The position numbers and the translations under genes are program-made. Below, piece after piece: positions 1 through 64,000 of a stretch of 64,000 bases of DNA (the stretch's first letter is position 1; every line of letters begins with the position of its first letter). This DNA is from Mayamaea pseudoterrestris (lineage: Eukaryota; Bacillariophyta; Bacillariophyceae; Sellaphorales; Sellaphoraceae), in contig BROI01000020.1 of the NCBI GenBank assembly GCA_027923505.1, forward strand, positions 124,001 through 188,000. The letters run 5' to 3'. The notes beneath the pieces were generated by a model. It was given only the letters and a program-made list of their open reading frames with translations. It was not told the DNA's origin and ran no database searches.

Positions 1-1
1 G

Positions 2-3000
2 GGAGACGTGCCTGCTGCGTCGGACGAGCATGATGGTGAGAGTTTTGTTGTGGATTCCAAGGGCGAGGAAAAGTCTGCAGCACGAGGTGTAGACTTGCCA
101 CGAGAATATAACACGCCGGTGTCCAATATTAGCACCGATATTGATCCATATCGACCACTGCAGGTTGCGAGTATACTTGCTCTACTTGACACGGAGGATG
201 ACTCCAAGAGGCGCCCAGCAAACCGCAACTCATTTATAATCGAGCCCGTCTTTTTGGAGTACTTTGGTGAAGCATCCGCTGTATACGAGGAACGATTGGA
301 GATCCAAAAGGCGCGTTTGCTGGCGAGAGTTGCGTCGCCAACACAGCCGGAAGCCGCAGTCGTTGAAAATTATGTTTCGTTTCCACCTGCGCCGTCATCG
401 CCTGACATGGGGAGTGAGTCGTCGGCCGCCACACCGCCACCGTTGATCCAACGAACTGACGGAGTCTCATCGGACGAGGATGAGGAAAGCGATGATGATG
501 ACGACGACGACGACGACGACGACGATGAAGTTAACAACAATGTTCGAGCCTTGACAAGTCATGTGGCAGCCGCAGAACGACCGGTGCAGGCACTCTCTCA
601 CGTGTTTGGACAAGTGTTGCAGGCGGCAGCTGCATCGTCGGTGCTTCCTTCGAGTAGCAGTGATGATGATGATGACGATGATGATGACGAAGATGGCGAT
701 GAAGACAGTGCCGCGGGGAATTCTGACGAGTACGAGGCGCCACGATCGCGCTTGGTTATATCTGAAATGAGTTCCGATATTGGTATGTCTCGACACTCAC
801 ATTTGATTCATAATCGTGGTCCATCACTTGACGGCTCCGCGGATGAAACTGTAATGGCTGAAGAAGTTTCGCCGGATGACGATGAAGGCGCGTTTCTTAT
901 GCGGACTGTGACAATGAGCATGCGCGGCTCCTCTCTCGGGTCTACGATTAGACTAATTCCAGGTACACGGGGGCACAGCCAAGATGCTGATATTCGATTG
1001 ACTACCAGCAACTCAGAGACACCAGTGTCTGACGATGATTCTCAGGGCGACCCTTTGAAAGAAGCTGATGGATCGGTTAATATTTCAGCAGAGTTGGTGG
1101 AAGACTCACGACTGCCGCCCCTCCCGCAGTGTCCAGAGTTATATCCATACACAGACATGTGTGGCGAATTCTACGAATGCAATTATATGGCACGACACTG
1201 CGAGGATTCAGAGTATTTTGATACATCTCACTTGTTGACGTTTGGATCAATTCCATCAGCATGCGTGCTGATACATTTGCTTCGCCATGTGTCACATATT
1301 GAGGAACGACGTCGCGTTGCAGGGTTTTTATCAGAAAAATCAGAGGAATCAATTGTGGTTTCTGACGGTATTGGTTCATTATTTTTCGGTCGGGTACACT
1401 CAGACGCTCCATCGTCCGGCTCATTTCGAGACGCTCACTGGGACCAAGAGACAAAGTCGCTTCAGTTGCTAGTGACTCTTCTGCTTGTTATCTTTGATAT
1501 GAGAGATAAATCTATCGAAGAGTTTGCAAAAGCGTCGCGGCGAGTACAGCAGGCAAATGAGGGCCTTTCTCCTGCACTCGATGATGAGTTTGACGCGGAT
1601 CCGCTCCCGGCGTTAGAGGAAGAAGACGATCCTGCATTTATACTAGCCATGAACTATGTGGAAGAGGATGTATCATTGTCCTCTGAATCTCTTGACAACA
1701 AAGGCATGAGGCGAAAGGCGGCAGCTGCTGCACACGACGCTGCGTTGCTGTCAAAATCTTTACGCAAGCAAGCTGATAGCTGGGAGGCGAAAGTCAAACT
1801 GTACTCCCTCTGTACGTTTTATGCCATAAAATGCTTGAGGAATCTTTTGCAAAATTGTGTTGTCCAAAGCTTGGCGGGGGCGCCAAATGAAGCACTCATG
1901 CTTCGTGCCAAAATGGTGTTTCCATCGATTGCTGAAAAACTTTCGGGGAGCTTACTGGCCCTCTTGTCGGTCTCAAATCGACTGAAACAATTAGCATGGT
2001 TTGACGGAAATGAAGGCAAGCTCGAGGCAGTTTTTCTCTGCTATGATCTCTACCGCGAAGCTATCGTCACCTGGACTGAATGCGTTCCCTTTGTCAATGT
2101 ATCGCCCAATTCTTTAGCGGCGCTTTTGGATTCCTTAATAAATGACTTCATTGATGGCTTGCAAGAGTCTTTGCCTGGCACACAGTCGCTGGACAATATC
2201 ACCGGCTTCCCATCTTCAGGACAGGAGTCAATCTCTTACATGCTACAAATGCTAGCAAGAAGGCTAGCTGTTTATGATATTCTGGCTCAGTTTGTCGCAA
2301 AACCTATCCATGGTTTTGGACATATTCCTGAGACTAATTCTGCCCAACTTGTAGCGCACGCTCTTGAATCAGATCCATATACAACAAGCTCCATAGTCGA
2401 GAGCGTTGGCCGGGTTCTTATTTTGAATAATTCTGGCTTTAAGACTGAAGTGAAGCGATTGTACATGGCGTTGTGCCACCGATGTATTTTTAATATATTG
2501 TTGATGGACGGTTTGTGTTCTGTAACGGACACTGGCACCGAAGATAGCCTTCTAAAGAAGAATGCTGCCAGTAGGAGTTTAGCGACCGGTGATCTCGTCC
2601 GCGTCGACAAAAGCTACTCTTCTCTCCTGCAATTCGACCCAACAAAGTGTTCTGACTCCATTGCCGTGCAGCATAGATTCAGTGAAAATTCAGGGAGCGG
2701 ATCATCAGTGCTTCAGCGAGCTTCTAAAGTTTGGGGCACGGTCCTTGCTACGGAGCATTTCAATCCAAGGACGGGCGTGCATCAATGGGCTGTTCGAATA
2801 GACAAGTGTGAACGAGGACATGTATTCGTCGGTGTCGCGACAACACAGGCTAGTTTAAAAACTTACGTTGGAGGTGATAAGCATGGATGGGGCATGATTG
2901 GGACACAGGCATTGTGGCACGATCGACGGAAGATTCGTGGGGATTTCGGTGCCACATTTCGCACAGGATCAACTATTATTATGACCCTTGATACGGATGC

Positions 3001-6000
3001 CGGGACACTGAGCATAAGTTCCTGGAGGAACTGTAATGAACCAACGGTGTCTTCGGGTATCTCGCTTGAAGCTTCATCACATGCTTTAAATCCATCTAAA
3101 CACCCCCATGAAGTCGGTATTATTGAAGACTGGGGAGTTGCATTTGAAGGGCTTCCTCTGGACGCCCGCATTTATCCTGCGGTGGGCCTTTACCAGCGGG
3201 ACGATAAAGTGACGTTCCTTACCGTGGAAAATGGCCAAAAAACACAGGATCTTGACATGAGTGGCGTGCGTTATTTTCCACCATCTTCACCACCACCACA
3301 GAAGTTGACCTTGAAAATTGGAATTTCAGCAACAGCCGAACGTGTGCGTCGCTTTAACGATATATTGACTTGGGAGGGCATCCAGCTATGTGCGGGTGTC
3401 TTTAACGCTGCAACTACAGCTCTCGCAGAAGATGATGCCGATGATTTCTGGGTCAGGTCACTCATTCCCAGTCTCGCCGCCAGCTTGTGCGTTGTTCCGC
3501 GCTCCGTCCCTGTGTTGTCCACTCGATTAGCGTTCGTTTTAGTTCCGCATCTTCGTAGATGCATATTGAAGCTTCAACGCATCAACAGTCGTCATGTGGC
3601 TGCTGCGAAGTCTTTGTTTAATTTCTCAATCGGTGGGAAGTGGAAATTTAGAGCGACAGCACAAGCGTCGGCATCGAATGACTTTGAGGAGTACATTGTC
3701 GATCTTCAAGAGTCTTTAAATGAAAATGGTGACATCGTTGGTTTTTCAGGCGACGGATTGGGAACGATTGGGAAGTCTAAGAACGGTTTGGTGTCCATTA
3801 TTGGCACAATTAAAGGGACATCTATTCACTTTGTCGAAGAATGGTCGCATGAAGGCGAGGATAACCATGCGAAGTCACGCGTGCGCGAATCTTCGTCATG
3901 TATTATTGCAGCGAGAATGAGCGCTGATGGCAAGCGTTTTGAAGGCGTATATCGCAATGTCCAGTGTGGCACGGTTGGCCAAATTGTTGGGCTTTTGTTG
4001 GAGCCTCAAAGATCATTGAAATCAGATGCAACAAAGATCACTGCTTCGAAGTTATCTGAGTCGCTCCTCTTCTTAGCATCAGCTAACTTGTTGACCATAC
4101 TCGGAGAAGACGTCACTGGCGACCTTATCAAATATGAAATGTCGAGTTGCCCTTCCGATGAGCATGCATCAAAGCTGCGACAAATGTTGTCTTATTCCTT
4201 CCTTTCCTCGTGTGGACTCCGGTACTGTCAGAAAGAGATGGATAGGGAGATTGAGCAAGTTCGACTTACGTATAAACCGCTGACACCGGTGATCAACTTG
4301 CAAGAGTTACGGTGGGATAGCATTATAGAAGTCCTCGACGATATTGCATTACATGACAGCAATTTTGCGGCTGCCGACGCTCTTACTTTAGTCGATAAGC
4401 TTGACCCTTCTTTGGTCGATGAGTGTGGAGGTTCAGGGTCGCTCGGCTGCCTTTGTCCTGCTGAATACTCCAGAGCCAGGCGCCACATTATCGCCGTGAT
4501 TGCACACGTCTCTGGCAGCTTGTCAACGATAGATTCCGTCCAGGGTCTTACGGATACGCTTGCGAGGGAACTTTGGAGAGGCGGTTTAAGCGTACTGGAG
4601 GATGGAATACGGGGACGTATATCGAGCTCTGTGAACAAGCGAGCAGCGTGCTCAAATGCATGCCGACTGTACGTTCACATATCTGAGTTTCTTTTGTCGT
4701 TGCAGTTGCTACCTTGGCATGAAAGCTCGATGAGTTGTTCACAGGCTATTTGCAACGTAGCGTGCATATACCGTATGATAGGGGGTGTGGACGACTTATG
4801 CTTCTTAAGACGGGAGATGGCGGGAGCTACAAGGCGAGCTCTGATGCGCCTCCTTGCCATTCGATGGACGGCGAAATTGATGTCCCTATCGAGAGCTAGT
4901 GAGGATGCGTTGCCGTTTGAATTTCTTTGTTCTGGCGTCCCGCGCTTGTTGGGCTGTGGGCAGATGAGGCAAACAATTATTTCTCCGGCTGTTGAGCCTT
5001 TCCTTACGACTAGCAATGGATTTCGTGACATGGATGGTTACTATTTATCTGGATTCGCCGGCTCAGATTGCAACGTTCGAAATAGCCTTCGGCAGGATGT
5101 GCATGGACTTTTTAAAATGCTGACGGCAGTTCTGGCTACGCAGATAATTCGGAGGTGCGATATCAATCTCTCCTCGGAACATGCGATGATCGACTCCATG
5201 ATTTTGTCGACTTTAGCTGTTTTTTCATCGACTTTGGAGAAAGAGGATATAACATTTCTGGTGTCGAGCTCAGGTTTACTGTCAAGCCTGAGCAGTGTCC
5301 TTGCCTTGCACCGTGTATCGGCCTTTTCGACAAACATGGACAAATTCAATGGCGGTGCTCACACTGTGGTAATTCTCGAGCGTCTGTGTCAGCGTGATGT
5401 GTCGCGGTCGGTGTTACGATGTGCAGCTGCAGTACTTCATGTGCTTGCGTATCAAGCAATTCCCAATGGTATCGTCCAAGAGCAAGATGTTTCGAACATT
5501 GCAGCTTGTCTGAAAGTTTCTCTGCAAGAGTTTGAATCTATTTTTCCAATTCTCGAACAAGAGTCTTATGGTCATATGACAAATATCGACACGACAGGTT
5601 TGGAAGAGAACCTTGGCATGTGGATTTCAGTTCGTACCTCAGAGGTTGCTGTGACCCGGCTTGTGGAGGCGCACCTCCTACCTTTGAGTATCACCTATCT
5701 AATGCAAAATGGGACAATGCTAAGTTCAATCGCTGGAAAGAGGTTGCCCAAGGCCTCGACACGTTCCTCAAAGGTGACGCTCGACGGTTTGCCACAATCG
5801 AGCATTATTCCCACCGGCAGCTTCGGTCAATCTTACGGGACGTTTTTGCTGCACCTAGTATGCAACATCGTAAATTACGACACCTCGCGGGATGTTTTTG
5901 CCTCTGATCCTTTGTGGCTCAGCATTTTGCTGTTTGTTAGTGGATTAAAACTTGACGTAGGCAAGGATGGAAAGATTTTGGCAGCATCGCTGCGACAGTA

Positions 6001-9000
6001 TACGAATGGGTTCTCATCGATTCGCGCTGGAATGAGGTCTAGGATTCTTCGCGTTGCGGGATCAATCGCTGTGCGCATGTCTCCTAGTCAAGAGCTTGTC
6101 GAAGGCCTACTAGCCTTGTCCGGCTCGGCATCTTACGCTGTCACGAAAAGCTGTGATAGAAATGAAGCATTTGTTTCTCGTGAGGCTATCTCCTTACTCA
6201 GGACACTTCACAATCCGGCCAACTCAGAGTGGAGAGTCTGTGTAAACCGCTCCATTGGTGCAAGCGCTGCTAGCGCACATGATGATAGCACCTGGTTTTG
6301 GAAGCAGTTAGGTGTGCTCACGTTTTTCTCTGGCGACTTACTTCCCGTCTCAAAAGGCTCCTACGTCCTACTGAAACCTTCGTCACCCTTTGCCGAGTCA
6401 CAAGAATACCAAACTAGCCCCAGTAGTAAAGCTCGCTCTGGTTCTTCTCCCGGGACCCCGTATATTGCCCGAGGCCCTATGGTTCATCACGTCGCCGGGA
6501 ATGGAACCGAGACTGTCCTTGCAGGACTTAATCGACAAGATGCATTAGCTGGAATCATCAGTAGTTTCGATACTAAGAATGGATCTTGTGAAGTCATACT
6601 CGTTTCACGCGAGAGTGACAAAAATCTGAAGCATTTGCCAACGAAGCTTGGCGTTTTGCAGAAAAGCCGTCACTATACAATTCGAGCAATACGAAGTCCC
6701 TTACCAGATCTGGTTCTTGCGCAAGAGATGCAGTTGTGCCTTGGCGACGATGTCCCTATTGACGATATTGTTCAGAAGATGCTTGATACGTCTGTCCAGT
6801 CGTTACTCTCGACCATGTCAACGTCCATGGACCTGAACATGGATCCTGTTACAACCACCGTCAGAGAGAAGCACCCTGCTACAAGTGGACCGAGGTCTGG
6901 CATTCTCAGTCTGACATTCGATCTTCATGTGTTAAGGTCATGCATCGTAATACTCTCGAACCAGCATCTGTTGTCAGCATTCCTACACTCTGACAAGTCT
7001 TCGACATTATGGAATGTGTTAAGATTGACTTCACCAGAAATCGACGATTCTTCGATATGCTTTAGCGCTTCGATAAAGGACTTTTCTGAATTAGGTTTTG
7101 AAATGCTACCTAGATTGGAAGCCAGATTTTGCCACATTGTCAAAATGATGCGAAGAGTCTCTGTTCAATTAGACCTTCTTCGTCGAACACCTCGAAGCGA
7201 GGTGAAGCGGCTATTTGAGTCAAATTTGCAGGCAAGGAAAATATCACAAAAGGTTTCAATAGATATAGCTATCACAGGCAGTGAGAGTGGTCAACAGGGT
7301 GAAAAGGCTCAGTCTAGAGCAGAAGACATTGTATCGAGCAGCCTATCAGGTGGCGGAGCTGCTGCCACCAACGCCGCTGCAGCAGCTCACTTATTCGAAG
7401 TTGCACTGGCTCAGATGGCCGAGCTTGGTTTACCTCGTTCATGGTCTGAACTGGCGTTGCGTCGGACAGGCGGGGCGAATATCGAGGCTGCGGTATCATT
7501 CTGTCTCGAGAGGGGCGGAGAAATGGAACTTCTTCTCGCCGAGGAACAGGAAAGGGTCCAGGGGACTGTTGACTCTGGTGTAAGAGCAAGGGCAGCTCGG
7601 AGTGCGGCATCTAACCATTTTTTAAACCAGCTTCTTGAAATGGGGTTTCCTCAACGCTGGTGCGCCGAAGCCCTTGCCGTGACAGGAAACAATGTCGACG
7701 AAGCTTTGACTTGGATTCTTATGAATGGAGAAAGATTAAGCGAAGAAGACGAAGGAATGGAAGACGAAGCAGATGACGACGAACTTGAAATAAATGATGG
7801 CTGCGAAATTGTTGAAGACGATGACGACGATGAGGATGATGACGATGATGACAACGACAATGATATCCTTGTAAGCAACAGAAGTGCGATCAAATCACCC
7901 GGTACGGCGGTTACAACAGGATGGACCAGCTGTATCACGCCTGTCCGCTCCATTTCGGGCCGAGCAAACATTAATGCGACAACTCTGGAGGTCTCTGGTC
8001 TTCCAACTGGTGGATTCTCGTCTGTCGGCACCAAAGGGGCTCTCTTGACGTCTGGTCGATGGTATTACGAAGCAGTTTTAGAGACTGCCGGATGTTTGCA
8101 AATAGGATGGGCCGACGCAAGCTTTGCCAGCCACTGTAGCTCTGACAGAGGTGATGGATGTGGCGATGGTCCAAGTTCTTGGGCATATGATGGCTGGCGA
8201 CGGTATAGATGGCATTCATCGGCAACTGAATGGGGCTGCAGATGGAAGGAAGGCGATACGGTAGGCTGCATGGTTGACCTCGACGAACATGTCATCTCTT
8301 TTACATTGAATGGAGAGGGAGAAAGCATTGGAATGGGCAAAGCATTTTTTGGCGAAGGGTTTCGACCGGTTGGTGGAGTTTACGCATGCGTTTCCTTTAA
8401 TCGCAAGGAAAGGCTTCGTTTGATTCTAGGCGGCCAAGGAAATGCTGATCTGAGATACAAGCCACCAGGATATCGTGGAGTTGGTGAAGCTGTCTTGGAT
8501 GCAGTTGCCGAGCTTGAATCGGTTGTGGAGCATGAGCTTGTGCCATCATTGTCAACAAAAGCAAACTCGGAAAAAAGGTTCCTATGCGAGTATTCCGATG
8601 GGGATCATGGCCACGAACTAATGGCATGGTCGCACCGCTATTTTGGTGCTGATGCGTCAGTTCATTTAGGCCCAGGACGTAAAACGAAGCCTTTTGAGCA
8701 AGTTAACGCCAAATCTGCAGCGATTGGCGAGCTTTCATCCGCTTCGTTGTGCTTATCAGGTCGAGTTAAAAAGGCTCTATCGAGCGAACCTCCACTAGAC
8801 GTGAGCTTAAACGATGATATGTCTGCCATCATTGTATCTGACTTAACTTCTTCCTATCACACTGTGATTGAGAGATTGACACTCGAGGCATTTAAAGATT
8901 CAATTTTGATGGCGGTCTTGCTTGCTCGAAAATTGATTTTACATCTAATTATTACAAGGGGCAATGATTTTGACCCTTGTATCTTTGTCCGCGATCAAGT

Positions 9001-12000
9001 GAGTGAGTCGAGTGCCATGGTCATGCTTTGGAAAGTGCTCGAATCTTGCGCCAGTCTTCGAAGCGTTGGGTGGATTGGGGAAGCTGGTGCAATGGCCCTT
9101 GCTGCTGAAGCCCTCGGACTTGGCATTGTCACTCCGCAAGCTGAAGTGCTGCCAGACAAACGCGGTTTCTTTTCAGCCGAGGATCTAGACGAGGGCCTTC
9201 TTCTGACGAGCATCGGGGCATCGCAGCTTCTTACAAGCGTGTATTATTCGAAACATCTTGCCAGTTCTTGTGGCCAACCTTCAGCGCCAGCCGAGGCTAC
9301 CATGGGAGGCGAAAGTGGAGCTGCTGTTCTTCCCTTTTTAAGGGACGGACTCCAGAGCGCATTAAGCAAATCCAATGCATTTCGCAATGTCATTATTTGT
9401 GCTGTACAGCAGTCTATCCGTCTCTTATCAGTTGTCGAATATGAGAGTGAGCTACAGAGCTCAGTTGAGGTGAGTTAAACATTATAATTGCTCTACGTCA
9501 GTGCTAAAAAAACTTACGATTGTTTTATTTCACAGAACAACAGCGACTCTAGTGATTCAATATCCAATGTTACGGCTCAGTCTGCGGGCGCGAAACAGAT
9601 TGCCAATGAAGCCCTATGTGTAGAAACCACTCCTGATGCCCGTCTAGTATCCTTTCTTACCGGTGCTTTGTTAAGTGCACCAGTTGAACCACTAAGTCTG
9701 TTGGTCATACAAGGCAAGCTTGCAAGCGCATGGAGTATAGGATTGCTGTCTGCTTCGATGCCTTGGCGAATGATATCTGCATTTACCGTAGCTGGGATAT
9801 TGAATAAATATCCTCCTGCGCTTTCTAGCATGCTCTCGTTCTCGCCAACGATCGCGTGCTTTTTCGGAAGGCTTCCAAGCACTGTTGTCCGGCGTCTTTG
9901 GGCTGAACGAGCTGCGACACCAATCAGTTCGAGATATCTTCAAGCGATGGTTGAGCTTTTGACAAGCGTGAAGCGGGCGATTCCTTTCGTTCAAGGACTT
10001 CCAGACACCTTTATCCAGAATTGGCGTACAACCGAGGTTGATGCAGCAAGCCCCCGACCTTTTGTGGGAGTGTTCAACCAAGAGCAGCGACTAGACATAC
10101 CACAAGCAATTCCGTGTTCATGGGAGTCGTCTGAAGGATTTGCTTCTTGCGATCATGCCTGGGAAGTTTGGACTGGCAGGGTGAAATACATGGCTGTCGA
10201 TTGGAAGGCGCCTTTCAAGTCTGCGGTTCGAACTCTGATGGACGCTGGTGACGGACCTCCGAGACTTGAACCGGGTTGCTACGTCATGAGAGGCCCTGAC
10301 TGGTCGACAGATGGTAAGGAGCGATTTGAAGATGGAAAGGCAAGCTACGACGCAGAGAAAAACAGAAGAGACTCTGAAAAAAGGGCACTCGAGGACATAG
10401 ACAAAGACGGAAAGGAAGAAGGAGTGGAAGGTTGCGAAGCCGTGAAGGAAGTCGATGAAAAGTTGCCTAATCCGGCAGAGGATGTCGATCTAGATGATCC
10501 TGGTAAAATTCTGACAGAATGGTCAAATATTTCAGCAGCTGCAAGTGCTAGTCATCAAAAACCACCCGTTTCTGCCCAGAAGGAACCAAAATTGCCGAAC
10601 CCGAAACTGCCCATCGGAACCGTATTATCTGTCGAGCCGTGGAATGGGGTTAATGCCATGGGTCGCCGAGTAAGGTGGCACCTTACAGGCGCAGAGGAGA
10701 TATATCGTTTTGGTGGGGATGGTGGTCGCTATGACATATGCCACGTCGAGGTAAACGAAAAGCAAACCCGTGTGAAACGAAAACACCCGTTGCCGGAAAG
10801 TGCCGAGCAATGCGCAGCACGTCACGGATTCGGTAGACAACATGTCTTTAGCGTTTTGTTACGACTCCGACGAGATGGGGTTCAAGGTACTTACAACGGC
10901 TGGCAGGGAACTCGGTGCCAAGGGATACTTGAATGGCCGGATTTTGGAGCGGGTGTACGTGTAACCTGCATACGTTACTTTGATGGCAGAGTGCTACTTG
11001 AAGAACATGACCTTCTGTTCGGAGCCAAAGATCACGGCTGGGAAGCGAGATTTGGGCAACCGTCGTTCGTTTCCGGGACAACTATCTTGCTTTCGCCAGC
11101 CGCGACTGTTTCAACTCCTACGAAGGAAGCCGAGCTTATCCTTCGCTCGTCTTGGCGATCAGAATACGAGGAGCTAAAAGGAACATCGTCCTATTTGGTA
11201 CAGCGATTGCGAAATAGCGCTGACGGGAAAGAACTCAAAGTAAAATATGATATGTGTCTTCTGCGTGCTCGATGCCGTGACCCCGATGACGCGAATCAAT
11301 GTGGCCCAGTTCCTCTCCCGCCGATTACATTTGACAGTAAATATCACGCTGCATCAATAACCTTGTCGAAAGACGGACGAACTGCTTCGTGTGTTCGAAC
11401 GCAGGATGTGGTTTCTGAAGGTCGTGGAACTGCATTTGCGTCGATTGGTTTTACTAAGGGAGTTCATTACTGGGAGGTGAAGCTCGACCAGGCTGGCATC
11501 GGCAGCATCTTCATTGGAGTGGCTGAAAAGCCACATGGCTCGGGGTCAGGTGCGACTTACGGGGTTGATAGTCCACCGAAGCTTAATAGATGGCTCGGTT
11601 GGGGATTTGTCAATTTCCGCGCCACGTACGCTTCTGGCGCAGAGAGAGTTTACGGAGCCCATTGCCATGCTGGGGACACCATTGGCGTGCTTTTAAATTG
11701 CGATACAGGCCGTGTTGCATTCTTCTTTGATGGCTTAAAATATGGAGAGCACATTCTAAATGATTTGGGCTGTGCGTTTGAAAACCTTTCACCGTTTGGC
11801 TTTAATGTCAATGGTTGTGGAAGTGGAGGTCCGGGGCAAGGTACACCTAGTGGTTTTGAGAACGCAAAGTCAGGTAAGTATCCCGCTCAGGGTGCTGTTC
11901 GCCCTCGGACACTGTGGCCAGTCGTTGGCTTGCGAACACATGGCGACCGCGTGACTCTCTCGTACAAGTGGAGCTCGACCTACGGAATCGACGGCGCAGT

Positions 12001-14722
12001 ATGTCTACGGAACATTCTGGCTTTTGATGAAATTATACACAATTATACAAATGGCAGTGTTTCCTTACTATCCGAAGATGATCATACTTGGTTCATCTGC
12101 GAGGCTTTCGAGGAGTACCGACGTTGGCATGACGGTCGCTGGTTGCGATGTACTACTAGGGGAAGTGGCCCAAGCAAGCATCCGAACAAAGGCCTTGTGG
12201 TGGATTTTGACACTTCCCCTAAAGTATGTGCGGCTGCTTCAGCTTCTCTTGGTCTTCCTTACGCTCTCCTTTCTGGCGACAGGGTACGCCTGACACGTAG
12301 CGCAGGAAGGATTCTTGAGCTGGCTGAGGAAGCACTTGTTCTTGGAGCATTTCAAGGGCGATTGTACTATCGCATCATTTCCCAGAAAAGTGAAGGAGGG
12401 AGCCTCAATGAAGGTGGTGGCCGTGCCTGGTGCTGGGATGAAAGTGAAGTTGTCGATGGTCTGCCTTTTGTGCGTGCCGGAAAGGGTAGGGACATAGTCT
12501 TACCAAAGCTTGACCGCTTCAAATGTCTCTCTTCAGGCGGATTGCGTATTGTTTACGAGAACGGAGCTGTGTTGCGATCAGACCTGGAAATTCTTGACGG
12601 TTCGTCCACACTTGGTACGATTCCGGTTGGCACAGTCATTCCCAAAAGACATGTAATTGAGCGACGAATAAACTCTCTTGGCGTTGTTCGATATCGAGTC
12701 ATGTATGAAGCGCTGGGCGAAGGTTGGATAAGCGCTCAAATTAGAGGATTAAAAGAAGAGATGATAGTCGAGAGTGTGGATGACAAGGAGAATGATTGTT
12801 TACCGCTTGAGCCAAGTTATCCAACTCCGTTTGATTGTGCGAAAGCGTGGTACGAGGAGTGGTCAAAAGATGGTAGCAACGCTTGCACGGACTTGACAAT
12901 GTTGCAAATTGAAAATATGGAGGTCTTCAAGTCACTGTTGATCGAATCTGTGCTCCCAGGGGTTTCCGTTACTGACTCTGATTCAATTGTTGCGAAGGCT
13001 GTCAGCACCATCAGCAATTCTACTGACGACGGCAACGATGTAGAGTGCCGCTTTCGAGACATAGCGTCAGCTCTTTCGTTTGTACTAAAATCCCAAGGAA
13101 GTCAGGACGAGACGATAATTGGAGGCAGCTCATCGGCTGCTAACCAAGCGACTGCTGAGGTGTTTAGCCACATAAAGTCACCGTTGCCGTCGCTCCGAGC
13201 ATTGCTCGCCAAGGTTGCTTTTCTAAAAGCCTTAAATCGCCGCGCGCAATACGCGTTACCTTGGGTTTCTTTGCGTCCTTGCCAAGAAGGGTCAGGACTT
13301 TTTGGAGGTTTGTATGGATATGGCACATCTACTGACAGAGCTGGAAGAACACGAACCACTGCTTCCAAACAATGGGTCTCTGTGCCGTCTATCGCAACTA
13401 CAATTCGATCGACGCGAGGGCTATTATTTACTACCGTAAAACGCGAATTTTTGGAAAGTATTACAGAAAGCACAATGTCTCCGACGCCCCTCAGCCACGA
13501 TGAATACGAGCTTCCGCGTGAGATTCGCACAGTTCGCGTCAATCGTTTGAAAGCTACCCGAGCCATGCTATCGGGAGACTCGGCCACAAAACGCAAACAC
13601 AGTGTTTTTGCTCAATTGCAAAGTGAAACCAAATCGTGGGGCCCAGCGACGCTCCGAAGGGGGTACGTGGCCAAGGGTCACGGTGGACAAAAACGGGCTT
13701 TTAAAGTCAAACTGATAGGCGAGGGCGTCAACGATTATAGCGGACCATATCGTGAAATATTTACGGATGCTGTCCGCGAATTGACTGTTGTTGACAAGAA
13801 TGGAAATGGTGCGCTTGGAGTTTTAGATCCGACACCTAATAATTCGAGCGGAATTGGCGAAGGCAGGGACTTGTTCATGTTTGCGCTGAATGGTCGCAAT
13901 AGTTTAAAGTCTCCGTTGCTACCCAGTCGTGCCATTATTTCAGAGTCGGAGGCACGCATTCGGAGTCATTTCGCCTCGCTCATGGGTCCTCGCGACGAAC
14001 CGACGCGAGAAATTGAGGAAGCCTTGGTGTTTTTGGGTCGACTTACAGGCACAGCGTATCGTCATGGCATCCCAGTTGATTTGCCGTTGCCTTTGGAGCT
14101 GGTGTGGAAGTCACTGACGGAAGAGAATGTTTCGCAAGAGTCGCAGCTGCAAGAGATTGACCTTTTGGCTCATCGCCAAGGTGGTGATCAAGCAATGTCC
14201 TTGTTGACGTGGCAACAGCGCATGTTGAACTCCTTTGTAGAAGGCTTGGGTAGTGTCATTCCCGTGGAGATTTTTCCACTCTTTACTGGCGAAGAACTAC
14301 GCGACACCATCTGCGGCAATCCAGAAATAGATGTTGAATTGCTGCAGCAAGTGGTGGAGTATGAAGGATTTGACGAGTCGGATGCGACGGTGCAGTACTT
14401 TTGGGAAACGCTTCGCGAGTTTACAAACGAGGATCGGAAACGGTTTCTGCAATTTGTGTGGGCTCGAAACCGACTTCCCATGCGAGCATCAGATTTTGAC
14501 GCTCCGTTCAACTTGCAAAAGGACGCGAGTTATACAGGCGATCGAGCCGATCAGGCGCTGCCGAGCGCTTCCACCTGCTTTTTCTCTCTCACTCTGCCCG
14601 CGTATAGCAGTCGAGAGATTTTGAAGGAGAAGCTGCTGTTTGCGATTCATAATGTGACAACCATGGACACGGACTATCAAACCAACAGCGCCGAAATTGC
14701 CGAAGGCTATCGAGCTCTGTAA
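2..14722 (+). CDS. Giant HECT-type E3 ubiquitin ligase (HERC1/HECTD4-like), 5' partial
   Basis: Ubiquitin-protein ligase that would transfer ubiquitin to substrates through a catalytic Cys thioester. The frame is open from the window edge, so the true start lies upstream. Exon 1 ends at 9469, a 66-nt GT-AG intron follows, and exon 2 runs 9536-14722, giving about 4,880 visible residues. Counting from the codon at 8: Asp/Glu-rich N terminus, SPRY domain about 911-1020, two UBA domains about 2460-2508 and 2536-2576, an acidic stretch, a second SPRY about 2660-2805, a MIB/HERC2-like domain near 3530 (YRFGGDGGRYD), a third SPRY about 3755-3960, and a C-terminal HECT domain from about 4525. The catalytic Cys is in STCFF, about residue 4835. 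No RCC1 repeats are visible, so it is not a plain HERC protein. The HECT assignment is firm; the subfamily is uncertain. Confidence 0.95.
491..526 (+). repeat. GAT/GAC codon run (12 Asp)
   Basis: Trinucleotide run coding 12 consecutive Asp inside the HECT ligase. Similar acidic runs lie at 662-688 (9 Asp) and 7817-7862 (Asp with Glu and Asn). Mixed GAT and GAC use suggests selection for acidity rather than pure slippage. Confidence 0.9.
9470..9535 (+). other. 66-nt spliceosomal intron in the HECT ligase gene
   Basis: Begins GTGAGT and ends in a T-rich tract followed by CACAG. It contains an in-frame stop, and removing it joins the two long frames exactly at a codon boundary (phase 0). It is the only intron needed in about 14.7 kb of visible gene. 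Confidence 0.9.
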
Positions 14723-15042
14723 AAGGTGACTTGATAATCGCATGCAACAGATATACATACATACATACATAAAATATGAAAGTTTCTATTTGCTTGACGG
14801 TACCTGTAGCTCGCCTACCTCGTACTTCGCACCGTCGGCTGTAGCGGTAGGTATGTACTGATACAAGTAATACAAGAATAGCTAGGAATGGATTGAGAGT
14901 CGCACTGGTTTACAGTTAGTCATGTTGCGCTGCGACGAACGACACTTGCATCGCTTCGTCACCATGGCATTCATCTGCTCGCGTTGGTCAAAACGCAGCG
15001 GCATCTTCATATAGAACATAATATCAATTAGCCCTTATAAAC
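14723..15042. other. Intergenic, with ATAC microsatellite
   Basis: Spacer between the HECT gene and the next start codon. It holds a 4.5-copy ATAC tandem repeat at 14753-14770 and several GTAC-containing words. No gene is visible. Confidence 0.7.
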
Positions 15043-15507
15043 ATGTCATCTGGCGTTTCGGCTTGGCATAAGAAACAGCACAAGAAACAACTACTGAAAA
15101 ACAAAACCACTCGCCTTGCCGCCCGCGATGCCAAGGTGATTGAAACCAAGACTGTCGCGGAGATTGACGCTGAGATCCGCAACCTACAACGCCCGTACAA
15201 AAAGAATGAGGATAACATCATGCCACATGCGATTCGATCCAAAATCGATCGATTAAACAAGGAACGCAAACTGCTGCAGCAGGAACTTGAGTCGAAACCA
15301 GTTGCAGCAGCAGCATCCAACACCAAGACTACTACGTTTGTACCACTGGAGCGACCGCAAGTGAGCATATACTACGACGCAGTAATGAACCCATACGGTG
15401 AACCGCCTCCGGGACAGCCGCGCCTGTACCATCGCAAACCTTCCTTGGGTGGAGGCGTGACGCGAACCTTGATGGAGGCGTGGGTGCCGGGTGAGCCAGA
15501 GTTCATT

Positions 15508-15540
<33 letters not shown>

Positions 15541-16947
15541 AGACATGCACCACCCCAACAGAGAAATGCACAAATAAAAGTTAATAAAGCTGATGCATCA
15601 TCGCAAAGGCCTGCTCACAAGCCGACGAACCAGCAGCAACGTTCCTCACGCACAGACGACAAGCAACCATCCGTTGAGAAAGCCAAGACTGAAACCAAGC
15701 AGCAAGAACCACCAGAAGAACCAAAGCAACCTGCACCTATCATATCCAAGTACTTGGTCGATCCCACGCAATTGCCCGAAATGCCGGAAGCATCCGCATC
15801 GGTTCGTCGCCGTGGTTTGAAGCACGACATTTGGGCGTCGAGCGACGAAGTCGACTACGAGGCAACCGTTGGAAGCTTTGTTGGTTTGGATGGAAGCGTG
15901 GCAGTGGAACGAAGCGACTATTATTACATAGACGCGTCTGGATCAACACAGGGACCCTTTCCGGAGGCGAACATGCGGCAGTGGACGAGTGCGGGGTTCT
16001 TTTCAGGTGAAACGTTGATACGAACCAGCAAAAGCAAGCACTTTACGAAACTGGGTCAATGCTCTGCGTTGGCGAGTGCACTGCCGGAAAAGCAAAAGCA
16101 AAATCAAGCAAAGGATGATTTGAAGGATGATAGTGGCTTGGAGAGTCGTATTGCCATGTTGAAGCAAGAGAATGACGATGCGGAGGAAGATGACACTGTC
16201 GAGGCTCGAATTGCCAGACTAAAAGGAAACCATCCGCAACAAATAGATACAGATGCAGAAGATAGAGAAGAAGATAGCATAGAGGCGCGAACTGCAAGGC
16301 TCAAAGATGGGCCAAGCAAAATGCATATGAACAACGAACTGGAGGACGACCACCGGAATGAAGAACGAGTCGCTTCGCGGCAGCATGAGGAGCCATGCAA
16401 CGACAAACAAGACGAAGTAGACGATAGCTTCGAGACTCGTATAGCAGTTTTGAAAAAAGATCATTCTGCAGAGTTACGGAATGACGACGATGATAATACA
16501 AGTGTGGTTGATGAACATGACTTAGTTGCTCGCCCTGTAAAAAGTGCGGAAGGAGGCCACGAGCAAACAATGTTCAAAGCACCTGAAGGTGCATTTGCAG
16601 CGACATATACAGACAATGACACTGACGAGACTACTGCCTACCCTTATCCTGTGGGGGATGCCGATGAGCTTCCAGCGTATCCTATCGACGAGGACGACTT
16701 TGAAGTCGCTCCGTACCCGCTGCACGACGCAGAATATCCAGTTACAGACGAATACCCTGCTACCGATGATTATCCAGCGACAGATGCGTATCCTATCTCT
16801 GATCCATATCCGGATGCAGGCGCAACGGACAACCGAAATTCAGTCGAGGAAAGTCATAGGGAGCCGCCCAAGAAGAAAATAAAGGCGGATAAGGACGTTG
16901 TCGCATTCATTCCATCGCATTTGCACAGACGAAAAGCTAAAAAGTAG
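15043..16947 (+). CDS. WBP11-like splicing protein with GYF domain
   Basis: Probable nuclear pre-mRNA splicing factor of 634 aa. Residues 1-85 are Lys/Arg-rich and match the Wbp11 N-terminal region (WHKKQHKKQLLKNK, then a charged helical segment). An 11-Pro run at about 156-166 is a likely ligand for WW or GYF domains. A GYF domain lies at about 292-340 (YYYIDASGSTQGPF, then W..AGFF). The middle contains four diverged repeats of the type ESRIAMLK / EARIARLK, and the C-terminal third has repeated YP dipeptides in acidic sequence, ending in a basic tail that could be a nuclear localisation signal. Human WBP11 has no GYF domain; CD2BP2 does. The family match is by eye, and the combination is the notable point. 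Confidence 0.8.
15508..15540 (+). repeat. (CCG)11 trinucleotide repeat coding poly-Pro
   Basis: Eleven perfect CCG copies inside the WBP11-like gene, coding 11 prolines. All codons are identical, so this looks like a slippage-prone microsatellite. Confidence 0.95.
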
Positions 16948-16994
16948 GAGCAGTTATATCTTTATAATTATATTTGCTGTATGTATTGACTCGT

Positions 16995-18833
16995 TCATAG
17001 CGGGCGACCAAGTGGCCGTAGGTCGACCGCTCCAATGTCCGCACTAGGATGAGTCCGTTCATATTCGACAACGGTTGCACGAAGCTTCTTCAAGACTGTG
17101 AACACACTCGGTCTTCGTTCGCTTTGATAGTGCCAACAATCTTCCATTATATCTACAAGAGTCTGTTGTATCAGCGTCCCATTTCGAAAGGCCGGATCTA
17201 TACACGGTGTCTCCTTTCGGTGAACAAGTGCTTTGACAGCTTCTCTATGACTCTTCTCATGATAAAATGGCATGAGACCGGTCAGTAGATTGTATAAAAT
17301 GCTTCCTAGGACGTGCACATCGGCGCTTTCATCAGTTGGTTCGCCCGTGTTTTCCTGCGGCGACCGGTACACACTATCAAATTCGCCGTTAAATTTACAG
17401 TACTTTTGATCTTTCTCGTTCCATTCCATGACAATAGCATTGTTGAAATCGTTTAGTTTGATATTACCGTCTTGTGTGACGACCCATTGGAACACTTGTA
17501 AGTCGTCGTTTACAATTACGCCATTGACGTTTCCTGCAGGCGAAAAAGTATACTGTGAGCAACTCACCATCAACAATACAAACCAGCACATTCGCAACAC
17601 AAGCAGCTATCACATACCATGCATGGCTGCCAAGCTTTCCGCCATTCTCAAGGCCAGCTTGAGCCGCTGCTCATCCTCCAAGTCATTCAGCGACGTGCTG
17701 TTATACTCCAGTTGCTTGCGCTGCACCCTTTCTAATGACATGAGTTCCTGCGAGTAAAAGACCGAGTTGCGAATCGACTGACCAGTTTCCACCAAAATGC
17801 TCGTTCCGCAGTGTCCGTAAATGTCAGCCGTCGCTCGACTGTCCAGTGTTTGCGACATGACCAGTGCCTCCAAGTGCACCTGCTTGACGGTGAGTGCGTT
17901 CCAGTCCAGAGCCAGACGCAGATTCTTCATGACTATCGTATTTTGTGTGTCTGTGATTGCTTCATCATTGAGACTTGTAGATAGTCGTTTCGTTTCCTGC
18001 AGCAGCCACGCCATGCGAAACGAGCCTTCACTCAAGTACTTGATGGCATAGTTTTGCAGATTGGATGCTACAGATAGCTGCGGAATGTACACTTCATGCA
18101 TGGAGTTGCAGTTCAAATTGGTTTCAAACGACCACTTTGGTCGTTGGCATTTGCTCTCGTGCCAGGAAATTTCGTCGTAATGCTCGTAGCGAGATGGATC
18201 CTTGAGAATGGCAAGGTCCTGGGCGCTTTCGACTTGTATCTCATGCTCGTCCATTCGTCGCAGTAGTTTTGAGCGGTACTTTTGGTATCGAGCTGGATCA
18301 TGTTCTTGAATAAGGCGAGTTTGTTGCTTTATGGTAGAATCGCTGAGAGGAGTGTAGCTAATGCCTCCTCGATTTGGTCGGTTGCTTTCGTGCATCGGCC
18401 TGTTCGGGAATCGTATGCGACCTTTCGTCAGTGTAGCAGTTTGAGTTCCATTCAATGCATCGGAATGATAGTAGCCATGGAGCAATATGCGAGACTCATT
18501 GTAGATAAAGGGTGAAAGATTTGACGCTGTGGATGCGAGCGAAAATAAAACCATGCAGCAGAGGCAGCCTATTGAAATGACTAGTCGCTGGTGTTTAGGC
18601 CGGCAGCAAATTTGCAGCAGTCGCTTCCATACTCTATTGCTTTCGTTGCCAAAGTAGCCACACCGTTCTCGTCTATTGTCGCTTCTGCAATGGCTTGTAG
18701 CGGTGAATGGTGATCGACTAAAAGTCACTGGAAGCACTTGTTGCGGTGACGACAAGAATCGCTTGCGATGGTGAATCGACTCCCTTCCGGGACTACCAAG
18801 GTTAGATTGCTCGGCAAGCTCTCGTCGGCTCAT
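16995..18833 (-). CDS. Type II membrane kinase-like protein (NDFN family), copy A
   Basis: Protein-kinase-fold protein with its catalytic-like domain predicted on the lumenal side. Two exons, 18833-17618 and 17533-16995, flank an 84-nt intron (GTATGT...CTGCAG). Splicing completes a Gly codon and restores alignment with the intronless paralogue at 25683. The frame is open upstream to 18929 but that codon is GTG; the ATG at 18833 is used, giving 584 aa. A hydrophobic segment at about 81-100 is a signal anchor. The DFG motif is replaced by DFN (LNDFNNAI), the HRD loop reads VNDDLQVFQW, and the end of the C lobe is recognisable (E..DCW....ERRPS). I believe the family is widespread in diatoms. Whether it is an active kinase is unknown. 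Confidence 0.8.
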
Positions 18834-19093
18834 GGTGCTCTTCCGACCACACTTGCTTCCGACGTTGTCATGAACAGTGATGAGGTGAGCGATTAGAGTG
18901 CCATGGTCGCGTTGGACATTTCGATGCACTCTCCAGTGTCCCTAAAATCGGATATGCGCATATGCAAGCACTCAACATTCGAGCGATACGGAGTAAGCCA
19001 GGCATGCGCGCAACGCGCACGTTGCAGACAAAGCGATATTGAAAAGAAGCAACTTCCATTCGTGACGTCAGAAGCTTGATTTCAAAATTTCAG

Positions 19094-20482
19094 ATGACGA
19101 CGAGCCATCACTTTTTTGCCTGGCTCGTCGGGTTCAATAAAATGTCGAAGCTGTCGAACAAATGCTTGTCCGTTTTGATTTATAGTCTTGTTTGCCTAAA
19201 TGCAAGAGCTGCAGAAAAGAGAGGCTACGATTTTGGCGTCTGGCAGCCGGTGCCAAAGGGTTTCAATTGGGTACACAGACGAAACGGCATTACGCACTAC
19301 TGGAGCCCATCCCTTGGCGTTTGGAAACACTACAATCTATCGTCACTACTCGATAATCCTATAGAACCAGAAGCATGGACGCAAGGTCGTATGGTCAAAA
19401 ACTGGATATTATTAAATACGACAGCCTTTGAACTGTGGTCACTCTACGAACCATCTTCCGTCGGCCACTGGCCCGTCAGTCGCGCCGCACGCATTGATGG
19501 ACTATTGGAGGCGCACCATGTGTACGTCAAGACACCCTTTCGCATTACGCAGCTTCCAGGCGTTTATTTGCCAGCCAGTGTCGACTTTCCGGAAGGTCAC
19601 GACAGTAGCCGCGTGACCATTGTGCAGGCGGACGCTGCCACCTATAGTGGACCTCGATGGCTGCCGACGAGTCAAGAGGCAGAAATACTACAATATCTAC
19701 AGGATCAAGGTGACGACAAGTTTTTCTACAGACGATGGTCCTTTTCGGAAATGTGGTTGTCCGACACTGTACATGGCTGCAAGGAGGGTCGCAAGATGGG
19801 CTTGTTTGTGCAGTATCATGGCATGACGGGCGAACTACTTCAACTGATTTGCATGAGGGAGCGTAGTATGATGCCAACGACAAGTCCAGAAGCGCTCGTG
19901 TATTACAATCCAGATGTCGACTGCGACTTGGATCGCATGGAGCAGGAGTTAACAAAACTTAATGACAAGACGGAACGAGCAGTATTGAAATCACCCGCAT
20001 CGAGAGCCTTGGCCAATGGCGAGCCAATCGAGCATGTATTAGAGTTGGGAGCATGGGATAATTTCAATGCTCGCATTGTTCAGTGCAAAGGCTTGCTAGG
20101 ACCGGAAACGGCCTGTGTTGTGAAGGATCGACTTGCGGACGAGCTCGTTTACGCCAGTCCCTATTTGAATGACCCTGATTTATACCTCGATTTACGGTGG
20201 AAAGATGGCATGTATGCCAGAATACCCAAACGACTAGTACCAGAAATGGATGACATTTGCCTGGAGATTGGCGGGCTGACGTGCAAGGGCGACTTTCACC
20301 GTCTCATGGCCGTTGGCAGCCGACGTGAAGGTAGCATACATACAACTGTTTATGAACGATGGAGCAAAAAGGAATCTACACAGCCAGTGCCTTCCTTTTG
20401 GGGAGCGGACCGGCAAGGGCAGGCGGAGCGTGGAGCATCAGATGCAAGGGACAAGTCACAACGAGGCCAGTACAGAAGATGA
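19094..20482 (+). CDS. Secreted protein of unknown function
   Basis: I do not recognise a family. The first in-frame ATG is at 19094; starting at the ATG at 19142 instead gives a clean signal peptide (Lys-rich start, hydrophobic core, ARA/AEK cleavage region), so 19142 may be the real start. The mature part, about 420 aa, is rich in Trp, Tyr and acidic residues, has a few Cys (for example CKEGRK, LICMRE, DVDCDLD, LTCKGDF) and no membrane segment. Aromatic density and alternating hydrophobics suggest mostly beta structure. The C-terminal 40 residues are polar and probably disordered. It is divergent from kinase-like copy A across about 260 bp. Confidence 0.75.
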   Translation: MTTSHHFFAWLVGFNKMSKLSNKCLSVLIYSLVCLNARAAEKRGYDFGVWQPVPKGFNWVHRRNGITHYWSPSLGVWKHYNLSSLLDNPIEPEAWTQGRMVKNWILLNTTAFELWSLYEPSSVGHWPVSRAARIDGLLEAHHVYVKTPFRITQLPGVYLPASVDFPEGHDSSRVTIVQADAATYSGPRWLPTSQEAEILQYLQDQGDDKFFYRRWSFSEMWLSDTVHGCKEGRKMGLFVQYHGMTGELLQLICMRERSMMPTTSPEALVYYNPDVDCDLDRMEQELTKLNDKTERAVLKSPASRALANGEPIEHVLELGAWDNFNARIVQCKGLLGPETACVVKDRLADELVYASPYLNDPDLYLDLRWKDGMYARIPKRLVPEMDDICLEIGGLTCKGDFHRLMAVGSRREGSIHTTVYERWSKKESTQPVPSFWGADRQGQAERGASDARDKSQRGQYRR

Positions 20483-20971
20483 CGAGTTTTGAAATATTAG
20501 TAGCCACTACTCTTTAGAATTTGCAACACTTTTGCATCTATAGGTACTGTTAGCATTTCGGTAGCTTAAGTACTTACGACGTACCGGTACGACGTTACAT
20601 GATCATTTGCGAGTACCGGTACCGGGATGCCTGCCAGACAGCCGTTCGAATACCGCAGCGACAGCTTTTGGAGCCGTTGACTTTGAATTATATAGCCATT
20701 CGTTGTCAGACAACGGCATTCGAGTGTTTGCGATCCAAACGATCCAGCAAAACGACTGCTACGTACACCATCGTAGAGCTGTACTGGAGTAGTGTCTGCG
20801 ACTTGCCCATTGCAGCCAGCATAGAGTAACACGGGATTATCGCAGAGCAGAAATCTTGAAGACGGAAGTGCCATTGCCTTCTAATCGGACGAAAGATCCT
20901 CAACCACCGATAACCAGCCAGCTACACAAGTGACAAGTAACACACCTTCCTTCCATTTGTAGTTTGGGATC
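20483..20971. other. Intergenic with two TACCGGTA palindromes
   Basis: No convincing gene. CGTACCGGTACG (20580-20591) is a perfect 12-bp palindrome, and TACCGGTA recurs at 20614-20621, upstream of the next gene. See the finding on this motif. Confidence 0.6.
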
Positions 20972-22528
20972 ATGAGCAAAACTCCTTCTGGGCTCCAAAA
21001 TTCCCAGAACAAGCACGCTTGTGCCTGTAACTGGATCGAGTGTCGCACATACTTTGAAGATATCCACCGAGACGCCAGTGTGAGCCATCCCTGGAATCGA
21101 GACATGGTCACCATTAAACTAAACAAGGGGTGCGCCAAAAGTACTGCGTTGTGGTGCTCCGTTATTTATCACCTCAACCTCAATCCGTCGGCGATGGAGA
21201 CTGACACGCTTTATGTGGCACCTCATCACTGGTCCGTAGAGCTGCTTCGCGACATGGAGAAAGATGGTCGGAAAATGAGAATGAGTACACCACTGACGGC
21301 CAATCAAGCGGCAAAGTACGACACTGAGTTTCTTAAAACGTCTAACTCGGGCGTAAGAGCGTTATACGTTGAAGCAAACAGAGCTGAGAATCTTCTTGGA
21401 CGCTACAATCATTCTTTCACGATGGAAAAAGAGTGGAAGAAAAAGAAATACGAGTTCGTCCGTGCCCCAACTGTCCTCAAGAAAGAGGTAGCCGAGTTTG
21501 TCGCTTCACTGCGGCCTGCCAGACAGGAACCCTCAACATTGACAGAAGCGGAAATGCGACCTGCAATGCAAAACACTCATGTCAATGGACAAGGACAAGG
21601 CAGACCCGACGCTGACATTGCTTCAAAACGAAAACGGGAAAGTGATTTGGAGATGGATTATACAAATAAGCGAGCTAGACTTCATTGCTCTTCCCCTGTA
21701 ATTCCAGATGAGACTCAAAGCGCACCACGGGACAATGTTGGAGCGGGACGACGAATGCGTCAGACAAAGTTGAGTTTGACTGCTGTCCCTAAAGTTGGAG
21801 ATTCACGTCATGGCGCCAGAGCTGTCGAATTGACAGATCAAGACTTCTCTCGTGTCGCACGAGTTGATTTTACTCCTTCCAACCAAAGCATCATTTTGAG
21901 TCTGCTTAAAGATGTATCGAACACCGAAAATATTGAGGTTATCACGACAGCCCTCAGCAGAATTGCGGACCACTGCGATGATGAGGATGAGCAAGCGATT
22001 ACTCATAACGACGAATTTTTGTTTGCTGGAGGGTATGTCTGCATTGTTGAAGTCCTGAAAAAGTGGTCGGAAGTTGGATCGATTATCGAGCAGGGTTTGC
22101 GTACTCTGGCAACCGTCCTGACTGGTCATGCGAGTAAACCGAGTAACTTTGGATTAGCGGAAGCAATACTCACGGCCATGCAGGACTATTCTGATGACCT
22201 GAATATTCAAGTGACCGGTCTCGACGCTCTTCGCCTGCTGCTGGCTGGCAGCCCCGATAATGTCGAAGTAATGGTGTTAGCCGGTGGATCTCAAATTGTT
22301 CTTCAAGCCATGGCTAGCTTTTTCGACGACTTGTTTGTTCAATCGACTGGATGTAAGATACTTCGCCAAGCAGGCCGTGACGTCCGCCTTGCAAAGTTAG
22401 TTATGATGACACCCAATTTTGCGAGTATACTCTCGAACATTATGTGTCAGAGTGCTGATAAAAATGCTCGGGAGGAGGCCAAGAAAACGCTCTCAACCAT
22501 CACAAAAAAAGTGGACGTTTCGACATAG
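20972..22528 (+). CDS. ARM-repeat protein with a Cys-rich N-terminal domain
   Basis: 518 aa. Residues about 15-130 form a compact region with CACNWIEC, HPW, ALWCSVIYHL and LYVAPHHW; the C-x-C-x4-C spacing and conserved aromatics suggest a small metal-binding domain somewhat like THAP, but I cannot name it. Residues about 130-300 are charged and probably disordered, with basic clusters (KRKRE, NKRAR) that could direct it to the nucleus. Residues about 305-515 are helical repeats of ARM type (repeated motifs such as GL.TLATVL and GLDALRLLL), used for protein binding. No catalytic residues are evident. A nuclear adaptor role is inference only. Confidence 0.75.
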   Translation: MSKTPSGLQNSQNKHACACNWIECRTYFEDIHRDASVSHPWNRDMVTIKLNKGCAKSTALWCSVIYHLNLNPSAMETDTLYVAPHHWSVELLRDMEKDGRKMRMSTPLTANQAAKYDTEFLKTSNSGVRALYVEANRAENLLGRYNHSFTMEKEWKKKKYEFVRAPTVLKKEVAEFVASLRPARQEPSTLTEAEMRPAMQNTHVNGQGQGRPDADIASKRKRESDLEMDYTNKRARLHCSSPVIPDETQSAPRDNVGAGRRMRQTKLSLTAVPKVGDSRHGARAVELTDQDFSRVARVDFTPSNQSIILSLLKDVSNTENIEVITTALSRIADHCDDEDEQAITHNDEFLFAGGYVCIVEVLKKWSEVGSIIEQGLRTLATVLTGHASKPSNFGLAEAILTAMQDYSDDLNIQVTGLDALRLLLAGSPDNVEVMVLAGGSQIVLQAMASFFDDLFVQSTGCKILRQAGRDVRLAKLVMMTPNFASILSNIMCQSADKNAREEAKKTLSTITKKVDVST

Positions 22529-22974
22529 CTTGCACGATCAGTGTATAGCAAAATTTAATTAGTAGTGGTGTAAGTTCAAGATTTGAGCCTCATTGGTATT
22601 ATACAAGTAGTCTCTGCCTGTTTGAACCGTAATCTTCTGCCAGGGCCGCACTATTATACGTCGCATGCCGAGCAATCGTGCGTTATAACTTCATTTTAAG
22701 CAAAGTCTTCAGCCAGTTTGCTCTACTACTACCTACTTACCGAGTGAAATATGCGTACACTTATTGAACCATCCATCAGACGATGCGGCGGCGAAAGCTT
22801 GATGAGCAAAATCTATCGCGCTTGTTCGTCGAGAGTGCGAGGAAAGACACGCCCCACAAGTTCGTTTGGATGCACAAAAAAAAAACTCCATTATCGACGT
22901 TATGATCTTTTTATAATCGCCTTGGGCACTTGAAAGGTTCGCGCGCATTGTGCAAGTCCTCAAATGCGAAGAAA
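22529..22974. other. Intergenic, nothing recognised
   Basis: Convergent 3' region between the ARM-repeat gene and the PIG-L gene. AT-rich stretches could hold polyadenylation signals for both. No gene-like frame was accepted. Confidence 0.6.
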
Positions 22975-23736
22975 TCAATTTTGTTTCTCCTTTTCCATGT
23001 TTGCGTCACGCTCCAACCGGTTGACGTAGGTGTAGCACGAGAATGCCACAAAGAGACGTCGATACCAAACGAACTGGGAAGCGTGCAGCGCCATGCATTT
23101 CCAGTTCAACCTTGGTTGAAGTAGATGGTACTGGACAACGTTTGCTTGCTTTGTCGTGATTGTCAAGGAGGATTGCGGCTGCGCCTTTGTCCATCCAACA
23201 AAGAAGAGCAACGAGAGGCACCAGTAATGAAAAAGTCTCATCCACTCTTGGATTGGCAAATATTTTGCAGCTGGGTTTCTGACAGTGGTCAACGTCCATA
23301 GAGTAAACGTATTGGCGTGCATTTGGCAGAATTGCTTCGTCGCAAGGTAGGTATCAACGTGATTCACATGCCCCGAGACGCCCATTGAGTCGAACGTAAT
23401 CATTCTTACTTGTTTACAGCATATGTTCTCCTGCAGTATTGCATCATTGATTGTTTTGGAAATAATTTTGGCAGTGTAATCAACGTTCCATCGTCGCACC
23501 ATGTGATCAGATATGTTACTGTCGTCGACAATCAGCAGCTTGTTCAGTCGCAACGTTTCGGCCACGGCGCCTAGTTCGCGTCGGCGCGTCTCGCCCAGAC
23601 CATGAAAATTTCCCGTCGTGAGGCAAAGTAGCCACAGTGGAACGTGTGGTTGCTGCATCTGCAGGGCTCGCATCGTTGGCAGGAAAAACATGGACTCGTC
23701 GTCGGGGTGTGCCGTTACGATAATTGTCAACGACAT
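22975..23736 (-). CDS. PIGL: N-acetylglucosaminyl-phosphatidylinositol de-N-acetylase
   Basis: Catalyses the second step of GPI-anchor synthesis, removing acetyl from GlcNAc-PI at the ER membrane. The zinc-binding motif AHPDDE is at residues 9-14 from the chosen ATG, and the second motif (FDSMGVSGHVNH) is intact, so it looks active. A hydrophobic segment (WCLSLLFFVGW) lies in the C-terminal half, whereas animal PIG-L has its anchor at the N terminus. The frame has an earlier ATG at 23859, adding 41 residues. I chose 23736 because a TATA-like TTATATAC sits about 40 nt before it (23771-23780) and family homology starts there. Confidence 0.9.
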   Translation of the reverse strand: MSLTIIVTAHPDDESMFFLPTMRALQMQQPHVPLWLLCLTTGNFHGLGETRRRELGAVAETLRLNKLLIVDDSNISDHMVRRWNVDYTAKIISKTINDAILQENICCKQVRMITFDSMGVSGHVNHVDTYLATKQFCQMHANTFTLWTLTTVRNPAAKYLPIQEWMRLFHYWCLSLLFFVGWTKAQPQSSLTITTKQANVVQYHLLQPRLNWKCMALHASQFVWYRRLFVAFSCYTYVNRLERDANMEKEKQN

Positions 23737-24029
23737 GATGTCATTTGCTTGACTTGCTGGCTCAGTAAATGTATATAATTGCGCTACAGGTTGGTGTCGC
23801 AGGTGAAGGTGAGTTAGAGCGTTTGGCGGATCATGGATCATGATGGTGGTCGTTGACATCCATCGCGGCGCTCGTCGTCCGTTTTCGCGATTGGTGCCTC
23901 TACGACACTCTTAGTCGACCTCCGCATTGTTTTGTTATTATCAACTTACTGTAAATGCCTCGATCTCATTGCCCAACGCCTGGGCATCATATGCAGCCAT
24001 TGCCTCTTCCTTTCTTGCAAATGAAGATT

Positions 24030-25190
24030 CTAGTCTCTTGATGGACTCTTATTATAAAACAGTCCAGGTAGCTGGCCAAAGCGGACAATCTGCGGCGGCG
24101 TTTCTAGATTCCGATCAAGCTTACTGATCGCCAGAGTCAGGCTGGAGACGTAAGGCAGCAGCTGCAACCTGACATACTGTGTCATGCATTCTGCATAGGG
24201 AAGAACCATTGAAATGGTGCTCAAGGAAACAATCAAGAATCGATTTTGCCGCATGATGAATGTAAATTTCAAAAACTCGCCATATTTTGCAAGGTGCGAA
24301 TGATCCGTCTTCTCGTCCATCAATATATCCGCGTCGTCAATAAAAAGTACAACTGAGCTGTCGCCAAGCCATTTTTTGATCTCCCACGGATCAAAGGTGT
24401 AACTCTGGTTATAGAAGTTGTCGAATGCTAGTTTCCAGTCATTGCACTGACCCGGATCAATGCTGGCTTCAAATGCGATTCGCCGGCAAAGTGCTTGCAA
24501 TGGATTAGACTTCTCTTCGTCTCGCACAGGCGAATGGCCGCTATAACTGATAAAGAGTACTGGCAGGTTGACTCCAAGATTGATTTCGTTCGCAATTTCT
24601 TTCAGACTCCTTGTCTTTCCACCGCCAGTGCATCGTACAAATGCCATTGGTAGCACCTCATCATACTGTTTTGTAAGTTCCTTCCTTATTGTTGCAATGA
24701 TGTTGCTCATCCAATCAGGCTCACAAACAAAGTCAGCAGGTTCACTTTCATTTATAGGGGGCGGACGTATGAGCTCAACGTTTTGTAGTGAGCTGTAGTC
24801 AAATGTTTTGGCTTGTTCAGCTGTTGCACGATTTGTCGTCTCTGAATGCTCGTCAATCATTGAGTAAACATGTCCGCTCGTCAGCCTGCGAAAGTTATTT
24901 ATGCCAACAACATCTTTGGTGTCCGTGTCACGCAAACAAGCCAGCGCATTTATTGCTAAAAGTCTCCGTAACGACTTGGCGCTCGTCACGTTCACATGGA
25001 CCATCGTTCCATTGCTGGCTTGGCATGTTATCGACTTGGTCTTCCAAAGGGTCGTCGTTGAGGCGGATGGCAGTCGAAGCTGCTCTGAGCGTTGCTTCAA
25101 ATTGCGACAAGGAGTTACAAAGCCTTGCACTTGCACATATTGAGCACAAAGTAAAAGAGTAATTGAACAGATCAGGATCATTGCAATCAT
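24030..25190 (-). CDS. P-loop NTPase-like protein with signal peptide
   Basis: 386 aa. The frame is open upstream but without an ATG; the ATG at 25190 gives a good signal peptide or signal anchor (MIAMILICSITLLLCA...VQG). A Walker A-like motif CTGGGKTRS is preceded by MAFVR, and a Walker B-like VVLFIDDADIL follows about 100 residues later. The general layout resembles STAND or Crinkler/RHS-type NTPases, in which a short hydrophobic strand precedes the P-loop, but I cannot place it in a named family. An NTPase carrying a secretory signal is unusual; an alternative upstream exon without that signal cannot be excluded (another frame opens with ATG at 25302). Its 3' end faces the PIG-L start about 290 bp away. 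Confidence 0.65.
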   Translation of the reverse strand: MIAMILICSITLLLCAQYVQVQGFVTPCRNLKQRSEQLRLPSASTTTLWKTKSITCQASNGTMVHVNVTSAKSLRRLLAINALACLRDTDTKDVVGINNFRRLTSGHVYSMIDEHSETTNRATAEQAKTFDYSSLQNVELIRPPPINESEPADFVCEPDWMSNIIATIRKELTKQYDEVLPMAFVRCTGGGKTRSLKEIANEINLGVNLPVLFISYSGHSPVRDEEKSNPLQALCRRIAFEASIDPGQCNDWKLAFDNFYNQSYTFDPWEIKKWLGDSSVVLFIDDADILMDEKTDHSHLAKYGEFLKFTFIMRQNRFLIVSLSTISMVLPYAECMTQYVRLQLLPYVSSLTLAISKLDRNLETPPQIVRFGQLPGLFYNKSPSRD

Positions 25191-25682
25191 TGTGCTCGTT
25201 GAGTCCTTTTGTCGTTTTATGCTTTGGCGACAGATTCGTTGTTGCCTCCATGGATGAGAACCGTCTTTGTTCGTCAATAACGCGCGATGCCTCGCCTGCC
25301 ATTACCTATGCGACGTCACGGAAACGCGCCGCACGCCGCTAGCAAGACCAACTCGCCAATCGTCCTGACTCTGGATGCAAAGTGGGCAGATTTTTTGAAA
25401 TGCTTTGTGTCACCAGCGAGCAATTGACCTGTCTGGCCTACCTGGATGGCTTGGTTTATACGCGTCTTCGCAAGACCCGCATAAAATTGGACGAAAGCAC
25501 ATAGAAAATATCGCATCGGTACTCGTCATTCGTTCGCTCATTGGAACAACATCCCATCCATCCGCCGATCGCCGACCTTGCTTGTTCACTCACCGAGTCG
25601 CTCCATAAATATATAAGCACTCGCACGGCGTGGCTCTCTTTAGAAGACAAATTGTTGCTCTTGTTGTTCATAGACAATATCC
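25191..25682. other. Divergent intergenic region
   Basis: Separates the P-loop NTPase gene (minus) from kinase-like copy B (plus). It contains the TATA-like box listed separately. No gene accepted. Confidence 0.5.
25605..25617 (+). promoter_or_regulatory. TATA-like box before kinase-like copy B
   Basis: ATAAATATATAAG lies 66 nt upstream of the ATG at 25683, a plausible distance for a core promoter with a short leader. Confidence 0.45.
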
Positions 25683-27422
25683 ATGCGATCACCGATTGGT
25701 CGTTCCTACAGCACCAACTCGGCCAATGTGGTACGCCACCGCCATGGCGTCTTGGACAGCGACATGGACGGCGCTGCACCTTTAAACAATCGGCCATTGA
25801 AACGAGGAATCCGCAAGGGTTTCGTTTCCACCAGCATTGGCGGAAGCAACGTGATTTACACGAAACTACTGCAAGCGCAACAATGGATGGACGAAACGAA
25901 ATCCAACCTTCAATTGGAGCTGTCGCGAGGATTGTTGACGAGAGAAACGTTGCTGCGCGTCGTGGCGCTGGCCGTCATATGCTTTACCCTACTGCGACTG
26001 TTGGTGAGATTCTTTCTCTACGCGGCAACACTCGACTCGCTAAACGAGCTTGCCATTTTGATACCAACACAACAAGAAATTCAATACAATGCACAGTATA
26101 ATTTGCAAGGAACATTTCCTGGCGACGCTACGAAACGAAACACTTTACCATGGATTGACGGACTCCCCTTTTTGCGTCGCAGCATTCGCACTCGCTACGG
26201 CACCATTCAGTACCATTCGCTATCATCGGAAGCCTTTGACATGGGCCGTCGCATTCGTCCTCACGACAATCTACTCGTTCACAACGAAACCTTGGCGCAA
26301 CTCGAATTCATGGACTTGCCCAACGAGTATCACGACGCCCGCGAAAAGGACTTGGGCAACTACGTGCACTACGACGAGCAAGATTACCCGGCGCGCCACG
26401 GCTGCTATAGACCCAAGTGGAGCTACGTGTACCAACCAACCTGCAACAGCTTTCACGAGGTGCAACTGGATCGTACGCCGAGTCGTCGCAACGCAGATTG
26501 GTACGTTGACTACATTTCGCACGGTTTCTTTCGTGAAACCTTTCTCATGCGGCGACAAGATGACGTCGACGTTGTCCTCAAAGTGCTGCGGCTGCACAAG
26601 AAAAAGAATGTCAATGCCTTTGTCATGCAGCAGGTGCAGATTGAAGCCGTCGTCATGGGTGAGTCCAGTGGATCGGGCTTGACCTTTAGAATTTACGGAC
26701 ACTGCGGCACATCCGTGTCGGTGGAGCGCGGCTACTTGATTCGAGATTCCATCTTTACGGAGGAACTGGTGGATCAGAATGATTTGGACCGTGAGCAAAT
26801 ACGTGGCGTCGTGCCGCGCAACAAGTTGACCAATGAGCAAAAGCTGCGCGTGGCATTGACCATGGCGAAAAGTTTGGCAGTGCTGCATGGTAACAAAAAA
26901 GGTGTCATTGCCAATGACGATGTGCAGATTGAGCAGTGGCTGCTGGATAGAAATGGAAATTTGAAGTTGAATGATTTCAACAATGCCGTCATTGTCAAGT
27001 GGTCGCCCGAGAAGAAGGACTACTGCATGTTTCGACGAAGCTTCAACTACATTTATCGCTCGCCCGAGGAAAATACATACCAGTGGACGAGTGAAGCATC
27101 CGATATTTACGCACTAGGAATGATTTACTACACGCTCATGACGGGGCTTGTGCCTTTTTACCAACATGAAGACTGGGACAAGGCATTGGCGGCACTGAAA
27201 CGAGGAGACAAGCCATATGTCGATCCTCGCTACGCCAATCACACTCTCATTGAGTGGGGACTGGTCAAGGTGATGAAGCCGTGCTGGAGCTTGCTTCCGC
27301 ATGAGCGACCAAGCATTTTCACCCTTGTCAAGCGACTTCGACAGCTGGTTAATATGTACGAAGAGAAATATCCGGGGACTAACATCAGTCAGGTTGATTT
27401 AAGAAACATTGGCTACATGTAA
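25683..27422 (+). CDS. Type II membrane kinase-like protein (NDFN family), copy B
   Basis: 579 aa, intronless paralogue of copy A. A signal anchor at about 90-112 (VVALAVICFTLLRLLVRFF) follows a basic N terminus, so the C-terminal domain should face the lumen or outside. The kinase-like domain spans about 270-560: an FRETFLMRR strand and VVLKVLRLHKK carrying the probable ATP-binding Lys, then VIANDDVQIEQW in place of the HRD loop, LNDFNNAVI in place of DFG, YRSPEE in the activation segment, and CWSLLPHERPS in the C lobe. The Asp of ND-D and of DFN remain, so metal binding is possible. It matches copy A along its whole length, most strongly in the C-terminal half; copy A has gained, or copy B lost, one intron. 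Substrates are unknown. Confidence 0.85.
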   Translation: MRSPIGRSYSTNSANVVRHRHGVLDSDMDGAAPLNNRPLKRGIRKGFVSTSIGGSNVIYTKLLQAQQWMDETKSNLQLELSRGLLTRETLLRVVALAVICFTLLRLLVRFFLYAATLDSLNELAILIPTQQEIQYNAQYNLQGTFPGDATKRNTLPWIDGLPFLRRSIRTRYGTIQYHSLSSEAFDMGRRIRPHDNLLVHNETLAQLEFMDLPNEYHDAREKDLGNYVHYDEQDYPARHGCYRPKWSYVYQPTCNSFHEVQLDRTPSRRNADWYVDYISHGFFRETFLMRRQDDVDVVLKVLRLHKKKNVNAFVMQQVQIEAVVMGESSGSGLTFRIYGHCGTSVSVERGYLIRDSIFTEELVDQNDLDREQIRGVVPRNKLTNEQKLRVALTMAKSLAVLHGNKKGVIANDDVQIEQWLLDRNGNLKLNDFNNAVIVKWSPEKKDYCMFRRSFNYIYRSPEENTYQWTSEASDIYALGMIYYTLMTGLVPFYQHEDWDKALAALKRGDKPYVDPRYANHTLIEWGLVKVMKPCWSLLPHERPSIFTLVKRLRQLVNMYEEKYPGTNISQVDLRNIGYM

Positions 27423-28420
27423 GCTGGGCGAGGCTGCGGTCGGCTTGACAAACAATAACCAAGTGCTCGGCATTCAGCACGAGCCCAATTGAGAGCGCTG
27501 CTTGGCGCATCGAACCCATTGTTATAGTTGAAATCTTGCTCATGCCGAAACGGTTGTCACTTTCGACCAACGCGTGCTTAGTAAGGCACTCATCGAAGCT
27601 ACTAGTTTTCGACTTCAACCATCGGCTTAAAATTTAATCAGAATATCTGATTTTGCATCGTAAACTGTGATCCCAGGGTGTGATATTGCAGCGTATACTG
27701 TTAGCCCAGGGCGATTAAAAATACAATGAACGAAGACGATCACGGCGAGCATGTAGCTGCAAATTTAGCTACCGTATCAATGACTGGCGAAGTCAGCTAT
27801 TGCAGACTGACGAAGCACCGATAGTCGATACAATTGTACATTGTCGTACTGTTCAGGCTGTTAAAGAGCCATACTATTCATTTCTAAGGCAGGTGATTGT
27901 TTCTTTTGTGTCCAATGAGGGCTGGATATGAGCGATCTTATCTCGACAGCATGCAGCTTCAAAGGACTACCGTAGCTTGAGTACTCCCAGAAGATCAATG
28001 CTTTTCATGGCCCTACTATGCGCAGCATTGCAAGAATGAGTTTTGCGTTTACTGTTACTATCTTGCGAATGATGAAGGAGGATTGACAGTACGTTTCAGC
28101 TATGGTCGCACAGGTACACGGCGCAACCTCCGGACCTGAATTGTTCTGTACTCCTCTTCGCTCGTTTTTCATGAATCCGGGCGCACATGGCCTTCGTTCC
28201 GGCATTTTCCGGTTCCGGAACTTCCTGGGGCAATACACAGCAAGAGTCATGGACGACTTTGATTGGCTGAAGCATGTCCGGTACTGGTGCGACACGGCGT
28301 TCGTTTCCGCTGCGTTCGCGAGTTTCGGACCACCTCCGATCCAACAAAGCGGTCACAACATCATCACAACCCATCACAACTTGCAACAGCGTCAATAGAC
28401 TCTAGCAAACGGGCATTATC
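27423..28420. other. 1-kb intergenic region with a two-copy 33-nt repeat
   Basis: No gene accepted. Two diverged copies of a 33-nt unit lie at 27655-27687 and 27688-27720 (core GTA.ACTGT..(T/G)CCCAGGG). Short frames at 28102-28398 lack family resemblance. Confidence 0.55.
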
Positions 28421-29569
28421 ATGGTGCTCCAAGAGTCTGGAAGCTCCACTGATACGCTTGTCAGCCTGCCAAGAGTAAAGCAGCAGCTTCGAAAGACTGT
28501 GGCGACGCAGCAATGGCCTGCACTTGAATTCCGGCAAACCATGATCAATCTTCCGGAGCTGGATTCGTTCGATGATGACGAGTCTTGGAATAGCTGTCTG
28601 GACGACGACGAGCAAACTATTACGCAATTCATGTACCTGCCAACAATCGGTTCGGTGGATGAACATTTACCAAGTGTCTTTTTGGATGCTCGCGACGAGC
28701 TCTTGCTGCAGAAACCGGTCGTTTACTCCAAATCGACCACGAGTGAACGCCTCTTGTACGTTTGTCAAGGCGAAGTCGCTCACGCATTGCCAATGCAATG
28801 CGATGTCTTGTTGACGGACAAGGCCACCACCTGCCACATGCTGGCGCTGCGCAGCGAGTCGATGTCGGGGGCGCTGCCACTCACCAGCTTGACGCACATT
28901 GACGGCACGCAATATTCCAACTGCCTGTGTGAAATGTTTCAGAAGCACTCGAAACATCACGGAGATGGAAAGTTTCGACTTTCTGTGCATATTGTTGGCG
29001 GGTTCAATGACGAGAAGGAGACGTCTCGCAAGCTGTCAAGCTGGCTGCTTCAATTGATTGCAAACATTGCCCAGGAGCATTCCGAGTCCATGAACATGGT
29101 GCTTCAGACTTGCTCTATTAGCAGTTTGAACGATGATGGACATGGCAGTCCACTAGGGCGCGGACTTGCCATTTCGACCAAGACTGGAAACGTTTGGCTG
29201 GCACAATGCACTGATCATGTTGCAGGCCCACTTCGCAGCCTTCGAACGGCGCGGCTGCTGGAAAGTCAAACGACTCTGATCTGCGTTCATTCGGAAACCT
29301 CCAACGGCTTGGTGATTCCTGCCTTTACCTACAGCGTTCCGCAAGCCGACATTAATTTCTTGCTGTCACTCCCCGATCAAGTCTTGCTGCAGTACACGAG
29401 CACGTCGCCTCACTGCGAGGACGAGGATTTTTGCGCAGGCATGCGCGCCACCTTGGAGTGGGTACGAGACGTTCCGCACACTAGTGTCTTTTGTAAAAGT
29501 GATTTGCGTTTCAAGCGCGTGGGCAGCAGCAACCAGTGGAAGTCCGTTTGCGGCCGATTTTTGTGCTAG
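28421..29569 (+). CDS. NTAN1: Protein N-terminal asparagine amidohydrolase
   Basis: Converts N-terminal Asn of proteins to Asp, a tertiary-to-secondary destabilising step of the Arg/N-degron pathway. 382 aa from an ATG with A at -3 (atcatgg). The catalytic Cys is C138 in the conserved TTCHMLALR. Other NTAN1 blocks are present: LLYVCQGE, SLTHIDG, LSVHIVGGFNDEKETS.KL, GLAISTKTG, YTSTSPHCEDEDF. It is about 70 residues longer than human NTAN1, mostly in the N-terminal 100 residues, which are acidic and not conserved. It pairs in function with the ubiquitin system but has no operon-like link to it here. The match is confident. Confidence 0.93.
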   Translation: MVLQESGSSTDTLVSLPRVKQQLRKTVATQQWPALEFRQTMINLPELDSFDDDESWNSCLDDDEQTITQFMYLPTIGSVDEHLPSVFLDARDELLLQKPVVYSKSTTSERLLYVCQGEVAHALPMQCDVLLTDKATTCHMLALRSESMSGALPLTSLTHIDGTQYSNCLCEMFQKHSKHHGDGKFRLSVHIVGGFNDEKETSRKLSSWLLQLIANIAQEHSESMNMVLQTCSISSLNDDGHGSPLGRGLAISTKTGNVWLAQCTDHVAGPLRSLRTARLLESQTTLICVHSETSNGLVIPAFTYSVPQADINFLLSLPDQVLLQYTSTSPHCEDEDFCAGMRATLEWVRDVPHTSVFCKSDLRFKRVGSSNQWKSVCGRFLC

Positions 29570-30066
29570 TGGCGTCGCATTGGCGACCTCTAATTTTGAT
29601 TTTTGATTATTATTTAAACAGTTTTGAAACGACACGGGTTCTTAAGTGCCCAATTACAAGAGAATTAAGGTCCTAGGCCAAGGTAGAACAAACTCTCGAA
29701 TAGTTTTCTTGTCGGCGAGGGCTTGATTTTACTGTCAGTTCCATACTAAAACCACCAACCGTGTGAACGCAACGCCTGCCAGCGTCTCCTCCTTCTCTCG
29801 CTCTCGCAGCTTTGTGATCAAGAGCCAAGGTTGATGAAGAGGACGTATATCTTTGTCTTGCTAACAATGCTGCGTTGCATTTTCTTTTCATTAAGAATTC
29901 AAGACGTTTACGATCCCAGAATAGACGAGAACGTGTCGCTGTCGTGCATTTGCGAGATATTTAGCTTCGCAACAAATCGGATCTCGTGCAGAAATCGATT
30001 ACAGTTAACACAAATACCTACCTCTATCGAAAAAAGTCTTCCGTTCCTGCGTCTTTATCCTCAGTC
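29570..30066. other. Intergenic, nothing recognised
   Basis: Between NTAN1 and the small secreted protein. The frame of the next gene extends upstream to 29986, but the added residues disturb the signal peptide, so it is treated as leader. Confidence 0.5.
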
Positions 30067-30531
30067 ATGACGCTCATCAAACAAAGCCTCTGCATTCTTG
30101 CCTTGCTGGTCATTAGTTCGCTCGCGGCTGCGAAATGCGGAGACAACTGGCGCGAGATTCGCACGCGCCTCGCCAACTCCAAGCGTCGCTGGGCGCGCAT
30201 GGCGCCGTCGCCAAGCTGCTACAACATGACGATTGAAAAACAATGCTTTTGTCCAGCTGAGTATATCGGTCCTCACGATTTGCAAATCGTCAAGGGGAAG
30301 ATCCAAAATACTACCATGTACACCCAGGATTTGCCGACGGTCAATGGGTTGTTCAATTTGGTCAAGAAGTACTGCGTCAAGAATTGCCCCAAATCTGGTG
30401 CGGAGGTTTGCAAAGTTCGCTTTGATGGCGTCTACGGATATGTTAAGGAGCTTGAGGTTGACATCTCGACGCAAATTATAGATGAGGAGATTCGCTACTA
30501 TGTCACAGACTTGAACTTTTGCAAAAAATAG
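30067..30531 (+). CDS. Small secreted protein, DUF6174-like
   Basis: 154 aa. The ATG at 30067 gives a textbook signal peptide (MTLIKQSLCILALLVISSLAAA). The mature protein opens with CGDNWREI and has the pattern of DUF6174: a Trp-containing helix (RRWARM), then Y.M..E..CFC, then a strand region ending with VRFDGVYGYVKELEVD. About eight Cys in the mature part suggest disulfides. Function of this family is unknown. The frame opens earlier with an ATG at 29986, but that start would bury the signal sequence. The family call is by eye and moderate. Confidence 0.65.
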   Translation: MTLIKQSLCILALLVISSLAAAKCGDNWREIRTRLANSKRRWARMAPSPSCYNMTIEKQCFCPAEYIGPHDLQIVKGKIQNTTMYTQDLPTVNGLFNLVKKYCVKNCPKSGAEVCKVRFDGVYGYVKELEVDISTQIIDEEIRYYVTDLNFCKK

Positions 30532-30936
30532 ATTTGATCAATGATGGAGGGAGCGGTGCACCTATACAACAAGAAGCAGAATCTATAATACATACTTGTA
30601 AGCCCATTCGTTCAATGATCTTCTAATAGTACTTTTGGTCTTCCTCTCAGCTGTTCATGCGATACACTACGTACCGGTAGATTGACCCTACGTACAACTC
30701 GAACCATTTGGTCCTTCCCAACCAGCGCCCCAGCAAACCCATTCAGCGATCAATAAACGTATTTGAGCTAGTTTGTTATTTAGGAATTTTAGAGCGATGC
30801 AGGGAATTTGTTATCTTTTCCAACCAATGCATTCCAAAGCACACCTTGAAGGAATACAGTACTGCGCCCCAAAGCGCAAAACTTTACTGCTAGTATACAT
30901 TTATATACTCAAGCTAAATCATGATCGCAGCCAAGA
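30532..30936. other. Intergenic, one TACCGGTA palindrome
   Basis: Convergent spacer between the small secreted protein and the hydroxylase gene. TACCGGTA occurs at 30672-30679. No gene accepted. Confidence 0.5.
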
Positions 30937-32892
30937 TCAGTTGATCACTGGCTCCCAAACCCAAAGGTTTGCTAGGAACTATGCGTTGAGTTGCAGCAGA
31001 AGAATGAGAGTGAGGACGAGTCAAGTATTCGCTCAATCAAGCAAGCACAACCAGCAATGCTCTTGCAGCAGCACACGTATTACACTTACCTTTTCTCCCT
31101 TGGTAACTGGCTGTCCCGAATGCTGCGACAAGTCGTCAACGTTTCCGTCCGGTAGAACATTGTAAAAGAGTATTGCCGTGCCCTTTTTTGGTTCAATGGT
31201 GATGCCGTCATGGAAGTTAGCATTGGTGGCTCGCGGAAACCGCGTTTCGCCTCCCTCAAAGTTATCATTCAAGTACAGCAAGAGCGTGGCGAACCGCGTC
31301 GGCTGCATGCGATGCTTTTGCGACGGATATACAAAGTCGTGATGCGGAGCATACTCCTCGTTCTCCTTGTATCGCACCACTTGCAGTGACTCGGCAATGG
31401 AGTGGTGATTGGCATGCACGTCGTCATCCATGGGCGCCTGCAGGAGCGACTGGTCAATCTGCAGCACCTTGGCGGCGCGCTCGTAAATGCGATTCGTCAA
31501 GTCCGTCGTGGCGCGCTCGAGCCACGTATTCGTGGAGGACCTTGTCGATAGGTCGCGCTGATGCCGCACCAAGCTTCCAGAGTAGACAGTCGATGCCTGC
31601 ATGTCATGCGTAAGTGCCAGCTTGACTAGCTCGTCGCACTCTTCGGAAGTCAGAAAGTTCTTGATGGAAAAGACTCGCGGTTCAACCGATTCCGTTTTCA
31701 ACGTCAAGTCAGAATCTGGAATCGCTTGCACTTGTCCAAAGTGCGACGCCTGCCACATGAAATACTGGGGATATGGTCGCGGAAACTGTGCCAGCCATGG
31801 TCGTCGGGCATGAATTAGATAAGACGTGGCAAACTCCTTGGTGAGCAGCTGCATTTGATACAAGTAAAGGTCAGTTTCACTCCAGTCCTCGGGCGACTCG
31901 TTTGGATTCTCATAATATACCAAGCAATCATCCGCTGTCAGTGTCCATCTTGCCAATGCATGTGACGAGTCATGAACAGGCGTCAAACTAAAGGATTGTC
32001 CAGGCGTCGTGGCCGTTCCAAGCGATTCAAACGGAGCAATTTCGCCAACCAATTTGCGTTCCACACTGCCGTCCCAAAAGAGTAGCAAGGGTTGCGGCGA
32101 TATGTTAAAGAACTTGGCGGCAAAGCCTGTAAATGTCAAATGTGCAGGTTGTAGTTTGGCTTGTCGCTTGTGATTGACAAAGGAAAGGCTTGTCGAAGTA
32201 GCTCCATGATCCAAATACATGCTTTCCAACGTCGGCGACTGGTAGTATCGAGCATGACCCTTGAGTAGATTCACTCCATCATTCACTTGCTGCTTCAAAC
32301 AAGCAATCTCCGAGTCTCGCTCGTCTGAATGCTCCAAGGCTTCCGACGCCAAGTCTTGATTGTCTAGTAAAAGAACGTGACTGTAGTCGTCATCCTGCAT
32401 GAAATCAGCGGCATAATGAAGAATCATGGCTGGTAGCAAGCTCTTGGGGACTGTGAATTCAAATGACACCAATGTAGATTCACGCTTTGCTAAAAGTTCG
32501 CCATCAGCATCTGCTGGAGTATTGCAAAAGGTAATATTTGCCGTTCGCTGATAGGATTTTAAATGCGTATGCATCCGATCAAATAACACGGCAGTAGGAG
32601 CAAGTACATCTGACTCGGCTGCAGGACCATTGAGCTGCTGATAGCAGGCATAGACGATTGTCGCTAGGATGGCTACCAAGATGGCGCATACATGTTGCTT
32701 CCACGCCGCTCGCAGCGACTCGAGCAAAGTGAACTCGTCGTCGTCGTCATCGTCTTGATCGCATGTAACGCCCTTTCGATCAACTAAATACTCCCATTCA
32801 TCATCGCTGCCTTCACTTTGGTCGTCAAAGGCCGATGAGTCTTTGCTGCTACTCGTTGTGGCGGGAGAGCCGTTCGTCGTGGTGAGCGCCAT
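30937..32892 (-). CDS. Membrane-anchored prolyl 4-hydroxylase-like 2-oxoglutarate dioxygenase
   Basis: Fe(II)/2-oxoglutarate-dependent hydroxylase of the P4H alpha type, expected to hydroxylate Pro (or possibly Lys) in secretory proteins in the ER/Golgi lumen. Exon 1 is 32892-31090; a 111-nt intron (GTAAGT...CATAG) precedes a tiny last exon 30978-30937 coding 13 residues that end in LWVWEPVIN, the usual C-terminal strand of the family. Total 614 aa. Acidic cytosolic N terminus, single membrane helix about 67-84, a long middle region of unknown role, catalytic domain about 420-614. Metal ligands H517, D519 and H591 and the 2-oxoglutarate-binding K601 are all present, so it looks active. It is the first of several minus-strand secretory genes that include two Lys-rich proteins. 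Confidence 0.9.
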
Positions 32893-33616
32893 GGTGAAAT
32901 TGACTGTGAGTGATTTGCAACGAGGAAGCCAAACCTCGTCGATGGATGCGCGTCAGCCACGCTGATCAACGGATATTTTTCACCGGCACGCGCGCCAGGG
33001 TGGTTTCGACTTGCTCACTATTTCCATTGCATTGCGCTCACATCCCTCCCCATTCAATGGGCTGCTTCCTGCATCTTAATAAGCGTCGTCGACGTCTTCA
33101 TTGGCGTCGCGTCGTCGTCGATACATAATCCACTCAAAACAATGCCACCAAGCGCCAGTGCCTCAACTCCTTGCAGCAGCCAGCAAGCACGTCAACAGAC
33201 GGCAGATGGCACGCACAAAGCGATATGCGAGGAAATCTGCAAGTTAAGCAACATAGATCAGAGCTGTAAAGTAGACTGATCACTTGCGTTATATTACGTG
33301 CTGAGTCGTGCTCTCACGCAGCATCGCTGGACGATGTCAAGAGACATGGACTCTTGGAACCACGACTGTTGTCGCATGTTGTTAATTACTTTTGATGCAG
33401 TATCAGCAGCTGGACGAGCAATGTACGTAAGTAAATAGGAGATAGCATTCACGATAGTAACAAAAAGACAAACATTAATAAAGGTGCATCTACTCGTCGT
33501 AACTACTATCAGTCATTCGAGCAAGCTTCACTGCAGAAACCCGTGCCCAAAGTTGCCTGAAATTACGCGCAGATGCGTATATGCGAATATATTCAATTAA
33601 GCAAACAAGCCAGTTC
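32893..33616. other. Intergenic, nothing recognised
   Basis: Upstream region of the hydroxylase and 3' flank of the first Lys-rich gene. No gene or repeat accepted. Confidence 0.5.
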
Positions 33617-34483
33617 TTATTGAAGACTTAGCAGAGTGCGACCATCAGTTTTCGGTGCCTTGCTGCCTTTCGGTCCCTTGCTGCCTTTTGGTCCCTTGCT
33701 GCCCTTTGATTTCTTGCCTTTTGGCCCCTTTGTTCCCTTCGGTCCTTTCGTGCTCTTGGCTTTTGGCGCCTTTGTAGCCTTGGCAGCTGCGTCCCCTCCA
33801 GTTGCAACGGGCATGCGACGTCTCAAATCCCGAACTCCAAACTCGGGTGCCTTAGATCCTTTTGGTCCCTTGCTGCCCTTTGATTTCTTGGTGCCTTTCG
33901 ACTTCTTGCTTCCCTTTGGACCTTTCGTGCCCTTTGGTCCCTTCGTGCCCTTGGTCTTAGGAGCTTTCGTAGTTTTGGGAGCTTTCGTCTTAGCAGCTGC
34001 ATCGCCTCCGGCCTTACTAGCGATTGGCATGCGTCGTCTCAAGTCGCGACGAGCAAGGGTAGGTGCATCGTTTTTCGGCGATTTGGGGCTCTTTGGCGAT
34101 TTGGTACCCTTTGGTCCCTTGCTGCCTTTTACTTTACTGCCCTTTGGTCCCTTGCTGCCCTTTGATTTTGGTGCTTTGGTACCTTTTGGGCCCTTAGTGC
34201 CTTTAGGTGCCTTCGGTGCCTTCGTTCCCTTCGTCTTTCCTTTAGTAGCCTTGGCGACTTGCATGCGTCGCAAGTCGCGGCTCTGACGGAACTCGCTCAT
34301 GTCCACATGGTCGACCGCATCGTTTGAAACAGAAATACCTGCGTTGATGAGCTGCGTTGTTGCAAGTGATGTCGAGGTGCCAGTTTCAGCTGAGGTGAAG
34401 AACAGTTTGGCGTCGAACGAAAGGAACAGACTCAGTATCGCCGCAGCGACGGCGAGTTTGGATGGAAGGGGTCGCGAGTTCAT
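33617..34483 (-). CDS. Silaffin-like secreted Lys-rich protein A
   Basis: 288 aa. The frame opens further upstream (34708), but the ATG at 34483 gives a signal peptide (AVAAAILSLFLSF). After about residue 78 the protein consists of three blocks of K-x-x-K repeats (KGS, KGP, KGT, KAP) with Lys strictly every third residue over long stretches, also readable as collagen-like Gly-X-Lys. Blocks are separated by near-identical spacers RDLRRRMPxA..GGDAAAK; R-x-L sites are at R69, R146, R218 and R282. K-x-x-K clusters and R-x-L processing sites are established hallmarks of Thalassiosira silaffins and cingulins. A role in silica deposition is inference. Low complexity makes ordinary homology search weak. 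Confidence 0.85.
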   Translation of the reverse strand: MNSRPLPSKLAVAAAILSLFLSFDAKLFFTSAETGTSTSLATTQLINAGISVSNDAVDHVDMSEFRQSRDLRRMQVAKATKGKTKGTKAPKAPKGTKGPKGTKAPKSKGSKGPKGSKVKGSKGPKGTKSPKSPKSPKNDAPTLARRDLRRRMPIASKAGGDAAAKTKAPKTTKAPKTKGTKGPKGTKGPKGSKKSKGTKKSKGSKGPKGSKAPEFGVRDLRRRMPVATGGDAAAKATKAPKAKSTKGPKGTKGPKGKKSKGSKGPKGSKGPKGSKAPKTDGRTLLSLQ

Positions 34484-35430
34484 GGTTAACGTTGACGGTC
34501 TGTAATTTCTTTCTTCACGAACTCTGCAACACACAAGCAAAGTAGCAGCGTGAGGATGTATAGAAGAGGATTGCGTGTACCTGCGAGCCTTTGTATATGA
34601 ACAGATACGGCGGAACGGATCCAATTTGCGATGAAACGCTTGCATCGAATAGAAGTCGGCGATGAACACGAGCTCGCCTCGCGCGCTACGACATCGCGGA
34701 TTGGCCAACGGAGGGAATCTTCAAGTTGTGAGTCATTTCTGCGTCACAAGAACTAAGTAACCGACTGATTTCACAGCATGAACTCGCTAATATGCGCACA
34801 AACGCTGCAGCGTGTTCACAGCGGAGAATAGCGAATGACTCATGACTGGCGTGGCAGCTACAGTACGACGAGTACAGTTACGGTAACAGTGAATGTGGAG
34901 TACGAGTAAACCGAAATCCAGGAGGATCATTAGTAACAAAAGCTACCTACACTACACCACTTGTACTTGGCGAGGTACAACTCCAACATAGGAGTATTAT
35001 ATAAGTAGTGGCGACTTCTGCGGCATTACATAAAGTCGTGAGAGTAGGGAGTAGGTTCAAGATGAAGTTGTCGTCGTTGCGGGCACTCCATTGAAGGACT
35101 GCAAGATTATGGCAGAGCCACGCAACGTTCCTACGAGTAGCAAACAACGCATGAGTAAAGCCAACATTTTCCAAAGGGACCATGGCTACAGCTATGATCT
35201 ACATACGCATAACACAGAAGTAGTATTATAATTCGCTCATCGTCGACTCGCATTCGCATTCGACATCACAATTATTTTTCGCTGCTACATTGAACATAGC
35301 AATGGATCAAACGATTAAAATGATAGTATGCTAAACATGAACATTACAGGATGCGATATATGTAGTGAAATAAGTCGCCTGGAGCCTGTGCTCCACCAGC
35401 GAGCGGCTTGATGCTTGTCAAGCACCTCCC
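34484..35430. other. Intergenic between the two Lys-rich genes
   Basis: No gene accepted. 34860-34990 is dense in AGTAC/GTACGA words of unknown meaning. This is the candidate promoter of Lys-rich protein A and, if the two genes are co-regulated, worth comparing with 35935-36350. Confidence 0.5.
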
Positions 35431-35934
35431 TTAAGCCTTTCGAAGTGCACGCCTGCCAAGCGTGAACTTTGGCGCTTTCGTGCCCTTGACTTTGCTTCCT
35501 TTGCTTCCCTTCACTTTGCTGCCTTTCAAAAGGCGGTCGGTGTCGTCACGAAGAGCCCGCTCGAAGAAAACTGGAGCCTTGGAGTTTTTTGGCGCTTTTG
35601 TGCCCTTGATTTTACTTCCCTTGATCTTGCTGCCCTTGATTTTGCTGCCTTTGATCTTGCTGCCCTTAACCTTGCTGGCTTTGACGACCTTGACGCTGCT
35701 GCCTTTTGGAACCTTGATCGCTTTTGGAGCTTTCAAAGTTACGGTCTTGTCGCCTTTGTCGCCCTTGTCTCCCTTCACGCCCTTGCTGCCCTTCAGTTCG
35801 CGAGCCATGTCATTTTCGTTACTCGCCACATAGAAGGATGTATCATACTGCGAAACAGTCGTCTCGGTGTAGCTGTTGGTTCCATCGACAGCAAACGCCA
35901 GCAGGCTGATGATAATGGTCAAGTATCTGTTCAT
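35431..35934 (-). CDS. Silaffin-like secreted Lys-rich protein B
   Basis: 167 aa from the ATG at 35934; the frame extends a little upstream but begins there with TTG. Signal peptide MNRYLTIIISLLAFAVDG. Three Lys-rich stretches: about 48-63 (GVKGDKGDKGDK, collagen-like), 68-119 (with four tandem GSKIK units) and 137-156. R-x-L sites REL (45-47), RAL (126-128), RLL (134-136) and RAL (162-164) bracket the stretches, fitting processing into Lys-rich peptides. It shares composition and plan with protein A, 0.95 kb downstream on the same strand, so the pair is probably an old tandem duplication that has diverged. Confidence 0.82.
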   Translation of the reverse strand: MNRYLTIIISLLAFAVDGTNSYTETTVSQYDTSFYVASNENDMARELKGSKGVKGDKGDKGDKTVTLKAPKAIKVPKGSSVKVVKASKVKGSKIKGSKIKGSKIKGSKIKGTKAPKNSKAPVFFERALRDDTDRLLKGSKVKGSKGSKVKGTKAPKFTLGRRALRKA

Positions 35935-36350
35935 GTTTTTGCTTCGGATTTGGTTTTTCAAAAAAGTGTCAAGGTCGGCGCGAGGGCAACGTTCTGTTCC
36001 TTGATCCTCGTAATGCGATCTTTGTAATCGGAGCGGGCGGTGCGCTGTTGAACAAAGTTGTGAGACGCAGACTTACTTGTCGATGGACTGTTTCTTGGCG
36101 ATGGATGACTTCTCGGGTGATGGTTTTGGCGATTGGCTGGTCAATGAGAGGAAATTCAGCGACGCGTGACGTGTATTTACTCCGGAAGATGTCATTTGTG
36201 ACCTCACACACGATTTGTGACTGATGCTTAAGCTAGCGTAGAACTACCAGAACCGGCTACATAGTACACTACTGTATATTGGTAAGATGCTGGTTCATGT
36301 GCGTATACTATGCAGTACTCGTACAAAACTCTTGAGAAGAATGTTAAAAT

Positions 36351-36680
36351 TTAGCCTAGTAACTGCTTTATACGCACTATGGCAACATCTTTTGTGCAAA
36401 AGGCACGCATCGTGGTTCCGTCATGGTCCATGCCATCGGGAATAATGAACCGACCATCATTTCTTTCAAACGCAATCAGAGAGGACTTCCTATCGCGTAG
36501 ATTGCTGGCAATAACCTTTATGATAATGTGGAGGCGTTCATATGCTCCGGCAATGCGCCAAGTCAAGTAACCTCGGGCGATACTAAACAATTGAACATGT
36601 GCGTAGTCCACAAGTTGCAAGAATTGGCGTTGGTAAACGTGATGCAACGGTTCGCTCAAAGCCGTTTCAATGCCTTGCAT
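36351..36680 (-). CDS. Possible small protein, unrecognised
   Basis: 109-aa ATG-started frame with protein-like composition, without low complexity. I find no family. It lies 73 bp downstream of the membrane protein gene on the same strand and could instead be 3' UTR or a terminal exon. Low confidence. Confidence 0.3.
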   Translation of the reverse strand: MQGIETALSEPLHHVYQRQFLQLVDYAHVQLFSIARGYLTWRIAGAYERLHIIIKVIASNLRDRKSSLIAFERNDGRFIIPDGMDHDGTTMRAFCTKDVAIVRIKQLLG

Positions 36681-36753
36681 GTTCCATTCGCCTCATGTGC
36701 GCAGTGTGTTCGGCGCGAGTTGATTCCAGTTGATACGCAAAAGCTAACAAAAG

Positions 36754-37476
36754 TCAATTGCCGTCGGGCACGGCAAAGTCCAATCTTGCTGGAGACACTC
36801 CAGAGACGCCACTTTTGGTTGAATCTGTTTCTTGAAAATCGGCCGGCCAAACCGAGTCAGAGTCGTTCGCCGTAGCACCATCGTTTCCTCGCTTCTCACT
36901 CACATCCGGCGACGACGCATCCGTCGCTTGCGTGAGCGACGCTGGAATATGGTTCGGCGACTCTGGCAGTCGATGACGTTTTCGTTTTCGTCGTCGTTGC
37001 TCCGCATGAACATTTAATCGTCTTCGCCGCCGACGGGCCAGCAGTATCAACAGCAAGTAGATTGCCACCATGCTCAACAGTAACACGGTGCCAACGCTTC
37101 GAATCACTGCGCTGGAAGGTATTGGCTGGTAAATGGCCAGCATGTCGTCGGATATTGTGGTGTTGGTAGTGTTTTTGCTAGTATTATTGCTGCCATTGGT
37201 TGGAGCTGTTGTTGCATTTTCGTTTGGCTTTATTGTCGAAATCGAATGCGGCGCTCGTGTTGCATCAATGGGAGACGGCGCCGGCGTCGGAAGCGGCGGC
37301 CAACTCCAAGTAGGTTGCTCCGTTTGGAAAAAGCCCGAAACGTTTGGCTGCACAAAGTAGTATGAATCTGGATCATACAGAGGCTCCTTGGAGGACAGCA
37401 TCGTCGTCGGCGGCGTGCTTGATGCTTGTGCTTGCTGCTGTTCTGGCTCAATCGGAGCTCTCGTCGTATCATCCAT
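36754..37476 (-). CDS. Single-pass membrane protein with glycosylation-rich N-terminal domain
   Basis: 240 aa, no known domain. The N-terminal 120 residues are Pro/Thr/Asn-rich with a cluster of N-x-S/T sites (NAT, NGS, NNTS, NTT, NTT), typical of an extracytoplasmic stalk. One membrane helix lies at about 128-147 (SVGTVLLLSMVAIYLLLILL), followed by a stop-transfer run of Arg and a Lys/Arg-rich then acidic cytosolic tail. There is no cleavable signal peptide, so the N terminus would be translocated by the single helix (type III). Same strand and neighbourhood as the Lys-rich proteins. Function unknown. Confidence 0.7.
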   Translation of the reverse strand: MDDTTRAPIEPEQQQAQASSTPPTTMLSSKEPLYDPDSYYFVQPNVSGFFQTEQPTWSWPPLPTPAPSPIDATRAPHSISTIKPNENATTAPTNGSNNTSKNTTNTTISDDMLAIYQPIPSSAVIRSVGTVLLLSMVAIYLLLILLARRRRRRLNVHAEQRRRKRKRHRLPESPNHIPASLTQATDASSPDVSEKRGNDGATANDSDSVWPADFQETDSTKSGVSGVSPARLDFAVPDGN

Positions 37477-37829
37477 AGTAATGAGTTGCTTCTATTAGTC
37501 TGCTGCTAATAATCAAGAAGCACAATGAGTTGACTAAGAGCCTCTTAACGTCTAGACGAAACTACAGTCGTCGTGGCGACTCTTGTAAACGAACGAACAC
37601 CATGGTCTCATTCGTTTTGAGGCTTCCCACAAGCGTTCATAAGCGCGCGCACGCGCGCCATGACTGGCAAGTGATTCACGAGTGTGACGAAAGCAATCAC
37701 GAGGAACAACGACGAGCACGCGGAGATGGCAGATGGACATCGGCGCGGAACAATCGCTCGCTTGGTCACAAACGTGCAAGCCAGCGTCGTTGGCAGTCGC
37801 AATCGCAATAATCTCACACAATCAGCAAC

Positions 37830-38021
37830 ATGCATCCGCAGCAACAAAACGAAAATAGCAGCCACAACTTGACCGCCCGCGTCATGGCGCAATGGACTGA
37901 CGTCAAGACGTTGCTTTCCAATGGGTTCGACCAGATGCTTGCCCAGCGCGAGCAGCAACAGCAAGATTTATATCTATATTTGGAGACCAAGAAAAGCAAT
38001 CATGACAAGAGCGAAAAGTAG
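37830..38021 (+). CDS. Possible 63-aa microprotein
   Basis: ATG-started frame, polar, Gln-rich, with a likely amphipathic helix (DVKTLLSNGFDQMLAQREQQQQ). No family. It could be real or chance; nothing around it decides. Confidence 0.28.
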   Translation: MHPQQQNENSSHNLTARVMAQWTDVKTLLSNGFDQMLAQREQQQQDLYLYLETKKSNHDKSEK

Positions 38022-39192
38022 TGCCATGTTGTTGTATCAATTTTTGAGTTTGATCGACCCGTCGACGCATGTCAACGTTGTTGGTGTCGGCCATTTAACA
38101 TACAAACACGAGTGAACGCTACCGAACAACCAGTCAATCGGCCATACAAGTAATCAGCAATAATTTCATTTATAACATTATTTTTGAGATGCGAAAACAA
38201 GAGTGATTTATAAATGACTACTCGTGATGCTCGACTTGTCTGCTCAGCTCTTGGTTTCTTGGGCAATGACCCCCTGACCAATGTACGAAAAACGATCACA
38301 TTTGGACTGTACAGTAACAAATGCTGCTGTGTACTTTATTTGTAAAAGCGCATCATCAAGGAACCATGGTAGGGAAAGGACCGTTTGGCCGCGTCACGGA
38401 CAGCACATGCCGGCCCATGCAGTCCTACCTCATTTTGGTACTCTTGATTAAGACATTGCCAGCCCTTGATTACGTCGTCAATGAGTGCAATCATACTCAA
38501 CGATCGAACATGTGGCTCGATTGATGCAATGCCTAGAGACCTTGCATTCCGATCGTTGCTGCTATCCAATAGACTGTCGTTGAATGAGAGACATGCTACC
38601 ACATGCAGCATGTTTCATGAAAGCAAAGTAGCATCTGCGACTCGTAGCTAACTGTTAATGCTAACGTAGTAGTGCTACATCCCGAACATAGATTGCTCTC
38701 CACCTTGCATTGTGGAAGCTGACGGAAGTCTTCTCGGCTACCCATTTCTTTCGGTAACGCTCCGACGCGACGTCAGTTGCGGTGTCACTTGCCTGGCCGG
38801 CGCGCTGAACGACTCCCTCCAACGACGAACCCGCGCCCGTGCCTCCATGTCCGTCGTTCAGGTTCGTGGGAAGTAACGCGGCGCATTGAATGACCACATG
38901 GCAAGTCGACCTTCCTCGGGTCGAAATAAAACGATACTCAGCGGCGGAGCGCATCAAAAGTTTGCGTGCTCTTTTTCTCATTGCATTCGCTGTGCGCTCG
39001 TTGAATCCACTCGCGATCACAGCAGCAGCAGCAAAGTCTTTTTGCACTACTAGCCGTTGCAGTCGAGTGAGTCTTTCTCTGGCCGAATTCGCTGACTGCA
39101 GTATTCCGAATGAGCATTGCTTGGTTCCTCACAATGATCTCTCCACCTGCTTCGCACCAACAGAGGTCAGCATTGAATCGTCGAAAACGACA
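38022..39192. other. Intergenic or leader region
   Basis: No confident gene. The frame of the next protein stays open back to an ATG at 38890, which would add 101 residues including a hydrophobic stretch. The added part has little resemblance to the rest, so it is treated as leader. Confidence 0.45.
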
Positions 39193-41433
39193 ATGGACGA
39201 TCGTTCCATTCCTGGTCCGGATGACTGGCACTATCAAGGACCTCCTCCTCCGCACGGATATTACAATCGCTTCACCATTTACCCTCCGCAGCAGGAGGAT
39301 TTTCCGCCAGCATCTCCATTTCGAGACGACCTCTATCCACCACTCCGCCATTTCGGCCCTCCACCGGAAGCCTACTGGTCGCCGCATCCGCACCACCACC
39401 ATGCACCCTTCGCCTCTCCACCCTACTCTCCCTACGAGCAGCCACTCGCACCGCAGCAGCATCGCGCACCTCCCTTTTGGTCGCCGCCCTCCATTCTCCA
39501 CGCGCCGTCCAACGACGAAGGCATGTTTGCGCCACCACCCGTCCTGCGACTGCATGGTGGACGTCAAAGCTTTTCACCAAATTCGAATAACAGTGGCTCG
39601 CCTCCAGGGAGCTGGCCGAGTCCGCCAAAGGATAATAATGGCGAGAGTCACAAGGAAACGCACGAGGAGCATGAACATGGAACGGAACAGAATGACGAAG
39701 CGACTGACCATGATGAATTCGTGGAGCAAAAGGATTCTTCCTCGAGTCCGTCCTTTCAAAGAGCCGTCGATGAGCAAGAAAAGAGCAGTCCATCGTCACA
39801 AGCAACGCAGCATACATCCAATATCAACTCGGAAGGCAAAGACGGAGGCCCATTGTCACTCTTGGCCAAGACTGCGTCAACCATTGGCCCTCCCAAAAAG
39901 CGACTACAACAAAAGACTCGCTTCGATTCCGGAACACCATTGAGCGTGAGTCCCATTCCTACCAGTGCTCCCCGCATTCCAGCAGAAGAATCATCCGAGG
40001 ATGATCCACCTCCCAAACCAATCACACCCATGACTGGAGCATACTATCCGAACGGTCGCATGGCGCCACCTCCACCGCAATACTCGCATCGGGCCTACCA
40101 CCAGCACAACTCGGTGTACCGATACGAGCCCTGGCAGCAAATGGATGGACCATCGGCGGTATGCTCGTTCGATAGTCACGATAGCGCGAATCGAAAGCAT
40201 GTAGTGCCGCCGCCGCCGTCATACTACTACGGTGGCGACCCATATGGACACAATCCGCCGCCGCCGCCGCCGCCGCACGAAGGCTATCGGGGAGGACCAT
40301 GGTATCCACCACCGCCACCGCAACAACATCCGCCTCTTTCAGCTACATCGCAGCAACAGCCACCACCAGCGCCATACTACCAGACGCCTCCGTCGGACAA
40401 GGTGGAAAGCGTCAAGCGCCGCAACGGACCATACACGCAGGTCCAGCAAAAGGGTGGTGGCGCAAACAAGCATTTGCTCAAGAAAAAGTTTTCCTGGAAG
40501 CAGTATCCTGATGTACGTACATAATCATGTGTGCGATGGTGTAGCGGTAGTGTTTGCAAGCGCTTTATATGCTATTGTGGTTAAACTCGTTCTTGCAACC
40601 CTTGTCTCATTATGCAACGTATTTCTCGCCATTGCCACAGCTCGAGGACTTTTTGGTACACCATCGTGAGGAATACCTTGCCCACTCTTGCCGAAACTAC
40701 TCGCTGGAGCAAAAGCAATATAATAACTGGCTGACGCAGCAGTTGATCCAAAAGGCGGAAGCAAGCAATCTATATTTTGATCCACAGGATTTCAACTTTG
40801 TGGCCATTCGTGATCGCATACGGTACGTTGCAAAGTTGACTCGGCAGTGGACACCGCTGCTCGCATCGACGCACACACTGACATTGCCATCCGTTTATTA
40901 AATATTTTAGATGCTACTATAAAAGTTATGTCCAAACGGCTCGCAAACGAGGTCTACCACTGCCTAGCGAATTGGAGACGAGTAGGAACGTATTGAATGC
41001 CAAGAAGCCGCGGTTGGAGGATATTGAAAAGCTTCCCAAGGACGGGTCATCGTCATCGTCGTCGCCCACCAGCGAATCGGCCGAGAAGCGTAGCTCCGTG
41101 AACGAAAATCAGCAGCAGCTACCTAGAATCCCGACGGATAGCAAACAGGCGGCAGCTCCTTCCGTGGAGATGACAAAAGTAACGAAAGAAACGACCAAGC
41201 CGGTTGTGGAAAAATCTGCAGCTAAGGTTGTTGATTCCAAGACGGAGGATGTTGCCAATGCAGCTGATTCTTTGCCGAACAAAAATGCAATTGGTCAAGA
41301 CGCTTCAGCAAATGATTCCAAAGCAAGCGAGTGCCAGTCTATTGAAACTGACCTTAGCAACACGGCGGCGGACACGAAACGCACAACGAGACGGATGACG
41401 ACGAGAGGCCTTGCACGTGGCGGCAGCAACTGA
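39193..41433 (+). CDS. Pro/Gln-rich protein with a conserved exon-spanning domain
   Basis: Three exons: 39193-40512, 40641-40822, 40911-41433, with introns of 128 and 88 nt (both GTACGT...AG). Splicing is strongly supported because it assembles one continuous domain, from FSWKQYPD through LEDFLVHHREEYL, NYSLEQKQYNNWLT, FVAIRDRIR and CYYKSYVQTARKRG. I recall similar sequences recurring in diatom proteins but have no family name; the pattern suggests a helical DNA- or protein-binding module. The N-terminal 420 residues are Pro/His/Tyr-rich low complexity with three poly-Pro runs; the C-terminal 170 are charged and disordered. About 674 aa, probably nuclear. An alternative start at 38890 adds 101 residues. 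Confidence 0.8.
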
Positions 41434-41476
41434 TTGCTTGGTATTAAATCATGTAGATCGCTTATAGAAACACAAG

Positions 41477-42259
41477 CTATGGTTGAAGCTTTGCTTGAGA
41501 TACAGCATTTCGTAGTCGTGACCAAGCATCGCCTCGATCCGGCCATTGAGTCAAGATCATGTCTGGATCCACCATGAGCGACATCCACGCATCGCCATCC
41601 TCGGCATCCTCCAACATGTTCTCCAACTCCTGCTCCGTAAACTCCACATAATTAAAAAACACTTTGCAACTTTGTGGATCAATCTTGCCATCAGCGCACG
41701 CATCAAGCACTGCATCCCAACCACCTTGATACACGCCAGTCGCGTCGGTTCCTTCACCAATCGACGACTGCCCCAATTTCGCGTGACTATGCAACAGAAT
41801 CATATCCTCTTTTCCCTTGTCGCCTCCACGAAACAACAAGTTCTGTCCCAATGGATTGTTGACTAGTTTGGGATCCTCCGACATCATTTCCGTCAGTGTA
41901 AAGGGTGTGCAGTGATCCAAAATGACGCCACGAATCAAGTAGTCGCCCGAATCATCCTTGTTGCTGGTACCCATGCCGTAAATAAAGATTGCAGATTTCC
42001 GATAGTAGTGATTGAACTCGTAACTAGGTGCCACTAATACACAGCCAATCTTGACAGTAGCTTGTGTGCCTTGGCCTAGGAATTGAAAGGGAATCGCTGG
42101 GCGATCTTCATGGTCATCCCGCAATGAGGCGGAGAGGGCGACGCGAGAAACGGATCGGCCGATTTTCAGTGATCTAAAGCTAAAGCATGACAACCAGAGA
42201 TAGCTTTGCAGTGTATAAACAAGTAGGAGCGAGCGCTGGGACCAAAATATACTTGCCAT
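41477..42259 (-). CDS. UPF0301/AlgH (YqgE) family protein, probably organelle-targeted
   Basis: 260 aa. The domain from about residue 70 matches the bacterial YqgE/AlgH family also found in plastid-bearing eukaryotes: GCVLVAP, RGVILD, NPLGQNLLFRGGD, LHSHAKLG, GVYQGGWD, SCKVFFNYVEFTEQELE. The first 60 residues carry a hydrophobic signal region (LLLVYTLQSYLWLSCFSF) then a basic Ser/Arg stretch, fitting a bipartite plastid presequence. The molecular function of the family is not established. It is divergent from a microprotein gene, with 220 bp between starts, and its 3' end lies only 43 bp from the end of the preceding plus-strand gene. Confidence 0.85.
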   Translation of the reverse strand: MASIFWSQRSLLLVYTLQSYLWLSCFSFRSLKIGRSVSRVALSASLRDDHEDRPAIPFQFLGQGTQATVKIGCVLVAPSYEFNHYYRKSAIFIYGMGTSNKDDSGDYLIRGVILDHCTPFTLTEMMSEDPKLVNNPLGQNLLFRGGDKGKEDMILLHSHAKLGQSSIGEGTDATGVYQGGWDAVLDACADGKIDPQSCKVFFNYVEFTEQELENMLEDAEDGDAWMSLMVDPDMILTQWPDRGDAWSRLRNAVSQAKLQP

Positions 42260-42479
42260 GGTGGTGAAAGAATCTTACGAACCAAAAAGTGAGTGGCGGT
42301 CGATCATTCGAATGTCGTAGACACTTTTCAGTGCCGCATGCACGGAGTCGTTTTTGGCGAGAGCGCCGGGCCAGCCACTTCGCTCGGCACCGCAAACCGC
42401 CTCCGCGTCGTGCTGCAATAGACTCGTCCATCTTCAGCCGACAAGCCTTTTAATCCTCTCTCATCATCTTGACACAACC

Positions 42480-42830
42480 ATGAACTTGCGCCAAAAGCTT
42501 CAATTTATCATTCTGCTGGTGTTGATCCTGCTGACCTTTGCGAGTTATCACCCTGGCACGGGCAGCACGGCCTGGCTGCAGTACTTGACGGTGGCGGCAA
42601 TAGCGTCCTTTGTCATCTTTTTCGACTTGGCCTTTACGAATGATAGCATGTTCATCTTTGATCCTGATGCAGAGAACTGGAGACGCAAGACTGTAAGTTG
42701 ATGCAAGTCGAGACGTTTGTATAATTTGCATGGGCAGGCTTGGGTCGACCGTTTGCGCAGTACGATGAATAACGAAATTCACGCAGTCCACCCTTTTCCA
42801 TCTTCTTTGTAGGAAGCAGCAACTGCTTAA
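42480..42830 (+). CDS. Two-helix membrane microprotein
   Basis: 76 aa in two exons, 42480-42692 and 42813-42830, with a 120-nt intron (GTAAGT...TTTGTAG). Two hydrophobic helices: FIILLVLILLTFASY and YLTVAAIASFVIFFDLAF, then a short acidic/basic tail. The last exon codes only EAATA and a stop; another acceptor about 36 nt downstream would give a different short tail, so the C terminus is uncertain. Without splicing the protein ends two codons after the donor site. No family recognised. It shares a 220-bp divergent promoter region with the AlgH-like gene. Confidence 0.65.
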
Positions 42831-43096
42831 ATTATCATTTTGCAATAGGAAGAGATTGGTTGCAGCCAGCATGTCTCGCCGGTTTTCCGCAGGGAATAAC
42901 GTCAGTTATAGGACACTCCTTGAGTCGTGAGTTTGGTCTATTTAAAACGAATAGCTTTTTGCTTTACAAATACACCATTCTGCATTATAAATAACAACAA
43001 GAAATTGGGAATACATTATCATATAGATATGGTTTTCGCTGCAGCTTTATGAGTTGAAAGCAAAGGAGAACCACAATGCACAATCCATTATTACGT

Positions 43097-43786
43097 TCAT
43101 TCCAATTTGGAATCCGTCGGCAGCTTGATTGCGTTCCGCCGTCGCATCAGCAGGGGCGTTCCAAACAAGTGCACGGCTGGCTGCTTGCCGGGCGAATCTT
43201 CCGTCATGGCGCTGTCGTCGTCCTCGGTGTAGTAGCTACTATTACTGCTGCCGGCTGCCGCCACTTGATCGCCGCTCGTTAAAATCATGCGCTGTCGCAG
43301 CTCCTCCTGTTCGCGGAGGCGACGCTCTCGATGTAACTGCCCCAAGGTTAGATTGTTCATTTTGTAGTCCGTCTGCGGAGGTGGTTGCTGCGCCGGCTGC
43401 TTGGGTGGTGGAGTCGAGTAGAGTTGATTGCTAATGCTGTTGCTGCTCAAGTATTCATTGTATGGTAAATGCTGCGGCCATGCTTGCTGCTGCGCATGAC
43501 CGCTATAAATGCTATTGGAAGAGACTTGGTAATTCTGCTCGTTCACCCGTAATCGCTTGAACGCCTGCTGCCAAACGAAGGAATGGTTGGAGTCGTCGTC
43601 CAGCTGGTTGTTGCCGTCGTTGTTTTCTTGGTGCGCAGCTCTTCGCTTGTGAACTATCGATGGTGGCGTAAATTGCATGTCATTGTCGGCGTAGTCATTC
43701 ATGTCTATCGTTACTGTATCATCCGTACAATCGAACATATATATATAACTGCTGTCAAGTTTCGATGAAGACGTGCACGTTATCAT
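43097..43786 (-). CDS. Gln/Asn-rich hypothetical protein
   Basis: 229 aa, unrecognised. Acidic N terminus (DDTVTIDMNDYADNDMQF), a short segment HSFVWQQAFKRLRVNEQN that looks conserved in character, a Gln/Pro-rich middle, a charged helix LTLGQLHRERRLREQEELRQRM, and a tail with TPLLMRRRNAIK. The composition suggests a nuclear or cytosolic disordered regulator. An internal Met at 17 could also start it. Confidence 0.55.
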   Translation of the reverse strand: MITCTSSSKLDSSYIYMFDCTDDTVTIDMNDYADNDMQFTPPSIVHKRRAAHQENNDGNNQLDDDSNHSFVWQQAFKRLRVNEQNYQVSSNSIYSGHAQQQAWPQHLPYNEYLSSNSISNQLYSTPPPKQPAQQPPPQTDYKMNNLTLGQLHRERRLREQEELRQRMILTSGDQVAAAGSSNSSYYTEDDDSAMTEDSPGKQPAVHLFGTPLLMRRRNAIKLPTDSKLE

Positions 43787-43942
43787 CGCGCATCATCACA
43801 AGGCGGAACCAAGAGGAAGCGAACCGGCTGACCGTCACGCGGTACTGAAAAGACGCCAACTTCCTTTTCCGTCGCCGAAGTGAGTCTCCCAATCGAACCT
43901 ATTGAAACGATTGGGAATTCAACAACATCACTTTTATCGAGT

Positions 43943-45349
43943 TTAAAGAACGGGAACATCATCCTCGCTACTTCGTCTATTCCCATTCACCGACAACCCT
44001 GAGAGCGACCGCAGCAAGGCCGTCAAACCTCTCAACTCGTCGGATTCGTCCACATGTGCTTCTTCCCGTGCCTTCTTTCCGTATGCACTAGCAGCAGCGC
44101 CAGTGTGTCCAACTTTTTCCAATGCAGCCACCAAATCGTTTCGACTGATAGGTCGAAGTGGATTCTCGTCGTGACCAGCTATCCGATACTTGGATGCGCT
44201 CGTGCTATTGTCAAGCTCCATGACTCGTTGCTTGGCAAACTCACTGGTTCGTTCCTGAATGGCAACCATGGCTGCCGCTTTGCAAACCTCCTTCAAGTCG
44301 CTTCCACTGTATCCGTTTGTCACTCGGGCCAAGTGTGGCAAGAACTCAACAAGAGAGTCATGAACATTTTCGTCGGCAAACAAGAGTCTCAAAATCGCCA
44401 GTCTCCCTTGCTCGTCTGGCAACGGAACTTGAAAAGCCCGCGGCATGCGTCGCAAAATGGCTGGGTCAATCGCCTGCGGTTTGTTCGTTGCGCCCAGCAC
44501 CATGACGCGGCTATTGCCTGATGTAGAGATTCCGTCCCACAAAGTCAAGAATTCCGCCTTGATGGAATCAAGATACTTGGTTTCGCTATTGTTGGCCATT
44601 AAAAAGGTGTCTAGCTCGTCAATAAAAATCACAGCAGGCGATAGCTTGTGCGAGATGGCGAATGCCGCAGCAATCAACTTGTTTGACTCTCCCACCCACT
44701 TGTTCAAAACCTTGCTCAGCTGCAGCGGCAAAAAGATGGCATGGGCTTCCTTGGCAAGCGCCTTGGCCAGCATGGTCTTGCCAGTACCGGGCTTGCCATA
44801 CAACAAAATTCCTTTGCACGGCTGCACGAGCTTGGATGATTGAAACAAGTGGGGCTGGACCAGCGGCAGAATGGCCAACTCGTAGATCTCTCGCTTCATG
44901 TCGTCAAGGCCGCCAATATCCGCAAAGGATGATTCAATGTCGTCTGGATCAACAATTTCCTCCGCCATTTGTCTTTCATATGACGTCAAATAAGGCACAA
45001 TGACTTTAGTCCCAGGGTTTCGCTTGGAAAGTATGTGGTGGAGCCGCTTGCGAATGACTGAATGTGCAGGCGTGTCGGCCTCGCCTCCCATTATGGAATT
45101 CCCTAAGAACCTTTTCGTGATCCACAACAAAAGATAGCTGCTCGAGACAGCCAGTAGCAGCCTGACCGATAACTCAACGCCAATGGCAATCATATCATCG
45201 GTCGTTAGCGTTTTGCTTTCCTGCAATCCACGCTGAGCGCTTGATCGCCTAGAATATGTTCGACTTGCGACAGGCGGAACCGACTGCGACGAGCCATTTG
45301 CTAAAGTGCCAATCGTTGTTTGAAATCTGTCAAATATTCGGTCGAACAT
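43943..45349 (-). CDS. ATAD1: Msp1/ATAD1-type AAA ATPase
   Basis: 468 aa membrane-anchored AAA translocase that extracts mislocalised tail-anchored proteins from the outer mitochondrial (and peroxisomal) membrane. Membrane helix about 60-78, then the linker YLTSYERQMAEEIVDPDDI typical of this family. Walker A GKPGTGKT at 185-192, Walker B VIFIDELD, sensor GATNKP, and ILRRMPRAFQVPLP with the arginine fingers. Residues 1-55 are polar and more extended than in yeast Msp1. The C-terminal 50 residues (KKAREEAHVDESDEL...) are disordered. All catalytic residues are present. It is in tandem with the neighbouring membrane protein gene upstream (45566-46402), same strand, 216 bp apart. Confidence 0.93.
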   Translation of the reverse strand: MFDRIFDRFQTTIGTLANGSSQSVPPVASRTYSRRSSAQRGLQESKTLTTDDMIAIGVELSVRLLLAVSSSYLLLWITKRFLGNSIMGGEADTPAHSVIRKRLHHILSKRNPGTKVIVPYLTSYERQMAEEIVDPDDIESSFADIGGLDDMKREIYELAILPLVQPHLFQSSKLVQPCKGILLYGKPGTGKTMLAKALAKEAHAIFLPLQLSKVLNKWVGESNKLIAAAFAISHKLSPAVIFIDELDTFLMANNSETKYLDSIKAEFLTLWDGISTSGNSRVMVLGATNKPQAIDPAILRRMPRAFQVPLPDEQGRLAILRLLFADENVHDSLVEFLPHLARVTNGYSGSDLKEVCKAAAMVAIQERTSEFAKQRVMELDNSTSASKYRIAGHDENPLRPISRNDLVAALEKVGHTGAAASAYGKKAREEAHVDESDELRGLTALLRSLSGLSVNGNRRSSEDDVPVL

Positions 45350-45565
45350 GCTAGGGAGATGTTAAGTAGCCATTGAATGAGTAGAGGAGAATGGCCTTGT
45401 CACGTTGAAAGGAATTCCATGGTCGAAACCGAAAAAATGTAAACTGTGTACCGCTGTGACGAATGCTATGTGACGAGTGCTTTGCATGCCACAAGTTGCG
45501 AGCCAATTACTGTGACAATAATATCATTCTCTTAAACCACTATCTTACACATGCACAAGATATTC

Positions 45566-46402
45566 TTACACCTGACCGGCTCCAATCGCCGCTAGTTCCT
45601 GTTGCTGCTTCATTTGCAGCTGAGCCAAAGCGCGTCCAACACTTGGGTTTTGGCCGTGGCTTTTGACAGACGCCTCAAACTGATTCATCGATACACCTCG
45701 CTCCCTCAGTGCGGCTTCTCCGTATTCATTGGCATTTCGGGCAAAGTCCATGTTCAATGCTTGCAGGATGCTTGGATCCTGCAGATTGGCTCCCTCCCCT
45801 TTGTACTGCTCCATCAATTCTCTCATGGCACCTGTGAGCGCCGAAAAATATACATCTGCCATTTCAATTGTCTCCTCGGGCCCAAGAAGATCTTCGACAG
45901 CTCGAGCCATATCCTTGCCAAGTCTCCAGCCAACGACTTCCTCGCCAGTGGCATTCTCCCACAGTTTCTGGAACCGATCAACCGTCTTTTGTACGTTTGG
46001 ATAACGCACCTCGTCCGCCAAAAATTCCCAGGTCGCTTCCTCCAAGCAATCATAGTCAATATCGAATTGCTCCAAAATGGCCTTTTGCTTGACAGTGAGC
46101 GCACGGACTAGCTCTTCACGCAAAATTCCCTTGAGCTGCGCTTCGGGTATCATTTGTCCAGCCATTTGCAACTGCTGGATCTGCTGCATAAGCTGACTAA
46201 AAACGCCCTGCATTTCCAAAAAGAGCTTGTCAAAAATCTTGCAGACATCTTGTTCCGTAATGTACTCGACGTCATCATGGTGTTCATCGTCAATGTCAGT
46301 GATCGTGGATGGGCCGCTGCTGTTGCTTCTCAATGCGTACACTAGTCCGACTGCCCCAACCAACAAGGCGGATCCTGCAAGAATGGCTGAAGATTGCGGC
46401 AT
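45566..46402 (-). CDS. N-terminally anchored helical protein, unknown
   Basis: 278 aa, family not recognised. One hydrophobic helix at about 7-24 (ILAGSALLVGAVGLVYAL) anchors it, followed by an acidic linker and an all-helical domain with several long amphipathic helices (KIFDKLFLEMQGVFSQLMQQIQQLQ; TVDRFQKLWENATGEE; LMEQYKGEGANLQDP). The short tail-in anchor resembles outer mitochondrial membrane proteins. It has the same strand and a tandem position with the Msp1-like ATPase, which suggests but does not prove a shared location. Confidence 0.65.
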   Translation of the reverse strand: MPQSSAILAGSALLVGAVGLVYALRSNSSGPSTITDIDDEHHDDVEYITEQDVCKIFDKLFLEMQGVFSQLMQQIQQLQMAGQMIPEAQLKGILREELVRALTVKQKAILEQFDIDYDCLEEATWEFLADEVRYPNVQKTVDRFQKLWENATGEEVVGWRLGKDMARAVEDLLGPEETIEMADVYFSALTGAMRELMEQYKGEGANLQDPSILQALNMDFARNANEYGEAALRERGVSMNQFEASVKSHGQNPSVGRALAQLQMKQQQELAAIGAGQV

Positions 46403-46907
46403 TCTGGAGTTAGAAGCTATTGAAATGAATGAAGAGAAACAGGAAGCTGCTCACAATTGGTCGCGCGATAGGCTATAACCGTCCGTCGTCGTTCAGAGCG
46501 TCTGGCTGCGATCGTTCGAGAAAACCATTCGTTTTCCTCGAGTGCCGATGGGACTCCAATTGACTTCATCATCAAAACCGCTAAGACTGCTAAGCAATCG
46601 TTCGAGTGAGTTTTCATGAAGTAATAATTAACCCGACCTAATCCGAAGGTCATTTTGGTCATCTACGAGTAGAATGTGGGGTCATTGAAGTACATTGACA
46701 TATGCCCAAGGACCAAGGAAAAGTGTTGAATCGGCACGACTCCGTGCGCACGCGGCAAAACAGAGCCACGCAAGGAACACTTCCATGATTTTGACAAACA
46801 TCTGGTGCCCACCTACTTGCTTGGTTGACTAAAGCGCACGCTAGAAAGGCCTTTCCATCCATAGATCAATACACCATAAACAAGCAATTATATATATCAG
46901 AGCCATC
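46403..46907. other. Divergent intergenic region
   Basis: Lies between the two start codons at 46402 (minus) and 46908 (plus). A TTATATATATC tract at 46888-46898 is too close to the ATG to be a normal TATA box. No gene accepted. Confidence 0.5.
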
Positions 46908-47564
46908 ATGGTGCATTCTGCTTCACAGAAACGATCCATTCGCTTTCGCGACGAAGAGCTTTGTGAATACCATACCGGCGCAGTGATGGACTTGATAGAA
47001 TGTCGAAAGGAGATTTGGTATCAGCAATCAGACATGTCGACCATTAAACGCAAGGCACTCATGGTCAGCAAAGAAGCGCAGCGCTATGGCGTAGGTTCAC
47101 TGCTCAGCAACACGTATGGAAGCAATTCCAATGAAACGCAAGACGCACTAAACACTTGGTGCAGAAATGCCAATTCACGAAGAGGTTTAGAGCGATGGAT
47201 TAACGATGAATACTCGGCGAAACGATCAGACATTCGTAGGCGGACGATACAGTCTGTTTTACGAGCTCAGCAAAAGATGAGAGAAGAAAGTATCAACGAC
47301 GTGGGCTATGGCATGAAGGTCATTTCAAGGTTATCCGAGGCCTTTTCGCAGGACTCGCGCAACTTTGCCAGAGCCATGGGCGCTGCTGATGAGCTAGCTG
47401 CTAACGCTGAACCTGATGTTTCTACCTCAAAGGATGTGGCGTTAGGCCTACCTCCTCAGCGCACATCTAGTCCCAGATCAGTCATTGTAGCGAGACGACC
47501 AAGGAGCAATCTTGGACTACGCAGTGGCGTTGCAGGTGCAACTGACTTTCGCAACTTTGTTTAA
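46908..47564 (+). CDS. Conserved-type hypothetical with RGLE motif
   Basis: 218 aa. The pattern IWYQQSDMSTIKRKALMV then NANSRRGLERWI...RRRTIQSVLRAQQKMREE matches a helical module I believe is frequent in diatom proteomes (WY..D....K then RGLE then RR....VL..Q); no named function. The N terminus is basic (KRSIRFRDEE) and the C-terminal 60 residues are disordered and Arg-rich, so it may be nuclear. It is a single exon. The 3' end runs toward the decayed GTPase gene on the opposite strand. Confidence 0.7.
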   Translation: MVHSASQKRSIRFRDEELCEYHTGAVMDLIECRKEIWYQQSDMSTIKRKALMVSKEAQRYGVGSLLSNTYGSNSNETQDALNTWCRNANSRRGLERWINDEYSAKRSDIRRRTIQSVLRAQQKMREESINDVGYGMKVISRLSEAFSQDSRNFARAMGAADELAANAEPDVSTSKDVALGLPPQRTSSPRSVIVARRPRSNLGLRSGVAGATDFRNFV

Positions 47565-47944
47565 TACTGTTCGCACACCATAGACTCAAATGTTCATAGA
47601 ATACTATTGTAACAAAGATTATATGCAGAAGTCTAATTTATACACAATATGTTCGGCACCTTGACCAGAATGCGTCTTGTTGTGATGGCTACGCTAGAGC
47701 ACGAACCGCATGCAAAACTTAATGTATCGCAATGATGCCAACCGCTGGCGACATTTAATAACAATCATATGAATCAATAGTTCAGCAAGATTGAGGTAAA
47801 AATGCACACCAGCATGTCTCATCATTGCCTAGCTCTTCGCCGCTTACTAGCTGGGGCACCTGTACGTTTCAACTACTAGGCATTGAGACGCTGCTTGCGT
47901 GCTTCCCTGCCTCCTATTCCAGTACCCACTCGCTTCGAAGATGT
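47565..47944. other. Convergent spacer, nothing recognised
   Basis: Lies where the second GTPase domain of an EngA-type gene would be expected on the minus strand, but no such domain can be read here. Confidence 0.5.
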
Positions 47945-48672
47945 TCATAATGATTGGATAATAATAACTGCAATATCAACCATTCCTTCTCCATGTTTAG
48001 CTGAGCTCGGTAAGCGTTCACCAAAACCTACTCGCGTGGCTTCATGCAAGTGATCCAATGGGCGAGTCATCATTGTTCCAGCTCATACCCTCCAGCTTGT
48101 TGGCTAGCAAGATTATTTTGCGATTGCTATCGTTCGTATCCCGACTTGCATCATGTTTGTTGCATTGACTGTTGGAAACCTTCCGAAGCCATCACACTGT
48201 ATCCAAAAGGTCCGTAGTGAAGCCAACTCTGCCGTCAACCATGAGAAACACGAGCTCGGCTTGCTGTGCCGCGGCAAGTGTTTGCTTGATCATGTCGGCA
48301 ATGAGCTCTTGTGCCGCCCACTTGTGGCTTTGCATTGTCGACAATGGAACTGATGATGCCGATGATGCCGATGACACCACCATGGATACGGAAACATCCA
48401 GTCGATCTCCATCCACGCCAGCCGTGTCAAACAATCGAAAGCAGGTGCCTCCAATTCTGCCAACGCAATCCCGTCGATCTCTGGTCGTTCCTGGCACTTG
48501 AGACTCACAATGGCGCCCCCAGTACTAGTGGATGTTGCCGTTCCTTGGAGTAGACCGGTGCGTCGCTTGGTAATCTTTTTCGTCGGAGGATAATTTGTAA
48601 GAGTCGATTGAACAGCGTGCTCTTTCCCGCGTTTGGTGGTCCCAGCAAGGCAACTGAAACAATTGAAGGGCC
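47945..48672 (-). pseudogene. Decayed EngA/Der-type GTPase gene
   Basis: On the minus strand, successive GTPase motifs of the first EngA/Der G domain are readable but in different frames: VALLGPPNAGKSTLFNRLL (G1, near 48616-48660), GGAIVS, PGTTRDRRDCVGRIGG (G2 region), FDTAGVDGD (G3), VFLMVDGRVGFTTDLLDTV, then WLRKVSN, IILLANKLEG (G4, NKxD-like with Glu for Asp) and GFGERLPSSAKHGEGM (G5, SA). At least three frame changes and an in-frame TGA after LLDTV interrupt it, and neither the second G domain nor the KH-like domain is visible. Short introns could explain one break but not all. EngA acts in ribosome assembly; in algae it is often plastid-targeted. Probably a recent loss or a duplicated copy. 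Confidence 0.7.
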
Positions 48673-49026
48673 CCATTGAGTGGATCATGTAGTCGCTAAC
48701 GACGACGATGTTGCTGCAAAAGATGCGCTGCTAGACAAGGATCGTTCATCGATGCTATCGTTCCATCCTGCAGCGCAGCAATAGACAGCCAGTTGGGTGC
48801 GATGCACGGCTGCAGATCTGACCATTCCAAGGAAATGCAGTCAAATGAGACGGAGTAGTAATTCCTTAGAAGAATTGAACGGGCCCGCCATTATGCCTCG
48901 GATGCCGCCATGGTCGAACGCGAAATCTTGTAAGGTCGCAGCGGCACTGTCACGCATGACGTTATCGTACATCAACATGCCGATCGACTGATCTCACACA
49001 CATTCGCCGTCGCGGATGCTTCCACC
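48673..49026. other. Intergenic, one copy of a 43-nt repeat
   Basis: Upstream of the GNAT gene. Contains the repeat copy at 48907-48949. No gene accepted. Confidence 0.5.
48907..48949 (+). repeat. 43-nt direct repeat, copy 1
   Basis: Begins GCCATGGTCGAACGCGAAAT and ends TCGCAGCGGCACTG. It matches 51508-51550 at 40 of 43 positions, about 2.6 kb apart in the same orientation. Confidence 0.85.
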
Positions 49027-49782
49027 ATGATGAGGGACCCTTGGCGTTTGTTACTGCTGCTATCACCATTGACTCTACTATCTTCTGCAAATGCCTTCCA
49101 GGCTCCATTACTTGGAATTGGTTCCATTCTATTTCCCATCCGCAACAAGGAATTCATTGGCATTTCGTCACTTTCTTTTGCGGAAAGGCGGACAACTCTC
49201 TACGACGCGAGCGACTTTTTCGTCGACGCCTTTTGGACGGCCAAGGTGGGAGGAGGCGCCAATCAACTGACGCCGCAGCAGAGAAAGCAGCTGGAGCAGT
49301 CGCAGCTTGCTGAATTCAACAAGCGCTATGGGACTTTGCGAAAAATGAATTCTGCTGAACTGTTGGTGTGTCGAAACGGTGAAGACAAGATCGTTGCCTG
49401 CGCCGGCGTTGAAATAGATAATATTCCCAAGGACTGCTTGACAGGTCCATCCAAGACAAAGGCGCCACTCATGAGCAATCTGGCAGTGAGTCGTCAGTTC
49501 CGGCGACGAGGTCTAGCAGAAGAGATGGTGAATGCCGTCGAACGACTTGTGCGTGACGAATGGAACCACGACGAATGCTACCTGTATGTGGAAGAGCGAA
49601 ATCGAGGAGCCGTCAAGCTTTACCAAAAGCTTGGATACCGAAAGGTATGGAAGGATCCATATGCGGAAACCTTGCTGCCAACCAGTGACGGCAGTCTCTG
49701 CAATACTCGCACAACGATTGTATGCATGCGAAAGCAGCTCGCAGGTTCAAACTCATTTTGGAACAGTCTCTTTTCCCGCTAA
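49027..49782 (+). CDS. GNAT-family N-acetyltransferase, probably plastid-targeted
   Basis: 251 aa. Signal peptide (LLLLLSPLTLLSSANAF) ends in an ANAF-Q motif, the diatom-type plastid bipartite signal with Phe at +1. The GNAT core follows from about residue 105: LLVCRNGEDKIVACAGVEI, the acetyl-CoA site LAVSRQFRRRGLAEEMVNAVE (Q/R-x-x-G/A type), then CYLYVEERNRGAVKLYQKLGYRKVW. The substrate cannot be told; plastid GNATs acetylate protein N termini or lysines. Single exon, convergent with the methyltransferase gene 86 bp beyond its stop. Confidence 0.85.
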   Translation: MMRDPWRLLLLLSPLTLLSSANAFQAPLLGIGSILFPIRNKEFIGISSLSFAERRTTLYDASDFFVDAFWTAKVGGGANQLTPQQRKQLEQSQLAEFNKRYGTLRKMNSAELLVCRNGEDKIVACAGVEIDNIPKDCLTGPSKTKAPLMSNLAVSRQFRRRGLAEEMVNAVERLVRDEWNHDECYLYVEERNRGAVKLYQKLGYRKVWKDPYAETLLPTSDGSLCNTRTTIVCMRKQLAGSNSFWNSLFSR

Positions 49783-49868
49783 TTTCAAAATCATACAATG
49801 CTATTTGTACACAGGCTAATAAATAAACATTTCTTTTTAAGATACTTTGCGTCAAAGCTGGTAATGAA

Positions 49869-51476
49869 CTATTCGCTCAGTATTTGGTGCCAGCATTTTC
49901 GAGTGAAGTCCACAGCCTCCCAATTGGATGGACTCCAAAGCGAACCCCCTTTGCTTGCCTTTGGAACAAGCACATGCTTGGTCTTTCTTTGAGCTTTGAC
50001 AGATGGTTCTCTGCGACAAATGTAAAGCAAGCCTGGTGACGCGTACGAAATGTTTTGCGACTGCAAATGGCCCAGCCAAACGTTTCGTTCATCGACAGAG
50101 TCGGACCTTCGTTCCGCGTAGGTTGCAGCATTGATCGGAAACTCATTGGTAAAGAGAAGAATGTTTGGTTGTAGTGTATTTCCAAACCAGCCTTGTATGC
50201 GACGCAGCAACAGATCGGCAGAGTCGGCTTTCGTGAGAAAGAATTCTGATACAACGGCCAATGATCCCATGTCGGACAAGACTTTGGATGCTAGCTCAAT
50301 AATGCTGGCCAAGACTACTTCACCATCACTTCCTCCAGCTGAAAATAAGCCATGTCGGCGCGCCGACAGCTCTGGAGGAACTGGCAAAAAGGGAGGATTG
50401 GCAGTCATGATATCGAAGGAGTGTTGATCCAAAAGTGAAATCAGCGGCCGTCGACAAGAGCTGTCAATGGTCGCATCATCAGTCTGGTTCCATGCATAGC
50501 CTTGACCACTAATCAAGTCGCCGCATACATACTCGACTCGTCCATCCAATCCGTTCAATGCCGCATTAAACTTGGCGAATTTAAGGCACCTCGGATTCAT
50601 GTCGAGGCAAACGGCCCGACGGCACTTGCCGCGCATGAGAGCCACCAAAGCTTGTATTCCAGACCCCGTACAAACGTCCAACAACGAATTAGCAGCGTCA
50701 TTGCCATCATGTTTGGTTTTGTCATCCATCAGGTAGTGCTGCACCAGCGCCAGACTGTCGGGACCAATGTACATGACAGCGTCCTGCTCATTGTCGAGGC
50801 CGGTCAGTGACAATACGCGAGGATGCCAGTCCGTGACCAAATACAACTTTTCCTTGCCCAAGTCTAACGGAAAAATTTGCACAAGCCCAAAGATAGTGTT
50901 TGGCATAACGTCGGAAGCAGCGACAAGGGCCATATCCAGCAGAAATGCAAGCATGGCTGGCGAAAGCGCCTTCTCCAAGGTTGACTTTGGAACTGCCAGT
51001 CCAACGAGAAAGAGCGCAATCAAGCATTCTAGTGCCAACGGCATTCCATCCACCCATGGCAGAGATGAAACTGTTCCAGCCGCCACTGGAGTAACGTAGA
51101 TGGGACATGTTGATGCTCCGAGCTCGGTCGGAACTTGGAGTTGATCATGAATGTTGCGAGTCGTGTAATGACAGTCCTTTAACAGTTTCCTCAACTCAAT
51201 AGCTCGGTCAAAATTATTACAAGTTGTTTCCAGCAATTTTTTATGCGCCAATGGACTGGCCGCTAGATGTGAGGCAGTGGTGCAATCGCTCATGGTCGTC
51301 GCAGAATGATTGCTGCTTTGGAGCAGCAACTGCTGGTATAATGGCGCTGCTGCCGCGGCTCCATGCTCAATTCGTACTGCGCGAGCATGTTTATAGTGTT
51401 CATGAAAGGCAAGTGCAGAGGTTATTGGCAAATGGACGTTAATAGTAACTATAAAACTGAGGATTGCATGATGCAT
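49869..51476 (-). CDS. Class I SAM-dependent methyltransferase, probably plastid-targeted
   Basis: 535 aa from the ATG at 51476. That start gives a signal peptide ending SALAF-H, an A-x-A-F type diatom plastid motif. ATGs at 51512 and 51617 are also in frame but mask this signal. Residues about 30-240 are helical and unrecognised. The methyltransferase domain holds the SAM motif LLDVCTGSGIQAL (about 262), VCLDMNPRCLKFA, and ANPPFLPVP (about 360), the NPP(F/Y) motif used by enzymes that methylate amide or exocyclic nitrogen atoms (HemK/PrmC, RsmC/RlmG types). The closest class is the small-subunit MTS type; the substrate (protein Gln or rRNA base) is unknown. It is divergent from a protein kinase gene with 178 bp between starts. 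Confidence 0.82.
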   Translation of the reverse strand: MHHAILSFIVTINVHLPITSALAFHEHYKHARAVRIEHGAAAAAPLYQQLLLQSSNHSATTMSDCTTASHLAASPLAHKKLLETTCNNFDRAIELRKLLKDCHYTTRNIHDQLQVPTELGASTCPIYVTPVAAGTVSSLPWVDGMPLALECLIALFLVGLAVPKSTLEKALSPAMLAFLLDMALVAASDVMPNTIFGLVQIFPLDLGKEKLYLVTDWHPRVLSLTGLDNEQDAVMYIGPDSLALVQHYLMDDKTKHDGNDAANSLLDVCTGSGIQALVALMRGKCRRAVCLDMNPRCLKFAKFNAALNGLDGRVEYVCGDLISGQGYAWNQTDDATIDSSCRRPLISLLDQHSFDIMTANPPFLPVPPELSARRHGLFSAGGSDGEVVLASIIELASKVLSDMGSLAVVSEFFLTKADSADLLLRRIQGWFGNTLQPNILLFTNEFPINAATYAERRSDSVDERNVWLGHLQSQNISYASPGLLYICRREPSVKAQRKTKHVLVPKASKGGSLWSPSNWEAVDFTRKCWHQILSE

Positions 51477-51507
51477 GTTTCGCTCTTCGGTGAAAAAGAT
51501 GAGCGAG

Positions 51508-51550
51508 GCCATGGTCGAACGCGAAATCTTGTGACATCGCAGCGGCACTG
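51508..51550 (+). repeat. 43-nt direct repeat, copy 2
   Basis: Partner of 48907-48949, with three central mismatches. It lies just upstream of the chosen methyltransferase start, within the possible longer N terminus of that frame. Confidence 0.85.
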
Positions 51551-51654
51551 AATTGTCGCGCCCGCAAACGCGAAAACTTGTTGCCAGCAAGCCACAAAAG
51601 GTTGTCGTCGCTTGCATTATTGGCCTTGGCTGCAAATCTCGGCACACGACAATT

Positions 51655-53039
51655 ATGAATGGCGACAAGACGACGGAACTTGCAGAATTAGCCCGTAGTG
51701 GTAGGTAGTCAATGTATCATTACATTTGTGATGAAATGAATGGAGGAACATAGTTTCTCGGCCATCCATTGAAGCATTGGTATTGTCGCTTCTAATACAT
51801 TCATTTCCTTTATTCCTCTCTAAATTACTCATTAAGAGATCACACTGGGTCGAATCGTTGGTGAAGGAGGCTTCTGCACCGTCAGCTTGGTTGTTTCCGT
51901 CGACATTGACGATGTTTACGATACGAGCGAAAAGCAAGCCAAGATTCGTCAAACGTTTGCTCGAGCCGCTAATCAAGGTACTAGTCGATCCGAAGGTGGC
52001 AACTATGTCATGAAAGCGCTTCGCCATGACTTGGACACGGAGGAATATAGCAAGGGAGTGGTTGATTTGGCGATTGAAGCGGAATTTCTGAAAGTGCTGC
52101 AGCACAAGAATATCATTTGCATGCGTGCGATTGCCAACTGCGATCCTCGGGAAGCCAAATTCTTTGTCGTACTGGATCGGCTCGTGACGACTCTGGAACT
52201 CAAATTCAACCATTGGCGCAAGATTGTCGAAGAAAATACAGGCGTTTGGTGGCCCATTGCTGGCTACTGCTGCGCCAAGGCACCCGTGTTGCATCTCATG
52301 TGGAAGGAACGCATTGGCGCCGCCTACGATATTGCGCAAGCCATTCAATATCTGCATCGCTTAAATATCGTCTATCGAGACTTGGTAGGTGAATCTGATG
52401 TATGTTGATTGCGCCAAGGAAGAAATATCGCTGACTCGTTCTCTTCCGCCGCTTGCTCCGAAGAAACCTGAGAACATTGGCTTTGACGATTCTGGGGAAC
52501 TCAAGCTGTTTGACTTTGGACTTGCCAAGCGCCTTGATGGTGTCGAAAAGGTTGAGGATGGACAATACCGACTGACTGGTAATACGGGTTCTTTGCGGTA
52601 CATGGCAAACGAAGTTGCCCTTGACCAGCCGTATGGTTTGTCCGTTGATTCTTATTCATTCGGAATCATTTTCTGGCAAATATGCTCACTCACAACGCCA
52701 TTTGCAAAGATGGGCCAATCTGTTCACGCGGAAGCAGTTGTTCGGGGCAATGCGAGACCTTCGCCGGACCATTCCTGGCCGATGAGTTGGGTGGACCTTA
52801 TGGTGACTTGTTGGGACGCTGATCCAAGCGCACGACCTGATTTTGATGCCATTGTTGCTTCATTGGCCGAGCGTGTTGCAGAATTGGATGAAGAAGAAGG
52901 TGTGATACCTACACGGACGAATGAGATCAAGGCGAAGAAAAAGAAGAAGGATGTCGCTCCCGCAAACCAGGTGTTGGATTTTGATACTCGAATATCGGTT
53001 GACGGCTCAACCAGAAGAGTCGACGCAGACTTTGTATAG
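51655..53039 (+). CDS. Soluble protein kinase (TKL-like)
   Basis: 389 aa, three exons: 51655-51700, 51837-52384, 52464-53039; introns 136 and 79 nt. The tiny first exon completes the N-lobe sequence so that ELARSEITLGRIVGEGGFCTV reads through the Gly-rich loop. The second junction restores YRDLKPENIGFD. Motifs: ATP Lys in YVMKALR, Glu in AIEAEFLKVL, HRD as YRD, DFG in LFDFGLAKRL, activation segment TGSLRYMANEVAL (ANE for APE), SVDSYSFGIIFWQI, and CWDADPSARPDF. It should be catalytically active. The C-terminal tail has KAKKKKKD. Substrates cannot be told. There is an insertion of about 25 residues before the HRD helix (WWPIAGYCCAKAPVLHLMW). Confidence 0.88.
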
Positions 53040-53246
53040 AATATCATGGATAAACTATATGAATACCATGTACATAAACTAGCTGTACATCGTAACTTTG
53101 AATTCTAATGCAATGCAAAGCAACCGAAGATGATGTAGTGTCTGACCTCATGTCGTACCGGTAAACTTCCCATCATTCATCTCGTCTGGCACAAAATTGA
53201 TGACGAATGGATGCTGTTAAAAACCCTCTTCGCTTGATTACATACA

Positions 53247-53792
53247 ATGAGAGCGTTTCTTTATGCCTTCAGCTTTAAAAAGACCTTTTACCTAAAGGAA
53301 ACACTAAAATCAATGTTGGCGGCTCGATCCTTTTCGTCGCAGCCGATAAACGGCGACTCACCACCACCATCTCCTCGGTCGCGTCGTCGCAGGCGTCACT
53401 CCTTTGATTTAAGTGTCGACGACATTCCGTCCTTTCAGGACTTCCAACATCAGATTAAAGTGCGAGCGCTTTACCGACAGTATCTACGAACGATTTCTCC
53501 GCTCGGCATCCATTCGGTTGACCAGCGCATGGAACTGTTACAACAAATTCGCCACGAGTTTCGCAAGCAACGTTTAACGAGCGATTCGTTTGCAAACAGT
53601 CAAGCGGAAGCGCAAAAGCGAGCCATATCGGAAGGAACTAGACGACTCAAGGAACTTGGTGCTATGCTTGGAACGACAGTGCCAGTGAAAAAGGCGTTGA
53701 TGGCTGCAGTCGAAGAAGCAGGCGGTCCGAACGTCAATCAATTGCAACCTGACATTACTATTCCAGAGAATCCATGGCCGTGGCAGCGGTAG
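53247..53792 (+). CDS. LYRM2: LYR-motif protein, LYRM2-like
   Basis: 181 aa mitochondrial matrix accessory protein; LYR proteins bind acyl carrier protein and assist Fe-S protein or respiratory-complex assembly. The LYR signature is in VRALYRQYLRTI (about 71-83), followed by QIRHEFRKQR and the C-terminal helix ISEGTRRLKELGAMLG, close to the LYRM2 pattern. The N terminus contains a basic amphipathic stretch with MLAARSFSSQP at residue 23, which may be the real start of the transit peptide. The C-terminal 40 residues extend beyond animal LYRM2. It is convergent with ISCA2, another mitochondrial Fe-S-linked gene, about 210 bp away. Confidence 0.78.
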   Translation: MRAFLYAFSFKKTFYLKETLKSMLAARSFSSQPINGDSPPPSPRSRRRRRHSFDLSVDDIPSFQDFQHQIKVRALYRQYLRTISPLGIHSVDQRMELLQQIRHEFRKQRLTSDSFANSQAEAQKRAISEGTRRLKELGAMLGTTVPVKKALMAAVEEAGGPNVNQLQPDITIPENPWPWQR

Positions 53793-54005
53793 TATTCATA
53801 TGTTAGGATGATGATACTGGACTCTGTCGGCGGCGCGCAAAACATCGTCAGAAATCGGCGACAAGTAACAAATTATGGCGTCGCTGCCCGAGTCAAAGTT
53901 GGAATGCCGAGCCAATCGAAAAAAAGACAGATGTGTAAACGATAGACTAGTCTTAACTGTTCACACTACCAATATTGTAACTGTGTACTGCACATTGTAT
54001 ATTTC

Positions 54006-54647
54006 TCAATCAATCGCCGGATTGGCCGTAAAATTCTTGACTGCAAACGAGCTTCCACATCCGCAGGCCGACTCGGACTGCGGATTGTCTCGGACTTCAA
54101 AGGAACTTTTAATCATTTCCTCGACAAAGTCAATCGTGGACCCTTTTATAAGATGAAGGCTTGACTGGTCAACAATGACTCGCTCCTCGCCAAACGGATT
54201 CTCCACGACAACGTCTTCGTCCGGATCAATATCGTCTTGGCTCAATTCAAAAACATAGGAAAATCCAGAACATCCTCCAGCGTCAACAAAGACTCGAAGA
54301 TACTCATTGATACCCTTTCGTTGGTTGAGTTGTCTGATTCTCTTCCAGGTTGATTCCGTGACAATCAATGGTGCGGGCAGATCATTCGACGCCGCTGCAA
54401 TATTCCTAGACGGCACTGAATCACCTTCATTATTGTCATTATTATTCATCTGAAAGTCCTTTATATTGTTTTCATCACTCTTGTGCTGCGAGACAATCAC
54501 CATTGTTCGAAATTGTTGTCGTGTCGCGGAAGGAACAGCGGCAAGTCGGTGCGATGCTGCCAAGCGCAGGCCCGCATTTCCTAACAGTCGATTTGAAGAT
54601 TGCCGAAGATGATGGCTTATCCTGGCTGTAGACGATGCAAAAGCCAT
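54006..54647 (-). CDS. ISCA2: A-type iron-sulfur assembly protein, mitochondrial
   Basis: 213 aa. Helps make 4Fe-4S clusters late in mitochondrial Fe-S assembly. The three conserved Cys are present: C126 in GGCSGF, and C195 and C197 in CGCGSSF. The block LIKGSTIDFVEEMIKSSFEV..NPQ matches ISCA2 rather than ISCA1. The frame is open upstream to 54713 but starts there with TTG; the ATG at 54647 begins a Ser/Arg-rich mitochondrial transit peptide. Residues about 50-90 form an Asn/Asp-rich linker not found in animals. Confidence 0.92.
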   Translation of the reverse strand: MAFASSTARISHHLRQSSNRLLGNAGLRLAASHRLAAVPSATRQQFRTMVIVSQHKSDENNIKDFQMNNNDNNEGDSVPSRNIAAASNDLPAPLIVTESTWKRIRQLNQRKGINEYLRVFVDAGGCSGFSYVFELSQDDIDPDEDVVVENPFGEERVIVDQSSLHLIKGSTIDFVEEMIKSSFEVRDNPQSESACGCGSSFAVKNFTANPAID

Positions 54648-54751
54648 GGTGGGATTATTGATTATGAGGTTGCTTTTCAGTGGATGGTTCCGCCATGGTG
54701 GAGACGACGCCAAACGCGCGCGAATCGTACCATGACGTCAGCAGTCCGTAC

Positions 54752-54799
54752 AAGTACAAGCTGGTTTCGCGCTACGCCGGCCAAGAGTAGGGCCTACCA
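54752..54799 (+). repeat. Inverted repeat arm, left
   Basis: First 30 nt match the reverse complement of the arm at 55452-55498 with one mismatch (core AAGTACAAGCTGGTTTCGCG); the inner 18 nt match more loosely. The arms are about 650 bp apart. Confidence 0.75.
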
Positions 54800-54916
54800 A
54801 AAACAGCTGCGCCGAATTTGGAGGCATACCGGTACTCACGTTCTCCCGTGTAAAAGCACTCGATAATTCGACGCGCACCCGTACAATGCCTCCATGCGGG
54901 ACCATTTTACAAGCGT

Positions 54917-54985
54917 CACTCTCTATTATTGTTCTAAAAGGTCACTAATAATATAAAGATTAGTTTTGTCAAATAATAGAGAGTG
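54917..54985. repeat. Hairpin with 14-bp perfect stem and 41-nt loop
   Basis: CACTCTCTATTATT at 54917-54930 is exactly complementary in reverse to AATAATAGAGAGTG at 54972-54985. It sits inside the larger inverted repeat. Confidence 0.8.
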
Positions 54986-56061
54986 CGACTCTAAAAACGA
55001 AGGCGCGAATGACCATGCAGTGGATGATTGCCATCAAACAGCGCGGCAATGTGGCGCTCGCAAGGCCAAGGACTCGTTCAAAACTGGCGCAAAGGCACTT
55101 TTAGACAGAAGTGATCATGAAAAGATCATTGACGTGCAATTCGACAGTCTTGGACCATAATTTGTGGCACTGCATTGCATTTGACGCCGGCACGGAAGCG
55201 CGCAAATGAATCCTTCACATTACAGCGGTTCAAACATACTCAAACAAGCTCCGATTGACTTATTTTTAGCGTCATATGCACTGGATGATTGTATTGTTTT
55301 AGCCTATGTAGTCTATATTGCTGCGATACCTATATACAGCATGACTGGCGGGATCATGACCAGCGTGTCAAGGTGATGGCCCGTTTTCGTCTGTCTGACC
55401 TTGGTGCGTCATGATCAAGTTTGTGGAGGAGAATGAGTGCCGGAGCGATGCTGGTAGGGCTACGATCGGCCGGCGCAGCGCGAAACCAGCTTGTACTTTG
55501 GGTCTCTTCGACTTTCCAAATATGATCAATCTGAATCGAATACTCATTCATTACATAAGCCTGCTACATTTACATGCATGAATGAAAACATGTGAATGAC
55601 CCAAGCATTTCCATTCCATCGTTCCCACCATGAGAGGACCAAGCACACGAAAAAACAATCAACATCCATTCGTTCTCGTAAAGACAGCATGCCGACTGTC
55701 CCTGGTGCCATAAAACAAGTCGCTGATCGAAGAGAACAAATTCATTCAGTCAAGTTTAACATAAAAAAATGTTATTTGTCGTACTCCAATGTACGCGTCT
55801 TTCCGATCGCGAGAGAAAAGGAGTGGGTTGAGCGCTGTTACCTTCTGGAGTCTGCGTCATGATGGACAAGTGCCTTCGCTAGGTTAACGGCAGAATGTCA
55901 TCGAGGGCTTGAACGTTTCCGAGCAGGAGCAAAAAAATCTCACATCGTCATAATGCTACATAGACACACCTTATTATATATTGTTTGCAGTGGCTGTACA
56001 TACTCTTCAGGAGCCCACTGCACCTGTGCCGAACTGTCGAGTCGGAAGATGCATCCACCGC
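54986..56061. other. Intergenic, no gene accepted
   Basis: Contains the right inverted-repeat arm at 55452-55498. Short frames at 54966-55160, 55354-55551 and 55596-55862 have no family resemblance. Confidence 0.5.
55452..55498 (-). repeat. Inverted repeat arm, right
   Basis: Reverse-complement partner of 54752-54799. Confidence 0.75.
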
Positions 56062-57046
56062 TCATTCGCCGTGATGACTGCTACCAATTGCAGCAGCGTC
56101 TACATGTTCCCCAACAACAGCATCGGCATCATCTACTACCATTGAATCAAGCAAATGATTGTCTTGGCAATATTTAAGCATGTCAGGAGGAAGCATCTCG
56201 GAGAGAACGCCTGTCGTAGTCTTGTCCCTGTCCATGGGCAAAAATGCATGACAAGTCAAATCAATGTTAAAATATGCAACACAAGCTCGCAAAGAGTAAA
56301 ACTTACAAACCCATTCGCTTCAAAATGCCATTGTCGTCATTAATCTCAAATGGCATGGAGAAATCAAACATGACGTCTTGCTTGTCTCGGCTCATGTTGC
56401 ATTGAATCACAGCTGAATTATGCGTATTCACCAAAATGAATGGCAATGGAATCTTATTATGTTCGCTGTCATGGTTTTGACTCTGATTGTGCTGCACCAA
56501 ATTCCGATAGCAAACTTGCTGCTGCAGCAGTTCCTTGAGTGACTCTCGCTTGCGTTGAACCTCCTGCAACCGAAACTCGCGCTCCCTATGCAACATGTCA
56601 ATGTCCTGTCCAGCAGCAGACGGCAGACCCTTCCAAGTGATCGATTTCTTGTCCTTTGTGATAATATCCATTGCCATGAGCACATTGAGTGCATCATAGA
56701 CGCGACGCCGAATATTCTTCTCGTCAAACTTGCCACTGGGGTCGTCCTTTTGGCGGTCGTGAACGATGCGCTCGACAAGCTCATCCGCCACTTCGTTGTA
56801 AGTCGTCGTCGTCTTTTCCTCTACGGTTCGACAAACCATCATGGAGAAGTGTCGGAGTCCCTTGTAGGCTTTGGAGTCGGGCCGTTTCGGAACGGACGTT
56901 GATGAAGCGGCAGTTGCAGCATCTGCGGATGGCAGAAGCAACGGCGACGAAGCGCCAGTCGCAACCTCTACCTCCATTGGTACATCAGAAGCTTGCTCCT
57001 CAATTGGACGCTTGCGAGGGTTGCTACCGGTAGTTTCAAAAGACAT
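56062..57046 (-). CDS. DP-type transcription factor (E2F partner)
   Basis: 301 aa in two exons, 57046-56307 and 56227-56062, with a 79-nt intron (GTAAGT...GACAG) splitting a Leu codon. Dimerises with E2F to regulate cell-cycle genes. The DNA-binding domain is at about 60-150: KGLRHFSMMVCRTVEEK, TYNEVADELVE, NIRRRVYDALNVLMAMDII, SITWKGLP. The coiled-coil dimerisation region follows (REREFRLQEVQRKRESLKELLQQQ), then the DP-specific block IPLPFILVNTH...QDVMFDFSMPFEINDDNGILKRMGL. The second exon adds GVLSEMLPPDMLKYC, aligning with the DP C-terminal helix, and an acidic tail. An upstream ATG at 57208 would add 54 unconserved residues. Confidence 0.9.
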
Positions 57047-57286
57047 TTTTGTATAGTAGATTGAGCAAGATCGTCTCGTGCTTTTGTGCGAAGAAGCGGA
57101 CGATGCCTCCAATGCCGTCGAAAGTAAAGCCAAATGTCGTAGCGTTACTAAGTGCGACATGCATGACGTGCTCATCAATTTCGTTTCGTTGGCTTTGGGA
57201 CGACTCATCTCTTGGTTGATTACTACGCGTTCTATTGCAAATACACCTTACATAACATCATAAGACTCTTTTGTAGAAGCAAGGGC

Positions 57287-58378
57287 ATGAAGCGAATGAT
57301 TCTTCCACATATTTTCGCATCCTTTGTCTCGCGGTCGTCGCATTTCTGGAAACGGACGATGCCAATCACCAGGACGAGCAGCAGCCATGTCATCGGCAAC
57401 AACCGCAGCAATCAAAGACTTTTCTCCTCGGCCGTTGACGTAGACAAAGATGTTCAGCTGATGGAGGATATATTATACCGAGTTCGTCAAGTGAACTATA
57501 TGCCTCCACATATTCAAAACGATCTGTTCGAGTTTAGAGTCGAAAACAAGTCACTCGGCAAGATTCGTCCCAAGGCTGCCGAGCTGCTTTGCAAAACACG
57601 AGTCGACGGCAATGCCATTTTCCAAGTTGCAGAGGAACAAGATGCCAAACCATTTGTGACGCTCACAAATCATGCAGGGAATTCCTTTGAGTCAAGGTCA
57701 GCGGCAGTGGCAGGAGTGACAGAGCAGCTGCGCCGTGACGGCGTCGTCAAGGGCTGGCGAGACGAGTTGTATCCAATCAAGGAACATTTCTACATGGAAC
57801 CACTGTTTGCCATGGAGCGCGCCGCCGTGCCAATGCTTGGGGCGCTTGAATATGGGGTTCATATTAACGGCATTGTCAAAACTGACAATGGCGAGACCAA
57901 AATGTGGCTCGCTCGGCGGAGCCCTACAAAGTCGAAGTACCCAGGCATGCTCGATCATATTGTCGCTGGAGGTGTTCCTCACGGTGTGAGCTTGTTTGAT
58001 AATGTTATCAAGGAATGCATGGAGGAAGCAGGCATTCCCGAATCCGTGACGAGGGATGGAGTACGTTCAGCTGGTGCTATAAGCTATGAGACATATTCAA
58101 GAGCAGCGGATACGGTCACACGAGCAGTGTTGTTTTGTTACGACCTAACTCTACCTCAAAGCTTTGCACCAATGCCAGTTGATGGTGAAGTTGAAGAATT
58201 CTTCCTCGTCTCTATTGAACAACTTAAGGCAATGATGGCCAAGACCAACAATGACCCAATCAAGCCAAACTGCTACTCAGTCATTATTGACTACTTACTT
58301 CGCGAAGGTCATCTTTCGCCAGAAATTCCAGGGTACCTTGATGTCATACGCGAATTAAGAAGTGGTGACTGCTCATAA
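57287..58378 (+). CDS. Nudix hydrolase of the DUF4743/NUDT20-24 type
   Basis: 363 aa. N-terminal DUF4743-like domain (about 60-180), then a Nudix domain. The Nudix box reads GGVPHGVSLFDNVIKECMEE-AGI: the REUxEExGU core is KECMEEAGI, as in the thiamin-diphosphokinase-related Nudix family that includes plant NUDT20/24 and yeast YJR142W, proposed to hydrolyse oxidised or damaged thiamin diphosphates. The conserved motif GVHINGIVKTDNGETKMWLARRS..K..YPGMLDHIVAGG is intact. The frame begins at 57212 with TTG; the ATG at 57287 starts a Arg/Ser-rich presequence with RLFSSAVD, fitting a mitochondrial or plastid location. It is divergent from DP with about 240 bp between starts. Confidence 0.88.
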   Translation: MKRMILPHIFASFVSRSSHFWKRTMPITRTSSSHVIGNNRSNQRLFSSAVDVDKDVQLMEDILYRVRQVNYMPPHIQNDLFEFRVENKSLGKIRPKAAELLCKTRVDGNAIFQVAEEQDAKPFVTLTNHAGNSFESRSAAVAGVTEQLRRDGVVKGWRDELYPIKEHFYMEPLFAMERAAVPMLGALEYGVHINGIVKTDNGETKMWLARRSPTKSKYPGMLDHIVAGGVPHGVSLFDNVIKECMEEAGIPESVTRDGVRSAGAISYETYSRAADTVTRAVLFCYDLTLPQSFAPMPVDGEVEEFFLVSIEQLKAMMAKTNNDPIKPNCYSVIIDYLLREGHLSPEIPGYLDVIRELRSGDCS

Positions 58379-58521
58379 AAAATTACGAACACTTGTTTGT
58401 TTCTAAAATTGGCCTACAGTAGAGTTGTCGCTGGATACCAATCCCGAACAGTAGTTCCTCCCCTCCTAGGCTCTGACACAAGTAATATTAAGTACTACTT
58501 ACTGCCCTACGCATAGCTACC

Positions 58522-59062
58522 TCACCAACTTAATACGCGGGCGGAGCCAGACATTCGCCCTGCGATTGCGCGCAAAGTTTGAAGGATGGCCACATAGCAA
58601 AGATGTCGGTGGCTGCATTGCGACATTTCGGAGAATCTTCTAGCTCGACAAAAGCTGGCAACCTTATGTGCCTCTGAGTTGATAGGGACTCCCATTAATC
58701 TTCCCCTTGGAGTGTTGTCACGGCATGCGTTCGAAAGCAGACGTGCAATCCAATGATGAAACCCTTGCAAGATCTTCGGCACAGGAAGTTCGTCATGTTC
58801 CACGATCCGCTGCCGAACAGATAAGTGTACTGATTACCACTCCCTGGTTGATCCGCGTCTGTGATGTCCAGTTGTTCCATGTTGGTGGTCGCGGGGACCT
58901 CACAACTGCACATGCTGGCGATTTGGCGCGCTCTACCGGCTGCAGCCTCACCTTCACTACCCAAAAGATTGGTACCCGCGGTTAAGTCGTTGCCCATGGT
59001 CTCACAGGCGACCCTCTTCTCGGCCCCACGCGAACCATCATCCGCCGACCACTCCACCACCG
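58522..59062 (-). mobile_element. Non-LTR retrotransposon (LINE) remnant
   Basis: On the minus strand two frames carry pieces typical of the end of a LINE reverse transcriptase ORF: a strand like YLFGSGSWNMT and GFHHWIARLL, the same block seen at 62546-62875 as LLYGSESLNMSS and EFHHQVARAR. The piece is short, frameshifted and contains no polymerase core. It overlaps the 241-nt tandem duplication listed next. Confidence 0.5.
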
Positions 59063-59250
59063 TGCCAGTACTGATTTACCACTGCCTGGTAAACGTCCAG
59101 TTCTTCCACGTCTGTGGTGGCAAGGACCTTGCCACTGCCACTGCACCTGCTGGCGGTTTGGCGCGCTCTACCGGCTGCAGCCTCAACTTAAATGACCAAA
59201 AGAATGATGCCCGCGGTAAAAAGTCGCCCATGGTCTCACGGCGACCCTCT
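58827..59250. repeat. Two-copy tandem duplication, period about 241 nt
   Basis: Copy 1 is 58827-59067 and copy 2 starts at 59068 (GTACTGATT(T)ACCACT(C/G)CCTGG). They share TTTGGCGCGCTCTACCGGCT and CCCATGGTCTCAC. Copy 2 is shorter and has small indels. Confidence 0.75.
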
Positions 59251-59783
59251 ATCATCCACCAACAGCTCTACCTCCGCACCCAAGCGGCCGCCCCGGCCAC
59301 GCCGCAGGCCACCGTCTTTCTTTTTCTCTTTAAGGAGATCACAGCCGCCCTCCGCGACACCGTTACTCAACTGGACCTTAACAAGGGCATTTTGCCTACC
59401 GACATCAACGCCCCGCCTGATTGGTCAACAGCATTCCGACGCAATGCTCCACTACCACCACATTAAGCCCAACCCGCAATGCACCACAACGCCGAGCTCA
59501 TGGTAGTTGGCGGCCAATTTCATATAAATTTCAACCTTTTTTCCATCATGATATTCGAGTCCCATCTCGTGCCCCCTAGAAACATAATTAGCAAGCACGA
59601 AACCAATTCTCAGCGCTTAAGCACTCTGTGCCATGTTTCCTTGGGGATTGAGCAAGCAAGAAAATGGAGCAAAACTGAGCCCATTGAATGGAGCCGATCC
59701 TCCACCACCTAGTTCACTTAAGAAAGCTTAAAAATGATGTAATAAAATGATTATATTAAAACAACATAAGCGCCTTTTGCTGT
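59251..59783. other. Intergenic, nothing recognised
   Basis: The 201-aa frame that crosses 58861-59466 runs through the duplicated region and is not accepted as a gene. Confidence 0.5.
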
Positions 59784-60806
59784 TTACTTTCGCCGAGCCT
59801 TCTTGTTTACTTTAGATTGCGCCTTCGCAAATGCTTCATCCGACAATGGATCCTCGTCAAGCTTTCCTCCATATCGCATGGCCAAGTCAGCAAAGACATC
59901 TCCACCAGTCTGCTGCTTCTTGTTGCGAATTGCTGCCACTAAGCTGTCCATGTCTCCTACACTATTCTTTTTGTGAGAGGAAGACTTGGCCTTGGCCTGC
60001 GTCTTGTGGCCCTTCTTTGGTGAAGCCTTGGCTTTCTTAATTGGCGTTGGTCGCTTGACTTCCTCCTCATCCGTCTCGGTTTCATCATCACTGTCATCAT
60101 CATCAGATTCATCATCATCAGATTCTTTAAGCTCATCTTCCTCTTGATTTTCTTTTTCTGCCAATTTTAAACACTGCTTCAAACTCTTTTCCATGGGCGT
60201 TCGCAATTTGCTAGCATCCAATTCACCCGATAAAAAGGCTGGCTCAAGGAAATCTTCCACCCATCGCTTGACATCCCGCGGCTCGCTGAGCATGACACAT
60301 TCCAAAACCTTTACCAAGTTGCCCTTGCGACTGACAAAGAACTTCAAAACATCGCGTCGCTCCTCCTCACTGCACTTGTACTTGCTGGCAAAAGCGTCAA
60401 TCTTTGACGTAGTTACTGATCCAAAAATGCTACTAAAATAATCCTTCCAGGCTGAATAGTCCTTGGAATCAATGTCTTCGTCATGGTCTCGCCCCGGAAT
60501 GACGCCAGTCTTGTCATACTCGGCTCGAAGCTCATCATTGCCAAGGATTTGGTACGTCAAGCTAATGGCTTGGAACTTTTGCTTGTGTGACTCCAATGAC
60601 TCAGCGTCACTCTCACTTTGATGGCGATCCGGATGATGAGCAAGAGCTGCTCGATAATATGCCTTGCGCAAGATAGCCTTGCTTGCGTCCTTGGAGCAAT
60701 CGAGCACGTCGGAGTAAAGATTGCAGCTTTTTCCAAAAGCTTGCTCGATAATGCTTGTATTGCCGCTCAAATCAGCAAATGGGGATGGAGGAGGCGAGGA
60801 ACTCAT
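59784..60806 (-). CDS. DNAJC9: DNAJC9-like J-domain protein
   Basis: 340 aa. J domain at about 29-100 with HPD at 58-60, so it can stimulate Hsp70. The region after it (DYSAWKDYFSSIFGSVTTSKIDAFASKYKCSEEE..DVLKFF) and VGDMDSLVAAIRNKKQ near the C terminus match DNAJC9, a nuclear J protein that is also a histone H3-H4 co-chaperone in animals. An acidic stretch (DDDESDDDDSDDETETDEEE) and a Lys-rich region with several possible nuclear localisation signals follow and make it longer than human DNAJC9 (260 aa). Single exon. Confidence 0.9.
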   Translation of the reverse strand: MSSSPPPSPFADLSGNTSIIEQAFGKSCNLYSDVLDCSKDASKAILRKAYYRAALAHHPDRHQSESDAESLESHKQKFQAISLTYQILGNDELRAEYDKTGVIPGRDHDEDIDSKDYSAWKDYFSSIFGSVTTSKIDAFASKYKCSEEERRDVLKFFVSRKGNLVKVLECVMLSEPRDVKRWVEDFLEPAFLSGELDASKLRTPMEKSLKQCLKLAEKENQEEDELKESDDDESDDDDSDDETETDEEEVKRPTPIKKAKASPKKGHKTQAKAKSSSHKKNSVGDMDSLVAAIRNKKQQTGGDVFADLAMRYGGKLDEDPLSDEAFAKAQSKVNKKARRK

Positions 60807-61108
60807 CTTAAAAAGGAATAAGGGAATGCTGGCGTGACAATTTCAAGTAGACGATGAAGAGGCAGCGAAGTGATCGTCATGGTCGTCAGGAAGTGTGGGA
60901 AAACTCGTTCGCACCGGTTTTCATCGCTGTGTCGCGGTCACAGCTAGCTATCGCAACATTGCAACTGGTTTGTCTAACCAAGGAACCAATACTTGAGAAG
61001 GTATTGAAGGACTACTTGACAGCTTATATGATAGTCTACTTTGTGTAATGTTCAACCTGTAGCCTAATTTTTCAAGCATTATTAGCTACTACGGTAGCAC
61101 ATCAACGC
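60807..61108. other. Intergenic, nothing recognised
   Basis: Upstream of the DNAJC9-like gene and 3' of the transposase remnant. No gene accepted. Confidence 0.5.
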
Positions 61109-61560
61109 CTAATGACCAACATCATTGTAATACACTTGGTTGACACCTTGTTGCTCAATTTGTAAATGAGTAATGTCGGCAATTGCTGCAAAGACCACCC
61201 CATGCTTTACTACTTTGTTGCGAAACACATCCTTCAATATTGCCCGTCGTTTGAAGCGTCGGTTGATTGTCTCATGTCGTGCTCTTGCTGCAGACATCTT
61301 TCACTGATCTTCATTATTCTTGCCAGTAGGAGTCAAAAAGAGCTGCTCATTGTCATGGTAGCCACCATCAGCAACAAACTTTTCTCCTGGCTCTCTGTCA
61401 AGGTAGATCAATCCATGCCACGCAATGCGTAGATCCGGTCACGAGCCACCAGGATAGGGACCTGCAATCCAAACAATCCATCTTGTTTGAATGCAAAAAG
61501 GGTGTTCCAACTGCCAAACACAGCAAACTTTCAGTGAGATTTGTGTGATGGACCAACCTT
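61109..61560 (-). mobile_element. PIF/Harbinger-like DDE transposase remnant
   Basis: Minus-strand frames hold the C-terminal part of a Harbinger-type nuclease: a WIAGPYPGG strand, then DREPGEKFVADGGYHDNEQ (the second catalytic Asp in ADGGY), then RARHETINRRFKRRAILKDVFR...KHGVVFAAIADITHLQIEQ, the usual C-terminal helix with its catalytic Glu in HET. The frame from the WHGLIYLDRE segment to the final VGH is open except for one internal TGA. There is no N-terminal half, and no terminal inverted repeats or target-site duplication were found. It is a dead fragment. Confidence 0.7.
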
Positions 61561-61589
61561 GTCAGCATGATTTTGAGCATGCTATTGCA

Positions 61590-62530
61590 CAGTGGCACCT
61601 TCTAGGCAGATGACTCTTCAAGCAGTGCTCAGAATGTATTTTCCCTCTCGCTGTCACTGAGCTACTTTGATGCCATGGAGGGGTCTCACTTCACCAAATG
61701 AACATATGGGACAAGGGTTTGGCCATGCAGGTGCTCATAGGATGCTCCATTGGTGCACCAGTGGCGCCTTCTAGGCACATGGCCCTTCAACTAGCGCTCA
61801 GAAGGATTTTCCTTATCGCTGTCACTGAGCTACTTGGATGCCATGGAGGGGTTTCACCACGCCAAATGAACATACGGGACAAGGGTTTGGCCATGCAGGT
61901 GCTCATTGGATGCTCTGTTGGTGCACCAGTGGCGCCTTCTAGGCAGATGACCCTTCAAGTGGCGCTCAGAAGTTTTTTTCCTTTTTGCCGTCACTGAGCC
62001 GCTTGGATGCCATGGAGGGGTTTCACCATACCCATGAACATATGGGACAAGGTTTTGGCCATGCAGGTGCTCATTGGATGCTCCACTGGTGCACCAGTGG
62101 TGCCTTCTAGGCAGACGACCACCCTTCACCTGGCGCTCAGAAGGTTGTTCCTTCTCGCCGTCACTGAGCTACTTGGATGTCATAAAGGGGTTCTGCCACT
62201 TCATATGAACATATGGGACAAAGGTTTGGCCATGCAGGAACTCATTGAATGCTCCACTGGTGCACCAGTGGCACCATTGCAGATGGCTCAAAAAGTTCTT
62301 CCTTCTCGCCGTCACTGAGCTACTTGGAGGCCATGGAGGGGTTTTGCCACGCCATATTGAAAATATGGGACAAAGTGTGGCCATGCAGTGCTAATTGGAT
62401 GCTCTGCTGGTGCACCAGTGGCACCTTCTAGGCAGGTGACCCTTCCTGCAGCGCTCAGAATGTTTGTTCGTTCGAAACTGGCCTCCAGAGGGCAGGGGTT
62501 TCAGGCCAATGACAGGTGCTCTTGTATCCT
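61590..62530. repeat. 168-bp satellite array, left block
   Basis: About five to six tandem units. The phrase GGCCATGCAG recurs at 61721, 61889, 62057, 62228 and (slightly changed) 62379, giving spacings of 168, 168, 171 and 151 nt. A unit contains GTCACTGAGCTACTTGGATG, CCATGGAGGGG, CATATGGGACAA, GGTGCACCAGTGG, CCTTCTAGGCAGATG and GGCGCTCAGAAGG. 168 is a multiple of 3, so chance frames stay open across units on both strands. Confidence 0.9.
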
Positions 62531-63168
62531 CCACTGGTGCTCCCATCACCTTCTGGGAAGAGCCTGACACCCGTCCTGGCGATCAGTAAGGTTGCTATCC
62601 GCCCCTGCTCTCGCAGTATCCTGGCTGCGTTGGACGCCATGGGGTTTTGCCGCGTGAACATTGGCGACAACATCCATGCAGGTGCTAATGGTTACCCTCT
62701 TGGTCCACCGCGCGCGTGCAACCTGGTGATGGAATTCTTGCAACATCTGCAACATATGGGAACTCATGTTCAACGATTCGCTGCCATACAAGAGTACTGA
62801 TTGAACCACGGATTGGTAAAACATTCCAGACACTGGGGGGCTGGCTCCTTCGCATGTTAGCACGCGGGAGATCATGGCCCAGCGCTGTCGCGCGCCTTCT
62901 GTACATTTTTGTTAAAGGCCGGCAAATCATTACCGTAACACGACAATGGGCAGCCTAAATTCACAAATGTGGGAACCGAGGCAAGGGGGATGCCATTGGC
63001 TGTGAAGACAACTTCACTGGTGACCATCACGGAGCGCTTCACGTGTCACAAACATATCGCACAACTCGTACCGCGGAAGCAGTGCGGTCCCTTCATCCAG
63101 GATCAAAATTGGTCTCGGCACGTAAAATGTTTCTAGTGGTAGCTCTCCCGGCGCATCCGGCAATTGGG
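62531..63168 (-). mobile_element. LINE remnant (C-terminal part of the RT ORF) within the satellite
   Basis: Minus strand, successive pieces read ETFYVPRPILILDEG and LPRYELCDMFVTREALRDGHQ, then DLPAFNKNVQKAR, RWAMISRVLTCEGASPPVSG, MFYQSVVQSVLLYGSESLN and LQEFHHQVARARWTKR, the order and spacing seen at the end of non-LTR retrotransposon ORFs. Frame changes separate the pieces and the polymerase core is missing. Its 3' end (62531-62700) aligns by eye with one full unit of the flanking satellite. Confidence 0.72.
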
Positions 63169-63830
63169 CAGTGTCACTGAGCCACTTGGATGCCATGGAA
63201 AGATTTCAACACGCCAAATAAACATACAGGACAAGGGTTTGGCCATGCAGGTGCTCATTGGATGATCCATTGGTGCACCAGTGACGCCTTCTAGGCAGAT
63301 GGCCCTTCAAGAGGCGCTCAGAAGGTTTTTCCTTCTCACTGTCACTGAGCTACTTGGATGCCATGGAGGGGTTTCACCACAGCAAATAAACATACAGGAC
63401 TAGGGTTTGGCCATGCAGGTGCTCATTGGATGCTCCATTTGTGCACCAGTGACGCCTTCTAGGCAGATGGCCCTTCAACTGGCGCTCAGAAGGATTTTCC
63501 TTCTCGCCGTCACTGAGCTACTTGGATGCCATGGAGGGGTTTCACCACACCAAATGAACATATGGGACAAGGGTTTGGCCATGCAGGTGCTCATAGGATG
63601 CTCCATTGGTGCAACAGTGGCACCTTCTAGGCAGATGGCCCTTCAAGTGGCGCTCAGAAGGTTTTTTTTTTCTCGCTGTCACATACCGGTATGAAAACAA
63701 AGGTTTGGCCATGCTGGTGCTCATAGAATGGTGCACAGATGCTCCTTTGGCACCTTCTAGGCAGATTGCCCTTCAACTGGCGCTCAGAAGGTGATTCCTT
63801 TTTGTCGTCCCTCACTTAAGGCGTCTTTAA
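63169..63830. repeat. 168-bp satellite array, right block
   Basis: Units with GGCCATGCAG at 63241, 63409 and 63577 (spacing 168, 168), and a shorter, diverged unit at 63707. Units here are closer to each other and to the 61.7-62.1 kb units than to the LINE-like unit. Confidence 0.9.
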
Positions 63831-64000
63831 ACCTTATGACCAGCTAAGGTATACAAAGTCATGAGATATCAGTAGTGCCAGTGTGGTCACATCATGCCGC
63901 CCTTTAATCCGCACAAAACTCTGGAGCTCCATTGGAAGGCAACCAAGAAACATATTGGGCATTATTAAAGATGTCAGTATGCCCTGCGTCCAGCCAAGGT
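63831..64000. other. Window end, nothing recognised
   Basis: The satellite signal stops near 63830. No gene is visible in the last 170 bases. Confidence 0.4.

What the first reader, a model, noticed from the sequence alone, without database searches (positions are those of the whole stretch)
33617..35934. Tandem pair of silaffin-like proteins (K-x-x-K blocks cut by R-x-L sites)
Both genes code secreted proteins with Lys at every third residue over long runs. In protein A each block is separated by a near-identical R-D-L spacer; in protein B R-x-L sites bracket each Lys-rich stretch. Established knowledge: Thalassiosira silaffins and cingulins have K-x-x-K (pentalysine) clusters that guide them to silica, and R-x-L sites where they are processed. 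The regular block-and-spacer plan of protein A, with three blocks released by R-x-L cleavage, suggests a polyprotein of similar basic peptides. Sequence identity to known silaffins is not expected because of low complexity.
Basis: partly seen in the sequence, partly recalled or inferred. Interest (0 to 1): 0.8.

Follow-up and report, generated by a model that had tools for sequence, protein, structure and literature searches.

The report
Silaffin-like secreted lysine-block proteins (diatom)
Two neighbouring genes of what is very probably a diatom encode secreted-type proteins made of lysine-every-third-residue blocks divided by R-x-L sites, members of a small family built like the known glass-forming silaffin precursors, though no silica role has yet been shown.

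Summary
Gene A (33617-34483, minus strand, 288 aa) and gene B (35431-35934, minus strand, 167 aa) encode proteins with a hydrophobic N-terminus followed by blocks with Lys mostly at every third residue. R-x-L sites lie between blocks, more often than shuffling gives (4 against 0.48 and 4 against 0.35). The genome has silicon transporters and light-harvesting genes, so very probably a diatom's. Searches within it found five more genes of this plan at five other loci, a lower bound; one shuffled decoy found none. Most tested pairs of blocks and paralogues differ mainly at silent sites in rate, so the proteins look maintained. A and B meet the KXXK motif screen and hold pentalysine clusters, but fail the serine-rich composition screen (at most 13 Ser per 100 aa against 18). 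They are neighbours, not evident tandem copies. Best reading: silaffin-like precursors cut at R-x-L into basic peptides for the silica wall; cutting and silica binding are inferred. A collagen-like reading is weaker.

The parts
33617..34483 (-). Gene A: 288-aa secreted-type Lys-block protein, three blocks
   Evidence: open frame, ATG at 34483; composition and motif tests
34388..34483 (-). Gene A N-terminal signal-like segment (about residues 1-32)
   Evidence: best 12-residue hydropathy in the first 40 aa is 2.76; >=2.2 in 12% of 209 mechanical ORFs of the background set; no signal-peptide predictor available
34271..34279 (-). A: RDL site 1 (residues 69-71), before block 1
34073..34252 (-). 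A: Lys block 1 (residues 78-137, 22 Lys, 81% of steps = 3)
34040..34048 (-). A: RDL site 2 (residues 146-148)
33851..33991 (-). A: Lys block 2 (residues 165-211, 19 Lys)
33824..33832 (-). A: RDL site 3 (residues 218-220)
33650..33781 (-). A: Lys block 3 (residues 235-278, 17 Lys)
33632..33640 (-). A: RTL site 4 (residues 282-284), after block 3
35431..35934 (-). Gene B: 167-aa secreted-type Lys-block protein, two blocks
   Evidence: open frame; N-terminal hydropathy 2.83
35794..35802 (-). B: REL site (residues 45-47), before block 1
35578..35793 (-). B: Lys block 1 (residues 48-119, 25 Lys)
35551..35559 (-). B: RAL site (residues 126-128)
35527..35535 (-). B: RLL site (residues 134-136)
35467..35526 (-). 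B: Lys block 2 (residues 137-156, 8 Lys)
35443..35451 (-). B: RAL site near the C-terminus (residues 162-164)

Best explanation
A and B are two members of a diatom family of at least seven silaffin-like precursors. Shown here: a hydrophobic N-terminus, a leader with an R-x-L site, one to four regular blocks with Lys mostly at every third residue, R-x-L sites between blocks, dispersed paralogues in the same genome, and constraint on the protein sequence in most pairs tested. Inferred: the signal peptide takes them into the secretory path, a diatom endopeptidase cuts at R-x-L and releases the blocks as basic peptides, the regular Lys are methylated or carry polyamines, and the peptides are held in or help to form the silica wall. 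The plan is that of Cylindrotheca Sil1p, with longer, Gly/Pro/Thr-richer and, in A and B, serine-poorer blocks.
For: The host has SIT genes (10 matches of 11 candidates, best E 2e-197) and 53 light-harvesting matches. Five further genes at five other loci came up in own-genome searches; one shuffled decoy found 0. RxL total is 31 in 7 proteins against about 5.1 expected by shuffling, and 0 of 31 lie inside a Lys block; of 17 regular blocks, 15 have an RxL within 20 residues upstream and 14 downstream. Constraint: C22 against C2 dN/dS 0.20 (0.26 in the non-repetitive leader, 68 codons; 0.17 in the blocks); A block 2 against 3 pN/pS 0.17 against 0.71 for shuffled codons (60 shuffles). 14 of 32 shared Lys in C22/C2 use different codons. 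A and B hold 9 and 8 K[SG][SG]K motifs and 46 and 18 pentalysine starts. Sil1p has a signal peptide, then basic repeats whose mature forms lack the RRIL/RRNL ends (PMC4557024 passages); in 2017 RXL cleavage sites were reported only from biosilica-associated proteins (PMC5647440 passages).
Against: No expression, localisation or peptide data. A and B have no 100-residue window with >=18 Ser and >=10 Lys. The leader between residue 30 and the first block is net acidic in only 3 of 7 (A -2, B -3, C1a -8; C1b 0, C10 +1, C22 +7, C2 +6), unlike the acidic domain of Sil1p. C1b has one RxL, no more than chance (0.67 expected, p 0.51), and RxL excess in C22 and C2 is modest (p 0.013 and 0.022). A block 1 against block 2 is less constrained (pN 0.35, pS 0.70). 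Pfam calls A collagen, just over its cut-off (28.5 against 27.2 bits). That diatoms cut at RXL is itself described as still to be proven (PMC5647440). That the host is a diatom is inferred, not named; other silicifying algae with silicon transporters (chrysophytes, from recall) are not formally excluded. No other diatom genome could be searched.
Confidence: 0.66

Rival explanations
1. Secreted Lys-rich matrix or mucilage proteins (adhesive, girdle or stalk material) that are not cut into peptides and do not direct silica; R-x-L is a leader site plus low-complexity linkers.
For: A cell-wall protein with KG-dipeptide repeats in the diatom Amphora coffeaeformis (AC3362) was found in a screen for adhesives and sits in an ammonium-fluoride-insoluble matrix (PMC4220933 passages). 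The genome also holds a secreted-type Lys-rich 1198-aa frame on C14 with almost no RxL (0.17 per 100 aa).
Against: The seven proteins, read from the first ATG of each frame, hold RxL at 0.62-3.5 per 100 aa (six of seven at 1.56 or more) against a mean of 0.70 in the 201 ORFs of the background set without Lys clusters, and none falls within a block; the RDLRRRMP spacer of A and the RRQL spacer of C10 repeat with the blocks.
Confidence: 0.22
2. Collagen-like proteins: G-x-K triplets form a triple helix, as the Pfam match suggests.
For: Pfam Collagen matches A at 28.5 bits, cut-off 27.2; the two weak PDB matches are collagen-like peptides (E 0.028 and 0.087).
Against: Gly-x-y runs are short (longest 5 triplets in A, 5 in B, 2-8 in the family) while Lys-x-x runs reach 11 in A, 6 in B and 5-16 in the family: Lys, not Gly, keeps the period. 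B has no Pfam match at E<=0.1.
Confidence: 0.06
3. Low-complexity artefact: a repeat expansion on DNA level with no function of the protein.
For: The sequence is repetitive, and the opposite strand also holds a long open frame (216 aa, 33636-34286).
Against: A blocks 2 and 3 differ mostly at silent sites (pN 0.12, pS 0.69); paralogues C22/C2 have dN/dS 0.20; Lys codons are mixed (35 AAG, 26 AAA in A).
Confidence: 0.03

Closest known systems
Sil1p, the silaffin-1 precursor of Cylindrotheca fusiformis
   Same: Signal peptide, RXL after it, then a strongly basic repetitive part whose units end in RRIL/RRNL that are lost on maturation (PMC4557024 passages; PMC3820600 passages).
   Different: Sil1p has seven units of 19-33 aa with Lys pairs; here 1-4 regular blocks of 20-72 aa with Lys mostly every third residue, rich in Gly, Pro and Thr; acidic leader in 3 of 7 only. 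No Sil1p sequence was aligned here.
Silaffin-like and KXXK-motif proteins of Thalassiosira pseudonana (tpSil1-3, SFLPs)
   Same: Signal peptide, KXXK motifs, pentalysine clusters, RXL-type cleavage sites (PMC5501833 passages).
   Different: A and B fail the >=18% Ser / >=10% Lys window test (threshold from PMC3478156).
Cingulins of T. pseudonana
   Same: KXXK stretches in a repetitive secreted protein (PMC4557024).
   Different: No alternating Trp/Tyr-rich domains: A has 0 W and 0 Y, B 0 W and 3 Y after residue 20.
AC3362 of Amphora coffeaeformis
   Same: Secreted, Lys-rich, KG-dipeptide repeats, cell wall (PMC4220933 passages).
   Different: Tyr-rich; the term RXL does not occur in that paper's main text (0 occurrences).

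Membership tests
Silaffin (biochemical definition) | found in, and released from, biosilica; precipitates silica | not testable with these tools
   needs frustule extraction and assay
Silaffin precursor architecture (Sil1p type) | signal peptide, then basic repeats each ended by R-x-L | tested here: met
   A three blocks, B two blocks, bracketed by RxL; signal judged by hydropathy only
Silaffin precursor architecture (Sil1p type) | acidic domain between signal peptide and repeats | tested here: inconclusive
   net charge -2 (A) and -3 (B), acidic in 3 of 7 members
SFLP by amino-acid composition (Scheffel; threshold read in PMC3478156) | >=18% Ser and >=10% Lys per 100 aa plus ER signal | tested here: not met
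   A and B 0 windows, max 13 Ser per 100; C1a 67, C22 3, C2 2 windows; C1b and C10 0
KXXK-motif silaffin-like protein (PMC5501833) | ER signal plus repeated K[SG][SG]K 1-6 residues apart | tested here: met
   A 9 motifs, 5 gaps of 1-6; B 8 motifs, 4 gaps; C1a, C1b, C10 also; C22 has 4 motifs but 0 such gaps, C2 has 0 motifs; signal judged by hydropathy only
Silica-targeting pentalysine cluster (as described in PMC5501833) | five non-consecutive Lys within 12-14 residues | tested here: met
   46 starts in A, 18 in B; 13-44 in the other five
Cingulin | KXXK regions alternating with Trp/Tyr-rich regions | tested here: not met
   A 0 W 0 Y; B 0 W 3 Y
Collagen | long unbroken Gly-x-y | tested here: not met
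   longest run 5 triplets in A and B, despite a Pfam match of A at 28.5 bits

The most novel reading that the evidence does not exclude
The family is a second silaffin chemistry: peptides released by R-x-L in which a Gly/Pro/Thr scaffold spaces Lys exactly every third residue, with little serine phosphate, so that Lys modification alone sets silica activity. A neighbouring membrane-anchored 2OG-Fe(II) oxygenase (31033-32892) may hydroxylate the Pro or Lys of A. Such precursors would be missed by serine-based screens and could stand in for silaffins in diatoms that seem to have none.
Probability: 0.2. Interest if true: 0.62.

Novelty: new variant of a known kind. Interest (0 to 1): 0.42.

Why it matters
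Silaffins appear lineage-specific or very poorly conserved (PMC5501833 passage), so relatives are hard to find between diatoms. A family of at least seven genes with the Sil1p plan, four of them too serine-poor for the usual composition screen, gives a motif rule (R-x-L spacing plus Lys every third residue) that could be run on any diatom genome, and a set of repeated R-x-L sites on which the proposed diatom processing protease could be tested directly.

Tried and rejected
Oomycete RxLR effectors: A holds R-D-L-R and B R-A-L-R, so this was considered. It was rejected because the genome has silicon transporters and light-harvesting genes; a search for elicitins found none but was uncontrolled. 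Collagen was considered because of a Pfam match and rejected because Lys, not Gly, keeps the period. Cingulin was rejected for lack of aromatic blocks. Recent tandem duplication of A and B was rejected. A dedicated link to the neighbouring 2OG oxygenase is not supported by the rest of the family: of 23 PF13640 places none lies within 20 kb of the other five loci (the nearest, on C10, is about 23 kb away).

From recall only, the genome size suggests the raphid diatom Mayamaea pseudoterrestris; its genome paper is not held, and no call shows this identity. Passages of two genome papers gave no genome size for it. The Poulsen 2013 pentalysine paper is not held; its definition is taken from PMC5501833. 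A PDB search of A gave only collagen-like peptides. The bacterial promoter scan is not suited to this host and is not used. One literature search gave nothing.

Limits of the controls: one shuffled decoy only, which destroys the local order wholly. Searches of this genome score only the best candidates, so seven genes is a lower bound. dN/dS on repeats is biased by protein-guided alignment; the codon-shuffle null (5 of the 13 comparisons) and the non-repetitive leader of C22/C2 address this in part. dS between A's blocks is saturated or nearly so, and A block 1 against 2 shows more amino-acid change (pN 0.35) than the other pairs. The tests of constraint were made on chosen pairs (C22/C2, and block pairs of C1a, A and C10); no such test was made for B or C1b. 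The background set has 209 mechanical ORFs and also contains 8 Lys-cluster ORFs (the seven family genes and C14); its mean RxL rate of 0.70 leaves these 8 out. Two irregular Lys stretches of C1a were dropped from the count of 17 blocks.

Full report
What is in the sequence. Two genes lie head to tail on the minus strand: A at 33617-34483 (288 aa) and B at 35431-35934 (167 aa), 947 bp apart, both single open frames. Each starts with a hydrophobic stretch (best 12-residue mean hydropathy in the first 40 residues: 2.76 and 2.83). Of 209 mechanical ORFs in a background set from this genome, 12% reach 2.2. No signal-peptide predictor was available. A then has three blocks (residues 78-137, 165-211, 235-278; 22, 19 and 17 Lys) and B two (48-119, 137-156; 25 and 8 Lys). 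67-81% of the steps between successive Lys in a block are exactly three residues.

More than chance. From residue 31 on, A holds 45 KxxK against 13.2 in shuffles, and B 22 against 8.1. RxL is 4 against 0.48 in A (p 4e-4) and 4 against 0.35 in B (p 1e-4), with 20,000 shuffles each. In A the sites before each block read SRDLRR, RRDLRR and VRDLRR, and a GRTL follows the last block. Among open frames of 50 aa or more in the window, only A and B have three or more K-x-x-K-x-x-K.

The host. The window lies in a 30.6 Mb, 41-contig genome. It holds silicon transporters: 10 Silic_transp matches, best E 2e-197, three of them in one 1445-aa frame, as in published multi-SITs (passages of PMC6114903). The DXDID boundary motif described there appears as DKDID twice in the 957 aa of that frame printed. 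The genome also holds 53 chlorophyll-binding matches. The species was not identified, and silicifying chrysophytes (recalled, no call) are not formally excluded.

The family. Own-genome searches with A, B, the C10 protein and the C22 protein converge on five further genes: C1a (about C1:1268 kb), C1b (C1:281 kb), C10 (370 kb), C22 (130 kb) and C2 (444 kb). They also give one Lys-rich 1198-aa frame on C14 with almost no RxL (0.17 per 100 aa). A shuffled decoy of A's Lys part found nothing at E<=0.01. Over the seven proteins RxL totals 31 where shuffling gives about 5.1, and 0 of 31 fall inside a Lys block. Of 17 regular blocks, 15 have an RxL within 20 residues upstream and 14 downstream; the three without one downstream are the last block of C1a, the only block of C1b and the last block of C10. 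The excess is not uniform: C1b has 1 (expected 0.67), and C22 and C2 reach only p 0.013 and 0.022. RxL density, read from the first ATG of each frame, is 1.56-3.5 per 100 aa in six of the seven and 0.62 in C1b, against a mean of 0.70 in the 201 background ORFs without Lys clusters.

Constraint. C22 and C2 are full-length paralogues with dN/dS 0.20 (189 codons): 0.26 in the non-repetitive leader (68 codons) and 0.17 in the blocks (121 codons). Of 32 Lys shared, 14 have different codons. Block pairs within A, C1a and C10 also change more slowly at amino-acid sites than at silent ones; the weakest is A block 1 against 2 (pN 0.35, pS 0.70). In the five comparisons that were set against codon shuffles (60 each), pN/pS is 0.07-0.26 observed against means of 0.70-0.74. 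The blocks therefore look old and kept as protein, not fresh DNA expansions. B and C1b were not put to this test.

What it most likely does. Shown: signal-like N-terminus, Lys-every-third blocks, R-x-L at block borders, paralogues, constraint in most pairs tested, a host with silicon transporters. Inferred: import into the secretory path, cutting at R-x-L, modification of Lys, association with silica. The model is Sil1p of Cylindrotheca fusiformis: a signal peptide, an RXL after it, and basic repeats whose mature peptides lack the RRIL/RRNL ends (passages of PMC4557024; PMC3820600). RXL processing is a hypothesis in the field: one paper says it remains to be proven and that such sites were then known only in biosilica proteins (passages of PMC5647440).

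Membership. A and B pass the KXXK screen (X = S or G, 1-6 residues apart) and the pentalysine definition as given in PMC5501833 (passages): 9 and 8 motifs, 46 and 18 cluster starts. They fail the composition screen (>=18% Ser and >=10% Lys per 100 aa; passage of PMC3478156), with at most 13 Ser per 100. Among the others C1a, C22 and C2 pass that screen in 67, 3 and 2 windows, and C1b and C10 in none. C22 and C2 do not pass the spaced KXXK screen. The acidic leader of Sil1p is matched in 3 of 7. So 'works like a silaffin precursor' is well founded in anatomy, and 'is a silaffin' is not shown.

Collagen. An automatic annotation could call A collagen (Pfam 28.5 bits, cut-off 27.2), but Gly-x-y runs stop at 5 triplets while Lys-x-x runs reach 11.

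Tandem pair. A and B are neighbours of one family, but B's best other match is C10 (71% identity over query residues 51-121), A's is C1a, and their first 70 residues do not match at E<=1. Recent tandem duplication is not supported.

Literature. Searches of the held library listed, by title and start of abstract, no paper on R-x-L-divided Lys-every-third proteins in a raphid diatom. Only listings and passages were read, and subscription papers are mostly missing, so this does not show novelty. A draft genome paper on Nitzschia closterium f. minutissima (a synonym of Phaeodactylum tricornutum by its abstract) mentions silaffins three times, in general terms in the passages seen (PMC11151724).

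Verdict. A real and clearly defined sequence feature, most likely a new variant of a known kind of diatom silica protein. Moderately interesting; decisive tests are at the bench.

Noticed in passing
window 31033-32892 (-): A 619-aa protein with an N-terminal hydrophobic (membrane-type) segment and a 2OG-Fe(II) oxygenase domain (PF13640, 58.8 bits) lies 724 bp downstream of gene A on the same strand; enzymes of this superfamily include Pro and Lys hydroxylases (recalled). 23 PF13640 places in the genome, none within 20 kb of the other five family loci.
   Followed up: partly
G000 C1:2970661-2974680: Three silicon-transporter units in one 1445-aa open frame, a multi-SIT like those described in PMC6114903.
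   Followed up: partly
L036:1-1412 (-), about 2.4 kb from the C1a ORF: A further secreted-type protein, cut by the end of the locus, with MSMSMSMSM and long SKAAKGSKGG repeats next to the C1a gene; an MSMSM motif is reported in two T. pseudonana silaffin-cluster proteins (PMC3478156).
   Followed up: no
L041:4245-7841 (-), G000 contig C14: 1198-aa open frame with a hydrophobic N-terminus, MSMSM, long PTPRPTP/SPVAPP repeats and a Lys-rich tail almost without RxL; another Lys-rich, PRPT-containing open frame lies at L041:3-707.
   Followed up: partly
window 33636-34286 (+) and 35462-35833 (+): Long open frames opposite the Lys blocks (216 and 123 aa, Leu/Pro/Phe-rich); most likely a by-product of Lys/Gly-rich codons on the other strand.
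   Followed up: no
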